This document shows positions 1 to 64,000 of a stretch of 64,000 bases of DNA, piece by piece. Made by a program: the position numbers and the translations under genes. The first letter of the stretch is position 1, and each line of letters opens with the position of its first letter. Origin of the DNA: Pyrinomonas methylaliphatogenes (GTDB lineage Bacteria > Acidobacteriota > Blastocatellia > Pyrinomonadales > Pyrinomonadaceae); assembly GCF_000820845.2 (NCBI RefSeq), contig NZ_CBXV010000007.1, positions 82-64,081 of the forward strand, read 5' to 3'. The notes under the pieces are model-generated. The model had not been told where the DNA came from and ran no database searches. It worked only from the letters and a program-made list of their open reading frames with translations.

Positions 1-1
1 G

Positions 2-181
2 TGCCGGGCTTGCGGGTTCGAGCTAAACGCCGATCTCAACGCTGCCCCGCAATATAGCCCGGAAGTACCTTGCCAGCGGTGGCATGCCTGCCGCTGGCGG
101 GCCGCCGTCAACCGGCCTCGCGTGCCAGCCCGCGTAAGCGGGCTAGGTGCAAGCCCCCGGCTTCAGCCGTGGGGTAGTTGA
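2..181 (+). CDS. tnpB: TnpB-family (IS200/IS605 accessory) protein, C-terminal end only
   Basis: The reading frame from base 2 to the TGA at 179-181 gives 59 residues. It begins with CRACGFELNADLNAA, which matches the C-terminal zinc-finger half (CxxCG) followed by the RuvC-III motif (ADxNAA) of TnpB/OrfB proteins; the Asp of NAD is the expected third catalytic acid. The tail after NAA (about 44 residues, rich in Pro, Arg and Trp) does not look like normal protein and is translated from structured DNA, as expected where tnpB runs into its own omega RNA and right end. The gene starts outside the window, so intactness cannot be judged. TnpB is an RNA-guided DNA nuclease. Confidence 0.75.
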   Translation, partial: CRACGFELNADLNAAPQYSPEVPCQRWHACRWRAAVNRPRVPARVSGLGASPRLQPWGS

Positions 182-182
182 C
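71..182 (+). ncRNA. Probable omega RNA 3' part / IS605-type right end
   Basis: Three hairpins follow each other. 71-97 has CCAGCGG and CCGCTGG arms. 127-144 has a perfect 7-bp stem AGCCCGC/GCGGGCT with a GTAA loop. 154-174 has stem CCCC-CGGC/GCCG-GGGG with one bulged T. The last one, ending in GGGGTAGTTGAC, resembles the conserved end of many IS200/IS605-family right ends. If so, the guide would be the host DNA just after about 182. The element boundary is inferred; the left end is not in the window. Confidence 0.5.
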
Positions 183-271
183 TAGAAAATCTTCGCATCG
201 TAACGATCGGAGACGAAACCGCTTCCCGGAAGCGAGCGGTTCCCCTGAGGCTTCTCGATGGGGGAGTTTGC

Positions 272-565
272 TCAAGATTCCTTGATGATCGGGAAGGGGA
301 TGACTTTAGCCGCTTCGACTCGTTCGCCTCGCTGCGCGCGCGCTTGGCGCAATCGCGCGCGCGCGACGGTCAAAGCGCGATGCAGCGCCTCGACTTGCGT
401 TTCATCGAGCCAGATGGTCTTCTGCGTGCACCACCCCAGCCCTTCGGTCCACGTCGAGTATCGGAGCGCGAGGCGGCCATCATCTAAAGCGATGATGACT
501 TCGACCTGTTGATCGGAATCGGTTGCGGGAAGGATTTTGAGCGTCGCGTGGCCGTTGGTTTTCAC
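272..565 (-). CDS. Small conserved hypothetical protein (97 aa)
   Basis: I do not recognise the family. The protein has no signal peptide or membrane segment, and has an Arg-rich helix (about residues 60-80, RALTVARARLRQARAQRG). The start is a GTG with GAGGAG about 12 nt upstream. It lies 72 nt after lpxD on the same strand and ends the coaBC-priA-lpxD block, so it is probably co-transcribed. An inverted repeat after its stop (AACCGCT at 217-223 with AGCGGTT) could terminate the operon. Confidence 0.55.
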   Translation of the reverse strand: MKTNGHATLKILPATDSDQQVEVIIALDDGRLALRYSTWTEGLGWCTQKTIWLDETQVEALHRALTVARARLRQARAQRGERVEAAKVIPFPIIKES

Positions 566-637
566 CTCGAAGCTCTACTCCTCAAGATCTTTCGGCGCGA
601 TCTAAACGAAATTGAAAGCCAATTTCAAATTGAATTA

Positions 638-1693
638 TCACTCCCTCTCGTTCTTGCTGTCAAGCGCGAGAGCCTTCTCCAGCGTGCGCATGCGCTCCTC
701 CAAAGTGCGCAGAAGCTTCTGCATCTCGCCCAAACGGCGAAAAGCCGCCGTCGCGCGCAGCCACGCGCGGTTATCGAAAGCTGGAATGCCGGAGAGCGTC
801 TTACCCGGCGGCACATCGTGACTGGTTGCGCTCTTAGCCGTCAGCACAGCATCATCGCCGATCTTCAGGTGGCCGGCGACGCCGACCTGTCCGGCGAGGA
901 TGACGCGGCGTCCTATGTGCGAGCTTCCGGCCAAGCCGACTTGCGCGCAAAGGAGCGCGTCTTCGCCCACAGTGCAGGAGTGTCCGATCTGGACCAGGTT
1001 ATCTATCTTCGCGCCGCGCGCGATGACCGTTTCGCCGACCGAAGCGCGATCGATCGTCGTACAGGCTCCTATTTCGACGTCATCTTCGATGCGGACGCGC
1101 CCGGTTTGTGGGATTTTGAGCCAGCGCCCCTCTTCGTCTTTGGCATAGCCGAAACCGTCCGCGCCGATGACGGCGTTGTTATGAATGCGCACGCGCGCGC
1201 CGATCAACGTGTCTTCACGTATGGCGACGCCGGAATGGATGATCGTATCCGGGCCGATGCGCGCGCGTTCATAGATGGTCACGTTCGGGTAGATGCGGAC
1301 GCGATCGCCTATTTCGACTTCGCGCCCGATGAAGACGTGCGCGCCGATCCAGACGTTGCGACCGAGGCGCGCCGAAGGATCGATCACCGCCGTCGGATGG
1401 ATCGAGGGTTCGAACGTTGGTTCGGGATGAAAGAGTCGCAGCGCGCGCGTATAAGCTAGATACGGATCGCGTACGCGCAAGATGGCGATGTCGCGTCGCT
1501 CTAGCTCGACCCTTTCGGCGACGTAAATGGCCGAGGCGCGCGTCGTGCGCACGCGCGGCGTATAGCGGGGATTGGCGAGGAAGGTCACTTGGCCTTCGGT
1601 CGCTTCATCCAACCCGGCAGCTCCTGTGATCTCGATCTCCGGATCGCCTTCAAGTCGCGCGCCGGTGCGTTCAGCCAACTCTGCGAGTCTCAT
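638..1693 (-). CDS. lpxD: UDP-3-O-(3-hydroxyacyl)glucosamine N-acyltransferase
   Basis: LpxD transfers a 3-hydroxyacyl chain from acyl-ACP to the 2-amino group of UDP-3-O-acyl-glucosamine, the third step of lipid A synthesis, so the host has an LPS outer membrane. The 351 aa contain the N-terminal uridine-binding domain (1-100), a left-handed beta-helix of hexapeptide repeats (about 105-310) and a C-terminal helical extension. The conserved NLVQIGHS segment carries the expected catalytic His (about 238). The length is normal for the family. The ATG at 1693 has no clear ribosome-binding site. It follows priA by 63 nt on the same strand, an unusual partner since lpxD often sits with lpxA/fabZ. 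Confidence 0.95.
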   Translation of the reverse strand: MRLAELAERTGARLEGDPEIEITGAAGLDEATEGQVTFLANPRYTPRVRTTRASAIYVAERVELERRDIAILRVRDPYLAYTRALRLFHPEPTFEPSIHPTAVIDPSARLGRNVWIGAHVFIGREVEIGDRVRIYPNVTIYERARIGPDTIIHSGVAIREDTLIGARVRIHNNAVIGADGFGYAKDEEGRWLKIPQTGRVRIEDDVEIGACTTIDRASVGETVIARGAKIDNLVQIGHSCTVGEDALLCAQVGLAGSSHIGRRVILAGQVGVAGHLKIGDDAVLTAKSATSHDVPPGKTLSGIPAFDNRAWLRATAAFRRLGEMQKLLRTLEERMRTLEKALALDSKNERE

Positions 1694-1756
1694 AGCCGTA
1701 GAGTTTAACGCACGCGACGGAGCGAACGCATCTTCGTGCGGCGAGGCTCATTCGCG

Positions 1757-4228
1757 TCACATTAAGTGAAGCGGATCTATCTCTACGCTGACGCGGTCAA
1801 GATCGTCTGTTTCAGCGAGGGCGAGATCGATTAGCGAGCGGAGCGATGCGCGGCGCCGCGCTTTGGCTAGTATCTGGATGCGGTGTTGCCCGCGCAAGCG
1901 TGCAATTGGCGCTGGAGCGGGGCCGAGCAGGCGACAATTGTGATCGCGATTTGCGCGATCGAGCGCTCGGCGAAGCTTTTCGGCCCTCTTTACGGCGCGC
2001 CCTAGATCGTCATCTTGTATGAGGAGCGAAGCGAGCGCGAAGAATGGCGGATAGCCGAAAGCTTTGCGGTATTCGATTTCGTGTCTGTAGAAGTTCGCGT
2101 AATCTTGCGCGCAGGCAAAGCGTATGGCGTAATGCTCCGGATGATAGGTTTGGATCAGCACTCGGCCACGTCGATCGCCGCGCCCGGCGCGACCGGCGAC
2201 CTGCGTGATGAGCTGGAAAGTCCTTTCGGCGGCGCGAAAATCCGGTAACGCCAATCCCGCATCGACCGAGACGACGCCGACGAGCGTCACTTTCGGAAAA
2301 TCATGCCCTTTGGCGATCATCTGCGTGCCGACGAGAATGTCAATCTCGTGCGCTGCGAAACGCATGATCGTCTGTTCGTAAGCGCGGCGGCGCGCCGTCG
2401 TATCGCGATCAAGCCGCGCGGTACGCGCCCGCGGAAAATGGGCTTGAAGGAGATCTTCGATCTTTTCGGTCCCTTCGCCGACGAGGTGAAGGTGCTGACT
2501 TTGGCACATCGGACACCGCGCGGGCGGACGTCGGCGAAAGTTGCAATAGTGGCACAGGAGCGCGCGTTCTCGTTTGTGGTAAGTGAGCGTCACGTCGCAT
2601 TGCGGACAGCCGATGCGCTCGCCGCATGCGCGGCAGAGGATGAAGTTCGCGTAACCGCGACGGTTAAGTAGGATGATCGCTTGCTCGCGTCGCGCGAGCG
2701 TCTCTTCGAGCGCTTCCAGTAGCTCGTCGCTGAGGGCTTCCTCCCGCCCGCGCCGCGCGAAGACGGCGCGCATGTCAATCACCTCGGCTTGGGCGAGCGG
2801 ACGCCCGCCAACTCTTTCGGGAAGGTGTATGTAACGATACTTGCCTGTTTGTGCGTTGTGGAAGGATTCGAGCGATGGCGTGGCCGAGCCGAGGATGATC
2901 GTCGCGCGCTCCTTGTGCGCGCGCATCACCGCGGCGTCGCGCGCGTGGTAGAAGGGCGATTCTTGTTGGCGGTACGACGTATCGTGCTCTTCGTCAACGA
3001 CGATCAACCCTAAATCTTGGACCGGAGCGAACAGAGCCGAGCGCGTGCCGATGACGACGCGCGCTTCCGCACGCCGGATGCGCATCCACTCATCGAATCG
3101 CTCGCCGGCGGAGAGCGAAGAGTGAAGGATGGCGACGCGGTCGCCGAAATGGGCGCGCAGGCGGCGCGAAAAGACGGGCGTCAGCGCTATTTCGGGAACG
3201 AGCATGAGAGCTGAACGCCCGTGTTCGAGACACGCGCGCATCGCCCGTATGTAGATCTCGGTTTTGCCGCTGCCCGTGATGCCGTGAAGAAGAAAGGCCG
3301 CGTATCTTCGCTGATCTAGCGCGGCGGTGATTTGATCGAGGGCCTCTCGCTGCGCCCTGTTCAGCTCGATGTCGGGAAGCGGCGGAAGTTCGACCCCGGC
3401 GAGCGGATCGCGGCGCACCTCGCGCGCTTCGATCTTCACGATCCCTTTTCGTTCGAGCGTTGCGATGGTGGAAGCGCTCGCGCGCGCGCGTTCGGTAAGT
3501 TCGGTGAACGGCAGCTCGCCATCGGCAGCGATCAGAGCTTCGATGACGCGCGTTTGCGCCGCCGTGAGGGCGCGCGCGGCATCGGGCGCAGCATGCTCCT
3601 CGATGGGCGCAAGACGCACGAATTTACGCCTTTTGGCGCGCGCCGCCGCATTCTGCGCCTGGTGTTTGATGCTGATCCATCCGGCGCGTTCGAGTTCGGC
3701 CAAGATGCGCGCGACGCGCGCAGTGCCGAGCGTGCGTTGGGCTTGGCGCACTGTCATCGGTCCCTGTTCGGCGAGCATGCGCAGAAGCTGCGCTTTCAGC
3801 GTCAGCGCTCGTCGTTCCGGCAGGCGCGCCAGTTCGTCGCGCCCTTCGGTCGTGATGGCGAGGACGCGCTCGATGCGCGCATTGGCGCCAGCGGGAAGGG
3901 CTGCTTTCAATACCTCGCCCCACGGCGCAAGATAGTAGTCGCTGATCCAGCGCGTAAGCTCTAGGATCTCGGGCGTGATGAGCGGCTCGGCATCTATCAA
4001 TTCCTCGATCTCGCGCACTTCACGCGCATCCACTTCCAGCGCGCGATCCAGTTCATCATGGAGCGCGACGATGTAGCCGGTGACCTGCTGCTTACCAAAT
4101 GTGACACGGACGCGCGCGCCGACTTGAGCGGCGTTGCCAATGGCCAACGGTAGACGATAGGTGAATGTCCGCCTGACGCCGAGCGGAACGGCGACTTCAA
4201 CATATGGCGGCGCACCCTGCCCGTTCAT
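1757..4228 (-). CDS. priA: Primosomal protein N' (replication restart helicase PriA)
   Basis: PriA is a superfamily 2 helicase that reloads the replisome at collapsed forks. The 823-aa product has the N-terminal DNA-binding domain, Walker A HGITGSGKT (about residue 315), a DEEH box (about 412), the Cys-rich zinc region (CRACG, CPQC, CHYC, CPMC; about 525-575) and the C-terminal helicase motifs (QMIAKGHDF, QVAGRAGRG). I chose the ATG at 4228 because the six codons upstream would need a TTG start. It sits between the uracil-DNA glycosylase genes and lpxD on one strand, and coaBC/priA clustering is common in bacteria. Confidence 0.95.
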   Translation of the reverse strand: MNGQGAPPYVEVAVPLGVRRTFTYRLPLAIGNAAQVGARVRVTFGKQQVTGYIVALHDELDRALEVDAREVREIEELIDAEPLITPEILELTRWISDYYLAPWGEVLKAALPAGANARIERVLAITTEGRDELARLPERRALTLKAQLLRMLAEQGPMTVRQAQRTLGTARVARILAELERAGWISIKHQAQNAAARAKRRKFVRLAPIEEHAAPDAARALTAAQTRVIEALIAADGELPFTELTERARASASTIATLERKGIVKIEAREVRRDPLAGVELPPLPDIELNRAQREALDQITAALDQRRYAAFLLHGITGSGKTEIYIRAMRACLEHGRSALMLVPEIALTPVFSRRLRAHFGDRVAILHSSLSAGERFDEWMRIRRAEARVVIGTRSALFAPVQDLGLIVVDEEHDTSYRQQESPFYHARDAAVMRAHKERATIILGSATPSLESFHNAQTGKYRYIHLPERVGGRPLAQAEVIDMRAVFARRGREEALSDELLEALEETLARREQAIILLNRRGYANFILCRACGERIGCPQCDVTLTYHKRERALLCHYCNFRRRPPARCPMCQSQHLHLVGEGTEKIEDLLQAHFPRARTARLDRDTTARRRAYEQTIMRFAAHEIDILVGTQMIAKGHDFPKVTLVGVVSVDAGLALPDFRAAERTFQLITQVAGRAGRGDRRGRVLIQTYHPEHYAIRFACAQDYANFYRHEIEYRKAFGYPPFFALASLLIQDDDLGRAVKRAEKLRRALDRANRDHNCRLLGPAPAPIARLRGQHRIQILAKARRRASLRSLIDLALAETDDLDRVSVEIDPLHLM

Positions 4229-4329
4229 TGACTCGTTCAGCCTCAACGCTTTGCTGTTCCATCCGCCATCTAAAATGGTATTGCGAGTCGGATTTAGCGT
4301 CGAACGAATCTATGGCGCACCACATAGCA

Positions 4330-4926
4330 TCAGGGTGAGTTCAAAAAAGCGCGCGCTTTCTTCATGTCTTCCCAGACCTCGCGCTTTTTCGATGGATCGC
4401 GTAGCAGGTAGGCGGGATTGAAGGTCGGCAGCACTGTCATCCCGCGGTAATCGAAGAACTCGCCGCGCACTTGCGATATCGGTCTCTTCGTGCCGAGAAG
4501 AGCGCGCGTCGGCGTGTTACCGAACGCGATGATCAAACGCGGACGCACGACCGCCATCTCGCGATGAAGGTATGGCGTGAAGAAGTTCAGGATGTCGGAC
4601 GTCATCTCGTCGCCTGTCGAAACGATCTTCACCGTGTTCGTCAAGTAACAATCCTGTCTTCGTAGGCCTATGGAACCGAGTATCCTTTCGAGCATCTGGC
4701 CCGCCGGACCCATGAAGGGGCGTCCCGATTCGATGTCGGGTGGACCGGGGGATTCGCCGACGACCGCGACGCGCGCATCCGCCGGTCCTTCGCCGAAGAT
4801 GAAGACCCGCTCGCGCAAGGAGGGGATCATCTGCGCCCGTTCGAGTAGTTCGGCGTTGATCTGCGCGAGCGTTTCGGTTGGCTCCTCCTCTTGAGCTTCA
4901 AACGAGAAAGTGCCTTGCGAATTCAT
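4330..4926 (-). CDS. Uracil-DNA glycosylase-superfamily protein lacking Fe-S cysteines
   Basis: This 198-aa protein is a clear paralogue of the next gene upstream (5025-5975); both end in the same pattern [19 protein letters not shown]. Motif A is GESPGPPDIE, where family 4 has GEAPGxxE. It retains RPFMGPAGQML. All four cluster cysteines of family 4 enzymes are missing (its only Cys is in RQDCYLTN), and the motif 2 His is Asn (NPAYLL instead of HPAYLL). It may be a diverged glycosylase with other specificity or an inactive DNA-binding paralogue. A GAGGAGG ribosome-binding site precedes the ATG. Confidence 0.85.
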   Translation of the reverse strand: MNSQGTFSFEAQEEEPTETLAQINAELLERAQMIPSLRERVFIFGEGPADARVAVVGESPGPPDIESGRPFMGPAGQMLERILGSIGLRRQDCYLTNTVKIVSTGDEMTSDILNFFTPYLHREMAVVRPRLIIAFGNTPTRALLGTKRPISQVRGEFFDYRGMTVLPTFNPAYLLRDPSKKREVWEDMKKARAFLNSP

Positions 4927-5024
4927 CTCGCCTCCTCGGGACGATCTTCAGCTCTTTCGAAGAGTTCTTCCAGCGCCCTCTCAAACTTTTGTGTCGCTTC
5001 ATTCCTTCTCGAGCGGGCACGCCA

Positions 5025-5975
5025 TCAATCGAGTTTCAGCGTCCCGTTCAAATAGTCGCGCACCTTCTTCATGTCCTCCCACGCCTCACGCTTCTTCGAC
5101 GGGTCACGCAGCAGGTAAGCCGGGTGGAACGTCGGCATCACCTTGATCCCGTTGAAATCGTGGAAACGCCCACGCATCTTGGTGATGCCTTCTTTCGTGC
5201 CGAGTAGATTCTGCATCGCCGTATTGCCAAGCACGACGATCACTTCCGGTCGAACGACGGCGATCTCGCGTAGCAGAAACGGTTTGCAGGTCGCCGCTTC
5301 CGAGGCTGTGGGCGTGCGATTCTGCGGCGGTCGGCAGCGGTTGACGTTGCCGATGAAGACATCTTCACGCTTCATGCCGATCGCCTCGATGATCTTGTTC
5401 AAGAGTTGTCCGGCGCGACCGACAAAGGGATGCCCTTGTGCATCTTCGTCGGCGCCCGGAGCCTCGCCGACGAACATCAAGCGCGCGTGCGGATTGCCTT
5501 CGCTGTTGACGATCTGCGTGCGGCTCTTGTGCAGCGGGCAGCGCGTGCAGTCGTCTATGTCGCGGCGGATGTCCTCCAGCGTTTCGCCCGGGCGGGGAAG
5601 GCTCGCTTCGTCCTTGGGCGTGATCTCGCCGAACAGAGTCTCTTGGGGCGGCGGCGTCGCGCTTCGCTTCGTCGTCTTGCTTCTAGCCATGACCTCGCTC
5701 TCTTCTTCGATGTTGCCATCGATTTTAGCTCTTCCGCTAGTGTCGCGCGCGGTCGTCGTCATCATGTCGGGTTGCGCTCTGCGCGCCGTCGAAGCCTCTT
5801 GAGAGGCGCTCGCCTGCGCTTCTGGAACGGCCTCGCGCTCCGGCACGATCTGCGCTTGAGGCGCACGCGCCGGTGGATACAGATCGAAGGTCTCCACCCC
5901 CAGTTCGCGCAAGAATTCGAGACGAACCTTGATCTGGCCGATCAACTCCCTAAGCTCTTGCTTGGGATCGCCCAT
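5025..5975 (-). CDS. udg: Family 4 (Fe-S) uracil-DNA glycosylase with N-terminal extension
   Basis: The protein removes uracil from DNA in base-excision repair. The catalytic domain (about 125-316) has the 4Fe-4S ligands CTRC and CRPP...C, motif [10 protein letters not shown], and motif 2 HPAYLL. An N-terminal stretch of about 120 residues begins with a short helix ([21 protein letters not shown]), a feature I know from other acidobacterial and proteobacterial homologues, followed by a low-complexity linker. AAAGGAG upstream supports the ATG at 5975; an internal ATG at about 5690 would give a shorter protein. It lies between coaBC and its paralogue, all on the minus strand. Confidence 0.93.
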
Positions 5976-6084
5976 CCATCGCTCCTTTCAGCAAGTTCAA
6001 GAATCTGCTCAGCTCCTGTCACTCAGGCCAAATTTCGGCGAGGATCGTCGTAAGCGATCTTCTCGCCTTTGCGCCGCTTTCTGA

Positions 6085-6108
6085 CATCCCGGCGATGGTC
6101 GCCGGATG
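6085..6108. other. Stem-loop between coaBC and udg
   Basis: CATCCCGGCGA and TCGCCGGATG pair with one bulge around a 3-nt loop. No T-run follows on the minus strand, so it is more likely a structured intercistronic region or mRNA-processing site than a terminator. Confidence 0.35.
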
Positions 6109-6125
6109 GCGCAGCATCGCTGGCT

Positions 6126-7367
6126 TCAGCCGCGCGCCAGCTTACGAAGGCGCGCCACCGTGTCGAGTATGCGATGCGCGACTTCGCTTTTGGTCATCAA
6201 CGGCAAACTCTCCTCTCCATCGCGCGTGACGAGCGTTACGATGTTGGTTTCGGAGTCGAATCCCGCGCCTTTTTGCGAGACATCGTTGGCGACGACCAGA
6301 TCCAGCCCCTTGCGTTCGAGCTTGTCGCGCGCGTGTTCGACGACGCGCTCGGTTTCGGCAGCAAATCCGACGACCAACAGCGATTCATGCTTTCGCGCGG
6401 CAACCGTCGCGAGTATGTCCGGCGTCGGTTCGAGTTCAAGCGTCAGGCGTGCGCCCGTCTTTTTGATCTTCTGCGCCTGCCGCGTCGCGGGACGGTAATC
6501 GGCCACGGCCGCCGCCGCGATGAAAGCCGTCGCGTGCGGCAGTCTCTCCAGCACGGCACGAAGCATCTCTTCCGCCGAGCAGACGCGCACGAGTTCGACG
6601 CCGTAAGGTTCGGGCGCGGTGGTCATTCCGGCGATGACGGTGACTTGCGCGCCGCGCGCGCGTGCCGCTTCGGCGAGCGCAAAGCCCATGCGCCCTGAAG
6701 AGCGGTTCGAGATGAAACGAACCGGATCTATCTCTTCGCGCGTCGCTCCGGCGGTAATGAGCACATGTTCGCGCGCGAGATCGCGCGCGCGGATCTCGCT
6801 TTCGAGGATTTCGAGCGCGATGCGGACTATTCTTCCCGGTTCGCTCAAACGTCCCGGCCCGATCGCGCCGCAGGCCATTTCGCCTTCATCCGGTTCGATG
6901 ATGCGCACACCATCGGCGCGCAAACGCTCGAGCGCGCGTTGCGTTGCCGGGTGATGCCACATCTGCGGATTCATCGCCGGAGCGATGACGACGGGCGCGG
7001 TCGTCGCCAGATAGGTCGTCGTCAGGAAATCATCAGCAATTCCGGCGGCGAACTTGGCGAGAAGGTTGGCCGTCGCCGGCGCGACAAGGAAGAGATCAAC
7101 TTCTTGCGAGAAGCTTATGTGCGCGATCGGATCTGGATTTTCGGGCGCGTAATCGTCAACGATCACGGGTTCATCGGTGAGGGCGCGAAAGGTGAGCGGG
7201 CGAACGAACTCGCAAGCGTGGCGCGTGAGCGCGACGCGCACGCGGCAACCCGCGCGTTGCAGACCGCGCATGATCTCGACCGCTTTGTAAGCGGCGATGC
7301 CGCCCGCGACGCCGAGCGCGACTCGCCGGACCGCCCTTTTCTGAGTCGCTTCTTCAGGTTGTGCCAT
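6126..7367 (-). CDS. coaBC: Phosphopantothenoylcysteine decarboxylase / phosphopantothenate-cysteine ligase
   Basis: This bifunctional coenzyme A enzyme joins 4'-phosphopantothenate to cysteine (CoaB) and decarboxylates the product (CoaC). The CoaC half (1-185) shows GVAGGIAAYKA, the active-site His in HISF and the substrate motif PAMNPQMW. The CoaB half (from ITAGATREEIDPVR) shows ISNRSSG and ends with the KTGARLTLELEPTPDIL region. I start at the ATG at 7367 (413 aa) because the 47 residues upstream do not match the family. It is the first gene of the minus-strand block leading to priA and lpxD, and is divergent from the gene at 7527. Confidence 0.95.
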   Translation of the reverse strand: MAQPEEATQKRAVRRVALGVAGGIAAYKAVEIMRGLQRAGCRVRVALTRHACEFVRPLTFRALTDEPVIVDDYAPENPDPIAHISFSQEVDLFLVAPATANLLAKFAAGIADDFLTTTYLATTAPVVIAPAMNPQMWHHPATQRALERLRADGVRIIEPDEGEMACGAIGPGRLSEPGRIVRIALEILESEIRARDLAREHVLITAGATREEIDPVRFISNRSSGRMGFALAEAARARGAQVTVIAGMTTAPEPYGVELVRVCSAEEMLRAVLERLPHATAFIAAAAVADYRPATRQAQKIKKTGARLTLELEPTPDILATVAARKHESLLVVGFAAETERVVEHARDKLERKGLDLVVANDVSQKGAGFDSETNIVTLVTRDGEESLPLMTKSEVAHRILDTVARLRKLARG

Positions 7368-7526
7368 CTTCACACGGGAAATGTAGCACCCGGGTCGGTT
7401 GGCGCGCAACGCGCTCAGGGGCGCAACTTGCCGCTCTCGGCGAACGATTCTTACAGGCTCTCCGATGAGCGCAGCGGTGAGGGTGATATTGGCAATCCGA
7501 AAGCGCAATTATTAGAATCTCGAACT

Positions 7527-8177
7527 ATGCTGGCTGGCGAGATGAAGATGGCGCGCGCGAAACCGGGCGCTGATCGCTCGCATCGCTCCCTATTATGGCG
7601 GCGCGTCATCTTCGCTTTGGCGCTTGTGTTCATCTGTGAGATCGCCTGGGCCCAACAGCGCCAGGCAAAGGCAGCGGTCGGCGAAGGCGAATTCGGTCCA
7701 GTCGTGCGCGCATATCTCGACTACCTGCGCGCCGAAGAAGAGGTCGTCGATGATCGCGTGAGCCGTCGCGAAATCAGCCCGGCTTACTATCTTCGTAACT
7801 CGCGCCGCATACGTGCGCTCCGCCAGATGGTGGTACGGATGGCCCGTGAAACCGGTAACGATTATGTCCCCGAACTCGTCGCCGTCGCGCGTGACGAGTT
7901 CCACACGATCTTCGAAAATCCGCCAGATGTGAGATCGCTTCACATCGGTGAAGTGATCAACGATACATACCGGTTCTTGGGTACGTCGCACGTCGGAGAG
8001 ACTTTCTACATCTTCGCGCGGCTCGATCCGTATGAACAGGCCGAGCTGCTCGAAGCGAAACGGCGCGAGCGGAAGAGGCGGGATGCAGATGGGGCATCGC
8101 CTCATATGGCAGGTGGCGCGCGCGATCCGGATTCGCCGTCTAATGAAGTTCGTCCTCGGCGAACGAGTGCTCCGTGA
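7527..8177 (+). CDS. Secreted hypothetical protein
   Basis: The 216-aa product has a signal peptide (Arg-rich start, then a hydrophobic run VIFALALVFICEIAWA and cleavage near AQQ), so it is exported. The mature part is charged and mostly helical, with no motif I recognise; the C-terminus (KRRERKRRDADG... to RRTSAP) looks disordered. In-frame ATGs at 7527, 7542 and 7548 are all possible starts. The 5' part of the longer open frame (from 6765) only shadows coaBC on the opposite strand and is not real. Confidence 0.6.
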   Translation: MLAGEMKMARAKPGADRSHRSLLWRRVIFALALVFICEIAWAQQRQAKAAVGEGEFGPVVRAYLDYLRAEEEVVDDRVSRREISPAYYLRNSRRIRALRQMVVRMARETGNDYVPELVAVARDEFHTIFENPPDVRSLHIGEVINDTYRFLGTSHVGETFYIFARLDPYEQAELLEAKRRERKRRDADGASPHMAGGARDPDSPSNEVRPRRTSAP

Positions 8178-8250
8178 TCGTTTCGCCAACGGTTAATCGC
8201 TGCGCCGCCTGATTCTAACAGGCTGATCGATTCGAAACGCGCGATGCCAT

Positions 8251-8601
8251 ATGCGTCAACCGAGCTTGTTCGATGTGCAACCGAAATCGCCGACGCCGGA
8301 TGATGCGGCCATCGTCCTGCATGCGCTCGGCGATTTTCAATCGCGCGGCAAGGTCTTGGCCGAGCGAGAGCTGCCGCTGGACCGGTTGCGCGGCGCGTTG
8401 CGGCGCGCGGCAGAAGCATACGGCGTCGATGAACTCGATGATGAGCGCGCCGTCGCCGCGCTCCAAGATCTAGGGGCGCAAGTCAAGCGCGTCCCATCCT
8501 TCTTCGCCAAACACCCCTATCGCGTCACTGTGCCTAAAGAGTTGGCCGAACGCGCCCGCCGCGCATACGAGGAGCTGGCGGCGACGAGAAAGCGAGCGTG
8601 A
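8251..8601 (+). CDS. Conserved hypothetical protein (116 aa)
   Basis: This is a small soluble, charged protein without signal peptide. It begins MRQPSLFDVQ and has a predicted helical core (residues 20-60) and a C-terminal segment FFAKHPYRVTVPKELAERARRAYEEL. I do not recognise a family. Codon use and composition match the neighbours. Its stop codon lies only 11 nt before a locus-specific direct repeat (8613). Confidence 0.5.
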   Translation: MRQPSLFDVQPKSPTPDDAAIVLHALGDFQSRGKVLAERELPLDRLRGALRRAAEAYGVDELDDERAVAALQDLGAQVKRVPSFFAKHPYRVTVPKELAERARRAYEELAATRKRA

Positions 8602-8612
8602 CCCGTTATCGC

Positions 8613-8715
8613 GCGAAGCTCGTGGCGCTTTCGTGTCCCAATCATCTGCTAAACGCGCTCGACGGGCTGAATATGCTCTTGCGAAGCTCGTGGCGCTTTC
8701 GTGTCACAATCACCT
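8613..8715. repeat. Locus-specific repeat-spacer-repeat (period 68)
   Basis: Two 35-bp copies (8613-8647 and 8681-8715, beginning GCGAAGCTCGTGGCGCTTTC) differ at 2 positions and flank a unique 33-bp spacer (8648-8680). The copies lie in the gap between two plus-strand genes. A poorer partial copy may follow at about 8723. Confidence 0.85.
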
Positions 8716-8835
8716 CTCCGGGCCGAAGCTTGCGCGATAATGAGTCCTCGTTCGTGTCATAGGGCGCTTGTTTGTTCTCCTCACGTTTGATACGATGCTC
8801 GGCGCTCTCTCCACATCTTGTAGCGAGGCGGAATC

Positions 8836-10062
8836 ATGCGCGCGGCGCTGGTTCTGCCGGTCATCGCGGAAATGGATAGCAGCCGTCGAAGATTCCTCGA
8901 ACAAGCGGCATTCGGTTTGAGCGCCGCTTCGCTCGGTTCCGGGTTGGTTACGGAAATTCTGGCTGGGCAAGAAGGCACACGGCGCGCGGCGCCGCCGATC
9001 TCGATCGCCAGCGCCAATGGGCTGGCGGCGGTCGCCAAAGCGGTCGAGGTGATGAAGCGCGGAGGCGATACGCTCGATGCGGTGATCGAAGGCGTCAATA
9101 TCGTCGAACTCGATCCGAAGGACAATTCCGTCGGCTATGGCGGATTGCCGAACGAGCGCGGGGAGGTCGAGTTGGATGCGAGCGTCATGCATGGGCCGAC
9201 GCGCCGCGCCGGTGCGGTCGCTGCCTTGCGCGGCGTGCGCACGCCGTCGAAGGTCGCGCGTGTCGTGATGGAGCGGACCGACCACATCTTGCTCGTCGGG
9301 CAGGGCGCGCGCGACTTTGCCACTGCCCACGGCTTTGAGAACGTCGATCTGCTTACGCCCGAATCGCGTCTGGCTTGGATACGTTGGAAGGAGACGTTGT
9401 CGGATCGGGATGACTGGGGGCCAAGCCCGCATACGCCGGCACCCGCTTCTCCAGCGGGGCAGCGCCGACTTGAGGAGGAGCGAAAGCGCGAAAGCGATAT
9501 CCTCGCTGAGCAGATCGCGGGCGGTGATGAAGAGCGGTTGCGCGAGTTGATCGCTTGGGCCGATGAGGTGGCGCGCCGTCCGCCGACGGGCACGATCAAC
9601 TGTCTGGCGCTCGATAGCGCGGGCGATATCAGCGGCGTGACGACGACGAGCGGCCTGGCGTGGAAGCTTCCGGGGCGCGTCGGCGATTCGCCCTTGATCG
9701 GTTGCGGCCTATACGTGGATAACGATGTGGGCGCTGCCGGATCTACGGGGCGCGGTGAAGAGGTCATCTATATCAACGGCGCACGCACCGTCGTCGAGTA
9801 CATGAAGCGTGGCATGTCGCCGGAGCAGGCCTGTCTTGAAGCTTTGAAGCTGATCGCCGCGCGCTACGGGAACGATCTCGAAAAGCTGCGCGATATAGAC
9901 GTCAACTTCTACGCGCTCAATAAACGCGGCGAGTATGCTGGTGCGGCCCTCTGGAGCCATACCGTCAATAGTCGCGGGCAAAAGAGGCGCCGCCAGTTTG
10001 CCTTCGCCGATTCCTCGGGCGCACGACTCATAGACAGCGCCTATCTTTTTGAACGGCGGTGA
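8836..10062 (+). CDS. N4-(beta-N-acetylglucosaminyl)-L-asparaginase-like Ntn-hydrolase, Tat-exported
   Basis: This is a family of threonine-nucleophile amidohydrolases that cut the GlcNAc-Asn bond or Asn/isoAsp amides. The N-terminus carries a twin-arginine motif (SRRRFLEQAAFG) and hydrophobic run, so export by Tat is likely. The beta-subunit start is probably the Thr in PTGTINCLALD, followed by GDISGVTTTSGLAWKLPGRVGDSPLIG and the GLYVDNDVGAAGSTGRGE segment typical of the family. The start at 8836 has GAGGCGG upstream; an ATG at 8872 sits directly before the Tat motif and is an alternative. It has a long charged insert (about residues 195-240), presumably before the cleavage site. Confidence 0.85.
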   Translation: MRAALVLPVIAEMDSSRRRFLEQAAFGLSAASLGSGLVTEILAGQEGTRRAAPPISIASANGLAAVAKAVEVMKRGGDTLDAVIEGVNIVELDPKDNSVGYGGLPNERGEVELDASVMHGPTRRAGAVAALRGVRTPSKVARVVMERTDHILLVGQGARDFATAHGFENVDLLTPESRLAWIRWKETLSDRDDWGPSPHTPAPASPAGQRRLEEERKRESDILAEQIAGGDEERLRELIAWADEVARRPPTGTINCLALDSAGDISGVTTTSGLAWKLPGRVGDSPLIGCGLYVDNDVGAAGSTGRGEEVIYINGARTVVEYMKRGMSPEQACLEALKLIAARYGNDLEKLRDIDVNFYALNKRGEYAGAALWSHTVNSRGQKRRRQFAFADSSGARLIDSAYLFERR

Positions 10063-10137
10063 CCGCGCCTCTCCCTTATCTCCTTTAACGGAGTGGCGGG
10101 TTTTGCGGGAAATTGACCCAAGCCATGCAAATAGCGG

Positions 10138-10166
10138 TTGACAGGCGCGCGCGATTCGTGTAAAAA
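10138..10166 (+). promoter_or_regulatory. Sigma70-type promoter
   Basis: A perfect -35 TTGACA (10138-10143) and a 17-bp spacer precede TAAAAA (10161-10166). It drives the FecR-like gene at 10348, leaving a leader of about 175 nt rich in inverted repeats (for example CCTCCA/TGGAGG). Confidence 0.65.
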
Positions 10167-10347
10167 GGCCAAATTGTTAGGGCCGGTAGGCTTTAACACG
10201 CTCTTGCGATTTTCGGGAGTCCTCCAGCGGCCCTTAAGAGAGGGTTTCGCGTGGAGGGATTTTGGGCCGTCTCCGGCGGTCTTGCGGGAGTCGCGGCGCG
10301 CTCTCTGAAAAATTTCATAAAGTTTCACTCTACGGGAGGAAGAGTTG

Positions 10348-11058
10348 ATGATCAGCAGAACATGGAGCCGTACGCCCCTTGCGCTCTGCCTTGCGATTGC
10401 GGTCCTGAGCATGTACTCCATGGTCGGATTGGCGGCACAAGAGAAGATGGCTGCCGAGTTGACCGTTTCGGGTGAAGTCAGCGTGGACGGCGCAAAGGCT
10501 ATCACTGGGGCGACCGTCTTTTCTGGTAGCACGATCACCACAGCGCAGAACGCAAGCGCTATTATCACCGTCGGCAAACTCGGACGGATCGAGCTATTGC
10601 CGAATTCGAGCCTCAAGTTGAACTTCGATGAAAACGGACTGACGGGATCGCTCGACGCCGGGCGGGTGCGCGTCATCAGCTCCGCCGGCTCTTCATCGAG
10701 CATCACCACTAAGGATGGCGTGGTCGTCGCAGATAACACGCAATCCAACGCTTATACCGTTGACGTCGAGTGCGGAAACACGATCGTCAATACGCAAGCC
10801 GGTCGTGTCGAACTGCGCGCCGGTAGCGAGGTGAAGCCTGTGGCAGCTGGCCAGGAAGCGACGGCGGGCCAGGCGCAGCCGGGGACCCGTTGCTCTCGCT
10901 TGCGTACAGAGGGCATGAAAGGTCTCTCGGGGGGCGGTTTGGCTGCCCTTTTGCTCGCGGCTGGCGGTGCGATCGCAGCGGCGATCATCGCGGCGTCAAC
11001 CAGCAACAATGACGTAAACTTCGGCGGTCCTGTGACCGTCATCAGTCCGACGCGCTAA
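10348..11058 (+). CDS. FecR-domain-like secreted or membrane-anchored protein
   Basis: The 236-aa protein has a signal peptide ending near GLAAQE. Its central region has a FecR/iron-dicitrate-sensor-like beta pattern (TVSGEVSVDG..., ATVFSGSTITTAQNASAIITVG, GRIELLPNSSLKLNF, GRVRVISSAG), and a C-terminal hydrophobic Gly/Ala segment (about 202-225). It is not linked here to a sigma factor or a TonB gene, unlike classical fecR. The ATG at 10348 has a strong GGGAGGAAG site 7 nt upstream; the TTG just before it is unlikely. It has its own promoter and long leader, so it may be strongly expressed. Confidence 0.6.
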   Translation: MISRTWSRTPLALCLAIAVLSMYSMVGLAAQEKMAAELTVSGEVSVDGAKAITGATVFSGSTITTAQNASAIITVGKLGRIELLPNSSLKLNFDENGLTGSLDAGRVRVISSAGSSSSITTKDGVVVADNTQSNAYTVDVECGNTIVNTQAGRVELRAGSEVKPVAAGQEATAGQAQPGTRCSRLRTEGMKGLSGGGLAALLLAAGGAIAAAIIAASTSNNDVNFGGPVTVISPTR

Positions 11059-11127
11059 GCAACGGTTCCCTCCAAATCGGGAGACTTGGTCGCGAGCGAC
11101 TCCGTTCGCGGCTTCAGATGGATCTGC

Positions 11128-11157
11128 GCGGGCCATGTGCGAGGGCATATGGCCCGC
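11128..11157 (+). terminator. Hairpin terminator
   Basis: A perfect 9-bp stem GCGGGCCAT/ATGGCCCGC is followed by GAATTTT. It lies 70 nt after the FecR-like gene. Confidence 0.5.
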
Positions 11158-11354
11158 ATCGAATTTTCATCGGCCGAATCCGACCATCGTGGGGCGCTCG
11201 TCCTGAAAAATCACTGTCCGGCGAAAGATAGGTCCTCACCGGCTTGTCATAGATCCGCGAACGGATTAAGCTTTTAACTCTTTAGCTTTCCCGAAGCGCG
11301 CTTTTGTGTCGCACTTCGAAAAGCTTTGAGGATTCTCTTCACTGGATCGAGATC

Positions 11355-12653
11355 ATGAATATTGCGGTCGTCGGCACCGGATATGTTGGTTTGGTCACGG
11401 GGGCATGTTTCGCGGAATTTGGCAATGATGTCACCTGCGTCGATGTCGATGCGGAGAAGATCGCGCGCCTTGCGCAGGGCATCATGCCGATCTACGAGCC
11501 CGGTTTGGATGTTCTGGTCGCCAAGAACATGCAAGCTGGGCGACTGCGCTTCACAACGGACCTGAAGTCGGCTGTCGAGCAAGCGTTGGTGATCTTCCTC
11601 GCTGTAGGGACGCCGCCGAAGGAAGATGGGGCGGCTGATTTGCGCTACGTCGAAGATGCCGCTCGTTCCATCGCGGAATTCATGAATGGCTACAAAGTCA
11701 TCGTCACTAAATCGACCGTGCCCGTCGGCACTGGCGAACGCTTGCGCCGTCTGATACGCGAGCATCAGAAGAAGAGATGCAACTTCGGCGTCGTCTCCAA
11801 TCCGGAATTCCTACGCGAAGGGGCTGCTATCGAGGATTTCATGCGGCCCGATCGCGTCGTCATCGGGAGTCGCGATGAGGAAGCCATCGCCATCATGCGC
11901 GATCTGTATCGTCCGCTCTATTTGATCGAGACGCCTTTCGTCATCACATCCCTAGAAGCTGCGGAGTTGTCCAAATACGCCGCCAACGCCTTTCTCGCGA
12001 CCAAAATATCTTTCATCAACGAGATCGCCAATCTCTGCGACAAGATCGGTTGTGACGTGCACGATGTGGCGCGTGCCATGGGTATGGACAATCGCATCGG
12101 TCGCAAATTCCTCCATCCTGGACCGGGATTCGGCGGCTCTTGCTTCCCAAAAGACACGCGGGCGTTGGCTGCTGTCGCGCGTCAGTACGGTTGCACGTCG
12201 CTCATCGTCGATGCGGTGATCGAAGTCAATGAACGACAGCGCGCAGCGATGATCTCGAAGATCGAACGTCTCGTCGGAGATCTCCAAGGGAAGATCATCG
12301 CCGTGCTCGGGCTCTCATTCAAACCTCAAACGGACGATATGCGCGAGGCGCCTTCCATCTACATCATACGCGGATTGCTCGAACGTGGGGCCAGCGTGCG
12401 CGCCTATGATCCTGTGGCGATGCCCGAGGCGGCTAAAGTGTTGCCTGAGATAGCCTATGCGGAAGACGAATATCAAGCTGTCAAAGGCGCCGATGCGCTC
12501 GTCTTCGTCACCGAATGGAATCAGTTTCGTGCGCTCGATCTTGAGCGCGTGCGACAACTGATGCGGGCGCCGAAGATCGCCGATTTGCGCAACATTTACG
12601 AACCGGAGAAGATGCGCGAATTGGGCTTCGATTACGTCGGCGTCGGACGGTGA
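11355..12653 (+). CDS. ugd: UDP-glucose 6-dehydrogenase
   Basis: It oxidises UDP-glucose to UDP-glucuronate with two NAD+, feeding capsule or exopolysaccharide synthesis. The 432-aa protein starts MNIAVVGTGYVGLVTG (Rossmann fold), has the central dimer helix with KYAANAFLATKISFINE, the catalytic Cys in PGFGGSCFPKD and a C-terminal UDP-binding domain (LGLSFKPQTDDMREAPS). I use the ATG at 11355; upstream codons of the open frame are not conserved. A GalE-like gene follows at 12901 on the same strand. Confidence 0.95.
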   Translation: MNIAVVGTGYVGLVTGACFAEFGNDVTCVDVDAEKIARLAQGIMPIYEPGLDVLVAKNMQAGRLRFTTDLKSAVEQALVIFLAVGTPPKEDGAADLRYVEDAARSIAEFMNGYKVIVTKSTVPVGTGERLRRLIREHQKKRCNFGVVSNPEFLREGAAIEDFMRPDRVVIGSRDEEAIAIMRDLYRPLYLIETPFVITSLEAAELSKYAANAFLATKISFINEIANLCDKIGCDVHDVARAMGMDNRIGRKFLHPGPGFGGSCFPKDTRALAAVARQYGCTSLIVDAVIEVNERQRAAMISKIERLVGDLQGKIIAVLGLSFKPQTDDMREAPSIYIIRGLLERGASVRAYDPVAMPEAAKVLPEIAYAEDEYQAVKGADALVFVTEWNQFRALDLERVRQLMRAPKIADLRNIYEPEKMRELGFDYVGVGR

Positions 12654-12710
12654 GCGGGCGCGCCTCGAAGAGCCATCTAGCTGCGTATGTCATCGGCAAG
12701 TGATGGTGGC

Positions 12711-12815
12711 GTGGAACACGCGCCCTTTTCGTCTCGGGGGATCTTAGAAACAAGAGAGTCTATTTCGCGTCGAGCACCGATGAATTGTGGAACAAGCGCT
12801 CTTTTCGGAGTATTT
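12711..12815. repeat. Degenerate locus-specific direct repeat (period 76)
   Basis: GTGGAACA-GCGC-CTTTTCG occurs at 12711 and again at 12787 with two internal mismatches over the first 21 bp, then similarity fades. It lies in the gap between ugd and the epimerase gene. It is the weakest member of the repeat-pair set. Confidence 0.45.
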
Positions 12816-12900
12816 TAGAGACGACGGCAGGTGCTTCGCTTGGATTCAACTGCGGAGCCTTCTCGGATCGCGCCTGTTCTAGATCCAAATCCTTATCCCT

Positions 12901-13857
12901 ATGAAGCCTTCAAACATCGCACTGGTCACTGGCGGCGCCGGATTCATCGGATCGCATATAGCTGCGGCTCTCATCGAGCGCGGCGCGCGCGTGCGGATCA
13001 TCGATGATCTCTCCACGGGCCATCGCGAGAATCTCGACGAGATCGGCGGCGATTTCGATTTCATCCACGCTAGCCTGTTAGATGAAGCGGCGCTCGAACG
13101 CGCGCTCGACGGCGTCGAACTGGTCTTTCACCAAGCGGCGATCCCGTCTGTGCCGCGTTCGGTCGAGAAGCCTCGCGAGACGCATCGCGCCTGCGTCGAA
13201 GCGACGTTCGCTTTGCTCGAAGCGGCACGGCGGCGCGGCGTGCGGCGCGTCATCTATGCTGCGTCGAGTTCGGCTTACGGCGACCAGCCGACGCTTCCAA
13301 AGTCCGAAGAGATGCGTCCCGATCCGCTTTCGCCCTATGCCGCGGCGAAGCTTGTCGGCGAGTACTACTGTCAAGTTTGGACGCGCACGTATGGTTTGGA
13401 GACGGTGGCGCTTCGTTATTTTAACGTCTTCGGCCCGCGACAGGATCCGAGTTCGCCATATTCAGGCGTCATCTCTCGTTTCATCGCCGCTTTGATGAAG
13501 GGCGAGCGGCCCGTGATCTTCGGCGACGGCGAACAGTCGCGCGATTTCACCTATGTCGAAAACGTCGTGCAGGCCAATCTCAAGGCGGCGGAATCGTCGC
13601 GCGCCGTCGGTCAGGTCATCAACGTCGCCAACGGCGAAAGGATCACGCTCAATCGTCTGCTCGAAGTGTTGAAGGAGTTGACCGGACGCCGCGAGGTCGC
13701 GCCCGAATATCGCCCACCACGTCCCGGCGACGTTCGTCACAGTCTTGCTGATATCACGCGCGCGCGTGAGCTTCTCGGTTATGAACCGGTCATCGGTTTG
13801 GAAGAAGGTCTTCAGAAAACGATCGAGTGGTGGAAACAGAGCCGTTACGCACGCTGA
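12901..13857 (+). CDS. NAD-dependent nucleotide-sugar epimerase, GalE-like
   Basis: This is an extended short-chain dehydrogenase (318 aa) with the NAD motif GGAGFIGSHI, the catalytic Ser/Tyr/Lys set (AASSSAYG and YAAAK) and the substrate segment NVFGPRQDPSSPYSGVI. The closest families are UDP-glucose or UDP-N-acetylglucosamine 4-epimerases (GalE/WbpP type); motifs alone do not decide the substrate. Together with ugd just upstream it suggests synthesis of activated sugars for surface polysaccharide. Confidence 0.88.
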   Translation: MKPSNIALVTGGAGFIGSHIAAALIERGARVRIIDDLSTGHRENLDEIGGDFDFIHASLLDEAALERALDGVELVFHQAAIPSVPRSVEKPRETHRACVEATFALLEAARRRGVRRVIYAASSSAYGDQPTLPKSEEMRPDPLSPYAAAKLVGEYYCQVWTRTYGLETVALRYFNVFGPRQDPSSPYSGVISRFIAALMKGERPVIFGDGEQSRDFTYVENVVQANLKAAESSRAVGQVINVANGERITLNRLLEVLKELTGRREVAPEYRPPRPGDVRHSLADITRARELLGYEPVIGLEEGLQKTIEWWKQSRYAR

Positions 13858-13967
13858 TCGAGCGTCAACCTGAATTCCGTGCGCTCGAAAGCGGAATCTC
13901 CATCATGCTTCGATCTTTTTTCGCTTCTGACGGCTTGATCACTCGAGATGAACCTCCTCCGCCTGTC

Positions 13968-13997
13968 GCGCGCGCCTAGGAAGGGGAGTGCGCGCGC
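13968..13997. other. GC-rich inverted repeat between convergent genes
   Basis: GCGCGCGC occurs at 13968-13975 and 13990-13997 around a 14-nt loop. It lies 8 bp after the permease stop (minus strand). A second hairpin, ATTCCG/CGGAAT at 13874-13897, lies closer to the epimerase stop. Neither has an adjacent T-run. Confidence 0.3.
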
Positions 13998-14005
13998 CGA
14001 TCTGT

Positions 14006-15355
14006 TCAACCGCGGCTTACCTCTCTTCGCCTGAATAACAGGTGATAGACGGGCACGCCGATCATAGTCACTCCCGTGCCGAGCAGGGCCTGTTTCGGAT
14101 TCTGGCTGATCAACAGTATAAGCAATAGACCAACCAGCGCAAGGAAAAGGAGCGGAGCAAACCAAAAGTTGAACCGACCGACGCGCGACATTGATGGTTG
14201 ATTGGATGGCAACAGAAAAACCGATGCCGCCGTCAACGCGATGAAGAGCACCGTGACGAAGATGAAGTAGGCGACGATTTGATTGAACGATCCGAAGACT
14301 ACGAGCAAAGAGGCAAGCCCCGCTTGTAAAGCAATGGTACGAGCCGGTGTGCCGAAGCGTGAGTGCAAGGTAGCTGCAGCAGGCAAAAACAATCCATCGC
14401 GTGCCATCGCGTAGTAGACGCGCGGCGCATTGAGCATCAAAGCCGCTAGGTTGCCAAGGACTGAGATGATGACGATGCCGGAAAAGACTTGCCCGCCTAC
14501 TTGGCCGAACATCGCTTCACCAACTTGCGCAGCGAAGGTTTCGCTTGATGTGACGCGATCAAGCGGAACTAGGTAGATGAACACGGCGCTAATCAACAAA
14601 TAGACGAGCGTAGCTGTGATCACGCCGAGTGCCATCGCCCGTGGCAGCGTGCGAGTCGGGTTCCGCACTTCGCCGGCTATCTTGTTCACATCCCACCACC
14701 CGCCGAACGAAAAGAAACCGGCGACCATGCTGCTGGCCAGCGCCTCGAAGTAGGGCACTGAACTTCGCCGCTCTATCAGCGGCAAAAAATTCGACCAGTC
14801 GCCGAGCTGTTGACCAAATCCCCAGACGACGATCAACGCGAGCAGGCCGAGTTTTAATAGCGTCAACCATCGCAAAACGCCCGCTCCTACCCGCACACCC
14901 ACGATGTTCGCTGCGGCCAGGGCAAAGATCGTGACAATGGCAACGATCTTGTTTCCAAGCGGCGTCAGCCTGATGATCGAGCCAACGTAGCTGGCCATTC
15001 CGACCGCCAGCGCCGCCGTAATTCCCGGATCCATCACCAGAAGGGATTTCCATCCGTAGAGGAAGGCCACCATTCGACCGTAGGTTTCGCGCAAATAGAC
15101 ATAACCTCCGCCTGTGTAAGGAAACTGCGCGGCCAGCCGGCCATAGCAGAGCGCACCGCTGAGCGCCATTGCGCCCATCGCTAGCCAGACGATCATCAAC
15201 CACAGTGGCGAACCAAGAGATTTAGCCATGCCGGCTGGTGTGAGGAAGATGCCGATGCCTATGACTTCACCGATGACTATCGCAGTGGCTGAACCAAGCC
15301 CGAGTTCGGGCTGCAATCCTTCATGCGGTCGCTTTCCTGAGCCTGGTTCTCTCAT
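14006..15355 (-). CDS. APC-family amino acid permease
   Basis: A polytopic inner-membrane protein of 449 aa with about 12 hydrophobic segments. The start region GSATAIVIGEVIGIGIFLTPAGMAKSLGS matches the first transmembrane helix of the APC superfamily (G-I-G-I-F motif), and FFSFGGWWDVNKIAGEVRNPTRTLPRA is the conserved helix 6/loop 7 region. The substrate cannot be told. The ATG at 15355 lies 4 nt after the stop of the TonB receptor gene, indicating translational coupling, so the pair may serve uptake of peptides or amino acids. Confidence 0.88.
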   Translation of the reverse strand: MREPGSGKRPHEGLQPELGLGSATAIVIGEVIGIGIFLTPAGMAKSLGSPLWLMIVWLAMGAMALSGALCYGRLAAQFPYTGGGYVYLRETYGRMVAFLYGWKSLLVMDPGITAALAVGMASYVGSIIRLTPLGNKIVAIVTIFALAAANIVGVRVGAGVLRWLTLLKLGLLALIVVWGFGQQLGDWSNFLPLIERRSSVPYFEALASSMVAGFFSFGGWWDVNKIAGEVRNPTRTLPRAMALGVITATLVYLLISAVFIYLVPLDRVTSSETFAAQVGEAMFGQVGGQVFSGIVIISVLGNLAALMLNAPRVYYAMARDGLFLPAAATLHSRFGTPARTIALQAGLASLLVVFGSFNQIVAYFIFVTVLFIALTAASVFLLPSNQPSMSRVGRFNFWFAPLLFLALVGLLLILLISQNPKQALLGTGVTMIGVPVYHLLFRRREVSRG

Positions 15356-15359
15356 CGCC

Positions 15360-18347
15360 TTAGAAAGCAAATCTTACCGCCAGTTGAAAGGCGCGCGGGC
15401 CGCCCGAGCCGAATACGCCGCCGGCAGTTGTGACCGGACGCCCGAAACTCGAAGAGCGCAGGTAACCTGGACTAGCCGGATCGTTGTTATCGCGACTGAG
15501 CACATTGGCGAAGCCGGAATAATTCACATTAGATACGCCAAGCACATTGGTCACGTTGAAGAGGTTGAAGACCTCAACCATCGGCTCAAGGCTCGCCCGG
15601 TCGCTCAGCTTGAAGCTTTTTGATAAGCGTAGATCGAGCGAATTGAAGCTGTCGTTGAATCGCGCTCCGTCGCTCACGAGCGGAAGGAGTTGTCCGTTGA
15701 TCCCACCGCTCGCGTTGATCTGGCGGATGAAAGCGTTTAATTCCGCACCCGTATGAAAGAGTCGTCCGCCAGCGTTGCGTTGCAGCACGGGGATGCGCGT
15801 CAAACCATCAGGCATCAGGATATCCATCGGCACGCCCGAGGCTAACGTCCAAATTGATGACAGGCGCACATGCCGCGGCAGTTCGAAGGTTCCGGCGAAG
15901 GTGAAACGATGCCGCTGATCGTTGGGCGTCGGCCCATATTCTAATCGCAGATTGTTTGGATCGATTGGCCCGATCGAGAACGGTATTTGATCATCGTTGG
16001 CGTAGTTGAACGCTTTGGAGAGCGTGTAGGAGGCGCGGAATTGGTTGCGCCGAGAACGCCTCTCTACGCTCAGCAACAAACCATCATACTTCGTCTTGAC
16101 GCTCGACTCCAAATTGACTACGCGATCAGGACCGCCGACGACTGGGTTGAATACCGTTCCAATCTCACGCCCGATGATGAAGTGCGTGCCGAGCGCGTGC
16201 AAGTAATCGGCACGCACGAGTATGTCGCCGATTTGATGTTGAAGACCAAGATTCATCTGTTGCACCATCGGGTTCTGTAGCCCGCTGTCAATAATATTGA
16301 TGCCACCAGCGCCCGCGCCGGGTAGGATGAATCCCGTGAAGGGATTCGATAGCGTCGGCGCAAACGGTGGAAATCGCCCGGTGATGGGATCGAGGTAGAA
16401 CAAATTTCCAGCCCGCACTTCGATGACCAACGATCGCCCATCGAGCCCACGTTCGAGCGATTGAAGTTCCAACGTCACGCGATCATAGTAGATGCCGTAA
16501 CCACCGTGAACGCTCGTGCGCCCGCTGCTCGTCGACCAGTTAAAGCCGAAACGCGGTCCCCAGTTGTTCGTATCGCGGCGGCGCGGACCTTTGACGAAAG
16601 GCAGGATGAGCGGATTGAGTTGATTGAATCTGCTCACGTTCTTTACGTCAGTGTCAAGCTCATAGCGCAGGCCGAGATTCAGCGTCAAGCGCCTGTTTAT
16701 CTGCCAATCATCTTGAATAAAGAAGGCCAGATAAGTGTTGTCGGCATCAGGAATGGCAAGATCGCGATCCGGCGTCGCGCTGCGCAGCGTGATGGCAAAG
16801 AGCAAGTCATCGTCATCCACTCGCCCGTCGCTGTTGCGATCGAAGGCTGGAAAATCTTCGATCAGTTCGATGCGACCCTGCCTGAAAACGCCGAGATCGA
16901 AACCGGCGTCAACGCGCTGGATTTCGCCCCCGAAGTGAAGCGCGTGTGTGCCGCGTGTCCAAGAGACGGAGTTTGCAAACTGCAACCGATTTTGCGTCGT
17001 CTGCTGTGGCACGCGGAACGAAGCGCCATCTTGTAAGCTTGGAAAAGTCAATTGCGGGGCGATCTGTAAAGGTTGAATGCGATTGAAGAAGTTGCTCTCG
17101 CTGAAAGTGAGGTTGTTGACAGCGGTTGGTGAAATGATGTGCGTCCAATTGGTGACTAAGGAATGATAGATGTTGCGGCTCTTTTGCCGTTGCGATGCTG
17201 AACCGATGGCACGGATCAGCGTGCTGGCGGCCACATCGCTGGCGCGTTGATACGAGTAGCGGAAGCTGAGTTGATCGCGGTCCGAAGGATGCCAGTCGTT
17301 GCGTTCAGTCACGAGCAGATCGTTAAGCGGCGCCGGAGCGAAGCTGCGCACGATCGTGCGTCGCGTTACGTCGCGGGTGCCGACAAGCACCGCGCCGTTT
17401 TGATCGCGGTACTCGACCGAACCGAACCACCACGCGCAATTTCTTACGAACGGCCCGCCGAGCGCGACTGCATACTGCTCGCGGTCAAAGGGCGGCTTCT
17501 GCCCACTGCTGCGATCGAAAGTGGCCGGCAGCCCTTGGAGTTTGTCGTCACGCCAGAAGAATGAGCCGGCCCCATGGATCTCGTTCGTGCCCGACTTGGT
17601 CACGATGTTAATAATTGACGAGCCGGAGCGACCCAGTTCCGCCGAGAAGCGACTAGTGGCGATTTGAAACTCTTGCACCGCCTCTTGCGAGATGTTTTGG
17701 AGCGGGCCGCCAACGACATCGTCGTTATTGTCAGCTCCGTCCACAGTCACATTCCCACCGCGACCGAGTTGACCTGCGGAGGATATCTCCACCGTGTTGG
17801 TTTTCGTCGGATCGAAGTTCGGCGCTGGCGCGTTGCCGGGAGCGAGAAGAGCTAGCTCGAGAAAATTGCGGCCATTGAGCGGCAAGTTCTCTATCGCCGC
17901 AGATGAAATCACACCGTCAATAACCGATCCAGTAGTGTTGACAAGTTGCGCTGGCTCACTCAAATCGGCCACAACCTCTTCCTGAAGTCTAGGAACATCG
18001 AGCGCGATCTCTAGCGTTAAAGTTTGTCCGACCCGAAGCTGGATATCCCTGTAATTCTTTTCGGCGAAACCGGGAGCCACAATGCTAATCTCATAGAGGC
18101 CCGGCGCGAGATTGGTTACGGTGAACAATCCATCGGCATTGGTGGCGGTTTCACGGCGCGCGCCGGTTGCTCTGTTGGTGATTTGAATTTGTGCGCCGCT
18201 GATGATCGCTCCGGTTTGATCGGCGACGCGCCCGCTCAAAGTAGCGGTGGCTAATTGCTGAGGTGAGGTGGCTGTGGCGCTCACAAGGCTCAGAAAGAGA
18301 CTCGCGAGGATCGAACCGATGCTGACGGCCATCAGGTTTCTCGACAT
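15360..18347 (-). CDS. Oar-like TonB-dependent outer-membrane receptor
   Basis: The 995-aa product has a signal peptide, an N-terminal carboxypeptidase-regulatory beta-sandwich (about 35-115: LSGRVADQTGAIISGAQ), a plug domain (about 140-255: LPLNGRNFLELALLAPG, then QEFQIATSRFSAELGRSG and NIVTKSGTNEIHG) and a long C-terminal barrel ending in Phe (VRFAF), as outer-membrane barrels do. Such receptors are abundant in acidobacteria and take up oligosaccharides, peptides or metals; the ligand here is unknown. It contains a DRNSDGRVDDDDL segment (about residue 505) that resembles a calcium-binding loop. A permease gene follows 4 nt downstream. Confidence 0.9.
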   Translation of the reverse strand: MSRNLMAVSIGSILASLFLSLVSATATSPQQLATATLSGRVADQTGAIISGAQIQITNRATGARRETATNADGLFTVTNLAPGLYEISIVAPGFAEKNYRDIQLRVGQTLTLEIALDVPRLQEEVVADLSEPAQLVNTTGSVIDGVISSAAIENLPLNGRNFLELALLAPGNAPAPNFDPTKTNTVEISSAGQLGRGGNVTVDGADNNDDVVGGPLQNISQEAVQEFQIATSRFSAELGRSGSSIINIVTKSGTNEIHGAGSFFWRDDKLQGLPATFDRSSGQKPPFDREQYAVALGGPFVRNCAWWFGSVEYRDQNGAVLVGTRDVTRRTIVRSFAPAPLNDLLVTERNDWHPSDRDQLSFRYSYQRASDVAASTLIRAIGSASQRQKSRNIYHSLVTNWTHIISPTAVNNLTFSESNFFNRIQPLQIAPQLTFPSLQDGASFRVPQQTTQNRLQFANSVSWTRGTHALHFGGEIQRVDAGFDLGVFRQGRIELIEDFPAFDRNSDGRVDDDDLLFAITLRSATPDRDLAIPDADNTYLAFFIQDDWQINRRLTLNLGLRYELDTDVKNVSRFNQLNPLILPFVKGPRRRDTNNWGPRFGFNWSTSSGRTSVHGGYGIYYDRVTLELQSLERGLDGRSLVIEVRAGNLFYLDPITGRFPPFAPTLSNPFTGFILPGAGAGGINIIDSGLQNPMVQQMNLGLQHQIGDILVRADYLHALGTHFIIGREIGTVFNPVVGGPDRVVNLESSVKTKYDGLLLSVERRSRRNQFRASYTLSKAFNYANDDQIPFSIGPIDPNNLRLEYGPTPNDQRHRFTFAGTFELPRHVRLSSIWTLASGVPMDILMPDGLTRIPVLQRNAGGRLFHTGAELNAFIRQINASGGINGQLLPLVSDGARFNDSFNSLDLRLSKSFKLSDRASLEPMVEVFNLFNVTNVLGVSNVNYSGFANVLSRDNNDPASPGYLRSSSFGRPVTTAGGVFGSGGPRAFQLAVRFAF

Positions 18348-18448
18348 TCAGAGCGCTCCGTTCCCGATTAAATTGCCGCTCTAAAGGTTTGACGCGGCGC
18401 CGCGAGTTCTGATTTGTCGCCGCGCCGCGATCCCTGATCTATCATCGC

Positions 18449-21400
18449 TCAGAATGAAACTCGCAAGCTGAGCTGAACTTCGCGCCCCGGCGTCGCCGCT
18501 TCCGTGATGGTGCCGAATTGCGGCGTGTTGACGAACCGGTTCGGCGTGCCGAGGTTGGTATGATTGAGCGCGTTGAAGAGTTCGGCGCGGAACTGCAACC
18601 GCAGCTTCTCCGTCAAATTGAAATCGCGTTGTAAGGCGAGGTCGAGCGTCTGTAAGCCTGGGCCGTAGACCGAATTCCTTCCCACGTTGCCGAAAGTATA
18701 CGCCGGCGGAGTGGTGAAAGCATCGGGATTAAACCACCGATCGGCTGTGCGCGTGCCTGGACCGAAGACTGGTTGCCCCGTGTAGTTGGCGCGAATCGGA
18801 TTGTCGCCGAGCAGCGTTCCAGCGTTGGCCGTATCGCCGAAGACCGAGATGGTGAACGGATATCCTGTTTGGGCTTGGTAGATGGCCGAGATCCGCCACT
18901 CGCGGGCTAGCGTCTGCAACCAACCGGAGCGGCCCCAAGCGGGGATGTCATAAACCAAGCTCAACGCAAACCGATGACGTATGTCACACGCTGGACCTTT
19001 CTCCGCCGCAAGGTTGGAGTTGTTCTGCGGGAGCGGAGATTCGGACATCGGCGAACGAAAGTCGGGCGCATCGCTCAGATTCTTCGACCAAGTGTAATTG
19101 GTCAAGAAGGTCAGACCGCGCGCGTAGCGTCGGCGGACGTTAACGTAGCCAGCGTTGTACCAACTCTGCGCCGAGTTTTCGAGCAGGTTGATGCTGCTCA
19201 CGGGGAAGGTCGTGCTGACCACCTTGACGTTGTCCGGAATAACCGTGCCCGGGACGAAGCTGATCGTCTTATAGGGGCGCCGTGGTCCGATCGGCCCCGG
19301 TCCGGGCGGCGCGTTGTTGATCAAGTGGGCGCGTTGCAGATGAACGCCGTGCGAACCTAGGTAGCCGAGTTCCAACGTGGTCGTTGAGCTGAGGCTTTTT
19401 TCGACCGAAAGGCTCCATTGCTGAATGTACTGGGCCGGAGCATGCGGTTCGAAGGCGGCGAAGCTGACCACCGTCTGGCCCAGCACCGGATCGGCGAAGT
19501 TGAAATGCGAGGCGATCAATGCCGCCGAAGGGATGAAGTTATCGCTCTGCTGCGTTTCGGGGAAGACGTACGGGACGTTGTGCCGTTGATTGCACCACGT
19601 GTTCATATCCACCGGGGTGAAGAAGATGCCGAAAGCCGCATGCACGACGAAGCCATATCGCGGGCTGTGGTGAGATAAACCGACGCGCGGCGCGAAATTG
19701 AGCTTATTCGGATAGAGCAAGCCTTTAGGATAGCCCTGTTGGCCACCGATGAAGGCCATCAATTGGCCGTCGCGAAAGATGAGGTTCGAATTCGTGTAGC
19801 GAATATCGCGCAGCGGGCTCATGTACTCGTAGCGTAGCCCAAGCTGTAACGTCGTGTTGCGCGTAAGCTGAAAGCTGTCCTGGATGAACGCATCGGCGTA
19901 CCACTGGCGAAGCTGCATCTGCGGAATGCCCGCTTGCCGCTGCTTGACGACAGGCAAGCCGAGAAGGAAACTGGCGAGCGCCGAACCCGTGCCGTCGTTC
20001 GTTCCGGTGCGCGTCGTAAACCCGCTCGTGAACTGGTAATAGCCGCGATTCTGGAAGAAGCCCCACATGGGCCAGATGTAGTAGCGGAAGCTACCGCCGA
20101 ACTTCAGGCTGTGGCGCCCTTTTTGCCAGCTCAGCAGATCGCGCAGTTCGAGCAACGTGTCCCAAGCGCGCGTCGGCGTGGCGAGATACTGGTCGCCCAT
20201 TGGCGTGTAGCCTTGTACCTGAAAATATGGCGCGCCCCAGGCTCCTGGTCCGCCGAAACCGACGCCGCGAATGCCGAGTTCGCTAACGATGTCGTTCTTG
20301 TCGCTGTTCTCCGAGTAGCGATGCATCGCCAATCGGCTGATGGCGATGGCGGCCATGTTGACCATGTTCGGATTGAAGATGTGGTTCCACGCGATGTTGC
20401 CGTGCTGCGAGAGGTTGTCATGGAAAGCGCCGAAGCCGGGGAGCCCTTCTGGCGTGAAGCCGCGCTCCTTTCCGAAGGAGTAACGGAAGAAGAGCGTATC
20501 GCCTTGGTTGAAAGTATGATCTATGCGGAACGTGCCTTGGTCGTTGTGGTGCCGCTCGTTGCGCACATCCAAGTAGTTATTGCAATCCATCCCTTGACCG
20601 ACGACCATCGGCGCGCCCATCATCGTCATCGCCATGTTGCACATGCCCATCTCCAAGTTCGGGCGGGGAACATACTTTCGCAGGAAAAGCGCCGCCGCTG
20701 GATCGATCAGCTCTGGTGGGATGACGTTATTGGGAAATGGGTCGCGGATGATCTGCGGGTTGTTGGGGCTGACCGGTTTCGTCGGGTCGAAGTTCGGATT
20801 CGGGCGCGTCGTAAATGGATTGTAGATGGTCGTCCCGCTCATGCTGAAATCGCCCATGATCTCCTCTTCGGTCGGGACGGTGAGGATCTGTGTGATCGCG
20901 CGCGTGTGCCGCAGCCCCTCGTAGTTTGCGAAGAAGAAGGTCCGGTTCCGAAGGATCGGACCGCCGAGCGAGCCGCCGAAGTTATTTCGCACGAGATGTT
21001 TCGCCCCTTCCATCTCATTGAACGTGCGCGCATCGAGCGCGTCGTTGCGCAGGAAGTTGTAGATCGTGCCATGAAATTCGTTCGTCCCGGTGCGCGTGAC
21101 GATATTAATCTGTCCGCCGCCGGCGCCGCCCATCTCGGCTGAATAGCTTCCAGTCTGAACCTTGAACTCCTGCACGGCGTCAGGCGAGGGCATGAAGTTG
21201 GGCGTGTTGAAGGTCGGATCGGTGTTCGTGCTGCCGTCGAGCAGATAGTAGTTCGCGTTCGGGCGGTTGCCGCTGATCGTCAGAGCGGCGCGCTGGCCCG
21301 GTCGCCAATAGAGCGGATTGGCGTTGCCAGCTTGCGCGCCATGCCCGGCGTGCGCTCCCGGGACGAGGAGCACGAGATCCGTGAGCAAGCGCCCATTGAG

Positions 21401-21832
21401 CGGCAGATTGCTGATCGCCGTCGGTTCGACGACCTCGCCGACGCTCGCATCGTTCGTGCGTAATACTTCGATCTGAGCCTGCACATCGACCGTCGTGCTG
21501 ACAGAAGCGAGATTGAGCTTAAGCTCGAGCGTCATCTGTTGCCCGACCTCGAGGCGCAGATTCTGGACCAGCGGAGCGAATCCCGTGGCCTTCACCGTCA
21601 GCGTGTAATCGCCGGGAAGCAGACCAGTGATTTGAAACATGCCTTGCTCGTTGGTGGTCACTTCGCGCCTCGTCCCCGTGCTCTGTGAAACGAGTTGTAC
21701 GGAGGCGCCCGCGATGACCTGCTGTTGCGGATCGAAAACGCTCCCGCTCAGGACCGCGTAATTGCTCTGCCCGAATGCTGGCAGCGCCGCCATCGAGCAG
21801 AGGATCAGGGATAGAAAGATGAGGCTGCGCAT
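18449..21832 (-). CDS. Oar-like TonB-dependent outer-membrane receptor with Met-rich loop
   Basis: The 1127-aa receptor has a signal peptide (cleavage near FGQSN), a carboxypeptidase-regulatory domain (about 25-105), a plug (LPLNGRLLTDLVLLVPG, then QEFKVQTGSYSAEMGGAGGGQ, NIVTRTGTNEFHG) and a barrel ending LSLRVSF. Around residues 388-418 there is an unusual run with eight or more Met between two Cys (GMCNMAMTMMGAP... GMDCNN), suggesting metal (copper?) or disulfide chemistry in a surface loop. The ATG at 21832 has GGAGA 7 nt upstream; the longer frame is less likely. Its upstream region holds a 19-bp hairpin (21899-21947) and a direct-repeat operator (22047-22067). Confidence 0.9.
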   Translation of the reverse strand: MRSLIFLSLILCSMAALPAFGQSNYAVLSGSVFDPQQQVIAGASVQLVSQSTGTRREVTTNEQGMFQITGLLPGDYTLTVKATGFAPLVQNLRLEVGQQMTLELKLNLASVSTTVDVQAQIEVLRTNDASVGEVVEPTAISNLPLNGRLLTDLVLLVPGAHAGHGAQAGNANPLYWRPGQRAALTISGNRPNANYYLLDGSTNTDPTFNTPNFMPSPDAVQEFKVQTGSYSAEMGGAGGGQINIVTRTGTNEFHGTIYNFLRNDALDARTFNEMEGAKHLVRNNFGGSLGGPILRNRTFFFANYEGLRHTRAITQILTVPTEEEIMGDFSMSGTTIYNPFTTRPNPNFDPTKPVSPNNPQIIRDPFPNNVIPPELIDPAAALFLRKYVPRPNLEMGMCNMAMTMMGAPMVVGQGMDCNNYLDVRNERHHNDQGTFRIDHTFNQGDTLFFRYSFGKERGFTPEGLPGFGAFHDNLSQHGNIAWNHIFNPNMVNMAAIAISRLAMHRYSENSDKNDIVSELGIRGVGFGGPGAWGAPYFQVQGYTPMGDQYLATPTRAWDTLLELRDLLSWQKGRHSLKFGGSFRYYIWPMWGFFQNRGYYQFTSGFTTRTGTNDGTGSALASFLLGLPVVKQRQAGIPQMQLRQWYADAFIQDSFQLTRNTTLQLGLRYEYMSPLRDIRYTNSNLIFRDGQLMAFIGGQQGYPKGLLYPNKLNFAPRVGLSHHSPRYGFVVHAAFGIFFTPVDMNTWCNQRHNVPYVFPETQQSDNFIPSAALIASHFNFADPVLGQTVVSFAAFEPHAPAQYIQQWSLSVEKSLSSTTTLELGYLGSHGVHLQRAHLINNAPPGPGPIGPRRPYKTISFVPGTVIPDNVKVVSTTFPVSSINLLENSAQSWYNAGYVNVRRRYARGLTFLTNYTWSKNLSDAPDFRSPMSESPLPQNNSNLAAEKGPACDIRHRFALSLVYDIPAWGRSGWLQTLAREWRISAIYQAQTGYPFTISVFGDTANAGTLLGDNPIRANYTGQPVFGPGTRTADRWFNPDAFTTPPAYTFGNVGRNSVYGPGLQTLDLALQRDFNLTEKLRLQFRAELFNALNHTNLGTPNRFVNTPQFGTITEAATPGREVQLSLRVSF

Positions 21833-21898
21833 AGCACTATCTCCGTTAAGTATCGATAATCGCGCTTGGCCCTTATCGGCCTTGGGTTGCCAAAAGGG

Positions 21899-21947
21899 GA
21901 TGATTCTTGCTCGATCGTCTTTGTCGATCGATCGAGCAAGAATCATC
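21899..21947. promoter_or_regulatory. 19-bp perfect inverted repeat upstream of the TonB receptor
   Basis: The left arm 21899-21917 (GATGATTCTTGCTCGATCG) is exactly complementary to 21929-21947, with an 11-nt loop. It starts 67 bp before the receptor ATG, so it falls in the 5' leader or promoter. It could be a transcription attenuator, an operator or a leader RNA element. No T-run follows on the minus strand. Confidence 0.7.
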
Positions 21948-22046
21948 TGGTTCGCTTCGCACTCTCAGTAGGGCTCGATCTTTGCAGTGAGGTTGTCGGT
22001 ATAACGCGAAAAGCTCTCGCGCGCATCAAACCAAAGTGAAGAATTC

Positions 22047-22067
22047 GGTTATAACTTTGGTTATAAC
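22047..22067 (-). promoter_or_regulatory. Bipartite direct-repeat operator, copy 1
   Basis: Two GGTTATAAC 9-mers lie 12 bp apart (22047-22055 and 22059-22067), separated by TTT. The same arrangement occurs at 22951-22971. A reversed AACCAAAG lies just before (22029-22036). It is 215 bp upstream of the TonB receptor start. The 12-bp pitch, about one helix turn, suits a dimeric regulator. Confidence 0.5.
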
Positions 22068-22156
22068 TGCGCTAAGACCCGATTCGGAAGGATAGGAAGC
22101 GTTGCTGCTCGATCGCGAAAGCGCCTCCCACTTTAGATCATAGCGACGCCGTGGGC

Positions 22157-22269
22157 CAGAGCAGGTTTAAAATCTCTATCCCATTTGCCTGAAGCTCGCG
22201 AGAGCGATGTCAATCTCGAGCGATTCACGCGCAGAGCAGGTTTAAAATCTCTATCCCATTTGCCCGAAG
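22157..22269. repeat. Locus-specific repeat-spacer-repeat (period 75)
   Basis: Two 38-bp copies (22157-22194 and 22232-22269, core AGCAGGTTTAAAATCTCTAT) differ at one position and flank a unique 37-bp spacer (22195-22231). The second copy stops 2 nt short of the stop codon of the AhpD-like gene. Confidence 0.9.
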
Positions 22270-22271
22270 GA

Positions 22272-22835
22272 TCACCGGCCCACGCCGAGCGCATCGGCGA
22301 CGCGGTTAATATAGTTGAACCATGCCGCGATCAGCGTTATCTGCAGGATCGCCGTATCATTGAACCCGACCTTGCGAAGTCGTTCGTGGAACTCGGGCGT
22401 GATCTGTGTCGCATCGCGCGTCAGTTGCTCGACGTACTCGCACATCGCCCGTTCGGCTTCGGTGATGGGCGCGCGACGATAATCTTCGCGCAAGGCTTCG
22501 ACCAGTTCATCGTCCAAGGTCACTCGCCGCAGAAACTCTGCGTGAGAGGTCAGTCAATAGTGGCAGCGGTTTGTGGCTGACACTACGGTGGCGATCATCT
22601 CGTGCTGTCTGCGCGAGAGCGGCAGCTCCGGCGACATCAACGCGCTGAAGGTGGAGAAGGCGTGATAGAGCGCGTGTGGAATGAGCGTATGCGAGGAGAT
22701 GATCGATTCGTTGATCGGGCTCGCTTCGGGAACGGGAGTTTCGTATTCGCGGGGATAGGAAGCGCGAACTTCCTGTAGAATCCGCCGCAGCTCTTCGTCT
22801 GCGTTCTCAAAAGGTATGGTTTCGATCCAAGCCAT
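22272..22835 (-). CDS. AhpD-like peroxidase-related protein, probable selenoprotein (in-frame UGA)
   Basis: The frame from 22835 runs 93 codons to a TGA at 22556-22554 and continues open in the same frame for 93 more codons. Both halves belong to one carboxymuconolactone decarboxylase/AhpD-type protein of 187 residues: NRCHY-[UGA]-LTSH. Homologues have CxxCxxxH here, so UGA stands exactly at the resolving Cys (C91-x-x-U94-x3-H98). A hairpin at 22523-22546 has SECIS-like form: 8 paired bases with a small internal loop, apical loop AGTTT with G in the second place, 16 nt after the UGA. Known AhpD-like selenoproteins exist. The alternative is a nonsense mutation. selA, selB and selC are not in the window. 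Confidence 0.75.
22523..22546 (-). promoter_or_regulatory. Candidate bacterial SECIS element
   Basis: On the minus strand, directly after the in-frame TGA, CTC-CGCAG pairs with CTGCG-GAG around the loop AGTTT. The UGA-to-loop distance (16 nt) and the G among the first two loop bases agree with what is known for bacterial SECIS elements. Confidence 0.6.
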
Positions 22836-22950
22836 CTTCCGATCCTTGCAACCTTCGAGATGGAAATGCCGTTGCTCCCTTTCAACCCTTTCGTCCGCGG
22901 ATGTGTAATTGAAGTCTGAATTTATGTCATCGAACTTAAGGCGGAGCGCG

Positions 22951-22971
22951 GGTTATTACTTTGGTTATAAG
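22951..22971 (-). promoter_or_regulatory. Bipartite direct-repeat operator, copy 2
   Basis: GGTTATTAC, TTT and GGTTATAAG repeat the arrangement seen at 22047-22067 (two mismatches in 21). It lies 116 bp upstream of the AhpD-like start, directly after the response-regulator stop codon. The encoded NarL-type regulator is the obvious candidate binder, but this is inference. Confidence 0.5.
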
Positions 22972-22972
22972 T

Positions 22973-23608
22973 TCAGTCGAGATGGATAAGACCGTGTTGC
23001 AGGGCGAAGATGGCGGCTTGCGTGCGATCGCTTACGCCCAGCTTGCTCAGTATGTTGTTGACATGGATCTTCACCGTCCCTTCGCTGACATGAAGCGCGG
23101 CGGCGATCTCTTTATTGCTCTTACCATCGACGATCAGGCGTAGAACTTCCATTTCGCGCGCCGTCAGTTGATCGCGGTTCATCCGTTCGGCCAGCCGCGT
23201 GGCGATCTCTTCGGGGATGCGGCGGAGTCCGGCATGCACGGCGCGGATCGTCTCGAGCACGTTCTCGCGCAGCATGCTCTTCAGCAGATAGGCGCGGGCG
23301 CCGGCTTGCAGTGCGCGGTAGATGTCCTCATCGCCATCGTAAGAGCTGAGGACGATCAAACGGGCGTCGGGGAATTCGCGGCGGATGAGCGCGATCGCTT
23401 CGATCCCGTTGACTTCCGGCATGCGCAGATCCATCAACGCGATGTCGGGTCTATGCTGACGGAAGAGTTCGACGGCCTCCTTTCCCGTCGAAGCCTCTGC
23501 GACCACGCTCATATCCGGTTGGGTGTTGATGAGGGCGAGGAGTCCCATGCGGACCACGAAGTGGTCATCGGCGATCAGTATGCGTATGCGCTGTCTCTCT
23601 TTGCTCAT
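22973..23608 (-). CDS. NarL/FixJ-family response regulator
   Basis: The 211-aa protein has an N-terminal receiver domain (IADDHFVVRMG, phospho-acceptor Asp60 in IALMDLRMP, switch Lys in YLLKSM) and a C-terminal LuxR-type helix-turn-helix (LTAREMEVLRLIVDGKSNKEI, then VSEGTVKIHVNNILSKLGVSDRTQA). Its start lies 9 nt after the kinase stop codon, so the two form a two-component pair. Likely targets include the neighbouring AhpD-like and TonB genes, which share a direct-repeat site. Confidence 0.95.
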   Translation of the reverse strand: MSKERQRIRILIADDHFVVRMGLLALINTQPDMSVVAEASTGKEAVELFRQHRPDIALMDLRMPEVNGIEAIALIRREFPDARLIVLSSYDGDEDIYRALQAGARAYLLKSMLRENVLETIRAVHAGLRRIPEEIATRLAERMNRDQLTAREMEVLRLIVDGKSNKEIAAALHVSEGTVKIHVNNILSKLGVSDRTQAAIFALQHGLIHLD

Positions 23609-23617
23609 AAGGGCGGT

Positions 23618-26600
23618 TCAGGTGATCGGAACTGTGACTTTGACTTCCGTCCCCTCGCCGGGACGGCTACTGATCGCCAGTTGGCCTTTTATCTGTTTGG
23701 CGCGCTCGCTCATGTTGAGCAGACCGAAATGGCCGTTTCGGGCGAGCAAATCGTTCTCGGCTAAATCCCACCCGCAGCCATCGTCTTTGACGCGCAAGAT
23801 CACTCGCTGCGGTTCGAAAGAGAGCTCGACGTCGATCCGTCGCGGGCGAGCGTGTTTGATGGCGTTCGTGATGGCTTCTTGCCCGATCCGCAGCAGGTTG
23901 CTTTCGACCGATTCAGCGAGGCGGCGCGGTGATCCGCTGATGTGCATCTCGACCTGAACGGTTGTGCCCGACGTCAGCCTCCGGGCGATTTCGGAAAGCG
24001 CCTCCGCCAGATTGCCGTTCTCAAGGATCGGCGAGCGTAGATCCCAGACCAAACGGCTGGCTTCGGCAAGGCTGTAGCTTACCATACGTTGCGCGATTTC
24101 GAGATGCCTCTTCGCCATTTGAGGCGATTCGGCGAGCGCTTTTTCCATCGCCTCGAGTTGCAATCCGATGCCGACGAAACCCTGTGCGAGCGCATCATGG
24201 ATTTCGCGCGCCATGCGGTTGCGCTCGGCGAGCACGGCGGCAAAGCGCGCCTGCACTTGTTTGAGGCGCAACCGGTAGATGAACCAACCGAGCAGCAGAA
24301 TCGCCACGCCGAGCAGCGAGTAGAACCAGAGCGTTTGATAGAAACGAGGTTTCAAGTGAAAGGCGAAGGATGCGCCCGCTTCGTTCCATATGCCGTCGTT
24401 ATTACAGGCGATGACGCGAAACTTGTAGTTTCCGGGCGGAATGTTCGTGTAGCTTACGGTGCGCTTGGTTCCGGCGTCGATCCAATCTTTGTCAAATCCT
24501 TCGAGCTTGTACTTGAAACGCACCTTCTCCGGGGCGGCGAAGCTCAGTCCCGTATACTGGAATTCGATCCTGCTGGTGTTAGCAGGAAGCTCTGCGCGCT
24601 GCGTCGGATCATAGGCGGTGCCGTCGGCGATCACCTGTTCGAGGACGACCGAAGGGGGCGTGCGATTGATCTTCATGCTTTCGGGCGCGATGACGGTCAC
24701 CCCCTTCATCGTTGGGAACCAGAGCCGTCCGTCGGCGCTTCGCCAGCCCGCCGGTTGGCCTCCATTGCATTCGCGGCTTCCCATCCCATCTTCCGTCCCA
24801 TAGGAGATGGAATGGATCGCTTCGATCTTCCCTTCGGCGAAAGCGTTGAGTTCTTGGCGGTTGACGCGGAAGATACCTTTTGCGCAACTCATCCACAGAT
24901 TGTTCTGCTCATCTTCTAAGATCTGATAAACGCAATCATCGGCCAATCCCTCGCGCGTCGTGTAGCTGGTGAGGCGCCCATCTTTGAGACGATTCAATCC
25001 GCCCCTTCGCGTGCCGATCCACAGCGCGCCTTCACGATCGCGATAGATCGCTCGCACGTTGTTATCGGATAATCCTTGCTCGGTCGTGTAGGCTGTGAAT
25101 TTCCCATCTTTGAAAAGATTCAAGCCGCCGTTGCGCGTGCCGATCCACAAAGCGCCATCTGGAGTCGATTGGATCGCGAGCACCGCATCATCAGAGAGGC
25201 CATCGCTTGTCGTGTAGATCGTGAATTTGCCGCCTTTATATCGTGTAAGACCGCCGAGCGTGCCGATCCATAATTGACCATTCGAATCTTCATGAATGGC
25301 CCATATCGCGTCGCTCGATAGCCCGTCCTGAACGGTGTAGGTCCTGAATCGACCATCTTTGAAGCGCACCAAACCGCGAGGAGTGCCGATCCACAGCGCC
25401 CCTTCGTGGTCTTCGCAAAGCGCTCTGACCGTGTTGCTCGGAAGCCCGTCCTCGGTCGTGTAGACTGCGATGGAGCCATCCTTGAAACGGTTCAAGCCAC
25501 CCGACTGCGTGCCGATCCAAATGCTGCCATCATGGCTCTGGTACACCGTCCAGACCATGTCGTCGGATAACCCATCGCGCGAGTCATAGGTGATGAACTT
25601 GGTATCTTTGAAAACGTTCAGTCCGCCCGCTTCGGTCCCAACCCATAGATTGCCTTCGCGATCTTCATAGATCGCTAGGATGACGTTGTTGGAAAGCCCA
25701 TCGCGAGCGGTGTAGACATCGAACCTGCCATCTTTGAAGCGCGTCAATCCTCCCGCCGTCCCCAACCAGAGATTGCCGTCGCGGTCTTCGCGGATCAGCA
25801 TCACGCTGTTGTCAGAAAGGCCATCTCGCGTCGTGTACGAGATCAATCTCCCCTCTTTGAAGAGACACAGACCGCCGTCGGTGCCGATCCACAAATTGCC
25901 CGCGTGATCTTCGCACAGCGCCCAGACCATGTTATTGGCGAGACCATCTTTGGTCGTATAGGTCGTGAAGCGGTCGTCTTTGAAGCGGACCAGCCCGCCC
26001 GACGTGCCAAACCATAGATCCCCATCGCGACTTTGCAAAACCGCCGTCACCGTCCCAGCGGGGAATCCGCTTTCGATCCCGTAGGTGGTGAATCGTTCGC
26101 CATCGAAGCGGGCCAACCCGCCGCTCGTGTTGATCCAGAGGGAGCCAGCGCGATCCTCATACACGGAGTTGATGCTGTTGCTTGGCAAGCCGTTTTTGAT
26201 CGTATAGACATCGAAGCGCCCGTCCCTGAATCTGTTGAGCCCATTCAGCGTTCCTACCCAAATGTCCCCTCGATGGTCTTCGTAGATCGATCGAATGTTG
26301 ACGTTCGATAGCCCTTCCGCTGTGGAATAGCAAACGAACCGCTGATCTTTCAGGCGGACCAGTCCCTTATCCGTACCGATCCATAGATTGGCCTGCCTAT
26401 CTTCGTAAAGGACCTGAATGTTGTTGCTCCTTATCGCGGCGGTGTTCTGTTTATCGAAGACCGTGAAATGTAACCCGTCGAAGCGAACGAGCCCTTCATC
26501 GGTCGCCAACCAGATGTAGCCATCGCGGGTCTGCAGTATATCGCGCACGGTGTTTTGTGGCAGACCGTTCTCGGCCCGCCAAACGTCATGGATGTATTGA

Positions 26601-26692
26601 GCGATCTTCCGATCGGGCGCGAGGGCGAATATCTGTCTGGTCACGAGGGCGAGACAGGCGAGGCAGATCGCTTTTCTCGAAACGCTTCTCAT
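23618..26692 (-). CDS. Reg_prop-type sensor histidine kinase
   Basis: The 1024-aa kinase has a signal sequence, then 14 tandem Reg_prop blades of about 42 residues with the pattern ED-x2-G-x-LWIGT-x-GGL-x-RF, enough for two seven-bladed propellers. A Y_Y_Y domain follows (about 690-765: RFKYKLEGFDKDW), then one transmembrane helix (LLGVAILLLGWFIYRLRL), a HisKA_3 dimerisation helix with the phospho-His in REIHDALAQG and an ATPase domain (EAITNAIKHARPRR, DDGCGWD). It has no receiver domain. The periplasmic propellers resemble Bacteroidetes glycan sensors, so a secreted or surface ligand is likely. The ATG at 26692 is chosen for the signal peptide. Confidence 0.92.
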   Translation of the reverse strand: MRSVSRKAICLACLALVTRQIFALAPDRKIAQYIHDVWRAENGLPQNTVRDILQTRDGYIWLATDEGLVRFDGLHFTVFDKQNTAAIRSNNIQVLYEDRQANLWIGTDKGLVRLKDQRFVCYSTAEGLSNVNIRSIYEDHRGDIWVGTLNGLNRFRDGRFDVYTIKNGLPSNSINSVYEDRAGSLWINTSGGLARFDGERFTTYGIESGFPAGTVTAVLQSRDGDLWFGTSGGLVRFKDDRFTTYTTKDGLANNMVWALCEDHAGNLWIGTDGGLCLFKEGRLISYTTRDGLSDNSVMLIREDRDGNLWLGTAGGLTRFKDGRFDVYTARDGLSNNVILAIYEDREGNLWVGTEAGGLNVFKDTKFITYDSRDGLSDDMVWTVYQSHDGSIWIGTQSGGLNRFKDGSIAVYTTEDGLPSNTVRALCEDHEGALWIGTPRGLVRFKDGRFRTYTVQDGLSSDAIWAIHEDSNGQLWIGTLGGLTRYKGGKFTIYTTSDGLSDDAVLAIQSTPDGALWIGTRNGGLNLFKDGKFTAYTTEQGLSDNNVRAIYRDREGALWIGTRRGGLNRLKDGRLTSYTTREGLADDCVYQILEDEQNNLWMSCAKGIFRVNRQELNAFAEGKIEAIHSISYGTEDGMGSRECNGGQPAGWRSADGRLWFPTMKGVTVIAPESMKINRTPPSVVLEQVIADGTAYDPTQRAELPANTSRIEFQYTGLSFAAPEKVRFKYKLEGFDKDWIDAGTKRTVSYTNIPPGNYKFRVIACNNDGIWNEAGASFAFHLKPRFYQTLWFYSLLGVAILLLGWFIYRLRLKQVQARFAAVLAERNRMAREIHDALAQGFVGIGLQLEAMEKALAESPQMAKRHLEIAQRMVSYSLAEASRLVWDLRSPILENGNLAEALSEIARRLTSGTTVQVEMHISGSPRRLAESVESNLLRIGQEAITNAIKHARPRRIDVELSFEPQRVILRVKDDGCGWDLAENDLLARNGHFGLLNMSERAKQIKGQLAISSRPGEGTEVKVTVPIT

Positions 26693-26800
26693 CGTTCGAC
26701 CCGCGCTATGCCGGCTTTGCTCGCAAGCTAGACAAAGTGTAACGGGAAGGCCGATTGAATGCAATCATCCCGGATCTGAGGCGAGAGGGCTTGGCCTAAA

Positions 26801-26908
26801 GTTTCCGATGCGACGAAGATCATCGCTTGCGCCCCCAAGGATGATGCGACCGAACTGGCCCAGCTGAGGATCGTTTCCGATGCTGACGAGGATCATCGCT
26901 TGCGCCCC
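26801..26908. repeat. Locus-specific repeat-spacer-repeat (period 72)
   Basis: Copies at 26801-26835 and 26873-26908 share the core GATCATCGCTTGCGCCCC and the lead GTTTCCGATG, with one 1-nt indel and one mismatch. The unique spacer is 26836-26872 (37 bp). The second copy contains the last 16 nt of the methyltransferase gene, including its stop codon. Confidence 0.88.
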
Positions 26909-27708
26909 GTGATGACGGTGGCCTTGTAAGTCAAAGGGAAGTCGGCGTGGTGGCGTTCTTCATCGATGAGCTGGGCGATTTCGCGCAAGATGGCGCTCCG
27001 TCGTTCGATCTCGGGGATCGGTGCCAGCCACTTCTCGAGAAGGAAGTGGGCGATGAAGGGAGAATTCAAAAAGTCTTCGCCTGAGTCGTAGCGAAACTCT
27101 TCGATGCGCGTGCGCGTCTTGATGTTTTTAAGGCCGCTCTGTTCTGCGATCTCTTCGAGGTGTGAGATCGTAGGTTGTTCGTTGATGAAGCGGCTGACCA
27201 CGTCGGTCGCGATCTGATCGAGTCCGGCGCGATCGAGCGCTTCCCAGTAAATGGAGAAGAATTCGCCGAAGCTCGCGGCTGTCGTCGTTCCCAAAGCGAT
27301 CAATCCATCATACGTTGCGACGCGCGCCGCTTCGGCGAAGATCTGCGGCAATCGCGCCGGTGTCGTAAGTGACGCTTCGGCGATGACCAGATCGAATCGC
27401 CCGGCGTCGAATCCAGTCTCTTCCATCGGCGCGACGCGGAATTTGACGCGCTCGGCGAGTTTCATCACGTCAGCTTTAGCCCGCGCGATCTCTAACCGTT
27501 CGGCGTCTTCATCGGTGCAGACAAGTTGCACATCCTCACTTGCGCGCTCCAGGAGCGCGAGCGCATGGCCGCCCGTTCCCGCCGAGATGTAGAGCACCTC
27601 GCCCTCTTCGGGAAGAGCTATGCTCTCATCGAGCAGCTCGGCGAAACGTTCCCCCCAATCCGGAGCGACGTAAAGATCATGGAGATAGGCCAGCTCTTTA
27701 GCATCCAT
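26893..27708 (-). CDS. Class I SAM-dependent methyltransferase
   Basis: The 271-aa protein has the Rossmann-type AdoMet motif VLYISAGTGGHALALLE (motif I), an acidic end of strand 2 (VCTDED) and DLVIAEASLTTPARLP (motif IV region). The C-terminal third is helical. The substrate is unknown. It is a single gene, with an operator-free gap downstream that holds a repeat pair; the upstream gap shares a stem-loop with the TPR gene. Confidence 0.8.
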   Translation of the reverse strand: MDAKELAYLHDLYVAPDWGERFAELLDESIALPEEGEVLYISAGTGGHALALLERASEDVQLVCTDEDAERLEIARAKADVMKLAERVKFRVAPMEETGFDAGRFDLVIAEASLTTPARLPQIFAEAARVATYDGLIALGTTTAASFGEFFSIYWEALDRAGLDQIATDVVSRFINEQPTISHLEEIAEQSGLKNIKTRTRIEEFRYDSGEDFLNSPFIAHFLLEKWLAPIPEIERRSAILREIAQLIDEERHHADFPLTYKATVITGRKR

Positions 27709-27795
27709 CGGCGTGTTTCACATTATATCCTCTCTTCGAGGTTGCGAGCCATCTTTATCACGACAGGTGCGGCGCGCCGCAAGCTGCAAGAACAA

Positions 27796-27830
27796 CGCGG
27801 CGAAGCTCGCTTATTTCGAGCTTCGCCGCG
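27796..27830 (-). terminator. Strong hairpin terminator after the TPR gene
   Basis: CGCGGCGAAGCTCG (27796-27809) pairs perfectly with 27817-27830 (14 bp, 7-nt loop), 20 nt after the TPR gene stop; TTGTTCTT follows on the minus strand. It may also be read from the other side. Confidence 0.7.
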
Positions 27831-27849
27831 CGTCTTAGATGGAGATCTT

Positions 27850-29160
27850 TTACGGCCTGCGGCGACGAGTGCGACCGCCCGTGTTGGTTTCGTTGGTATT
27901 GGTCGGTTGCGCTTGTTGTTTGAGCGATTCGCTCAGATCTTGCGCCGTTTGCAGCGCTTGCTGTTTACGCTGATCGGTGTCTGGCGCTTTGGCGGCGAAC
28001 TGTTTGAAGACCTCGATCGCCTCGTTGATCTTCGCCGGATCTGAGGCGAGCGCGATCCCCAGTCCGTAGAGCGCGTCTAGGTTATTCGGATTAGCTTGTA
28101 AAAGCTGTCTGTACTGAGCGATGGCTTCATCAACGCGCCCGGCTTGAAAGAGCGCATCTGCTAGGTTGACTTGCGCTTTCGCCTTTTTGGCCGGGTCCGT
28201 CTCCGCGGCGATGTATTCTTGGTAGGCTTTGATCGCCCCTTCGGCCATATCCGACAGGCCGACCTGCAGGGCCAAGCGATAGGATTCGGCGCGGCTCTCT
28301 AGATAGGGTAGTTCCTCGTTCTTCGGCTGGGCCGGACCGGCGGCGCCGCTAGCTTGTTCGGCGCTCGCGCGTTTAGCGAGCAACGCTCGTTGAGCTTCGA
28401 GCGCTTTCTCCGTCGCCTCGATCGAAGCTTTGAAATCGGCGACCGCCGCTTCGCGCCCGGTCTGGTCTTTGTTCTTCACGGCGGCGTTGTAGCGGTCCAC
28501 GCCGCGCGCGCGCAGCGCCAAGGCTTTGTTGCGGTAGAAGACCGCTTGCTCGGGATCGGTTTGGATCCCTTGATCGTAGTAGCTGATCGCTTCGTCATAT
28601 CTCTTCGCCGAGAAGGCATCGTTGCCGGCTTTGAGGATCTCGTTGAGTTTCGTGTTGAGCTCTTCGAGCCTCTTCCTTTCGGCCTCCATCTCGGCGCGCT
28701 TCTTCTCCATCTCCTCGCGTGCGCGCCGTGCCTCGGCGCTTTCCGGAGCGCCCGCCGCCCTTGCTGGCGCTTTAGCCATCAGAGCCCGGATCTGCTCCAA
28801 GGTCAACGTGCTGCCGTCGCCCGGTTCGAGCACGAAATCGTTCTCGGGGCTTTGGCTGATGCGCACGTCGCTTAGAAAGGTCGGTTGCGCGTTAGGCGCG
28901 CTGACGGCGATAATGTACGTGCCGGTCAAGGGGATGCCCGCGTAGATGTATCTCCCGTTCTTATCGGTCTTGGTCCGGTATTCGCCCTTGATATCCGTGC
29001 GATAGAAGATAACGGTCGCATTGGGCACCGGAACGGTCGTCCCATCGGGTTGCTTGAGCGTGACTTTTCCCGATGCCGTGACGACCTGCGCCGAAACCGA
29101 AGAGGCGCTCAAAGCGGTCAAGAGCGCCGCGATGACGATACTTAAGAATTTTGTGCGCAT
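27850..29160 (-). CDS. Secreted TPR protein with carboxypeptidase-regulatory domain
   Basis: The 436-aa protein has a signal peptide (about 1-24), a beta-sandwich of the carboxypeptidase-regulatory/Cna-B type (about 28-115: GKVTLKQPDGTTVPVPNATV), a charged coiled coil (about 145-180: ARREREEME repeats of K/E/R) and tetratricopeptide repeats (about 185-410, for example AISYYDQGIQTDPEQAVFYRNKALAL and AIAQYRQLLQANPNNLDALYGLGIAL). The tail is Thr/Asn then Arg-rich. It probably works as a scaffold in the periplasm. GAGAGGAG precedes the start. Its leader contains a long hairpin (29182-29234). Confidence 0.85.
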   Translation of the reverse strand: MRTKFLSIVIAALLTALSASSVSAQVVTASGKVTLKQPDGTTVPVPNATVIFYRTDIKGEYRTKTDKNGRYIYAGIPLTGTYIIAVSAPNAQPTFLSDVRISQSPENDFVLEPGDGSTLTLEQIRALMAKAPARAAGAPESAEARRAREEMEKKRAEMEAERKRLEELNTKLNEILKAGNDAFSAKRYDEAISYYDQGIQTDPEQAVFYRNKALALRARGVDRYNAAVKNKDQTGREAAVADFKASIEATEKALEAQRALLAKRASAEQASGAAGPAQPKNEELPYLESRAESYRLALQVGLSDMAEGAIKAYQEYIAAETDPAKKAKAQVNLADALFQAGRVDEAIAQYRQLLQANPNNLDALYGLGIALASDPAKINEAIEVFKQFAAKAPDTDQRKQQALQTAQDLSESLKQQAQPTNTNETNTGGRTRRRRP

Positions 29161-29181
29161 AGTTGTGGTCTCCTCTCGGTC

Positions 29182-29234
29182 GAGAAGATGATGCCGTTTG
29201 ATCCCGCGTTTTGAGCGGGATCGCTCATCTTCTT
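29182..29234 (-). promoter_or_regulatory. Two-tier hairpin in the leader between queC and the TPR gene
   Basis: The outer arms AGAAGATGA/TCATCTTCT and the inner arms GATCCCGC (29200-29207)/GCGGGATC (29215-29222) form a nested stem. It may terminate queC transcripts or regulate the TPR mRNA. No strong T-run is seen. Confidence 0.5.
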
Positions 29235-29361
29235 AGGGTAACAGCACTTCATCAGCTTAGCACGTTCGCCAGCAAGCCCGAAGCGGCGCGCGCGATCTCC
29301 CTCTTGCGCATCTCGCTTATGATGTCCGGACGCGGGTCGCCGTTGCCGAGGCGGCGCGCGA

Positions 29362-30120
29362 TCAATCGGCATACGGGATCGGGTCAGCGATGCCCGCTTC
29401 GCGAAAAGCGCGCAGCCTCAGGGCGCAGGAGTCGCAATGCCCGCAGGCGCGGTCCTCATTTCGATAACAGGACCACGTGAGCGCGAAAGGCGCGCCCAAT
29501 TCGATGCCGCGGCGAACGATCGCCGATTTGCGCATGTGTATGACAGGGGTGCGAATCTCTATGCGCGTCTCCGGTCGCGTGCCGACATCGATCGCGCGTT
29601 GAAAAGCTGCATAGAACTCCGGTCGGCAATCAGGGTAACCGGAGGAGTCTTCCGCTACCGCGCCGATGTAGATGCGGCCTGCTCCCAAGACTTCGGCCCA
29701 ACTTACAGCCGTCGCGAGCAGATGAGCGTTGCGAAACGGGACGTAACTGGTCGGGATCTGACGCGAAGCGAGGTTGGCTTCCGCCACCGGGATCCGTTCA
29801 TCGGTCAGAGAGGATCCGCCGATGCGCGCCAAGCTTTCGAGCGAGACGGTCAATCTCTGCTCGACCCCGTAGAAATCGGCCAGATCTTCGAAAGCACGCC
29901 GTTCGCGGGCCTGCGTCCGTTGACCATAGGAGACATGAAGGAAAGCGAGCCGATCGTTCTCCTCGCGCGCGATCGCCGCCGTGACGCATGAATCCATGCC
30001 GCCAGAGACGAGGCAAACGGCAAAACGCGGATCCGAGGTCGTTCGACTCCCTTCGAATTCGCTTCCAACCTCTGTGACGGATTGATCGACGATCTCGTTG
30101 CTGCCGCCCATCTTTTGCAC
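29362..30120 (-). CDS. queC: 7-cyano-7-deazaguanine synthase
   Basis: QueC converts 7-carboxy-7-deazaguanine to preQ0 with ATP and ammonia, for queuosine in tRNA. The 252-aa protein has the PP-loop LVSGGMDS, the region [17 protein letters not shown] and a C-terminal zinc site ([15 protein letters not shown]). It lies 27 nt downstream of queE on the same strand, a standard pairing. The N-terminal about 30 residues before [10 protein letters not shown] are unusually long, so a later start is possible. Confidence 0.95.
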
Positions 30121-30147
30121 CTCGATTGGAACGCTATGCTCAAGGCG

Positions 30148-30798
30148 TTATACGCCGCGCGCTTCCGGCCCCCAGATGATTTTGTGCATTTGAAGTTGCA
30201 TGCGCACGTCAAGGCCGCTCGAAATGATCCATTCGGCCATCATCTGCAGATCTACGGCACCCCACACGGGCGAGATCAAGATGGCGTGCGCGCGTCGCTC
30301 CAAATCGTAGCGCGCGATGATGTCGCGGGCGAAATCCCAATCGCCGCGATCCGCGATGACAAACTTCACCTCGTCCTTGTCGGCTCGCAGTCGTTCGAGA
30401 TTCGGCCAATGGTTCCGCTCCGCCTCGCCCGAAGCGGGACATTTCACGTCGAGGATGATCGCTGCGCGCGGATCGACCTCTTCCGTGGAGAAGTAACCGC
30501 CCGTTTCGATCAACACCTCGTAGCCTTCATCGCAAAGGCGGCGGATAAGCTCGAGGCTGGCGCGCTGCGCTAACGGTTCGCCGCCCGTGACTTCGACTAA
30601 GCGGCAGTCAAACGCGCGCACTTGCTCGAGAATCGCATCGATCGTCATGCGCTCGCCGCCCGTGAAAGTGTAGGTCGAATCGCACCACACACAGCGCATC
30701 GGACATCCGGTCAAGCGCACGAAAGCGCACGGGCGCCCGGCATGGGTCGATTCGCCTTGAATCGAGCGGAATATCTCCGTGACGCGCAACGTCGACAT
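30148..30798 (-). CDS. queE: 7-carboxy-7-deazaguanine synthase (radical SAM)
   Basis: QueE rearranges 6-carboxytetrahydropterin to 7-carboxy-7-deazaguanine with AdoMet. The 216-aa protein starts with RVTEIFRSIQGES, has the cluster motif CPMRCVWC (CxxxCxxC) and the segment VEVTGGEPLAQ. I chose the ATG at 30798 (MSTLRVTE), which begins the conserved part; ATGs 9 nt and further upstream are possible. It is the first gene of a queE-queC unit. queD and queF are not seen nearby. Confidence 0.93.
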   Translation of the reverse strand: MSTLRVTEIFRSIQGESTHAGRPCAFVRLTGCPMRCVWCDSTYTFTGGERMTIDAILEQVRAFDCRLVEVTGGEPLAQRASLELIRRLCDEGYEVLIETGGYFSTEEVDPRAAIILDVKCPASGEAERNHWPNLERLRADKDEVKFVIADRGDWDFARDIIARYDLERRAHAILISPVWGAVDLQMMAEWIISSGLDVRMQLQMHKIIWGPEARGV

Positions 30799-30973
30799 GG
30801 TAACCATTTTTGACTCTAACGCACGCCCGCGCGGGGTGTCAAAACGGTTGAGTGCCAAAGAGCGCATCGGTGCTTCGTCGCGCGATCCGATCTCTCAAGT
30901 TTAAGTCGGATGCCAATCTCCGCGTGCGTTCGGTGAAGACGCATTCGAGGCAGCCCGCCGGTCGCCGATTTGA

Positions 30974-31059
30974 ATCGGCTCCGCGCGTTCGGGGAAAAGA
31001 CGGGCGGGCCTTGACGAATCCCGCCACCATCATCGGCTCCGCGCGCGCTCGGGGAAAAC
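30974..31059. repeat. Locus-specific repeat pair (period 58)
   Basis: ATCGGCTCCGCGCG followed by TCGGGGAAAA occurs at 30974 and at 31032; the second copy has a 2-nt CG insertion. The unique spacer is about 31-32 bp. The period is shorter than in the other pairs. Confidence 0.75.
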
Positions 31060-31170
31060 AATCGTTTCAAAGCGCGGATCGAGCCCAACTTCAGCGGTCC
31101 AGGCGCGCCAGCTTCGCGGAATCGAACCGAACGGTCCAGCCGATTCGCTAGGCGCTTGAAGCCGCGAGGG

Positions 31171-31260
31171 GTTAACTTCGCGATGCGAGATCTTCCTGCG
31201 GCGCTGCCGCGGTGTTGCCAGACTTTCATGTTTTCAGTTAACTTCGCGACGCGAGATCTT
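31171..31260. repeat. Locus-specific repeat pair (period 66)
   Basis: GTTAACTTCGCG-TGCGAGATCTT-type copies (24 bp, one mismatch) begin at 31171 and 31237, with a 42-bp unique spacer. The second copy ends 35 bp before the peptidase start codon. Confidence 0.85.
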
Positions 31261-31295
31261 GCCTTGCAAATCAACGCTGGGGATAGACAGAGCAG

Positions 31296-32693
31296 ATGAG
31301 AAGGCTTCTTTTCGTCATCGCGTTGATCGTCGCCGCCTCTTTGGAAGCGGGGGTCGCGCAGCGACGTGCTGTTCATCGCACGCCGAAAGAGATCGATCCG
31401 GAGATCGCACGCATGATCGCTGAGATAGATGCGCGACGGATCGAACAGACGGTGCGCAAATTGGTCTCCTTTGGGACGCGCAACACTCTCTCGGCGCAAG
31501 ATGATCCGAAACGGGGCATCGGCGCAGCGCGCGACTGGATTTATGCGCAGTTTCTCGATATCAGCCGCACCTCGGGCGGTCGTATGACCGTCGAAAAGCA
31601 ATCCTTCCTACAAGAAGCGCAACCGCCGCCGCGGGGGCGCGTCCCGCAGCCGACTGTGATCACGAATATCATCGCCATTTTGCGTGGCACCCAGCCGGAG
31701 TCCGCGGATCGCGTCTACGTCGTCAGCGGTCACTACGATTCGATGTGCGGCAGCCCCACCGATGCGACGTGCGATGCGCCCGGGGCGAATGACGATGCTT
31801 CGGGAGTCGCGGCGGTTCTCGAGATGGCGCGCGTCATGGCTCGGCATCAGTTCGATGCGACGATCATCTTCGCGGCCGTCGCGGGCGAAGAGCAGGGTTT
31901 GCTCGGTTCGACCTATTTCGCCGAGCAGGCGAAGCGGAAGGGGATGAGGATCGCTGCGATGTTCACTAACGACATCATCGGCAATACGCTCGGCGGAAAC
32001 GGCGTGCGCGATCCTTTCACCGTGCGCGTCTTCTCCGAAGGTGTGCCGACAAGCGAGACGCCGGAGGAAGCCCGGGCACGTCAAAGCGTGGGCGGAGAGA
32101 ACGACTCGCCATCGCGTCAGCTTGCGCGTTTCATCAAAGAGGTCGGCGAGCGTTACGTTCCGAGCATGCGCGTCTGGTTGATCTATCGGCGTGATCGGTA
32201 TGGGCGCGGCGGCGATCACATTCCATTCTTGCAACGTGGTTATCCTGCGGTGCGTTTTACGGAGCCACACGAGAACTTCCGCCATCAGCACCAGAACGTG
32301 CGCACGGAGAATGGCATCGTTTATGGCGATCTGCCGGAGTTCGTCGATTACCAGTACATCGCGCGCGTTGCGCGCATCAACGCCGCGGCGCTCGCCGAGT
32401 TGGCGCGCGCGCCAGCGGCGCCACGCGACGTGCGAATCAACCCGCGCCCGAGCGACGACACAGAGCTCGAATGGGAAGCGAGCGTCGAGCCGGACCTCGC
32501 TGGCTACGAGATCGTTTGGCGAGAGACGACTGCGCCGGTGTGGACCAACTCACGATTCGTCGGGCGCGTCACGCGCTACACCGTGCGCGGATTGTCGAAG
32601 GACAACTACTTCTTCGGCGTCCGGGCCGTCGATCGCGCCGGGCATCGCAGCCCGGTCTCATACCCGCATCCGGCGGGCGCGCGACGTCAATAG
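31296..32693 (+). CDS. Secreted M28-family metallopeptidase with C-terminal fibronectin-III-like domain
   Basis: The 465-aa protein has a signal peptide (LLFVIALIVAASLEAGVA). The peptidase domain (about 40-370) shows the zinc-site pattern of M28: GHYDSM (His, Asp), GANDDASG (bridging Asp), GEEQGLLGS (catalytic Glu pair), TNDIIGN (Asp) and GGDHIPF (His). Residues about 385-460 (RDVRINPRPSDDTELEWEASVEPDLAGYEIVWRE...) read as a fibronectin type III sandwich. It is exported and probably degrades peptides outside the inner membrane. A second M28 gene lies at 45042. Confidence 0.92.
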   Translation: MRRLLFVIALIVAASLEAGVAQRRAVHRTPKEIDPEIARMIAEIDARRIEQTVRKLVSFGTRNTLSAQDDPKRGIGAARDWIYAQFLDISRTSGGRMTVEKQSFLQEAQPPPRGRVPQPTVITNIIAILRGTQPESADRVYVVSGHYDSMCGSPTDATCDAPGANDDASGVAAVLEMARVMARHQFDATIIFAAVAGEEQGLLGSTYFAEQAKRKGMRIAAMFTNDIIGNTLGGNGVRDPFTVRVFSEGVPTSETPEEARARQSVGGENDSPSRQLARFIKEVGERYVPSMRVWLIYRRDRYGRGGDHIPFLQRGYPAVRFTEPHENFRHQHQNVRTENGIVYGDLPEFVDYQYIARVARINAAALAELARAPAAPRDVRINPRPSDDTELEWEASVEPDLAGYEIVWRETTAPVWTNSRFVGRVTRYTVRGLSKDNYFFGVRAVDRAGHRSPVSYPHPAGARRQ

Positions 32694-32711
32694 GGAGCCA
32701 CTGCGGCTCCC
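32693..32711 (+). terminator. Hairpin after the M28 gene
   Basis: GGGAGCC (32693-32699) pairs with GGCTCCC (32705-32711), starting at the last base of the stop codon. There is no T-run, so termination is uncertain. Confidence 0.4.
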
Positions 32712-32915
32712 CTCGCGCTTCAAATCCGCCGTCGCCTTTTCGCCGCGGCTGTTTGTTCGGGTCGAAAGCAATTAGGGAGCTTGGCGAGCCAGCGAGGAAA
32801 CTTTTTTCAACCGGTCGCCCGCGCAGTTCGTCTAAAATTGTGGTTGACGATAAGGCTCTCCCCAACGATCCTGCGGTTTGGGTTTCGTCCTTCGAAATCG
32901 AGGAGTCTTATAAGG

Positions 32916-35069
32916 ATGGTAGCGATCGGATTCAACTTCCTAAGCCGAAAGGGCGTCGGACGCCGCGCGATGGCGCTCTTTTGCCTTTGGGCGCTCGTTT
33001 GGTCGTCGGTGGCGAATGCGGCCTCGGTGCAAGTGAATGCGGCAGGGCGGAAGCCGTCCGCGAACGCCGATGATGAACTGATCATTCACGTGCTGAACCG
33101 TTTGGGATTCGGCCCGCGTCCGGGCGATGTCGAGCGCGTGCGCGCCATGGGCATCGAGCGTTACATCGAAGAGCAGCTTCATCCTGAACGGATAGATGAT
33201 TCGGCGACAGAAGCTCGACTCCAGAATCTGCAAGCTCCGTTCATGGCGACGCGCGAACTCTTGGCCAAATATCCGAATCCCGGACAGTTGATCCGCGTGC
33301 TCGATCGGCAAGGGAAATTGCCGCCCGATCTTGCCACGCTCCGCGATGAGTACAAGAAGCAGAACGGCGTCGCCTCCTCGAGCGAAACTTCGAAATCGAC
33401 TTCCGCCGCTGGACCAGCAAATAATTCGCCAAAGCCGACGGGCGATTCGACGGTGAATGGTGGTGAAAAGAGCAAACGCGAGTTCAGACGGGATTTGAGG
33501 CAGTACTTTATCGAGAACGGGCTGTTGCCGCCGCAGCGGATCACGCAGGAGATGCAGGCGCAGCGGATCATCCGCGCCGTTTACAGCGAACGACAACTGC
33601 AAGAGGTGATGGTCGATTTCTGGATGAATCACTTCAACGTCTACGCCGATAAGGGATTGACACGATGGTATCTGCCCGAATACGAGCGTGAGGTGATCCG
33701 ACCGCATGCTTTAGGCAAATTCCGCGATCTGCTTGTGGCCACGGCGCAAAGCCCGGCGATGCTTTTCTATCTCGACAATTTCCAGAGCGTCAGCCCGAAT
33801 GCGCCGCCGCCGCGTCGTCAAGCGCTTTCAAGCGGCGAGGCGATGCGGCTCGGTCGGTTAGGGCTCGGCGCCGCTATTGGGAGAGGGCGCAACCTCCCGC
33901 GTTTGATGGAGCGTCAGGCCGCCATTGAAGCGATGAGGGCGGCACAGGCTGAGAGGAAGGGTCAGCCTCAAATGCGCCCGTCGCCGGCGCGGCGGCGCGG
34001 GATCAACGAAAATTATGCGCGCGAGCTGATGGAGCTGCATACGCTCGGCGTCGATGGCGGCTACACGCAGAAAGATGTCCAAGAAGTGGCGCGTTGTTTT
34101 ACGGGCTGGACCATCTTCGATCCTTACGCCCTGTCCGGGTGGATGGTTTCGGAGCAGGGTGAGCCGCTGGCGCAACGCATCGCGCAGATTCTGAACGAGC
34201 GGGCTGGGAAGTTCGTCTTCAACCCGCGCATGCATGATACGGGCGAAAAGGTCGTTTTGGGCCACAAGATCCCCGCTGGCGGCGGCATCGAGGATGGTTT
34301 GAAAGTGCTCGATATTTTGAGCCGCCATCCTTCGACGGCGCGTTTCATCGCGACGAAACTCTGTCGTCGTTTCGTCAGCGATGATCCGCCGCAGTCTCTG
34401 ATCGATCGCGTCGCGCAAGTCTTTCTGAAGACAGACGGGGATATACGCGAAACGTTGCGCGCGATCTTCACTTCGCCGGAGTTCTATGCGCCAGAGGCCC
34501 GCCGCGCGAAGATCAAGACGCCGTTTGAGCTGGTCGTCAGCGCCATCCGAGCGCTCGGCGGAGATACCGACGGTGGTCCGGCGATCCACAACTGGATCGC
34601 CCGCATGGGTGAACCGCTCTACCTATATCAAGCTCCGAACGGCTATCCCGACAGAGCTGATTACTGGGTCAACACGGGCGCGTTGCTCGAACGCATCAAC
34701 TTCGCCATCGCGCTCGCCCATAACCGCATTCCGGGAACCCGCGTCGATGTGACGAAGTTGGTGCCCGAGTTCGCAGCCAAGAACAGTCTGACCGCGGAAG
34801 ACAGGCGGCGGATCTTCGATCGCTTCGTCACTCTCTTTCTCGACGAGAAGATCTCGCCGCAAGCGCGCGAACGCTTGATCGCGCAGCTTGACCCGGCAGC
34901 GCCACAAGCGATCGGAGCGCAAATGGAGAGAACGGCTGTTCGATCGGTCGGCTCGGAGACGAATGGATCAAATCCTGCGGTGAGAAACGGCGGGATGACG
35001 GGCGCGCGCGCGGAGATCGCCCGCATCGCCGCTCTGGTCCTCGGTTCGCCGGAATTCCAACGGCAGTGA
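32916..35069 (+). CDS. DUF1800 domain protein, exported
   Basis: The 717-aa protein begins with a signal peptide (AMALFCLWALVWSSVANA) and shows the DUF1800 features HVLNRLGFGPRPGDVERV, VMVDFWMNHFNVYADKGL, NENYARELMELHTLGVDGGYTQKDVQEVARCFTGW and FIATKLCRRFVSDDPP. Its biochemical role is unknown. It is followed 31 nt later by a DUF1501 gene, a pairing found widely in planctomycetes, acidobacteria and others, suggesting a joint exported system. The ATG at 32916 is used; the longer frame begins in untranslated sequence. A low-complexity Ser/Thr linker (about 150-185) interrupts the N-terminal region. Confidence 0.9.
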   Translation: MVAIGFNFLSRKGVGRRAMALFCLWALVWSSVANAASVQVNAAGRKPSANADDELIIHVLNRLGFGPRPGDVERVRAMGIERYIEEQLHPERIDDSATEARLQNLQAPFMATRELLAKYPNPGQLIRVLDRQGKLPPDLATLRDEYKKQNGVASSSETSKSTSAAGPANNSPKPTGDSTVNGGEKSKREFRRDLRQYFIENGLLPPQRITQEMQAQRIIRAVYSERQLQEVMVDFWMNHFNVYADKGLTRWYLPEYEREVIRPHALGKFRDLLVATAQSPAMLFYLDNFQSVSPNAPPPRRQALSSGEAMRLGRLGLGAAIGRGRNLPRLMERQAAIEAMRAAQAERKGQPQMRPSPARRRGINENYARELMELHTLGVDGGYTQKDVQEVARCFTGWTIFDPYALSGWMVSEQGEPLAQRIAQILNERAGKFVFNPRMHDTGEKVVLGHKIPAGGGIEDGLKVLDILSRHPSTARFIATKLCRRFVSDDPPQSLIDRVAQVFLKTDGDIRETLRAIFTSPEFYAPEARRAKIKTPFELVVSAIRALGGDTDGGPAIHNWIARMGEPLYLYQAPNGYPDRADYWVNTGALLERINFAIALAHNRIPGTRVDVTKLVPEFAAKNSLTAEDRRRIFDRFVTLFLDEKISPQARERLIAQLDPAAPQAIGAQMERTAVRSVGSETNGSNPAVRNGGMTGARAEIARIAALVLGSPEFQRQ

Positions 35070-35100
35070 AAGATCGTCAAGCTTAACGAGGTGAAGTCCT

Positions 35101-36363
35101 ATGAACATGAATCGAAGGTTCTTCTTGAAATCGGGCAGCATCGCGCTAGCGAGCTTCGGTTTGATGAGTTCAGCCCCATCCTTCTTGCAACGCACCGTCG
35201 CACAAGCGTTGAGCGCGAGCGGCGGAAGGCGGAAGACTTTGATCGCCATCTTCCAGCGCGGCGCGGTGGACGGTTTGAATATGGTTGTGCCTTACGGCGA
35301 AAGCGCCTATTACGATTATCGTCCGAACATCGCCATCCCGAAACCGCGAAGCGAGGATGGCGCGATCGACCTCGACGGGTTCTTCGGCTTGCATCCGGCG
35401 CTAGCGCCGTTCGAGCCTTTGTGGCGCGAGCAACGCTTAGCCATCGTTCACGCGGTTGGCTCTCCAGATTCAACGCGCTCACACTTTGACGCGCAAGACT
35501 ACATGGAGACGGGGACGCCGGGGCGCAAGGGGACGCCCGATGGATGGCTCAACCGTCTGTTGCAAGCGCACAATGATCCGCACGCTACGCCTTTCCGCGC
35601 CGTCGCGATGACGCCCAACATGCCGCGCATACTTCAGGGGCGTGCGCCGGCTTTGGCCATCCAGAATCTCTCGGACTTCACCATCCGCACGGGCGGTAAT
35701 GCGGCGGCTGGTGTGCAAAACGGATTCGAAGCGCTCTATGAGCAGTTGACTAACGATCGTTTGTTGAGCGCAGCGGGCAAAGAGACTTTCGAGGCCATCA
35801 GCTTTTTGAAGCGCGTCAATCCGAATCAATACAAGCCAGCGAACGGAGCCGTCTACCCGCGCGGACGCTTCGGCGATGCGCTGCGCCAAATCGCGCAGTT
35901 GATCAAGTCCGGCGTCGGCCTCGAAGTCGCTTTTACCGATATCGGCGGTTGGGATACGCACGTCAACCAAGGAGGGGCGCGCGGACAACTCGCCGCGAGA
36001 TTGGAGGAGTTCAGCCAAGGCATCGCCGCGCTGGTCGCCGACCTCGGGCCGCTCATGGACGATGTCGTCATCGTGACGATGTCGGAGTTCGGGCGCACGG
36101 CGCGCGAGAATGGCAACCGCGGCACGGATCACGGGCACGCCAACGCCATGTTCGTCATCGGCGGAGCGACGCGCGGCGGTCGCGTCTACTGCGATTGGCC
36201 CGGGTTGAAAAGCGATCAGCTCAATGAGGGGCGCGATCTGGCGCTGACGACCGATTTCCGCGACGTGTTCGGCGAACTGGCCCAGAAGCATCTCCGGGTC
36301 ACGGATCTGCGAACGATCTTTCCCGGATACACGCCGGCGAAGTTCCGCGGCCTGCTCAGCTAA
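35101..36363 (+). CDS. DUF1501 (sulfatase-like fold) protein with Tat signal
   Basis: The 420-aa protein begins NRRFFLKSG, a twin-arginine signal, and belongs to the DUF1501 family, related to alkaline phosphatase/sulfatase folds. Family landmarks are IAIFQRGAVDGLNMVVPYG, HFDAQDYMETGTPG, IGGWDTHVNQGG and MSEFGRTARENGNRGTDHGHANAMFVIGG (likely metal-site His and Asp). GAGGTGA lies 8 nt before the ATG. It is in an operon with the DUF1800 gene and ends at a good terminator (36392-36421). Confidence 0.92.
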   Translation: MNMNRRFFLKSGSIALASFGLMSSAPSFLQRTVAQALSASGGRRKTLIAIFQRGAVDGLNMVVPYGESAYYDYRPNIAIPKPRSEDGAIDLDGFFGLHPALAPFEPLWREQRLAIVHAVGSPDSTRSHFDAQDYMETGTPGRKGTPDGWLNRLLQAHNDPHATPFRAVAMTPNMPRILQGRAPALAIQNLSDFTIRTGGNAAAGVQNGFEALYEQLTNDRLLSAAGKETFEAISFLKRVNPNQYKPANGAVYPRGRFGDALRQIAQLIKSGVGLEVAFTDIGGWDTHVNQGGARGQLAARLEEFSQGIAALVADLGPLMDDVVIVTMSEFGRTARENGNRGTDHGHANAMFVIGGATRGGRVYCDWPGLKSDQLNEGRDLALTTDFRDVFGELAQKHLRVTDLRTIFPGYTPAKFRGLLS

Positions 36364-36391
36364 GCGAAAGCCTCTTTGTCGTCCACTTGAG

Positions 36392-36421
36392 GCGCAGGTA
36401 GTTCACCTGCGCTCATTTTTT
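36392..36421 (+). terminator. Rho-independent terminator
   Basis: GCGCAGGT (36392-36399) pairs with ACCTGCGC (36405-36412), followed by TCATTTTTT. It lies between convergent genes, after DUF1501. Confidence 0.85.
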
Positions 36422-36427
36422 CTCCTC

Positions 36428-37102
36428 TCATGCTTGCGGCACCAGATCGCAGAAATGGAAACCATCACGTTCGACGCGCTCGCCGATGGTGAAACGGATG
36501 GCTTCCGAGAAGAGCGGCCCGTCATAAACGAAAGTGTGGAACTCTCCGTTCTCCCCGCATGGGTCGATGCCTTCCGGTAGATCGCGCAGAAAGCTCTCAT
36601 CGTACTCCCGTCCGGTAAAGTGCGCTTCGAGTTTGCTCGCGTCGGCGCAGACGACGACGGCGCGAAAGCCGAGCTTGAGGAAAAGATGGGCACACTCGCG
36701 CGTATCGCGTCTCCAGAGCGGGAAAAGGGCCTCTATTCCAAGCGGGGCGAGCATCCGTTCGCGATATGCGCGCACGTCTTCGAGGAAGAGGTCGCCGAAC
36801 GCGATCCGCATCACGCCGCGCTCGCGCCACGAAAGGAGCGCTTCGGCCATCGCCGCTTCGTATGTCCGGTTGTCGGCTCCTTTGGGGATGAGGACGCGAT
36901 CCAACGGCAATCTCAAGCTGGCGCTTTGCGCCTCGAGCAGTTCTTGCCGCACGCCGTGCATGCTGATGCGCGCGTAATCGCGCGTCACGGTCGTCAGCAA
37001 CGAAACTATCTGAAACTCCTCTGAGCGGAGAAGCTCATGGAGCGCGAGGCAGGAATCTTTGCCCCCGCTCCAGGCCAAGATGATCTTTGAAGGTCCCGTC
37101 AT
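36428..37102 (-). CDS. PP-loop ATPase of the diphthine-ammonia-ligase (DUF71) type
   Basis: The 224-aa protein starts with the PP-loop AWSGGKDSCLAL, and has HGVRQELLEAQSASLRLPLD, the EDVRAYRERMLAPLGI region, and the C-terminal conserved GIDPCGENGEFHTFVYDGP. Eukaryotic and archaeal relatives amidate diphthine on elongation factor 2; bacteria lack diphthamide, so the bacterial substrate is unknown and the name is by similarity only. Confidence 0.9.
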   Translation of the reverse strand: MTGPSKIILAWSGGKDSCLALHELLRSEEFQIVSLLTTVTRDYARISMHGVRQELLEAQSASLRLPLDRVLIPKGADNRTYEAAMAEALLSWRERGVMRIAFGDLFLEDVRAYRERMLAPLGIEALFPLWRRDTRECAHLFLKLGFRAVVVCADASKLEAHFTGREYDESFLRDLPEGIDPCGENGEFHTFVYDGPLFSEAIRFTIGERVERDGFHFCDLVPQA

Positions 37103-37141
37103 GGCAGTCGATCTACGCGCCTTTTGGTTGGCGATGCGGAT

Positions 37142-37233
37142 CGTTCGAACGAATGATCATCGTGCGCTCGTCTAAACGCATGCGCGTATCGTCGCCACGT
37201 TGTGGGCCGTTTGAACGAAAGATCATTGGGCGC
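37142..37233. repeat. Locus-specific repeat pair (period 66), degenerate
   Basis: A 26-bp sequence (CGTTCGAACGAATGATCATC at 37142, CGTTTGAACGAAAGATCATT at 37208) occurs twice with four mismatches, with a 40-bp unique spacer. The second copy contains the last 11 nt of the cyclase gene, including its stop codon. Confidence 0.75.
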
Positions 37234-38029
37234 CCCCTTCGCTGATGATGGCGACGGCGCGAAGCGGACCGCCGCTCCCGCCAGCGATCTTCATCGGCAG
37301 CGCGACGACGATGAACCCTTTGGTTGGCAATCGGTCGAGGTTGGCGAGATTCTCGAAGGCTGGCACGTTATGTTCGAACAGTATCCGATGGCTTTCGAAA
37401 AGCTGCGATTGGCCATAGTCTATGCTCGCCGTGTCGAGCCCGATCGCTTTGATCGATCGCTTGCTCGTCAACCAACGCGCCGCTTCAGGGGCAAGTCCGG
37501 GGAAGTGGAGCTTAGCGACCGCTTCGGGCCCACGTTCATCGGTTCCCAAGTAGCTCGTCCGGTCCGGCCAGCGTTTCCCGTAGCCGGTTCGCAAAAGGAC
37601 GATCGCGCCATCAGGGATCCTTCCGTTACGTTGCTCCCATGCTTCGAAGTCGGAGATGTTCACTTGATAATCCGGATTGGCGGCGCATTTATCGCTCACG
37701 TCCACGACGATCGCTCGCCCGATCAACTGTTCGATCGGGATGCGATCTACGGTGTTGCCGTTCGGCGCGAAGTGTTTTGGCGCATCGATATGCGTGCCGC
37801 CGTGTTCGGCAGTGCAGAAGTTGTTCGCGGCGTAATAGTAGCCTTTATCGGTGAAACCGTCCGAGACCTTTTCAAGTCTGAACGGTTCAGCGGTGGGCCA
37901 AAAGATCGTTTGCTCATCGTATGGGTGTGAAAGATCGATCATCGTCCCGCTGAACGCCGCAGATGGCGCGTGGCTCGATTTCGCGCAAGAGACGAAGAGG
38001 CACAGAGCGAAAGGCAGAAGGCGACGCAT
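37223..38029 (-). CDS. Cyclase-family (kynurenine-formamidase-like) metal hydrolase, lipoprotein
   Basis: The mature protein belongs to the cyclase family, with the metal-binding motif HGGTHIDAPKHF. The 268-aa form starting at 38029 begins MRRLLPFALCLFVSC, a lipoprotein signal with lipobox Cys, so the enzyme is probably anchored in the periplasm, unusual for formamidases, which are cytoplasmic. AAGGAGAT supports this start. Other landmarks are DLSHPYDEQTIFWP, LLRTGYGKRWPD and LPMKIAGGSGGPLRAVAI. The substrate is unknown; family members hydrolyse N-formylkynurenine or related amides and lactones. Confidence 0.88.
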   Translation of the reverse strand: MRRLLPFALCLFVSCAKSSHAPSAAFSGTMIDLSHPYDEQTIFWPTAEPFRLEKVSDGFTDKGYYYAANNFCTAEHGGTHIDAPKHFAPNGNTVDRIPIEQLIGRAIVVDVSDKCAANPDYQVNISDFEAWEQRNGRIPDGAIVLLRTGYGKRWPDRTSYLGTDERGPEAVAKLHFPGLAPEAARWLTSKRSIKAIGLDTASIDYGQSQLFESHRILFEHNVPAFENLANLDRLPTKGFIVVALPMKIAGGSGGPLRAVAIISEGGAQ

Positions 38030-38312
38030 GTTCGATCTCCTTTCTTGGGCCGATGGGATCTTCGCTCTGGATATTACTCGCCGACGGGCCGAGCTGCAAT
38101 GCTTTCGCCAGTCGGACGGATATGGATCGAAATCTTGATCCGAGAGATCGGTCATGAGCTTGCGCTTTTGTCATCTCGAGCCACGCAAAAATCACAAAGG
38201 GCATCTTGGACTCGGATCGCGCTCGGGTGCTACATTATGGGCGAAATCGTCCGACGAACGTTTCGTAAGGGGGGAAGAAGCGGTGTCAGCGCAGCAAGCG
38301 GAGAAATCGAGC

Positions 38313-39791
38313 ATGCCTCGGCGTTATCAACTCTTCATCGGCGGTCAATGGGTCGACGCCGAGTCGGGAAAGACTTTCAACTCGATCAATCCAGCGACGG
38401 GAGAGGTTCTGGCCGAAGTGGCCGAAGCTGATAAGGCCGATATCGACAAGGCGGTCGAAGCGGCGCGGCGCGCTTTCGAAGGCAGGTGGTCCAAAGTGAG
38501 CGCGCGCGATCGCGGGCGGCTGCTTTACAAGCTGGCCCAGTTGATCGACGCACGGGCGAAGGAGTTGGCCGCGCTCGAAACGGCGGATAACGGCAAACCG
38601 ATCCGCGAATCGCTCTATGTCGATCTGCCCGAGGTCGTCGAGCATTTCGAGTACTTTGCTGGGATGGCGACGAAGATCGAGGGCGAAACGATCCCCGTTC
38701 CGGGGCGCTTGTTCAATTACACGGTGCGCGAACCGGTCGGCGTCTGCGGCGCGATCATCCCCTGGAATTATCCGCTCGTGATGGCGGCTTGGAAGCTCGC
38801 CCCGGCGCTGGCGGCAGGCAACACGGTCGTGCTCAAGCCTGCGGAGCAGACGCCCGTGACGGCTTTGGAACTAGGCAGATTGATCCAAGAGGCTGGATTC
38901 CCCGATGGCGTCGTCAATATCGTCCCCGGTTTCGGCGAGACGGCGGGAGCTGCGCTCGCGTCGCATCCCGGCATCGACAAGATCGCTTTCACCGGATCGA
39001 CCGAAGTCGGGAAGAAGATCGCGCGCGCGGCGGCTGAGAATTTGACCAAAGTCTCACTGGAGCTCGGCGGCAAATCTCCCAACATCATCTTCGCCGATGC
39101 CGATCTCGAACAGGCCGTCAACGGCGCTTTGATGGGCATCTTCTTCAATCAAGGACAAGTGTGCACGGCTGGGTCGCGCATCTTCGTCGATGAGAGGATC
39201 AAGGACGATTTCCTCGCGCAGTTTCGTGAGCGCGCCGAGCGAATCCGCCTCGGCGATCCGATGGACAAACAGACGCAGATGGGGCCGCAGGTCTCTGAAG
39301 AGCAGTTGAAGAAGGTGAAATACTATGTGCATCTGGCGCACGAAGAGGGGGCAACCTTGGTCACTGGCGGGGAACAACCGCAACTCGAAGGCGCGCTCGC
39401 GCGCGGCTACTTCTTCCGCCCGACGATTTTCGCCGACGTGAAGAATGAGATGCGCGTCGCACAGGAAGAGATCTTCGGCCCGGTCGCCGCCGTCATCACC
39501 TTCAAGGACGAGGAGGAGCTAATCGAACAAGCTAACCGGACCATCTATGGCCTCTCGGCGGGCGTCTGGACGCGCGACATCGTGCGCGCGCATCGTCTGG
39601 CGCGCGAAATCCGCGCGGGCGTCGTCTGGATAAACACCTACAATATCTTCAACGCCGCTTCGCCCTTCGGTGGATACAAGCAATCCGGGTATGGGCGCGA
39701 AATGGGCAAACACGCCATAGAACTGTACACACAGGTTAAAAGCGTGTGGATCGATCTGTCGGGAAGACCGCTTGGCTGGTACAGTCGGTAG
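38313..39791 (+). CDS. Aldehyde dehydrogenase (NAD(P)-dependent)
   Basis: The 492-aa enzyme oxidises an aldehyde to the acid. It has SINPATGEVLAEV, PWNYPLVMAAWKLAPALAAGN, the GSTEVG nucleotide site, the catalytic Glu in LELGGKSPN and Cys in NQGQVCTAGSR. The family is close to phenylacetaldehyde/betaine-aldehyde dehydrogenases, but the substrate is not determined. A GTG at 38283 with a strong AAGGGGGG site would add ten residues; I keep the ATG at 38313 because homology starts there. Confidence 0.95.
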   Translation: MPRRYQLFIGGQWVDAESGKTFNSINPATGEVLAEVAEADKADIDKAVEAARRAFEGRWSKVSARDRGRLLYKLAQLIDARAKELAALETADNGKPIRESLYVDLPEVVEHFEYFAGMATKIEGETIPVPGRLFNYTVREPVGVCGAIIPWNYPLVMAAWKLAPALAAGNTVVLKPAEQTPVTALELGRLIQEAGFPDGVVNIVPGFGETAGAALASHPGIDKIAFTGSTEVGKKIARAAAENLTKVSLELGGKSPNIIFADADLEQAVNGALMGIFFNQGQVCTAGSRIFVDERIKDDFLAQFRERAERIRLGDPMDKQTQMGPQVSEEQLKKVKYYVHLAHEEGATLVTGGEQPQLEGALARGYFFRPTIFADVKNEMRVAQEEIFGPVAAVITFKDEEELIEQANRTIYGLSAGVWTRDIVRAHRLAREIRAGVVWINTYNIFNAASPFGGYKQSGYGREMGKHAIELYTQVKSVWIDLSGRPLGWYSR

Positions 39792-39913
39792 GCGAGAGGA
39801 AGTCTTGGCTGGTTCGGCAACGAAATGCGTGAGGCCGTTCATCACAGACGTGAAATCTTCTCTCCCCCGATCGAGTCCTACGAGCAGAACTTTGGAGGTC
39901 GAGGAGAAGATTC

Positions 39914-40261
39914 ATGATCAAGCATTGGAAGACCATCGCTTTCTCGTTCGTCATCGCATCCGTGCTCTTACTGACCGCTTGCCCGAATCGCACGACGATC
40001 GCTAAGATCAACGCCGATCCCGGGCGTTATCAGAATAAGGAGGTGGCGATCGCCGGCACCGTAACGAACAGTTACGGCGCTTTAGGGATGGGCGTCTACG
40101 AACTCGACGACGGCACTGGGCGAATGTGGGTCGTCACGCGACGCGGCGTGCCCGCGCGCGGCGCGCGCGTCGGAGCCGAAGGGCGAATACAAAACGGTTT
40201 CAGCTTCGGTGGGCGAAATTTCGGCACCATCCTCGAGGAGAGCAAGCGGAGATCGGGTTAG
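39914..40261 (+). CDS. Small lipoprotein with OB-fold-like domain
   Basis: The 115-aa protein has a type II signal peptide (SFVIASVLLLTAC), so Cys23 is probably lipidated. The mature part (KINADPGRYQNKEVAIAGTVTNSY... YELDDGTGRMWVVT... VGAEGRIQNGF) has the pattern of nucleic-acid-binding-like OB folds seen in small periplasmic proteins (tRNA_anti-like/YgiW type). Its function is unknown. GGAGGTCGAGGAGA lies upstream of the ATG. Confidence 0.75.
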   Translation: MIKHWKTIAFSFVIASVLLLTACPNRTTIAKINADPGRYQNKEVAIAGTVTNSYGALGMGVYELDDGTGRMWVVTRRGVPARGARVGAEGRIQNGFSFGGRNFGTILEESKRRSG

Positions 40262-40328
40262 GCGATCCCGTGGCATAGAGATTGCCAGTCACTCTTTCCA
40301 GCAACTGGCGAGGGGGCGCGCAAGGGTG

Positions 40329-40820
40329 ATGTCGGTCGCGGCAGAAAGAAGATTAATCGAGAACCTCGATCAACAATTCGCGCGGCTGCATGAGAGCACT
40401 TGCGCGCTCACCCGCCTGATCCCCAAGGAGAAGCTCTACTGGCAACCGCGTGCGGCGCAGTGGTTCCCCGTCTATTCCTGCGGTGAACATATTTTGCGCA
40501 GCGCCGCGGCCATCGAACAGACTTTCGGCGGCATTACGGCGAATCTTTGGGATGATCCATTCGAATGGACGCTGCCGGAGAATCTTCCGACGCCGGAAAG
40601 CGTCATCGAATACCTCGTGGAAGTCGAAGAGACGAGGAGGCGAGGATTCGCTTCCTTCCGTTCCGATGAGGATCTCTTCCGTCAAATAGCGGTCCCTTCC
40701 GGACAGTTGCAACCGCTGCTTGCGCTCTTGACCGAAACATTGATGCGCGCGGCCCACCATCAGGGCCGGGCATTTGCCACCTTCAGGCTCTTCTCCGATG
40801 AGCGCCTCCCTCGTATCTGA
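40329..40820 (+). CDS. DinB-like four-helix protein
   Basis: The 163-aa protein resembles the DinB/YfiT family: an N-terminal helix RRLIENLDQQFARLHESTCALTRLIPKEKLYWQP, a first metal-type His (CGEHILRSA) and the C-terminal His pair (LMRAAHHQGRAFATFRL) placed as in metal-binding DinB proteins. Members often act as thiol transferases or damage-response proteins. The ATG at 40329 is preceded by AAGGGTG; the 40 codons upstream of it are poorly protein-like. Confidence 0.75.
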   Translation: MSVAAERRLIENLDQQFARLHESTCALTRLIPKEKLYWQPRAAQWFPVYSCGEHILRSAAAIEQTFGGITANLWDDPFEWTLPENLPTPESVIEYLVEVEETRRRGFASFRSDEDLFRQIAVPSGQLQPLLALLTETLMRAAHHQGRAFATFRLFSDERLPRI

Positions 40821-40869
40821 TTGCGCCTATGTGACCGCATGAGGACAACGCTGTCGCATCTTGTTAACA

Positions 40870-40898
40870 TTCAGAATCGTAATTTTTAGGAGTATAGT
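40870..40898 (+). promoter_or_regulatory. Sigma70-type promoter
   Basis: TTCAGA (40870-40875), 17 bp and TATAGT (40893-40898) lie 79 bp before the zinc-ribbon gene start. A short hairpin CAGAC/GTCTG (about 40905-40919) lies in the leader. Confidence 0.5.
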
Positions 40899-40976
40899 GT
40901 GAGACAGACATTGCGTCTGAATATGACTTGGGCGCCCAACGTCGAGACCCGCGTTCGGCGCACTGGGAGGATAAAG

Positions 40977-41444
40977 ATGTTTTGCCCGCGCTGTGGTCAG
41001 CCGTTCAACGACGAGGGCCATTTCTGTTCTCGGTGTGGCTTCCTTTTGGATGGGGTGCGTTTGCTGTTGGCCGACGATGGGGCGCTCCCCATACTGCAGG
41101 AATCGCCGCGCCGACGCGGCGTGCGGCATGGGGCGATCGTCATGCTGAGCGGATGCGTGATCACGCCTTTGCTCGCGGTCCTAAATGAATTGATGGCCCT
41201 GCCGGATGCATTGGTCGCTTTCGCCGCCGTCATCTTCTTCGTCGGCGGTTTGATGAGGATCCTCTACGCGCTCGCCTTCGAACCCGGAGGCTTGCGTTTG
41301 CCATCGGCGAAGACGCCCGTCATCTCGTCGCCCCCTGATGGGGCGCTGAGCAACAGATTGCCCGCCCATCCGCCGAGCGTCACCGACAAAACGACGAAAC
41401 TATTCGGCGGAAGCGAAGTGGAGCGCATTGGGAGAAGAGATTGA
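40977..41444 (+). CDS. Zinc-ribbon membrane protein
   Basis: The 155-aa protein opens with a double-CxxC zinc ribbon (CPRCG and CSRCG), followed by two transmembrane segments (about 48-70 and 75-95) and a Pro/Ser-rich tail. This small zinc-ribbon plus membrane arrangement is common in bacteria, but its function is unknown. GGGAGGATAAAG before the ATG at 40977 fixes the start. Confidence 0.75.
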   Translation: MFCPRCGQPFNDEGHFCSRCGFLLDGVRLLLADDGALPILQESPRRRGVRHGAIVMLSGCVITPLLAVLNELMALPDALVAFAAVIFFVGGLMRILYALAFEPGGLRLPSAKTPVISSPPDGALSNRLPAHPPSVTDKTTKLFGGSEVERIGRRD

Positions 41445-41448
41445 AGTG

Positions 41449-41478
41449 GGCGGATGTTTGCCTGAACAAACATCCGCC
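41449..41478. terminator. Bidirectional hairpin between convergent genes
   Basis: GGCGGATGTTTG (41449-41460) pairs perfectly with 41467-41478, a 12-bp stem with a 6-nt loop. It separates the plus-strand zinc-ribbon gene from the minus-strand small gene. There is no T-run. Confidence 0.65.
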
Positions 41479-41485
41479 GTGGAAT

Positions 41486-41719
41486 TCAAGCGCGGTCCTG
41501 TACGACGTTCAGACCTGCTCGACGGGCACAGTGCGCGCAACAGTAGAAAGCGTCGCCGATCTCCACGCCATGGCCGACGATCTTGCACCCGCAATGTTCG
41601 CAAGTCGGGGCCAAAGCGTGGATCGCACACTCGAAGCTATCGAAGGTGTGCGTGCGACCGCGCATGATCACTTGGAAGGTTTTGTCGTAGTCATTACCGC
41701 AGACTTCGCATTGCGCCAT
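41486..41719 (-). CDS. Small Cys-rich metal-binding protein
   Basis: The 77-aa protein MAQCEVCGNDYDKTFQV contains four CxxC-type clusters (CEVC, CEHCGC, CCAHC), so it binds one or two zinc ions, probably as a treble clef or ribbon. It is conserved in bacteria but uncharacterised. GGGAGG lies 7 nt before the ATG at 41719. An ATG at 41743 overlaps the stop of the upstream gene in ATGA and would add eight residues. Confidence 0.75.
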   Translation of the reverse strand: MAQCEVCGNDYDKTFQVIMRGRTHTFDSFECAIHALAPTCEHCGCKIVGHGVEIGDAFYCCAHCARRAGLNVVQDRA

Positions 41720-41739
41720 CTTCATACCTCCCGCTTCAG

Positions 41740-41979
41740 TCATCCTGTAGCCGTGCTCTTGGCTTGCTCTTCGAGTTGGCGTGAAAGCAGTTGGATCGCG
41801 CGTTTGGCGATTCGCTTGTTCTGATCGCAGACCTCGTGGAAAAACTGCACGAGCTCCTGATCGTTGCTCTTCTCCGCATCGCGAACGTACTGCTCGTAAG
41901 TCTCAGCGCCTTGTAGCGCGTGGTAGATAATGCTCACGAGGTTATAGACGGTATCCTTCGTCCCTGTGCTGGCAGACAT
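41740..41979 (-). CDS. Small helical protein (79 aa)
   Basis: The 79-aa sequence is all helix (NLVSIIYHALQGAETYEQYVRDAEKSNDQELVQFFHEVCDQNKRIAKRAIQLLSRQL) and recalls a half ferritin-like bundle with conserved Glu/His, but I cannot name a family. GGGAGG is upstream. It is coupled through ATGA overlap to the Cys-rich gene downstream, so the two products may work together. Confidence 0.65.
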   Translation of the reverse strand: MSASTGTKDTVYNLVSIIYHALQGAETYEQYVRDAEKSNDQELVQFFHEVCDQNKRIAKRAIQLLSRQLEEQAKSTATG

Positions 41980-42155
41980 CTCTCTTTGCCCTCCCTTTCA
42001 GAGATCTTCCTTACGAATCCAGGGGGACTGAGAAGAAACGGGTCTGACTGAGAGGTGATCTTACGCCATATGCGCCGTGCAAAGATCGCGTGCGCTTGAT
42101 GCATGATAGCACTGGAAGGGGAGGAAAGCGATAGGAATTGGCGTCGCCGACCAAT

Positions 42156-42478
42156 TGGTGCCGAGGGCGGGATTCGAACCCGCAAGGCCTTTCGGCCAAC
42201 GGATTTTCTTACCACTACGGCTTTCGCCGCCCGCGCCCAAGCGCGGTTTGTGGTCTGGACGATGCCTTCTCCATGCATCGCACGCGCGATGTTTAGGAGG
42301 GAGCCGTCTCGTCTCTACACTTTGTTGGGTTCGATCGAACCCAACCTTAGCTCGGCGTTGCCATCAGCGCAAGCTGAGAAGGTTTCGCCGACTTTGACTC
42401 CATTCACCCCGGAGTTTCCTGCCGAAGTGCTCAAATTGACTTCAAGTCCGTCGCGTATGCCATTTCCGCCACCCCGGC
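42156..42478 (-). tRNA. trnL-UAA: tRNA-Leu(UAA) interrupted by a group I intron
   Basis: Exon 1 is 42478-42444 (35 nt, beginning GCCGGGGTGGCGGAAATGGC and ending GGACTT); exon 2 is 42207-42156 (52 nt, beginning AAAATCCGTTGGCC and ending in an encoded CCA). Joined, they give an 87-nt tRNA with acceptor GCCGGGG/CCUCGGC, long variable arm and T loop GCGGGTTCGAATCCCGC. The anticodon loop CU-UAA-AA gives UAA. The intron splits the anticodon between its first and second base, the site of the classic cyanobacterial and plastid intron. Confidence 0.92.
42208..42443 (-). other. Group I self-splicing intron in tRNA-Leu
   Basis: The 236-nt insert begins after U34 with GAAGTCAATTTGAGC and ends in G, as group I introns do. 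Core elements are visible on the minus strand: a Q-like GATGGCAACGCCGAGC, an R-like GTGTAGAGACGAGACGG (42304-42320) and an S-like AAGGCATCGTCC; GACGA and TCGTC can form P7. The 5' exon ends in U for the U-G pair of P1. No homing-endonuclease ORF is present. This is inferred from sequence; the class (IC3-like) is tentative. Confidence 0.85.
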
Positions 42479-42489
42479 ACCGTTGGCAG

Positions 42490-42518
42490 ATGATACCACG
42501 CAACCGGTTCGGGGCCAA
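42490..42518 (-). promoter_or_regulatory. Promoter of tRNA-Leu
   Basis: On the minus strand TTGGCC (42518-42513), a 17-bp spacer and TATCAT (42495-42490) end 11 nt before the mature tRNA 5' end. Confidence 0.6.
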
Positions 42519-42648
42519 AAAGCATGGACGCCGTGAACGCTCACTGTCGGGAAGACAAGCCCATAAGGCCAATTTTCGGCCTCTGTCCGGGGGGAAGGCG
42601 TGAGGGCGACGGCCTAGACGAAAGCTCGATTTAGATGAAACGCATTTC

Positions 42649-42680
42649 TTGACAAAATAACCGTTTAGACTTAATCTAAT
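42649..42680 (+). promoter_or_regulatory. Promoter with PerR/Fur-type box before the first fur gene
   Basis: A -35 TTGACA (42649-42654) is followed by TAATCT 17 bp later (or TCTAAT 20 bp later). The 7-1-7 near-palindrome TTAGACTTAATCTAA (42665-42679; 6 of 7 pairs) overlaps the -10. This has the form of a PerR/Fur box, suggesting autorepression. The GTG start follows only 5 nt later, so the message is nearly leaderless. Confidence 0.6.
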
Positions 42681-42684
42681 TTAC

Positions 42685-43128
42685 GTGCCACGCAATGATA
42701 AACAAGTTCGTCTTTGGGTTGAAGGGCAGTTGCGCGCGGCGGGTTTGAAGGTGACGCCGCAGCGCTACGCCGTGCTCGATTATTTGTGGAGCAATCGGAC
42801 GCATCCGACCGCCGAGGAGATCGAGGCGGCGGTCAATCAGCGGTTTCCGTGTGCGTCGCGGGCGACCGTCTACAACACGTTGCATGCGTTGCACGAGGCT
42901 GGGCTGGTGCAAGAGCTGTATGGGCAGGGCGGGGTGACGCGGTATGACATCAAGGTTGAGCCGCATCACCACTTCATCTGCCGCCGATGCGGTTTAATTG
43001 AGGATGTCAAGGTCGAGCGTCTTAGCGTGAAGGCGCGTTTGCCGCTTCAGAGCGGGCATCGGGTCGAAGAGCTCGATGTGGTGATTCGCGGCCTTTGCGC
43101 TAAGTGTCGCAAGATCGCCGAGGGGTAA
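42685..43128 (+). CDS. Fur-family transcriptional regulator (PerR-like)
   Basis: The 147-aa protein has the winged helix (GLKVTPQRYAVLDYLWSN, RATVYNTLHALHEAGLV) and the metal domain HHHFICRRCG plus a C-terminal CAKC, giving a structural zinc site of four Cys, as in PerR/Fur. It may sense peroxide or iron through metals. The GTG at 42685 is the only plausible start; the gene has its own operator-like palindrome. A second Fur gene follows 20 nt downstream. Confidence 0.92.
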   Translation: MPRNDKQVRLWVEGQLRAAGLKVTPQRYAVLDYLWSNRTHPTAEEIEAAVNQRFPCASRATVYNTLHALHEAGLVQELYGQGGVTRYDIKVEPHHHFICRRCGLIEDVKVERLSVKARLPLQSGHRVEELDVVIRGLCAKCRKIAEG

Positions 43129-43148
43129 AGATCGCGAGTGTGAGTGTT

Positions 43149-43760
43149 ATGGCTCGCAAGAAACGGTTCGAGGAAACGAGAGGACCAGTAGAGATGGCGC
43201 AACCTGTTTCGACTCTAACGCTGAATGAACGTTCGACTGGTAATAACGGCGCGTCCAGCGTGATGGGGGAGAAGGAGATCTTCCATCATCACATTCAGCG
43301 TGCCGGTTTGAAGCGCACCGCGCAGCGTGATCTGATCTTGGATGTCTTTCTTGGCACGGACGAGCATCTATCGAGCGAGGATCTATATCGTCTCGTGCAA
43401 GAGAAGGATCCGACCATCGGGCAGACAACCGTTTATCGCACGTTGAAGTTGATGACCGAGGCCGGGATCGCGCGCGAGGTGCGTTTCGGTGACGGCAAAA
43501 CGCGCTATGAGCGTAACTCCAAACTTCCGCATCACCATCACATGATCTGCGTCGAGTGTGGTCACACGATCGAATTCCTCTCTTCGGAATTAGAGGCGAT
43601 TCAGAACGAGATCGCAGCCAAGTACCGTTTCGAGCCGAAGCAGCACTCGTTGCGCATCTTCGGTCTGTGTGCCGACTGTCGCGACCGCGCGCCAGCGCGA
43701 CATAATTTGGAGACGGTCGAGCCGCGTGTGCGTCTGTCACTGGCTCGCGCGCATAAGTGA
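43149..43760 (+). CDS. Fur-family transcriptional regulator (Fur-like)
   Basis: The regulator domain (about 45-180) contains HIQRAGLKRTAQRDLIL, QTTVYRTLKLMTEAGI, the metal segment LPHHHHMICVECGHTIEF and CADC. It is 203 aa if begun at the ATG at 43149; ATGs at 43194 and 43263 are alternatives, and the extra N-terminal part looks unstructured. It sits behind the PerR-like gene in one unit, so the two may cross-regulate. The stop lies within a repeat copy (43757). Confidence 0.88.
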   Translation: MARKKRFEETRGPVEMAQPVSTLTLNERSTGNNGASSVMGEKEIFHHHIQRAGLKRTAQRDLILDVFLGTDEHLSSEDLYRLVQEKDPTIGQTTVYRTLKLMTEAGIAREVRFGDGKTRYERNSKLPHHHHMICVECGHTIEFLSSELEAIQNEIAAKYRFEPKQHSLRIFGLCADCRDRAPARHNLETVEPRVRLSLARAHK

Positions 43761-43863
43761 TGTAATCTTAACTGTTCGTCGAAGTTCGAAAGCCCCACTG
43801 TGGCCCAACAACGCGGAAACCATTAGTGTGATGTAATCTTAACTGTTCGTCGAAGTTCGAAAG
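43757..43863. repeat. Locus-specific repeat-spacer-repeat (period 71)
   Basis: Two identical 36-bp copies (43757-43792 and 43828-43863; core GTAATCTTAACTGTTCGTCG) flank a unique 35-bp spacer. The first copy begins with the final TGA of the second fur gene (its first 4 bases); the second runs into the terminator at 43854. Confidence 0.92.
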
Positions 43864-43898
43864 GGCGAAGGATCATCCTCTCGCCCTTTCGAACTTTT
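43854..43898 (+). terminator. Rho-independent terminator after the fur pair
   Basis: AGTTCGAAAGGGCGA (43854-43868) pairs perfectly with 43881-43895 (15 bp), followed by TTT. The 5' arm overlaps the second repeat copy. Confidence 0.85.
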
Positions 43899-44213
43899 AA
43901 GGTCTCGATCGCTCCTCGCCTTCGAATGCTTCATCCCCTTCGGTTGTCGGGCTTAAAGCCGCTCTCTATGGAGAGAGCTTGCTGCCAATATTCTTCTCAC
44001 GCGAGGGGATCTCAAGCCGCGATCTAGTCCGCTTAAGATACTACCGCCAGATATGTGAAGTCTTCGTGCTAATCTCTTGAGCCTGTAAGGAACCACTACG
44101 CCGCAGTGCGATTGATGAAGGAAGTTTGCGCGCTAATCTTCCGAGCTTCGTCTCGGTTGAAAAAAGCGCCGTTTGAGTGTACTTTGCCCTTAAAGCGAAG
44201 AGAGCGGATTGCG
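43899..44213. other. Gene-free stretch before the ferredoxin gene
   Basis: I see no gene. It contains a hairpin GCTCTCT/AGAGAGC near 43971 and a degenerate repeat pair (44057-44146). No clear promoter can be called. Confidence 0.4.
44057..44146. repeat. Degenerate repeat pair (period 64)
   Basis: GAAGTCTTCGTGCTAATCTC at 44057 and GAAGTTTGCGCGCTAATCTT at 44121 match at about 21 of 29 positions. The 38-bp spacer is unique. Confidence 0.5.
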
Positions 44214-44771
44214 ATGAGCGTCTATTTGCGATATGAGCCTGATGGGTTGAGCGGGGTGATCCCTGAGGGCAGCTATCTTTGGGAGGCGACAAGGCGCTTG
44301 GGCGCGCGGCTGCGTGCCGAATGTGGTGGGCGTGGGCGATGCGATTCTTGCGCGGTCATCGTCGAGGCGGGCCTCGAACTATTATCTGCGCCGACGATGG
44401 TTGAGCGCGAGCGCCTGACAAACGAGCAGTTATCTGCCGGATGGCGTCTTGCATGTCAAACGCTGATCGAGCGCGGCGGTGAGTTGGTCGTCAGAGAAGC
44501 GATGGCGGAAGAGAAGCGCGATCGGAAGGATGAGGAGGAGCCGATGGAGCGTCTGCGTCGTGAGTTTTTGCAGATGCCGCTTGAGCGCAAGCTCGCAGCG
44601 CTCCTCGAATTCGAAGCCATCACAGTATATCAAGCGCTCGGCGTGCTGTCGCGGTTGCCTTCTAAGGCTGGTGAGAAGCTGTTAGATTGGGTTGCGGCTC
44701 GTGGACGCGCGTTGGAAGAACGGCAACGTCAAGATCGTCGAGCTGCGGGACGCCAGCGTTCAAAGGAGTAG
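44214..44771 (+). CDS. 2Fe-2S ferredoxin with C-terminal helical extension
   Basis: The N-terminal about 95 residues form a plant-type ferredoxin domain with the ligands of CGGRGRCDSC and a fourth Cys in WRLACQ, so one 2Fe-2S cluster and electron transfer are expected. A charged helical extension of about 90 residues follows (EEPMERLRREFLQMPLERKLAALLEFEAIT...), which I do not recognise. The ATG at 44214 begins the domain; the longer frame is unlikely. No reductase gene lies next to it. Confidence 0.85.
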   Translation: MSVYLRYEPDGLSGVIPEGSYLWEATRRLGARLRAECGGRGRCDSCAVIVEAGLELLSAPTMVERERLTNEQLSAGWRLACQTLIERGGELVVREAMAEEKRDRKDEEEPMERLRREFLQMPLERKLAALLEFEAITVYQALGVLSRLPSKAGEKLLDWVAARGRALEERQRQDRRAAGRQRSKE

Positions 44772-44958
44772 ATGAAGTGGCCATGGTGAGACAGATCTTC
44801 AACTCTCGTGCTCAGTCTTGCGGGGATATATGAGGCGCTTCATGATGTTCCACAGGCTCTAGGGAGCCGATCTCAGGCTTTCGGCCTTCAGGGCTTTTGA
44901 GGCTTAACTTGTGCTCATCATTGGTGCCGGCATCGGGGCAGCGCAGGCAGTGAAGAGC

Positions 44959-45053
44959 ATTTGGAGATCATCTCGGATGGTCAGGAATGCGGCAAGTACG
45001 AGTTGGGCATAAGATCGGCGCCGATTTGGAGATTATCTCGGATGGTCAGGAAT
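44959..45053. repeat. Locus-specific repeat-spacer-repeat (period 65)
   Basis: Two 30-bp copies (44959-44988 and 45024-45053, core TCTCGGATGGTCAGGAAT) differ at one position and flank a unique 35-bp spacer. The second copy contains the ATG (45042) and first codons of the M28 gene; the first is a copy of that gene start. Confidence 0.9.
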
Positions 45054-46040
45054 CCCGTGTGTCTGTTATTCCCGTTTTTACTCAGCGCGCAGTTGATGTT
45101 TTGGGCATGTCCGAGTCGACCTGCGACCAGCGAGCGGGCTAGCGAGCCTTCCGCTGGGGCGGCGAGGAGCGAGGTTGACACCGGGTTCGATGGTGATCGG
45201 GCCTTCGCCCATGTCAGCAGGCTGGTCTCTTTCGGACCGCGACCCGCGGGATCGGCGGAGTTGGCTAAAGCGCGCGATTACATCATTGGTGAACTCCGTT
45301 CCTATGGGTTGAAGGTGAGGACCGATGAGTTCACCGCCCAGACTCCGCTCGGGCCGCGCCGAATGGTCAACATCATCGCTGAGTTGGATGGGCAATCGCG
45401 CGATGCGATCATCATCGCGAGCCACTACGACACGAAGTATTACCAGAAGTTCCGATTCGTCGGTGCCAACGATGGCGGCTCTTCCACCGGGGCGGTGATG
45501 GAGATCGCGCGCGTCATGGCGGCGAAGCGCGAGCGGCCACCTTTCAGCTATTGGTTCGTTTTCTTCGATGGAGAGGAAGCTTTCTGCGAAGGGTGGACCG
45601 ATTGCGGCACCTCGGACGATCCGGACAACACTTATGGCAGCCGCCATTTCGTCGCGCAGCTCATCGATCATGGAGAGTTGAAGCGCGTCCGTGCTCTCAT
45701 CCTGCTCGATCTGGTCGGTTATAAGAATTTGGAGTTGGCGCGCGATACGCTGAGCACGAAGTGGCTGGTCGATGCGATTTGGCAGACGGCGCGTGAACTC
45801 GGTTATGGGGCGTACTTTGTCGAGAGCGAAGAGGGTGTCGGCGGGGACGACCATCTCCCGTTCTTGCGGGCCGGCATCGAGGCGGTCGATCTCATACAGC
45901 TTAACTCCTATCCGCACTGGCACACGCCGGAAGATACGCTTGATAAAATCTCGCCGCGGAGTTTGAAGATCGTCGGCGATACGGTGCTGGCGAGTCTGCC
46001 TCGCATCGAAGAACGTTTGCGAAATCGCCGCGCGCCGTAA
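45042..46040 (+). CDS. M28-family metallopeptidase, exported (possible lipoprotein)
   Basis: The 332-aa protein starts at the ATG 45042 with a signal (VCLLFPFLLSAQLMFWAC, possibly a lipobox). The M28 landmarks are ASHYDTKY, VGANDGGSSTG, DGEEAFCEGW, LLDLVGYKNLEL and GGDDHLPF, all zinc- or catalysis-linked in the family. Related enzymes include glutaminyl cyclases and aminopeptidases. The gene start is duplicated in the repeat pair just upstream, so the region was rearranged there. Confidence 0.9.
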   Translation: MVRNPVCLLFPFLLSAQLMFWACPSRPATSERASEPSAGAARSEVDTGFDGDRAFAHVSRLVSFGPRPAGSAELAKARDYIIGELRSYGLKVRTDEFTAQTPLGPRRMVNIIAELDGQSRDAIIIASHYDTKYYQKFRFVGANDGGSSTGAVMEIARVMAAKRERPPFSYWFVFFDGEEAFCEGWTDCGTSDDPDNTYGSRHFVAQLIDHGELKRVRALILLDLVGYKNLELARDTLSTKWLVDAIWQTARELGYGAYFVESEEGVGGDDHLPFLRAGIEAVDLIQLNSYPHWHTPEDTLDKISPRSLKIVGDTVLASLPRIEERLRNRRAP

Positions 46041-46062
46041 GCGCGGCATGAGGGAGGTTGTC

Positions 46063-46503
46063 ATGCTGTCGGCATCGGATGTGCTTGTGCCTGTAGATTT
46101 CTCACCCTGCTCAGTAAATGCGATCCGCGCCGCCGTCGAGATAGTCAAACCGCGCGGAGATATCACGCTACTTCATGTCATCGATGAGTCTTTCATCAAA
46201 GAGGCGGTGACGGCCGGTTTCGGCTCAGCGGAGGAGATCACTGCCAAGCTGCGCGAGCGGGCCGAGAACGACTTCATCGCCGCTTTGGAGGGGATTGAGA
46301 CCGAGGGCGTGAGCATCGAGAAGATGGTTGTCGTCGGGACTCCTTTCGTCGAGATCCTGAAGATCGCCCGTGATCTGGATTTGCCGATGATCGTCATGGG
46401 GGTGCGCGGGCGCTCGACTCCGCCCGCCGAGGTCCTTTTCGGTTCGACGGCGGAGAAGGTTCTGCGCGGTGCTCGCGTGCCGGTGCTCTGCATCCCGTTC
46501 TGA
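46063..46503 (+). CDS. Universal stress protein (UspA family)
   Basis: The 146-aa protein has the UspA fold: VLVPVDFSPCSVNAIRAA, ITLLHVID, VGTPFVEILKIARDLDLPMIVMG, and the ATP-binding motif G-x2-G-x9-G-S (GVRGRSTPPAEVLFGS). ATP binding is expected. GGGAGG lies 6 nt before the ATG at 46063, so this start is preferred over 46048. Confidence 0.9.
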   Translation: MLSASDVLVPVDFSPCSVNAIRAAVEIVKPRGDITLLHVIDESFIKEAVTAGFGSAEEITAKLRERAENDFIAALEGIETEGVSIEKMVVVGTPFVEILKIARDLDLPMIVMGVRGRSTPPAEVLFGSTAEKVLRGARVPVLCIPF

Positions 46504-46616
46504 TCTTCGCTGTGAGGCGCTAAGTTGCCCAGCCTTGGCAGTTCAGTGGGGCGACCTCAAAGGATGCTCGCAAGCGCTGGACCGATATCATCCGATCTGA
46601 TTTGAAGGAGTGAAAG

Positions 46617-48767
46617 ATGGAGCGGGCTTTTCGGCGAGGATGTCGAGATCTCCTTCTAAGTCGCGGTTGGCTTATTAGCCTCCTGTTCTTATCGTCTGTG
46701 ATGAGTCAATCTCTCGTTGAGCGCAAAGCTCCGGTGACGCCCATGGAACCGAGCTCGTTCAAGATGCACGGGGTCGAGATAGTCGATCCTTATCTATGGC
46801 TCGAAGATGGCGAGTCGGGGCGCGTGCGGCGCTGGACCGAAGAGCAGAACGCCTGGACGCGCGCGCATCTAGACGCGCTCCCGAAGCGCGAGGAGATCAA
46901 GCGCCGGCTCGGCGAACTGCTCTCGATTGGTAACATCAGTCCTCCCGTCCCGCGCAAAGGGCGCTACTTTTACACGCGGCGAGAGGGGCAGCAGAATCAA
47001 CCGATATTGTACGTGCGCGATGGGCTACATGGTCGGGATCGCGTTCTGATCGATCCGAACGGGCTCTCGCCGGATGGGACGGTCGCTCTAGATTGGTGGT
47101 ATCCGTCGCCGGACGGAAAATTGCTCGCTTATGGGCTTTCGAGGAATGGGGATGAGCGTTCGACCCTTTACATCCTCGACGTCGACACGGGGCGGAATTT
47201 GACCGAGGCAATCCCGAATACGCGCGCTGCATCGGTAGCGTGGTTGCCCGATTCATCAGGCTTCTTTTACACGCGCTTCCCCGCTCCCGGATCGGTGCCG
47301 AAAGGTGAGGAGAATTATCACCGGCGCGTCTTCTTGCACAAACTCGGGACCGATCCGACAAAGGACGAGGAGATCTATCGGCGCGAGGAGCGACCTTCGG
47401 AGTGGCCCAGTGTTGAATTATCGCGCGATGGGCGTTGGTTGCTCATTTCGGTCGGGCGCGGTTGGGCGGCGAACGACCTTTACATACGCGATCTGCGCCG
47501 GGAGGATGCGCGGCTTATTCCCGTTGCCGAAGGTCGTGAGGCCATCTTCGATGGAGCCGTCATCGGAGATAAGTTGTACATTCGCACGACCGAAGGCGCG
47601 CCGCACGGGCGGATCCTCGTCGTCGATGCGGCCAACCCACGCCGCGACGCTTGGCGTGAAGTGGTACCTGAATCCGCTGCTGCGACGATCGAGAGCTTTG
47701 CGATCATCGGCGGGAAGATCTTCGTCAACAGGTTGGAGCGGGCTTCGTCGCGCCTCAGCGTCTATACGCTCGATGGCAAGCTCGAGGACGAATTGAAGCT
47801 GCCGACTCTCGGCTCGATAGGCGGCGTCACGGGGGAAGAGGATGGGACGGAAGCCTTCTTCGGTTTCTCATCCTTCGCTTTTCCGCCGACCGTCTATCGC
47901 TACGATCTGAGAGGGAAGCGGACCGACAGATGGGAGAGCGTCGAGGCGCCGGGAGTCGATCCGCGATCGGTCGAGGTAAAGCAAGTCTTCTATCCGTCGA
48001 AGGATGGGACGCGCGTTTCGCTATTTTTGGTCTACCGCAAGGATCTGCGGTTCGATGGTGATCGTCCGACGCTGCTTTACGGTTATGGCGGGTTCAATAT
48101 CTCGCTCACGCCCTCATTCAATCGTGGGCTCTACCTTTGGCTCGAGCATGGCGGCGTCTATGCGGTGGCCAATCTGCGCGGCGGTGGGGAATATGGCGAA
48201 GAGTGGCATCGCGCGGGGATGCTCGAACGGAAGCAGAACGTGTTCGACGATTTCATCGCGGCGGCGGAACACTTGATTCGCGAGCGCGTGACCAATCCGA
48301 AGCGGCTAGCCATTCAAGGCGGGTCGAACGGCGGATTGTTGGTCGCTGCCGCGTTGACGCAAAGACCGGATCTGTTCCGCGCGGTCGTATGTCAAGTGCC
48401 GTTGACCGACATGTTGCGTTATCATCGGTTCTTGATCGCCAAGCTTTGGATACCAGAGTACGGTTCAGCCGACGACCCGCAGCAGTTCAAATACCTATAC
48501 GCCTACTCGCCATATCATCGCGTGCGCAAAGGGGAGAGATATCCGGCGACGCTGATCACGACGGCGGAGTCCGATACGCGCGTCGATCCGCTGCATGCGC
48601 GGAAGTTCGCGGCGGCGCTGCAAGCGGCGAACGCTTCGGAGAATCCGATCTTGCTGCGCGTGGAGACGAAGGCTGGACACGGGGCGGGTAAGCCTTTGAG
48701 CAAGCAGCTTGAAGAGGCGACCGACATCTGGAGTTTCCTCTTCTGGCGGCTCGGCCTCAGTTTCTGA
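46617..48767 (+). CDS. Prolyl oligopeptidase (S9 family)
   Basis: The 716-aa protein has an N-terminal signal-like stretch (LISLLFLSSVMS), a seven-bladed propeller (about 75-430) and an alpha/beta-hydrolase domain. The catalytic triad is Ser in QGGSNGG, Asp in ESDTRVDP and His in KAGHGAG. Export, if real, suggests periplasmic cleavage after Pro. Substrate peptides are limited to short ones by the propeller. AAGGAGTG before the ATG supports the start. Confidence 0.93.
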   Translation: MERAFRRGCRDLLLSRGWLISLLFLSSVMSQSLVERKAPVTPMEPSSFKMHGVEIVDPYLWLEDGESGRVRRWTEEQNAWTRAHLDALPKREEIKRRLGELLSIGNISPPVPRKGRYFYTRREGQQNQPILYVRDGLHGRDRVLIDPNGLSPDGTVALDWWYPSPDGKLLAYGLSRNGDERSTLYILDVDTGRNLTEAIPNTRAASVAWLPDSSGFFYTRFPAPGSVPKGEENYHRRVFLHKLGTDPTKDEEIYRREERPSEWPSVELSRDGRWLLISVGRGWAANDLYIRDLRREDARLIPVAEGREAIFDGAVIGDKLYIRTTEGAPHGRILVVDAANPRRDAWREVVPESAAATIESFAIIGGKIFVNRLERASSRLSVYTLDGKLEDELKLPTLGSIGGVTGEEDGTEAFFGFSSFAFPPTVYRYDLRGKRTDRWESVEAPGVDPRSVEVKQVFYPSKDGTRVSLFLVYRKDLRFDGDRPTLLYGYGGFNISLTPSFNRGLYLWLEHGGVYAVANLRGGGEYGEEWHRAGMLERKQNVFDDFIAAAEHLIRERVTNPKRLAIQGGSNGGLLVAAALTQRPDLFRAVVCQVPLTDMLRYHRFLIAKLWIPEYGSADDPQQFKYLYAYSPYHRVRKGERYPATLITTAESDTRVDPLHARKFAAALQAANASENPILLRVETKAGHGAGKPLSKQLEEATDIWSFLFWRLGLSF

Positions 48768-48858
48768 CGGCGGAGTCTCGTCTTGAGCAGCCGCGAGATG
48801 TGTGCGCATAAGCGGCGCGAGAGGGTTTAGAGGTCGCGTGTCCCGTATGAGGTGCGAG

Positions 48859-49914
48859 ATGAAAAGGATCGCTGTCATCCCCGGAGACGGCATTGGACCA
48901 GAAGTGATCGCTGAAGCTGTGCGCGTGCTCGCTTGCGTGCAGCAGAAGTATGGCATCGCCTTCCAATTCGAGCATTTCGATTGGGGCGCGGAACGATTCT
49001 TGCGCGAAGGCGTGACGCTTCCAGATGGCGCGCTTCAAACGCTCGCGCGCGATTTCGATGCGATTTTCGTCGGAGCTTTCGGCGATCCGCGCGTCCCATC
49101 GAACAAGCACGCTGAAGATATCTTGCTGGGGATGCGGCGCGGGCTCGACCTATACATCAACTTGCGTCCGGTGCGTTTGCTTCATGAACGCTTGACGCCG
49201 CTCAAAAACAGAAGCGAGCGGGAGATAGATTTCGTCGTCTTTCGTGAAAACACCGAAGGGGCATATTGTGGCGCGGGCGGCTTCTTGAAGAAGGGGACGG
49301 CGGACGAGATCGCCACTCAAGAGGAGATAAACACGCGCCGCGGCGTCGAGCGGATCATCGTCGCCGCTTTCGAATATGCGCGCAGGCGGGGGCGCAAGCG
49401 CGTGACCATGGCCGACAAATCGAACGTGCAGCGCTTCGGCGGCGACCTGTGGCAACGGACGTTCCGCGAGGTCGCCGCTCGTTATCCGGAGATCGAGGCC
49501 GAGCATCAGTACGTCGATGCGATGGCGATGTTCTTTGTGCTCGATCCCAGCCGCTACGAAGTCATCGTGACGAACAATCTATTCGGTGACATCTTGACCG
49601 ATCTCGGGGCGGGCATCGTTGGCGGATTGGGCGTCGCCGCTTCGGCGAACATTCATCCGGGGCGTGTCTCGTTATTCGAGCCCGTGCATGGGAGCGCGCC
49701 GCCTCTTGCAGGAAGGGGGATCGCCAATCCGATCGGAGCTATTCTCACCGCAGCGATGATGCTAGAATACTTGGGGTTCGACCACGCGGCGGGTGCGGTC
49801 GAACGGGCCGTCCGCGAGAGCATCGCTGTGGGCGAGGTGACGCGCGATTTGGGCGGCACCCTCTCAACCAGAGAGGCGGGTGAGGCTATTTGCCAGCGCA
49901 TCTTGCGCGATTGA
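48859..49914 (+). CDS. leuB: Isopropylmalate/isocitrate-dehydrogenase family protein
   Basis: This NAD-dependent beta-decarboxylating dehydrogenase (351 aa) has MKRIAVIPGDGIGPEV, the substrate segment RRGLDLYINLRPVRLL, FRENTEGAYCG, the catalytic Lys in TMADKSNV and the C-terminal LFEPVHGSAPPLAGRGIANP. It is probably 3-isopropylmalate dehydrogenase (leucine pathway), but tartrate/malate- and homoisocitrate-type relatives share these motifs, and no leuA/C/D lie nearby. It is the first recognisable enzyme after the S9 peptidase; its start is ATG 48859. Confidence 0.85.
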   Translation: MKRIAVIPGDGIGPEVIAEAVRVLACVQQKYGIAFQFEHFDWGAERFLREGVTLPDGALQTLARDFDAIFVGAFGDPRVPSNKHAEDILLGMRRGLDLYINLRPVRLLHERLTPLKNRSEREIDFVVFRENTEGAYCGAGGFLKKGTADEIATQEEINTRRGVERIIVAAFEYARRRGRKRVTMADKSNVQRFGGDLWQRTFREVAARYPEIEAEHQYVDAMAMFFVLDPSRYEVIVTNNLFGDILTDLGAGIVGGLGVAASANIHPGRVSLFEPVHGSAPPLAGRGIANPIGAILTAAMMLEYLGFDHAAGAVERAVRESIAVGEVTRDLGGTLSTREAGEAICQRILRD

Positions 49915-49982
49915 TCTGGAACGTTGCAGAAGATCGATCGTCGCGCATAACGGGTCCCCGGCTGAATCGAGGAAGTCGCGTT

Positions 49983-50726
49983 ATGAGCAACAAGGGGAGG
50001 GATTCGGCGCAGAGGTTTCTCGCCATCGTCGTCATCATCGCGATGATGATGACGATGAGCATCCCTGCGCCAGTGGTGGTCTTCTTTGCGATCGTCATCT
50101 ACTTCGTCTGGCGGGCCGTCGAACGCTCGGAGCAGCAGCAGATCGAAGGCATCTTCCAGTTCTACGTTCTCGCCAACGAGATCTTGCGCGATGAGGATCG
50201 CCGGTGGTTCGGTTATGAGATCGTTGAAGTCATCGATCGCGGTGAGGAGATCTTACGCATGATGAAGGATCCGCCGCCGCTCGTCTACTTCGCGCTCGGC
50301 GCCTTGTACAAGCGGGCGGGGAACATGAGCGCGGCAGCGGATTATCTCTCCTACGTGTTCGAGAGCGAATCTGCTGACGAGAGTCGAATCACCGTCCCTT
50401 CGCCGGAGTTGCGCTATTACGTCAAGACGCTTCGTCGGCTTGAGCGCGAGCCAGCGGAAAAGCCGCAGATCATGGCGGCGGTGAGAAGTTTGGAGCGGAT
50501 GAGGCAGACGCGCGGCGCGCGCTTGCTCGCTGAGGCGCGTGAGGGGTTGTCGGAAGCGAAAAGGGCGATCACAGCGCGCGCAAGCCGTGCGCTTCTCGAA
50601 GAGCCGAAGAAGCCGCACCCTGAAGCGCTCGAAACGGCCGAGAGCGCGCATAGAGAGCCAGCGCCTCCGCCGCCGATCTCTGAGCTTCTGCGCGACATGT
50701 ATGACGAAGATCAGAAGAGCGTCTAG
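49983..50726 (+). CDS. Membrane-anchored hypothetical protein
   Basis: The 247-aa protein has one N-terminal transmembrane region (about 13-38: FLAIVVIIAMMMTMSIPAPVVVFFAIVIYFVW) and a cytoplasmic helical part with TPR-like spacing (PPLVYFALGALYKRAGNMSAAADYLSYVFE). The C-terminus is Pro/Glu-rich. I do not recognise a family. Start ATG 49983 with GAGGAAG upstream. Confidence 0.65.
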   Translation: MSNKGRDSAQRFLAIVVIIAMMMTMSIPAPVVVFFAIVIYFVWRAVERSEQQQIEGIFQFYVLANEILRDEDRRWFGYEIVEVIDRGEEILRMMKDPPPLVYFALGALYKRAGNMSAAADYLSYVFESESADESRITVPSPELRYYVKTLRRLEREPAEKPQIMAAVRSLERMRQTRGARLLAEAREGLSEAKRAITARASRALLEEPKKPHPEALETAESAHREPAPPPPISELLRDMYDEDQKSV

Positions 50727-50767
50727 CTCATCTCAGCGATCACTGGCACGGATCGCAACTCTCTTTC

Positions 50768-52003
50768 ATGTTGACTGCTGAGATCATCGCCATCGGTTCG
50801 GAACTTCTCACGCCCGAGCGTGCGGATACGAACAGCCTGTGGCTCACCGAAAAGCTCAATCAGCTTGGCATCGAAGTCAAACTCAAAACGATCGTCGGCG
50901 ATGATGATGCGCGACTCGAAGGCGCGATCCGCGATGCGTTGAAGCGTTCGCGCGTCGTCATCGCGACAGGCGGACTCGGTCCAACCGAGGACGACATTAC
51001 GCGCAAAGCGGCGGCGCGCGCGCTCGGTCGCCGCCTCATCCTCGATGATCGCGTGTTGGAAGCGATCCGCGAGCGTTTCAATCGTCTGGGGCGCGAGATG
51101 CCAGAGATCAATGCGCGGCAGGCGATGGTGATCGAAGGGGCTGAGGTCCTGCCCAATCCGCACGGCACGGCGCCGGGATTATACGTCGAGCATGAGGGAC
51201 GCTCCGTCATCTTGCTCCCCGGCCCTCCGCGCGAGATGCAGCCGATGTTCGAAACCTATGTCAGGCCGAAGCTCGAAGCGAGAGCCGGCAATACGCGCGT
51301 CGTCCGCCGCATCCTGCGCGTCGTCGGGTTGGGAGAGTCGGCTGTCGATGAGCGCATCGCCCCAGTCTACACGCGATACAAGAACCCGACGACGACCATC
51401 CTTTTCAATCGCGCTGAGGTCGAGATACATCTGACGGCTCGTGCGGCGACGGAGAGAGAGGCGGAACTGCTACTCGATGGTCTGGCCGGTCAACTCGAAG
51501 AACGGCTCGGTGACGCCATCTTCGCCTTCCGTGGCGAGACGATGGAAGAGGTCGTCGGACTCAGGCTCGCCGTTGGAGGGTATACGTTGGCTGTGGCCGA
51601 AAGCTGTACGGGCGGTCTGATCGCGCAGCGGCTCACGGATGTTCCGGGCGCATCTGCTTATTTCATCGAAGGCGTCGTCGCGTACTCGAATGAGGCGAAG
51701 ATCAGGACTCTCGGCGTGCCGCGCGAGTTGATCGAAAGATGCGGCGCGGTGAGCGCGCCGGTGGCGGAGGCGATGGCCGAAGGCGTGCGGCGGCGCGCTG
51801 GAACCGATTTCGGCTTGGCGGTTACGGGTATCGCTGGGCCGAGCGGCGGGACGGAGGATAAGCCGGTCGGATTGGTCTTCGTCGCATTGGCCGATGATGC
51901 TCATACGGAACATCGTCGATTGATGCTCACGGGCGATCGCCAACTCATACGTTGGCGCGCTTCGCAGGCCGCGCTCGATCTCTTGCGTCGCCGCTTGATT
52001 TGA
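50768..52003 (+). CDS. cinA: Competence/damage-inducible protein CinA (NMN deamidase)
   Basis: CinA has an N-terminal MoaB/MogA-like domain (about 1-170: AEIIAIGSELLTPERADTNSLWLTEKL, ATGGLGPTEDD) and a C-terminal deamidase domain (about 250-411: AVAESCTGGLIAQRLTDVPGAS, VTGIAGPSGGTEDKPVGLVF). It deamidates nicotinamide mononucleotide in the NAD salvage cycle and can hydrolyse ADP-ribose. The 411-aa length is normal. The gap to the previous gene is 41 nt on the same strand. Confidence 0.95.
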   Translation: MLTAEIIAIGSELLTPERADTNSLWLTEKLNQLGIEVKLKTIVGDDDARLEGAIRDALKRSRVVIATGGLGPTEDDITRKAAARALGRRLILDDRVLEAIRERFNRLGREMPEINARQAMVIEGAEVLPNPHGTAPGLYVEHEGRSVILLPGPPREMQPMFETYVRPKLEARAGNTRVVRRILRVVGLGESAVDERIAPVYTRYKNPTTTILFNRAEVEIHLTARAATEREAELLLDGLAGQLEERLGDAIFAFRGETMEEVVGLRLAVGGYTLAVAESCTGGLIAQRLTDVPGASAYFIEGVVAYSNEAKIRTLGVPRELIERCGAVSAPVAEAMAEGVRRRAGTDFGLAVTGIAGPSGGTEDKPVGLVFVALADDAHTEHRRLMLTGDRQLIRWRASQAALDLLRRRLI

Positions 52004-52039
52004 GTCACTACACCGATGTGGTCGCCGGTGAATCGGCGC

Positions 52040-52699
52040 TCATCCGCCCTCTTTGAGCCTTTTGCTGAGTCTGTGGCGCCAATCGGGCGAAAGCGCCGGA
52101 CACGAAGCGAGTCTGATCAAACACCCTTTATCGTCGTTCTGCTTGTACATGACGGCGTTAGCTAGCGCGACGGTAAGATCCGGGTATGGGCGTTCGAGCA
52201 GAGCTAATCGCTGGCCCGGTTCGATGACGCCTTCGGCGAGCACGCGTAGATACCACCCTGTCCTCCCCTTCCGGGCGGCCAGTTGGGCCAGTCCTTCCAC
52301 TTTGTGAAGGCGCTCCAATTTCCAACAGGGTTGACGCGGTTGCGAGACTTGGACCACCGCGTCGCCGATGCGATAAATGTCGCCGATACAGGTTTCGGCT
52401 TCAGTCGCGCCTGCGATCGTGAGGTTCTCGCCGAAAGCCCCGTATGTGAGGTCCGGGCGACCGATTTCGCCGCGCCATGAATGATAATGGGATGACGCAT
52501 AGACGAGCGCCGCGCGTTCGCATCCGCCGTGATGGACGGAATCGGCGTGCTCATCGCCGTCGAGCCCTTCAAATCCGAGTCGAATCGGGCCGGACACTGC
52601 CTCTTTGACGATGGCGCTCGCCCATGACTGGGCCTTCGGATTCGATGCGAAGAACGACCTTACCTTACCGACTTGTATTGAGAGGATCACAGGTGTCAT
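52040..52699 (-). CDS. MOSC-domain protein (YiiM type)
   Basis: The 219-aa protein has a MOSC domain with GLDGDEHADSVHHGGCERAALVY, YGAFGENLTIAG and VSQPRQPCWKLERLH, including the conserved Cys. MOSC proteins handle sulfur or molybdenum cofactor; YiiM relatives reduce N-hydroxylated compounds. Its ATG overlaps the stop of the upstream membrane-protein gene as ATGA (52696-52699), so the two are translationally coupled. Confidence 0.9.
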   Translation of the reverse strand: MTPVILSIQVGKVRSFFASNPKAQSWASAIVKEAVSGPIRLGFEGLDGDEHADSVHHGGCERAALVYASSHYHSWRGEIGRPDLTYGAFGENLTIAGATEAETCIGDIYRIGDAVVQVSQPRQPCWKLERLHKVEGLAQLAARKGRTGWYLRVLAEGVIEPGQRLALLERPYPDLTVALANAVMYKQNDDKGCLIRLASCPALSPDWRHRLSKRLKEGG

Positions 52700-53115
52700 G
52701 AGAGTAGCTGCGTGTAGATGAATCCTCCGAAGATCAGCAGTATGCCGGCAAGTTCGCCGATGATCAGAAGATAGATCCCCCACGTCGTGATGAAATTACG
52801 TTCGCGAAACTGATTCTCGGTCTGGTTCTGCCATCCGAGTTGGATATAGCGTGCGATCGAGGCCGCAAAGAAGAAGAGCGGGACGCTCGCCGACAGGATT
52901 TGAATCTTGAGGGAGAATGGACTGTACTCGAGCAGCTTCGCCATGACGAGCGCGGCGAAGCTGTAAAGGAACGATGCGCGATGGGCGATATCGACATACA
53001 CTGGGGCGCGGTGGTCAGGGCGCGCCATCATGCGCTCGTATTTCCAAATGCCGGTCAATAATCCCGCCGTCAGGAAGAGACCAGAAGCGAACAAGCACAG
53101 GTTGATCGCCATCAT
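52696..53115 (-). CDS. Four-helix integral membrane protein
   Basis: The 139-aa protein has four hydrophobic segments (LFASGLFLTAGLLTGI, FLYSFAALVMAKLLEY, LSASVPLFFFAASIARYI, WGIYLLIIGELAGILLIFGGFIY) and little else. I do not recognise a family; small membrane proteins of this kind occur next to many genes. It starts at 53115 (or the ATG at 53112) and is coupled to the MOSC gene. Confidence 0.65.
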   Translation of the reverse strand: MMAINLCLFASGLFLTAGLLTGIWKYERMMARPDHRAPVYVDIAHRASFLYSFAALVMAKLLEYSPFSLKIQILSASVPLFFFAASIARYIQLGWQNQTENQFRERNFITTWGIYLLIIGELAGILLIFGGFIYTQLLS

Positions 53116-53221
53116 GTGCTGAGATCTTAACTTTTGCGCTCCGCTGTGCCAAGCGCCTGAGCGCATTCGCGCGAAGGACCGAACGCCATCCGCTGGCGAA
53201 GTCGTGATGAAGCCCAAGGGG

Positions 53222-53319
53222 GCTCTGAGCCCACGTTGAAGACCGCTGCGATTATGGTTGGTTCGTATTGCCTCGATTGGATGGCGAAGCTCTGGGCCCA
53301 CGTTGGAGACCGCTGCGAT
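53222..53319. repeat. Locus-specific repeat-spacer-repeat (period 67)
   Basis: Two 31-bp copies (53222-53252 and 53289-53319, core GCCCACGTTG-AGACCGCTGCG) with two mismatches flank a unique 36-bp spacer. The pair lies in the 430-bp gap (53116-53545) between the divergent membrane-protein and plsY genes, where I see no other feature than a weak promoter-like TTGCTATAGT just before plsY. Confidence 0.9.
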
Positions 53320-53545
53320 ATCTCATTTCAGGCGCGCATCTTTCGGCGAAATTATTTTTTGAACGTCTTTCGGTCGATCTGCGTTATCGAGCCAAACCGA
53401 ACCTCAGCTCGGCTCGCAAAGTCGAGGGCGGACGGTTAAGGTTGACGGCTGCGCTGAATCTCGATCGGTTCGAGGCCGCTCGCTTTTCGGCTTGAGCGGT
53501 TTTGTTGTCGCTTGGCGCTCTTGCTATAGTCGTTCGTCGGTTGGA

Positions 53546-54154
53546 ATGAAGGCGCTTCTTATCATCATCTCGTATCTGCTCGGCTCGATACCGTTCGGTT
53601 ATCTGATCGTGCGGCATGTGAGCGGCGATGACGTGCGGCGGAGCGGATCGGGCGGCACGGGGGCGACCAATGTGGCGCGTCGCGCGGGGAAGGGGGCTGG
53701 ATTTTTGACTCTTGCGCTCGATGCGGCAAAGGGCGCGGCGGCCGTCGCGGTCGCGCGATCCATCTTGTCGCGCGGCGGTGAGGTGGATTGGGGCGTGGCG
53801 ATGGCGAGCATCGCCGTCGTCATCGGCCACATCTTTCCTCTTTGGTTAGGCTTTCGTGGGGGCAAAGGCGTAGCGACGGGCTTGGGAGTGCTGCTCGTCC
53901 TATCGCCGATGGCGGTGCTCGTGCTTGCGCCGATCTTCGTCATCATCGTTTGGTTGACGCGCTACGTGTCGCTTGGTTCGATCACCGCTGCTGTGCTTTT
54001 GCCGTTCGTCATCTGGCTCTTGAACAGTGAAACGGCGCGTCCCATTCCGCTCTTGACGGCGGCGAGTATCATCAGCGCAGTCGTCATCCTGAGGCATTGG
54101 GGAAATATCGTGCGATTGCTTCGGCGGACCGAAAACAAGCTCATTTGGCGATGA
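53546..54154 (+). CDS. plsY: Acyl-phosphate:glycerol-3-phosphate acyltransferase
   Basis: PlsY moves the acyl chain from acyl-phosphate to glycerol 3-phosphate, the first step of phospholipid synthesis, in the inner membrane. The 202-aa protein has YLLGSIPFGYLI, the motif GSGGTGATNVAR, VVIGHIFPLWLGFRGGKGVAT and a C-terminal ILRHWGNIVRLLRRTENK, all family hallmarks. The ATG at 53546 is used. gpsA, which supplies the substrate, follows after a repeat pair. Confidence 0.96.
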   Translation: MKALLIIISYLLGSIPFGYLIVRHVSGDDVRRSGSGGTGATNVARRAGKGAGFLTLALDAAKGAAAVAVARSILSRGGEVDWGVAMASIAVVIGHIFPLWLGFRGGKGVATGLGVLLVLSPMAVLVLAPIFVIIVWLTRYVSLGSITAAVLLPFVIWLLNSETARPIPLLTAASIISAVVILRHWGNIVRLLRRTENKLIWR

Positions 54155-54217
54155 TCGAAAGTCGGCGCGCAGTGATCCGTCAGAGTCGCGGGCGGCTTCG
54201 ACGCTGATCTCAGCGGG

Positions 54218-54312
54218 GTTCGAGTAGATTCTAAGATGCGGATTGCCGAAGAGGATAAGGGAGATTCTGGAGTCGGCGAAGAGTTCGAGTAGATTCCAAG
54301 ATGCGGATTGCC
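54218..54312. repeat. Locus-specific repeat-spacer-repeat (period 65)
   Basis: Two 30-bp copies (54218-54247 and 54283-54312, core GAGTAGATTCTAAGATGCGG) differ at one position and flank a unique 35-bp spacer. The second copy contains the gpsA start ATG (54301) and four codons; the first is a decoy copy of that start. Confidence 0.9.
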
Positions 54313-55302
54313 ATCGTCGGGGCGGGCAGTTGGGGAACGGCGCTCAGCATCATAGCTGCGCATAAGGGGCACACCGTTCGCCTTTGGGCGCGGCGCGCGG
54401 AGTTGGCCGAACGGCTCAACCTCGAGCGCGAGAACGGCGACTACTTGCCGCAGCAAAAGTTGCCGGAAGAAGTTCAAGCGACAGCCTCGCTTGCTGAGGC
54501 GACGCGCGGGGCTGAAATCGTCCTGTACGCTTCGCCTTCGCACGCTGCGCGTGAGATCCTAAGGGCGTTGCATGGCCACCTGGCGCGCGAAGCGTTGTTT
54601 GTCAGCGCGGCGAAAGGGATCGAAGCGGAGACTGGCAAGCGGATTTCCGAGATCTTCGCTGAAGAGTTGAGCGAAATGGCGGTCGAGCGTTTCGTCGCCC
54701 TCTCCGGCCCCTCATTCGCGCGCGAGGTGCTGGCTGGATATCCGACGGCGATCGTCGCAGCGAGCCGGGCGATCGAGAACGCGCGGCTCGTTCAAACTGC
54801 GTTGAGTCATGCGAACCTGCGCCTCTATGCCAACGATGATCTGATCGGGACGGAGATGGGCGGCGCCGTCAAAAACGTCATCGCGCTCGCCGCCGGTATG
54901 GTTGTTGGGCTAGGACTTGGGACGAACAGCTTGGCCGCATTGATTACGCGCGGCTTGGCCGAAATGACGCGACTCACCGTCGCTGTCGGGGGGCGCGCTG
55001 AAACCATGCTCGGCTTGGCGGGGGTGGGCGATCTGGTCTTGACCTGTACCGGCGAGCTATCGCGTAATCGCTACGTCGGGCGCGAACTGGGCCGAGGGCG
55101 CAAGCTCGAAGATGTCATGTGCGGAATGCATGAGGTGGCGGAGGGCATTCGGACGGCGCGGGCGGTCCGCTTGTTGGCGGAGCGGTACGCCGTGCGAATG
55201 CCGATCACCGAGGCCGTTCATGCGGTGATCTATGAAGGTAAAAATGTGCGCGCCGCTGTTGATGATCTGATGGCAAGGCCGCTGCGTGATGAGTTCGACT
55301 AG
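54301..55302 (+). CDS. gpsA: Glycerol-3-phosphate dehydrogenase [NAD(P)+]
   Basis: GpsA reduces dihydroxyacetone phosphate to sn-glycerol 3-phosphate for phospholipids. The 333-aa protein has the Rossmann motif IAIVGAGSWGTALS, the KGIE segment, LSGPSFAREV, GAVKNVIALAAG (catalytic Lys) and GLAGVGDLVLTCTGELSRNR. The first 12 nt of the gene also occur 65 bp upstream in the duplicate. It overlaps no gene but is linked to smpB by a short gap. Confidence 0.96.
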   Translation: MRIAIVGAGSWGTALSIIAAHKGHTVRLWARRAELAERLNLERENGDYLPQQKLPEEVQATASLAEATRGAEIVLYASPSHAAREILRALHGHLAREALFVSAAKGIEAETGKRISEIFAEELSEMAVERFVALSGPSFAREVLAGYPTAIVAASRAIENARLVQTALSHANLRLYANDDLIGTEMGGAVKNVIALAAGMVVGLGLGTNSLAALITRGLAEMTRLTVAVGGRAETMLGLAGVGDLVLTCTGELSRNRYVGRELGRGRKLEDVMCGMHEVAEGIRTARAVRLLAERYAVRMPITEAVHAVIYEGKNVRAAVDDLMARPLRDEFD

Positions 55303-55387
55303 CGCCTTGGATTGGCGGGTCTTTGAAGGTACACTCGATCAATCCGTTTGGAGATCTGTGCGCCATCAGGTTACGGGGGTGGGCGAG

Positions 55388-55858
55388 ATGGCCGATGAAG
55401 AGAAGGTTGTTGTGACCAATAGGGCGGCTTTGCATGATTATCACATCTTGGATCGTTATGAAGCTGGCATCGCTTTGACCGGCACGGAGGTCAAGAGCGT
55501 ACGCAACGGCCAGATTCAACTTAAAGATTCATATGTCGCCATACGCGATGGCGAAGCGTGGTTGTTCAACGCGCACATCTCACCTTACGCGCACGGCAAT
55601 CGCCTCAACCACGATCCGTTACGCGCGCGGAAGCTTCTGCTCCATCGGCACGAGATAGACCGTCTGGCCAAAGCGGCGAGCGTGCGCGGCATGACGCTCG
55701 TTCCGACGCGCGTCTATCTGAAGCGCGGGCGCATCAAGCTTGAAATAGGCGTGGCGCGCGGCAAAAAATTGTACGATAAGCGCGAAACTGAGATGCGACG
55801 CACGCTGGAGCGCGAAGCTCGCGCGCAATTAAAACACAGGACCATCAAATCTCAATGA
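55388..55858 (+). CDS. smpB: SsrA-binding protein SmpB
   Basis: SmpB binds tmRNA and rescues stalled ribosomes. The 156-aa protein has NRAALHDYHILDRYEAGIALTGTEVKSVR, the AHISPYAHGNRLNHDPLRARKLLLH motif and a basic C-terminal tail with KKLYDKRETEMRR. The ATG at 55388 begins the conserved part. The tmRNA gene itself is not seen in the window. It lies 14 nt before pepA. Confidence 0.96.
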   Translation: MADEEKVVVTNRAALHDYHILDRYEAGIALTGTEVKSVRNGQIQLKDSYVAIRDGEAWLFNAHISPYAHGNRLNHDPLRARKLLLHRHEIDRLAKAASVRGMTLVPTRVYLKRGRIKLEIGVARGKKLYDKRETEMRRTLEREARAQLKHRTIKSQ

Positions 55859-55871
55859 GAGGGAAGGGGCA

Positions 55872-57386
55872 ATGGAGATCGGAATCTGTGCAACGAATTT
55901 CGCTGAAGCTGCGGTCGATGCTTTGGCCGTGGCGGTCTACAAGGATGAGAAGATCGAAGAAGGGCATCTCAAAGAGCTGGACCAGATGGCGGGAGGCATC
56001 ATCAGTTCCGTCATCGGGACCGATGAGTTCAAGGGCAAAGAGGGGGAGACGGTCTATTTGCATCTGCTACCTGAAGTGGGAAGATTGCGCGCGCGCCGTC
56101 TGTTGTTAGTCGGCGTCGGGGAGCGCGACAAGTATCGAGCCGCGCAAGTTTCGCAGATGGCTGGCACCGCCGTGCGGGCGTTGCGCAGCCGCGGCATCAA
56201 GACCGTCGGGTTGATGCCGCGCATCGCTGACGGTGACTTCGCGCGAGCGGTCTCGGCGGCGGTCGAAGGCGCGATCATCGGATTGTTCGAGACGGATAAG
56301 TATCGCACGATCGAAAAAGAGGAGCGGAATATCGAGCGGTGTTTGATCATCGAAGACGGTGATGTGAATCTTCTGCAGCGCGGGATCGAACGCGGGCGCA
56401 TCGTCGGCGAAGCCGTCAACCTCGCGCGCGAGCTTGCCAACGAACCGAGCGCCTTCATGACGCCGACCATTTTGGCCGAACGAGCCAGACAGGTGGCCGA
56501 AAGATGTGGCCTCGAATTCGATGCGCTCGACCCGGCGCGGATGGAGAAGGAGGGGATGGGGGCGCTGCTGGCCGTCGCCCGCGGATCGGAAGAGCCGGCG
56601 CGTTTGATCGTGCTTCGTTACGCGCCGAAGGCGGCGACGCCCGCTGATGGCTTGCTCGCTTTGGTCGGGAAGGGCGTGACGTTCGATACTGGCGGGATCT
56701 CGATCAAACCGAGCGAAGGTATGGACCAGATGAAGTATGATATGTCGGGCGGCGCGGCGGTGATTGCCGCGATGCAAGCGATCGCGCAGCTTCGAATCCC
56801 CATCCCTGTCCTCGGCGTCGTTCCAGCCGTGGAGAACATGCCTTCCGGGCGCGCTTACAAGCCGGGCGATGTGCTCCGTTCGATGTCCGGTAAGACGATC
56901 GAGGTGCTCAACACCGATGCCGAAGGGCGATTGATCTTGGCCGACGCGATCGCTTATGCGAAGAAGTTGGGCGCAACACGAGTCGTCGATGCGGCGACCC
57001 TAACCGGCGCGGTCTCGATCGCGCTCGGCGATGTCAATGCGGCGGTGCTCGGTACGGATCAATCCCTAATTGCCGAGATCATCGAGGCGGGGCGTGAAGT
57101 GGGCGAAAAGTTCTGGCAACTGCCGCTCGATGAGGAATATTCGAAGCAGATCAAGTCAGATATCGCCGATATCAAAAACGTCGGCGGGCGCAAAGCCGGA
57201 ACGATCACCGCCGCCGCTTTCATCAAGGAGTTTACCGAAGGATTGAAGTGGGCCCATCTGGACATCGCCGGCACGGCTTGGTCCGATGACGCCAAACCTT
57301 ATCGCGCAAAGGGTCCTACCGGATTGCCCGTTCGCACGTTCATCCGTTTGGTCGAGAGGGAGGCACAAAAGGCCGCCTCGCGATAG
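55872..57386 (+). CDS. pepA: Leucyl aminopeptidase (M17)
   Basis: This two-zinc aminopeptidase removes N-terminal residues and can also bind DNA in some species. The 504-aa protein shows the N-terminal macro-like domain (1-165) and the catalytic domain with VGKGVTFDTGGISIKP, the signature NTDAEGRLILADA and the zinc/base region DMSGGAAV (Lys/Asp). The region after the gene (57387-57795) is empty of genes. Confidence 0.95.
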   Translation: MEIGICATNFAEAAVDALAVAVYKDEKIEEGHLKELDQMAGGIISSVIGTDEFKGKEGETVYLHLLPEVGRLRARRLLLVGVGERDKYRAAQVSQMAGTAVRALRSRGIKTVGLMPRIADGDFARAVSAAVEGAIIGLFETDKYRTIEKEERNIERCLIIEDGDVNLLQRGIERGRIVGEAVNLARELANEPSAFMTPTILAERARQVAERCGLEFDALDPARMEKEGMGALLAVARGSEEPARLIVLRYAPKAATPADGLLALVGKGVTFDTGGISIKPSEGMDQMKYDMSGGAAVIAAMQAIAQLRIPIPVLGVVPAVENMPSGRAYKPGDVLRSMSGKTIEVLNTDAEGRLILADAIAYAKKLGATRVVDAATLTGAVSIALGDVNAAVLGTDQSLIAEIIEAGREVGEKFWQLPLDEEYSKQIKSDIADIKNVGGRKAGTITAAAFIKEFTEGLKWAHLDIAGTAWSDDAKPYRAKGPTGLPVRTFIRLVEREAQKAASR

Positions 57387-57795
57387 GTATATCGATTCGA
57401 TCGGTCCGGCTGTCCACTTTTGTAATCAGCGGTGTCAACTATTGTGGACAAGAGGCTCATCCCGTTGCATTAGGAGCTTTAGAAGTGTCCGAAAAGATCG
57501 GCGCTTTCCCGTGAGAGCGCCTGATGGCACGGGCGTTGCTCTAATCATTGGCGAGCACAGGGTGCGGATTAGATTTGGTCCTCACCCCGTTGGCCTCGAA
57601 GGGAGGCGTGAAATAGCCGCCTCTGTGCTCACCTCACCATTTCCCCTCCGAACTCTAAACCTGCCGAAGAAGAGGACGTTGATTTTGGGCGGACTCATCC
57701 GCCCAAAATGTTGTATCATTAGCGTGACGGGGTCGGTCCGCGTCGAGGTTTTCCCAGTCCACGTTTGGCGTCAAAACTGAGAGGCGATTCCGCCC
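57387..57795. other. 409-bp gene-free region with structured DNA
   Basis: No gene is visible; the forward open frame here is a shadow. TGTCCAC (57411-57417) is repeated inverted as GTGGACA (57444-57450). The 12-bp hairpin ATTTTGGGCGGA/TCCGCCCAAAAT is at 57682-57709. Several short inverted repeats (GGCGCT/AGCGCC near 57500) suggest a structured RNA, but no known riboswitch pattern is recognised. Confidence 0.4.
57682..57709. terminator. Hairpin upstream of the J-protein gene
   Basis: A 12-bp perfect stem ATTTTGGGCGGA/TCCGCCCAAAAT with a CTCA loop has T and A tracts at its base, so it may act as a terminator in either direction. Confidence 0.55.
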
Positions 57796-58590
57796 ATGAT
57801 CGATTACTACGAGATCTTAGGGGTGAAGCGCACCGCGACGGCGGCGGAGATCAAATCCGCATATCGCCGTCTTGCGCGTGAGCGGCACCCGGATCTCAAC
57901 GGCGGATCGGAACAGGCGGCGCGCGAGTTCGCGCTCATCGCGCTCGCTTACCGCACGCTCAGCAATCCCCGCGAGCGCGCACGTTACGATGCCCAACGCG
58001 AACGGATATTGCGGGGCGGTTCGGTCTTTTACTCAAACAATCCACACGCGCAGCGCTTGCGTCGGGTGGCCGCTCAAGCGCGTTGGGACAAGGCCGTAGA
58101 TCGCTGGCTCGAGGCTGAGCGGCGCGAGGCTTTCATGCGCACCCAAGCCGTCTTCACGACGGTCACTCTTTTCCTTTCGACCTTCTTCGTCGCCATGCTC
58201 AAGCCGCGTTTTTGGGACGTCTTCGATATCTTCGGGCGGGCTGTGATGGTGACGCTCTTCGTCATCGGCGTATGGCACTTGGCGGCTCGATTGCGGACTT
58301 GCTTTGAATACTACACGTATCGCCCCGAGCCGCTCCAAGCCTCGCTCATGAGCGGCGGCGACGGGCCGCGAAAACCTTTCAGTCGTGCTCTCGCTTCGGC
58401 CTTCCTAATCGTCGGCTATATGTTGAGCTTGATAGGGGGATTGATCGCAGGCGAATATACGTATTACATCGTCAGCGACATGGCCTTCTTCTTCGATCAC
58501 CGCGTTCGTCCTGATTTGCTGTTCTATCCGCCCATCGCCGTGCTCATCGTCGATACGATGCATGCGGTCGCATCGAAGATAGATGCGTGA
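57796..58590 (+). CDS. Membrane-anchored J-domain protein
   Basis: The 264-aa protein starts with a J domain (about 2-68) including the HPD triad (RERHPDLNG), which stimulates a DnaK ATPase. It then has a helical linker, two transmembrane helices (about 115-160) and two more near the C-terminus (about 205-260). It lacks the Gly/Phe and zinc domains of DnaJ. It probably recruits DnaK to the membrane. dnaK is not nearby. Confidence 0.9.
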   Translation: MIDYYEILGVKRTATAAEIKSAYRRLARERHPDLNGGSEQAAREFALIALAYRTLSNPRERARYDAQRERILRGGSVFYSNNPHAQRLRRVAAQARWDKAVDRWLEAERREAFMRTQAVFTTVTLFLSTFFVAMLKPRFWDVFDIFGRAVMVTLFVIGVWHLAARLRTCFEYYTYRPEPLQASLMSGGDGPRKPFSRALASAFLIVGYMLSLIGGLIAGEYTYYIVSDMAFFFDHRVRPDLLFYPPIAVLIVDTMHAVASKIDA

Positions 58591-58824
58591 TGATGGGGGG
58601 CGGTCTTGCGCCGCCATCCTCGATTCGGTTATATTCCCCAAAAGGACTCGCCCGAACCGTGTCGGATGGCGAAGTCAAAACTCTTTCGCGCGTAAGAAAG
58701 TAGGGAAGTGGAAGCGACAAAGTTCGATTCTCGCCTGAGCAAACTGGCGGGTTTAGCGGTCCAGCGCTTCGGATTCTGAAAGATCGCGCTTGGCCGTCTG
58801 AGATCCGCCAAAGGAGTGATGAAG

Positions 58825-59091
58825 ATGGCCAAGCGACTGACGGATCGCCAACGCCTCGCCCTCAAAATCGACTCTCTGACCGATTCTGAAATTCAAGAGG
58901 TCTTGGATTATATCTCGATCATGGAAGCGATGCGGCGCAGCAGATCGCTCGCTATCGCTTGGGATGACGATTGGGTTGCGCGTCTTGCCGAGGAGTATGA
59001 GAATAAGCGCGCGCGCCAGGCGTTCGAGTGGGAAGCCGCGCGTCGTCGCGCAGAACGCCGGGCAGCGGTTGCGCCTATTTCTCGCATATGA
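58825..59091 (+). CDS. Small hypothetical protein (88 aa)
   Basis: The 88-aa product is basic and helical (LTDRQRLALKIDSLTDSEIQEVLDYISIMEAMRRSR... WVARLAEEYENKRARQAFEWEAARRRAER). No family is recognised. AAAGGAG is 8 nt before this ATG. The stop overlaps the start of the next gene as ATGA, so the two are probably translated together. Confidence 0.6.
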   Translation: MAKRLTDRQRLALKIDSLTDSEIQEVLDYISIMEAMRRSRSLAIAWDDDWVARLAEEYENKRARQAFEWEAARRRAERRAAVAPISRI

Positions 59092-59957
59092 GGCTCGGTC
59101 GGGAAGAGCTAGTCGATAGAGACGCAACCATGCGAGTTGGCGTCATGCTCTTGTTCTCGTCGCTCGTCATGGCGTCCTTTCTTCTGCAGGCTATCGCTCA
59201 AGATGCGGATCGGTCAACTTCAAAGCCTACGTTCGATCTGCAACGGGCGATCGAGCGTGAGCGGCGGCGCCTCGCGTCAGTCGATCCCGAAATAAGGCGA
59301 GACGCCGTGATGCGGCTCGGCGTTTGGCATCTTCCCGAAGCAGCGCGAGCGGCTGCCGTCGCACTCGGGGATCTTGATCCTTCGGTTCGAGTAGCAGCGA
59401 TGCAGGCAGTGCTCGCGTTGCCTGCGGATGAAGCCGCCGCGCTGCTCATCCCCCTGCTACAGGATCGTAACGAGTTTGTGCGACAAGAGGCAGCGTATGC
59501 GCTTGGCAGGACGGGCAGCCATCTGGCCGTCGAACCGCTCATCGAAGCTTTGGAACGCGATCGAAAAAGCGGTGTGCGCGGAGCGGCAGCGGTCGCGTTG
59601 GGACAGATCGGCGATGATCGAGCGGCTGGCCCGCTCATTCGAACGCTTGAGCGTCGGTTCGGCTCGCGAAACGCTTTGGGACGTTTATTCGGTCGGACTC
59701 AGCCTGAGAACGAATTCGTGCGGCGATCCGCGATCCGCAGTCTGGGGAAGATGAAATGGCGCGGCGCTGTCCCTATCCTTATCGAGATCTTAAACGACGA
59801 GAGAGCGGAAGGCGATCTGCGGCGCGAAGCCGCCTATGCGCTTGGACTAATCGGCGATCGCGCTGCCGCGCCTGCTCTGCGCGCGGCGCTCAGCGCACGC
59901 GATCCTTATCTTGCGCGCATCGCTTTTGAGGCTCTGAGCAGAATCGGTCCAGGGTGA
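59088..59957 (+). CDS. Exported HEAT-repeat protein
   Basis: The 289-aa protein has a signal segment (MRVGVMLLFSSLVMASFLLQAIAQ) and five or six HEAT/PBS-lyase-like repeats (for example AAYALGRTGSHLAVEPLIEALE, AAVALGQIGDDRAAGPLIRTLE, AAYALGLIGDRAAAPALRAAL). Such proteins form scaffolds. The ATGA overlap with the upstream gene favours ATG 59088; ATG 59130 sits right before the signal and is equally possible. A CRISPR-like array starts 8 nt after its stop. Confidence 0.8.
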   Translation: MRLGREELVDRDATMRVGVMLLFSSLVMASFLLQAIAQDADRSTSKPTFDLQRAIERERRRLASVDPEIRRDAVMRLGVWHLPEAARAAAVALGDLDPSVRVAAMQAVLALPADEAAALLIPLLQDRNEFVRQEAAYALGRTGSHLAVEPLIEALERDRKSGVRGAAAVALGQIGDDRAAGPLIRTLERRFGSRNALGRLFGRTQPENEFVRRSAIRSLGKMKWRGAVPILIEILNDERAEGDLRREAAYALGLIGDRAAAPALRAALSARDPYLARIAFEALSRIGPG

Positions 59958-59964
59958 TCTAGTG

Positions 59965-60127
59965 GCCGAACGCTCATCCCTGAATCTGTCGTGGTGGCGC
60001 GAGTTGGAGGCCATCGGCGTTGATGTCAATGCCGAACGCTCATCCCTGAATCTGTCGTGGTCTGATAGGTGCGTCAAATGTCGTGCATGGAGATGAGCCG
60101 AATGCTCATCCCTGAATCTGTCGCAGC
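59965..60127. repeat. CRISPR-like array: three 31-bp repeats, two 35-bp spacers
   Basis: Repeats are 59965-59995, 60031-60061 and 60097-60127 (begin GCCGAACGCTCATCCCTGAA). Copies 1 and 2 are identical; copy 3 has one mismatch in its first 27 bp and a degenerate 3' end. The two 35-bp spacers (59996-60030 and 60062-60096) are unrelated. The period is exactly 66. No cas gene is in the window. Confidence 0.85.
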
Positions 60128-60164
60128 CTCTATCTCCGCCGGGCGTCGTCCGACCAAAAATGAA

Positions 60165-60190
60165 GGCCGGAGGGTTTTACTTCTCCGGCC
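60165..60190 (-). terminator. Terminator of the AAA+ gene
   Basis: GGCCGGAG (60165-60172) pairs with CTCCGGCC (60183-60190); on the minus strand TTCATTTTTGG follows. It lies 29 nt after the AAA+ stop codon. Confidence 0.75.
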
Positions 60191-60218
60191 CTTCAGCTTG
60201 CGTTTCGCTTTGAATCTC

Positions 60219-61415
60219 TCAGTTCTCGCTCTTCTCCCCGCGCCCTTGACCGCGTTTGGCGACTTTAGTATGCGGAAGTGAGAGCGCGACTCCGCCCGAG
60301 CGCGCCTGTGGATACTCGGGCGCGTCCGTTTCGTCGAAATCGTTAACGAGCGCGCCGCCAGAACGTTTGGTGAAGACGAGCCTGCCGGCCTGTTCGTCGA
60401 AATCGACGAGGACGAGATCGCCGAGAGTCACTTGTTCGGTAGCGACCAAATTAGAGAGCGGATAGACGATGAACCGTTCGACGGCGCGCTTCAAGTGGCG
60501 CGCGCCATACTTGAAATCGATGCCTTCACGCAAGAGGAACTCCTTGGCCGCATCCGAGCACTGGAAGATGAACTTCGCTCCGGCTGAGCGCATGATCCGC
60601 TCTTGCACGGCGGCGAGTTCGAGATCGAGGATCTGTCTCAAGTGATGCTCTTTGAGCGCGCGGAAGACGACGACCTTGTCGATACGGTTCATGAACTCGG
60701 GTGAAAACTTCCGTCGCGCGGCTTCGAGCGCCGTGCGGTAGATCTTCTGATCGACTTCGGTATCTTCGGCGTTACGCGCGCCGGGGGCCGGGGCGAAGCC
60801 GATGCCGCCCGAGACGAGTTCGCTCATCTCGCGCGCGCCCAAGTTCGACGTCATGATGATGAGCGAACGGGAGAAATCGACCTTGCGGTTATCGCCGAGC
60901 GTGAGCGTGGCTTTGTCGAGAATCCCGAGCAGCAGTTGCCACAGCGCATCGGAAGCTTTTTCGATCTCGTCGAAGAGGACGAGCGAGAGCTTGTTATCTT
61001 CCGTATGGAAGCGATCGAGGTTCTCCTGCGTAAGCAGCGGGCTGGTCTCACGGTGCCCGAGGTATCCCGGGGGACTACCGATCAATTTAGCGATCTCATG
61101 CGAGTGTTGGAACTCGGCGCAATCGATCTTGATGACGGCGTTCGGGTCGCCGAACAAGACCTCAGCCGCCGCTTCGACGACGCGCGTCTTGCCTGAGCCG
61201 GTCGGTCCCAGAAAGAGCATCGTGCCGATGGGGCGGTTCGGGGGATTCATGCCGGCCAAGTAGATCTGGTACAGGCCGCTCATCCGACGGACGGCGCGCT
61301 CCTGACCGACGATGCGCGCGGCGAGTTTTTCCTCGAACTCGCGGGCGCGCGGGCTTTTTTTGTCTGGATCGAGCAGGATCGTTTCGTTCTTTCGGCTGAT
61401 CATCTCCGTTACCAT
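60219..61415 (-). CDS. Single-domain AAA+ ATPase of the ClpB/ClpC second-domain type
   Basis: The 398-aa protein starts near VGQERAVRRMSGL and has Walker A GPTGSGKT, Walker B LVLFDEIEKA, sensor-1 MTSNLGA and sensor-2 GARHLKRAVER, with the C-terminal ClpB D2-like domain. It lacks the N domain, first AAA domain and middle coiled coil. Its partner is unknown; it could be a stand-alone unfoldase. AAGGGAGG supports ATG 61415. The gene is followed by a terminator. Confidence 0.88.
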   Translation of the reverse strand: MVTEMISRKNETILLDPDKKSPRAREFEEKLAARIVGQERAVRRMSGLYQIYLAGMNPPNRPIGTMLFLGPTGSGKTRVVEAAAEVLFGDPNAVIKIDCAEFQHSHEIAKLIGSPPGYLGHRETSPLLTQENLDRFHTEDNKLSLVLFDEIEKASDALWQLLLGILDKATLTLGDNRKVDFSRSLIIMTSNLGAREMSELVSGGIGFAPAPGARNAEDTEVDQKIYRTALEAARRKFSPEFMNRIDKVVVFRALKEHHLRQILDLELAAVQERIMRSAGAKFIFQCSDAAKEFLLREGIDFKYGARHLKRAVERFIVYPLSNLVATEQVTLGDLVLVDFDEQAGRLVFTKRSGGALVNDFDETDAPEYPQARSGGVALSLPHTKVAKRGQGRGEKSEN

Positions 61416-61814
61416 GGCGGCCTCCCTTGCTGGAAGACGACCGGCGTCGTCGGTTTCGGGGATCTCAGCGTGGCTTCGTCGAGCCGCCTGAGGCACTCCC
61501 ACTTTGTCCTCCATGCAAGTGGTGCGCCGCTATTCTTGTTGATGCTTCGATGGCAAGTTTCGTTTGCTTTCGCACACCATCAAGCTACGAAGCGTTCTTC
61601 CTTGAAGCGATCTCGATCTTCGTGAAAGGCGCAAGAATATAAGGCTTATCTTCATTTTAATCAAGATGGAGCGCGATCCAAAACGCTCGCCCCCATTGAC
61701 AAATTGCGTCATCGCGCTTTGACATTTAGTGTCAATGGGGGCGGATGGAGAGATCAGAAACACACGTAAACGTCACTCTGTGTCACGAAACCGTCAGTCA
61801 TACTGGTTCCGAGC
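61416..61814. other. 399-bp gene-free region
   Basis: Between two minus-strand genes. It holds the inverted repeat listed at 61688-61743 and nothing else I can support. Confidence 0.4.
61688..61743. repeat. 14-bp perfect inverted repeat with 28-nt loop
   Basis: CGCCCCCATTGACA (61688-61701) matches the reverse complement of 61730-61743. TTGACA lies in the left arm and TTTGACATTTA in the loop, so promoters may face both ways. It lies about 70 bp after the inositol-phosphate synthase stop. Confidence 0.7.
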
Positions 61815-63134
61815 TCAATCGTAGTACTCGAGGCCGAGATGTGTGATCAGTTCTTCGCCCCTGAGGTAACGGAGGGTGTTCTTGAGCTTCATCAACTGAA
61901 TGAACAGATCGTGTTCCGGGTACAATTCCGGCGCCGTCATCGGCGATTTGAAGTAGAAGGAGAGCCATTCTTGAATGCCTTTCATTCCGGCGCGTTGCGC
62001 TAGATCAAGGAAGAGCGCGAGATCGAGCACGAGAGGCGCGGCCAAGATCGAGTCACGGCACAGGAAGTTGATCTTGATCTGCATCGGGTAGCCGAGCCAA
62101 CCGAAGATGTCGATGTTATCCCACCCTTCTTTGTTGTCGCCGCGCGGCGGGTAGTAGTTGATGCGCACGAGATGTGAAAAGTCTTTGTAAAGCTGCGGGT
62201 AGATCTCGGGCTGGAGGATATATTCGAGCACGGAGAGCTTCGACTCCTCTTTGGTCTTGAACGAGTCGGGATCATCCAAGACTTCGCCATCGCGGTTGCC
62301 GAGGATATTGGTCGAATACCAGCCGTGCAGCCCCAACAGGCGCGATTTCAGGCCGGGCGCGATGATCGTCTTCATCAGGGTCTGGCCGGTTTTGAAATCC
62401 TTGCCGCAAATCGGCACGCCGTTCTGATTGGCGAGTTCGATCAGGGCTGGAATATCTACGGTCAGATTGGGCGCGCCGTTGGCGAACGGGACGCCGGAGC
62501 GAAGTGCCGCGTAGGCATAGATCATCGAAGGTGCGATCGCTTTATGATTCTCCTTGAGCGCTTTCTCGAATGACTGAAGGCTGCGGTGTACGGGATGGGG
62601 CTTCATGAAGACTTCGGTCGAAGCCGCCCAGATCATGACCATGCGCGCGCATCTATTACGGCGTTTGAATTCCGCGATCTCCTCGATGAGTTGCTCGGCG
62701 AGATCCATCTTCGTCTTGCCTTCTTTAATGTGCGTGCCGTTCAAGCGCTTGACGTACCTTTGGTCGAAGACGGCGCGCATCGGCTTGATCTTCTGCAGTT
62801 GAGGTTTGAGCTGTACGAGCAGTTCCTTTTCGAGCACGCCCGCTTGCAGCGCAGCTTCATATGCCGAGTCTGGGAAGATATCCCATGCGCCGAAGACCAG
62901 ATCGTCCAGTTCTGCGAGCGGAACGAAATCTTTGATCTTAGGGACGCGGTTTTCGGTGCGCTTCCCGAGGCGAATCGTGCCCATTTGGGTCAGGCTTCCG
63001 ATCGGTTCGGCCAAACCGCGTTTGACGGCTTCGACCCCGGCGATAAACGTCGTGCTGACGGCTCCCAAGCCGACGAGTAGAACGCCCAATTTGCCCTGAG
63101 CTGGGGCGATTTCGACGCCTTTTTCAATAGCCAT
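61815..63134 (-). CDS. ino1: Inositol-3-phosphate synthase
   Basis: The enzyme converts glucose 6-phosphate to inositol 3-phosphate with NAD. The 439-aa protein has the Rossmann region GVLLVGLGAVSTTFIAGVEAV, APNLTVDIPAL, the catalytic Lys segment GKDFKTGQT and SNILGN-type STNILGNRDG, plus KINFLCRDSILAAPLVLDLALF. AAGGAGAT supports ATG 63134. It points to inositol lipids or compatible solutes. A terminator-like inverted repeat follows. Confidence 0.93.
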   Translation of the reverse strand: MAIEKGVEIAPAQGKLGVLLVGLGAVSTTFIAGVEAVKRGLAEPIGSLTQMGTIRLGKRTENRVPKIKDFVPLAELDDLVFGAWDIFPDSAYEAALQAGVLEKELLVQLKPQLQKIKPMRAVFDQRYVKRLNGTHIKEGKTKMDLAEQLIEEIAEFKRRNRCARMVMIWAASTEVFMKPHPVHRSLQSFEKALKENHKAIAPSMIYAYAALRSGVPFANGAPNLTVDIPALIELANQNGVPICGKDFKTGQTLMKTIIAPGLKSRLLGLHGWYSTNILGNRDGEVLDDPDSFKTKEESKLSVLEYILQPEIYPQLYKDFSHLVRINYYPPRGDNKEGWDNIDIFGWLGYPMQIKINFLCRDSILAAPLVLDLALFLDLAQRAGMKGIQEWLSFYFKSPMTAPELYPEHDLFIQLMKLKNTLRYLRGEELITHLGLEYYD

Positions 63135-63266
63135 CGCTATGATCTCCTTGATGGGAATTAGATCCGAGATTTCGATTTCAGGATAAACCCAAAGCGAAGG
63201 CGCGTCTCGCGTTCTTTTGCGCAAAATTGACGGTCGATTGCGGCGCGTTGGGTCGAAGCTCGCGCC

Positions 63267-64000
63267 TCACCCGTCGCTGTTGCCTTTGATCAAGGCGGCG
63301 CGGAAGACGCGCGGACTCAGTCCGGTGGCTCGGCGAAAGGCTTTGGCGAAATGGCTCGGGCTGCTGTAACCGACGCGCCCAGCGATCTCGGTGATCGATA
63401 GATCGGTTTGGGCGAGCAATGTCTCAGCGCGGGCCAGTCGCAACGCCGCAAGGTAAGCGTGGGGCGTCGTTCCGGTCGCCTTCTTGAAGAGGCGCGCGAA
63501 GTGGAACGGGGAGAGGTAGGCGGCGGCAGCCATCTCTTCGAGCGAGAGTTCGCGATCCAATTGTGCGTACATGAGTTCCACGGCGCGACGCAAGCGCCGG
63601 TCGATGAGTCCGGCGCGCGTTAACTCGAGTTCATCTGCGCGACGAACGCGGGCGTAGCGGCGTAAAAGATGCACCATAACTTGTTCGACGAGCGCGGAGG
63701 CGACCACATCTTTCCCCCGCTCATCAGTCGCTAGCTCTTCTGCGACGTCGCGCGCGAGGCGAATGAGCTTGGCATCGCCGCCGATGAGATTGGTGTGGAA
63801 GCTAACGAACGCATCGCTGCGCGCGAATCCGATGCGCACAGCGCAATCGAGGACGAGCGTCGGCGAAAGGGAGAAAAGGACGAAGCTCGCCTCGTCGCCG
63901 CGCAAAGAAAGGGGCTCGTTGGGCAAGACGAGGAGCGCATCTCCGCCGCGCATTGTGCCCTTGTCGTTGGAAACGGCGAATCGCCAAGAGCCGTCGAGCA
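63267..64000 (-). CDS. AraC-family transcriptional regulator, partial
   Basis: The C-terminal about 100 residues hold two helix-turn-helix motifs (LSLEEMAAAAYLSPFHFARLFKKATGTTPHAYLAALRLARAE and LSITEIAGRVGYSSPSHFAKAFRRATGLSPRVFRA), the AraC/XylS DNA-binding domain. The N-terminal part looks like a cupin sensor. The frame is open to the window edge, so the start is missing; an internal ATG at 63953 is not the true start. Ligand unknown. Confidence 0.9.
   Translation of the reverse strand, partial: LDGSWRFAVSNDKGTMRGGDALLVLPNEPLSLRGDEASFVLFSLSPTLVLDCAVRIGFARSDAFVSFHTNLIGGDAKLIRLARDVAEELATDERGKDVVASALVEQVMVHLLRRYARVRRADELELTRAGLIDRRLRRAVELMYAQLDRELSLEEMAAAAYLSPFHFARLFKKATGTTPHAYLAALRLARAETLLAQTDLSITEIAGRVGYSSPSHFAKAFRRATGLSPRVFRAALIKGNSDG

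Follow-up and report, generated by a model that had tools for sequence, protein, structure and literature searches.

Does the TGA that interrupts an AhpD-like reading frame of Pyrinomonas methylaliphatogenes end the protein, or is it read as selenocysteine (Sec)? The frame lies on the minus strand at positions 22272–22835 of the window, by which we mean the whole 64,000-nucleotide stretch of DNA that was analysed. It opens with an ATG at 22835 and comprises 93 codons, a TGA at codon 94 (22556–22554), another 93 codons and the real stop, a terminal TGA at 22274–22272; the initial annotation had described it without the strand. Read through, it encodes a peroxidase-related protein of 187 aa with U94.

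As had been anticipated, ORF calling cuts the gene into two in-frame pieces, one of 93 aa (22835–22554) and one of 83 aa that begins at an internal GTG (22523–22272). The claim that a single frame spans two CMD/AhpD halves and is broken only at codon 94 also holds, as stops occur in the read-through frame at codons 94 and 188 only. The read-through protein reaches 118.4 bits against the NCBIfam model TIGR01926 (curated cut-off 81.8 bits), below which either half by itself falls, and it passes Pfam CMD, whereas both halves fail that cut-off. The latter result argues against two genes or a regulated truncation, in which a 93-residue N-terminal product would be accompanied by an 83-residue internal product started at GTG 22523. 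Such an arrangement would match the split drawn by ORF callers, and at low selenium most ribosomes may indeed terminate at the UGA. However, the halves lie in frame with constant spacing in homologues, and the exchange between Sec and Cys falls at the UGA itself, so that we regard separate products as highly unlikely. With 67.8 bits against NF041238 (AhpD_rel_CFYUT, cut-off 175) and 45 bits against NF053654 (YciW-related (seleno)protein, cut-off 310), the window protein stays below the thresholds of both these families.

Codon 94 (22554–22556, minus strand) forms the second position of a CxxU motif, C91-H-Y-U94, and, when compared with solved AhpD-like structures such as 2oyo, 2pfx and 6k40, falls on the second Cys of NRCxYCxxSH. 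Among 80 homologues fetched from one-genome-per-species contigs, it is TGA in 70 and TGC or TGT in the remaining 10, with no other codon and with no second in-frame stop in the matched stretches. Those with TGA span at least eight phyla (Acidobacteriota, Planctomycetota, Gemmatimonadota, Armatimonadota, Chloroflexota, Poribacteria, Zixiibacteriota and KSB1). Of the 29 matches that were read in related genomes, 28 likewise carry TGA at this codon, and the last one has Cys. The expectation that homologues have Cys where the TGA stands was thus borne out, with position 94 occupied by Sec or Cys only across the alignment. Its putative redox partner, Cys91 (codon TGC, 22563–22565, minus strand), is Cys in 98/98 Sec genes.

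These comparisons bear on whether we are dealing with a pseudogene, created by a recent nonsense mutation of TGC or TGT to TGA, or with an error that sequencing or assembly introduced at the second Cys. A single substitution would suffice for such a change, and the window represents a single assembly. Against this, about 98 homologues, drawn from many phyla, share the TGA at this codon, and the frame is otherwise undamaged. Purifying selection acts on both sides of the TGA, including the part downstream of it: pN reaches at most 0.23, pS ranges from 0.08 to 0.89, and pS is well above pN in every pair. Because the TGA is conserved across phyla and both flanks are constrained, decay and sequencing error are excluded in practice, and we consider this explanation very improbable.

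Sec requires dedicated machinery, whose absence the initial annotation had named as evidence against its own proposal. In the genome examined (3.79 Mb, 99.5% complete) we found all four components: selA (563 bits), selB (388 bits, above its cut-off), selD (366 bits) and selC, the tRNA-Sec (75.8 bits by Rfam). The anticodon loop of the tRNA reads CUUCAAA, and its anticodon is therefore UCA; ARAGORN missed this tRNA, which Rfam detected in the same genome. More broadly, selA exceeds its cut-off in 58 of the 60 genomes searched, and every genome with a Sec copy has it. The selD gene of P. methylaliphatogenes (C8:653036–653962) contains its own in-frame TGA, in the context SYAGUVAKL, and is thus a second selenoprotein gene. 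Matches to formate dehydrogenase in the same genome have no in-frame stop and offer no second line of evidence.

The complete Sec machinery also speaks against reading of UGA94 as Trp or another amino acid, through an alternative code or a suppressor. The frame would be open under such codes. However, UGA is the terminal stop of this very gene, as it is in 46 of 86 Sec homologues, which indicates that the genetic code is unchanged; moreover, homologues otherwise carry Cys alone, at a catalytic position. We therefore judge reassignment to be extremely improbable. UGA94 is almost certainly read as Sec in this AhpD-like gene, and the sequence data imply that Sec would be incorporated in the cell.

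The initial annotation also placed a stem-loop with G in its apical loop 16 nt beyond the TGA. This hairpin is real, and the distance is about right. A bacterial SECIS-type element lies within the coding sequence at 22523–22548 (minus strand), with a 6-bp upper stem, CGCAGA/UCUGCG (22542–22537 paired with 22533–22528), and an apical loop GUU. The G of the loop, at 22536, is the 18th base after the UGA, and in 98/98 Sec genes the apical loop begins with a G. The window stem has six of the seven common pairs, since codon 103 is CGG and not CGT. By folding energy the window hairpin does not stand out, as 1571 of 5000 synonymous randomisations matched its stability; its significance comes from comparison.

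In Sec genes, codons 98–103 are frozen relative to the rest of the same genes. Thus, GCA is used in 70/87 (10% elsewhere), GAG in 97/97 (53%), TTT in 82/90 (33%), CTG in 82/97 (36%) and CGT in 80/95 (9%); binomial p-values for this freeze are too strong, because related sequences are not independent. In the 98 Sec genes, codons 95–97 and 105–106 are at background and codon 104 is mildly biased. Averaged over Sec genes, the folding minimum lies directly after the TGA, and the stem is lost in most Cys homologues. The sharp boundary at the stem, together with this loss, points to selection on the RNA, and these patterns support an RNA-level constraint on the stem-forming codons of Sec genes. The evidence from codon freeze is new here.

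Eleven Planctomycetota Sec homologues (L079, L081–L083, L087, L090, L092, L093, L095, L099 and L100) have a stem other than the common ACGCAGA/UCUGCGU and seem to use alternative pairings. The Rfam model SECIS_1 found no match in the P. methylaliphatogenes genome; it was also silent in all 14 controls and is therefore uninformative. No Rfam family matched the window.

The AlphaFold model of the protein is helical and confident (pLDDT 91.5), and the top Foldseek matches in the PDB, with TM of about 0.8, are 6k40 (alkyl hydroperoxide reductase AhpD, TM 0.81), 2pfx, 3c1l and 2oyo. In mutagenesis by Koshkin and colleagues, the catalytic, deprotonated Cys of M. tuberculosis AhpD was reportedly Cys133, which forms its disulfide with Cys130. 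The proton relay of that enzyme consists of Glu118, Cys130, His132, Cys133 and His137 (PMC3141380). In the window protein E79, C91, Y93, U94 and H98 match Glu118, Cys130, His132/Tyr50, Cys133 and His137 with identical spacing. Glu79 (codon at 22599–22601, minus strand) is conserved in 98/98 Sec genes, and His98 (22542–22544, minus strand) in 98/98 Sec genes as well as in all Cys homologues. As codon 94 maps to Cys133, Sec94 occupies the catalytic position. This agrees with the observation that only Sec or Cys stands at position 94, whereas position 91 is Thr in 8 Cys homologues. The description of codon 94 as the site of the resolving Cys had to be reversed: the C-terminal Cys of the AhpD CxxC is the catalytic one, and the resolving role goes to Cys91.

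We propose the following mechanism. SelB carrying Sec-tRNA(UCA) would bind the hairpin just past UGA94, and the ribosome would insert Sec there and continue to the terminal UGA. In the resulting all-helical enzyme Sec94 would serve as the catalytic nucleophile, assisted by an AhpD-type proton relay of Glu79, Tyr93 and His98, and Cys91 would resolve the oxidised selenium (Se-OH) as a Se-S bond. The protein may act in hydroperoxide reduction or as a thiol/selenol redox adaptor; we infer that a peroxide is the substrate and that its reduction proceeds through Se-OH and the Se-S bond with Cys91. No ahpC exceeded its curated cut-off in the P. methylaliphatogenes genome, and clustering of gene neighbourhoods across loci found no conserved operon partner; in 23 of 93 loci an APC-type permease is encoded no more than 3.5 kb away. 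Taken as a whole, the explanation that this is a functional AhpD-like gene of the TIGR01926 type, with hairpin- and SelB-directed Sec94 as catalytic nucleophile, is in our opinion very probably correct.

The novelty implied for an AhpD-like selenoprotein does not extend to the family, which has already been catalogued. AhpD-like CxxU selenoproteins were first reported from Sargasso Sea data as 27 sequences of COG2128 with SECIS elements shown (Zhang et al. 2005, PMC1088965). In the GOS data, "AhpD-like 1" was abundant, with 299 sequences (2008, PMC2398784), and TIGR01926 with CxxU is named in Table 1 of a 2026 review in AEM (PMC13188914). The window gene belongs to this AhpD-like CxxU TIGR01926 family known since 2005, sharing with it the domain family (TIGR01926/COG2128), Sec at the second CxxU position and a SECIS-like hairpin directly downstream. 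This member is new: earlier sequences were marine or metagenomic, whereas its nearest named homologues are from Acidobacteriota, and it carries a particular version of the motif. NF041238 (the "hypothetical protein 1" of the Sargasso Sea) likewise comprises AhpD-related CxxU selenoproteins, but these are longer (357 positions), and since the window protein misses the family's cut-off, we treat it as a sister family. Like the window protein, the Cys enzymes AhpD of M. tuberculosis and PA0269 of P. aeruginosa adopt the helical fold of AhpD and keep the Glu/Cys/(His or Tyr)/Cys/His relay at the same spacing, but they have the catalytic Cys where the window protein has Sec. Its chain is much closer to TIGR01926-type structures (6k40, 2pfx, 2oyo and 3c1l) than to classical AhpD (1gu9, E 0.03).

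The surroundings of the gene contain a 20-nt motif in two copies, both located without assignment to a strand. One, GGTTATTACTTTGGTTATAA, lies at 22951–22970, about 116–135 nt upstream of the ATG of the Sec gene, and the other, GGTTATAACTTTGGTTATAA, at 22047–22066, upstream of a TonB/Oar-like gene (18449–21946). Allowing up to 2 mismatches, the motif GGTTATWACTTTGGTTATAA has exactly two copies genome-wide, both in this locus, and its expectation in shuffles of the window is 0. A two-component pair, a response regulator and a sensor kinase (22973–23608 and 23618–26764), adjoins the copies. The motif is a candidate regulatory site and possibly a shared operator; that it co-regulates the Sec gene locally with the TonB/Oar-like outer-membrane gene is a guess. 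The paired motif at a Sec locus is new here.

Other repeats were seen nearby. Just downstream of the Sec gene there is a 38-nt direct repeat (22157–22194 and 22232–22269, 97% identical and 75 nt apart), whose 31-nt core has no other copy in the genome. The TonB/Oar-like gene has at its 5′ end (21899–21947) an inverted repeat of 19 nt without mismatches, GATGATTCTTGCTCGATCG, whose arms are separated by 11 nt. A likelier start of that gene is at about 21832, with the signal peptide MRSLIFLSLILCSM.

The Cys homologues form several lineages in the tree. Eight TxxC proteins (L067, L071, L074, L075, L076, L080, L084 and L096) make up one clade (support 97/92) nested among CxxU proteins, a single origin that is new here; in six of the eight, position 90 holds an additional Cys (NCTxYC), which might be a shifted resolving Cys. 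L032 and L085 are two other, separate Cys lineages, and an apparent third CxxC protein, L037, is an artefact, as its row shows a paralogue from the opposite strand; the genuine L037 has TGA. Since the tree was rooted at the midpoint, the direction of the change between Sec and Cys is only inferred. The Cys homologue L032, from Latescibacterota, retains a complete SECIS stem, ACGCAGAGTTTCTGCGT, which is probably a fossil of a recent Sec-to-Cys change. A joint reading, in which a single exchange of Sec and Cys at position 94 was coupled to the replacement of Cys91 by Thr in the TxxC clade and the 20-nt motif co-regulates the Sec gene with the outer-membrane gene, is tentative and in our view rather doubtful. 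If it is true, the TxxC clade (Planctomycetota, Armatimonadota and Acidobacteriota) would need a different resolving step, with one Cys or a shifted Cys, and Sec and its resolving Cys would form a coupled evolutionary unit.

Ordinary ORF calling cuts this gene in two; the analysis confirms it as one, and indicates that codon freeze can tell a Sec UGA from a stop without folding energies. Where Acidobacteriota and Planctomycetota carry close homologues of this TIGR01926 subfamily, these are predominantly of the Sec form, and the Sec, Cys and Thr variants offer a natural series for asking why selenium serves at the AhpD nucleophile.
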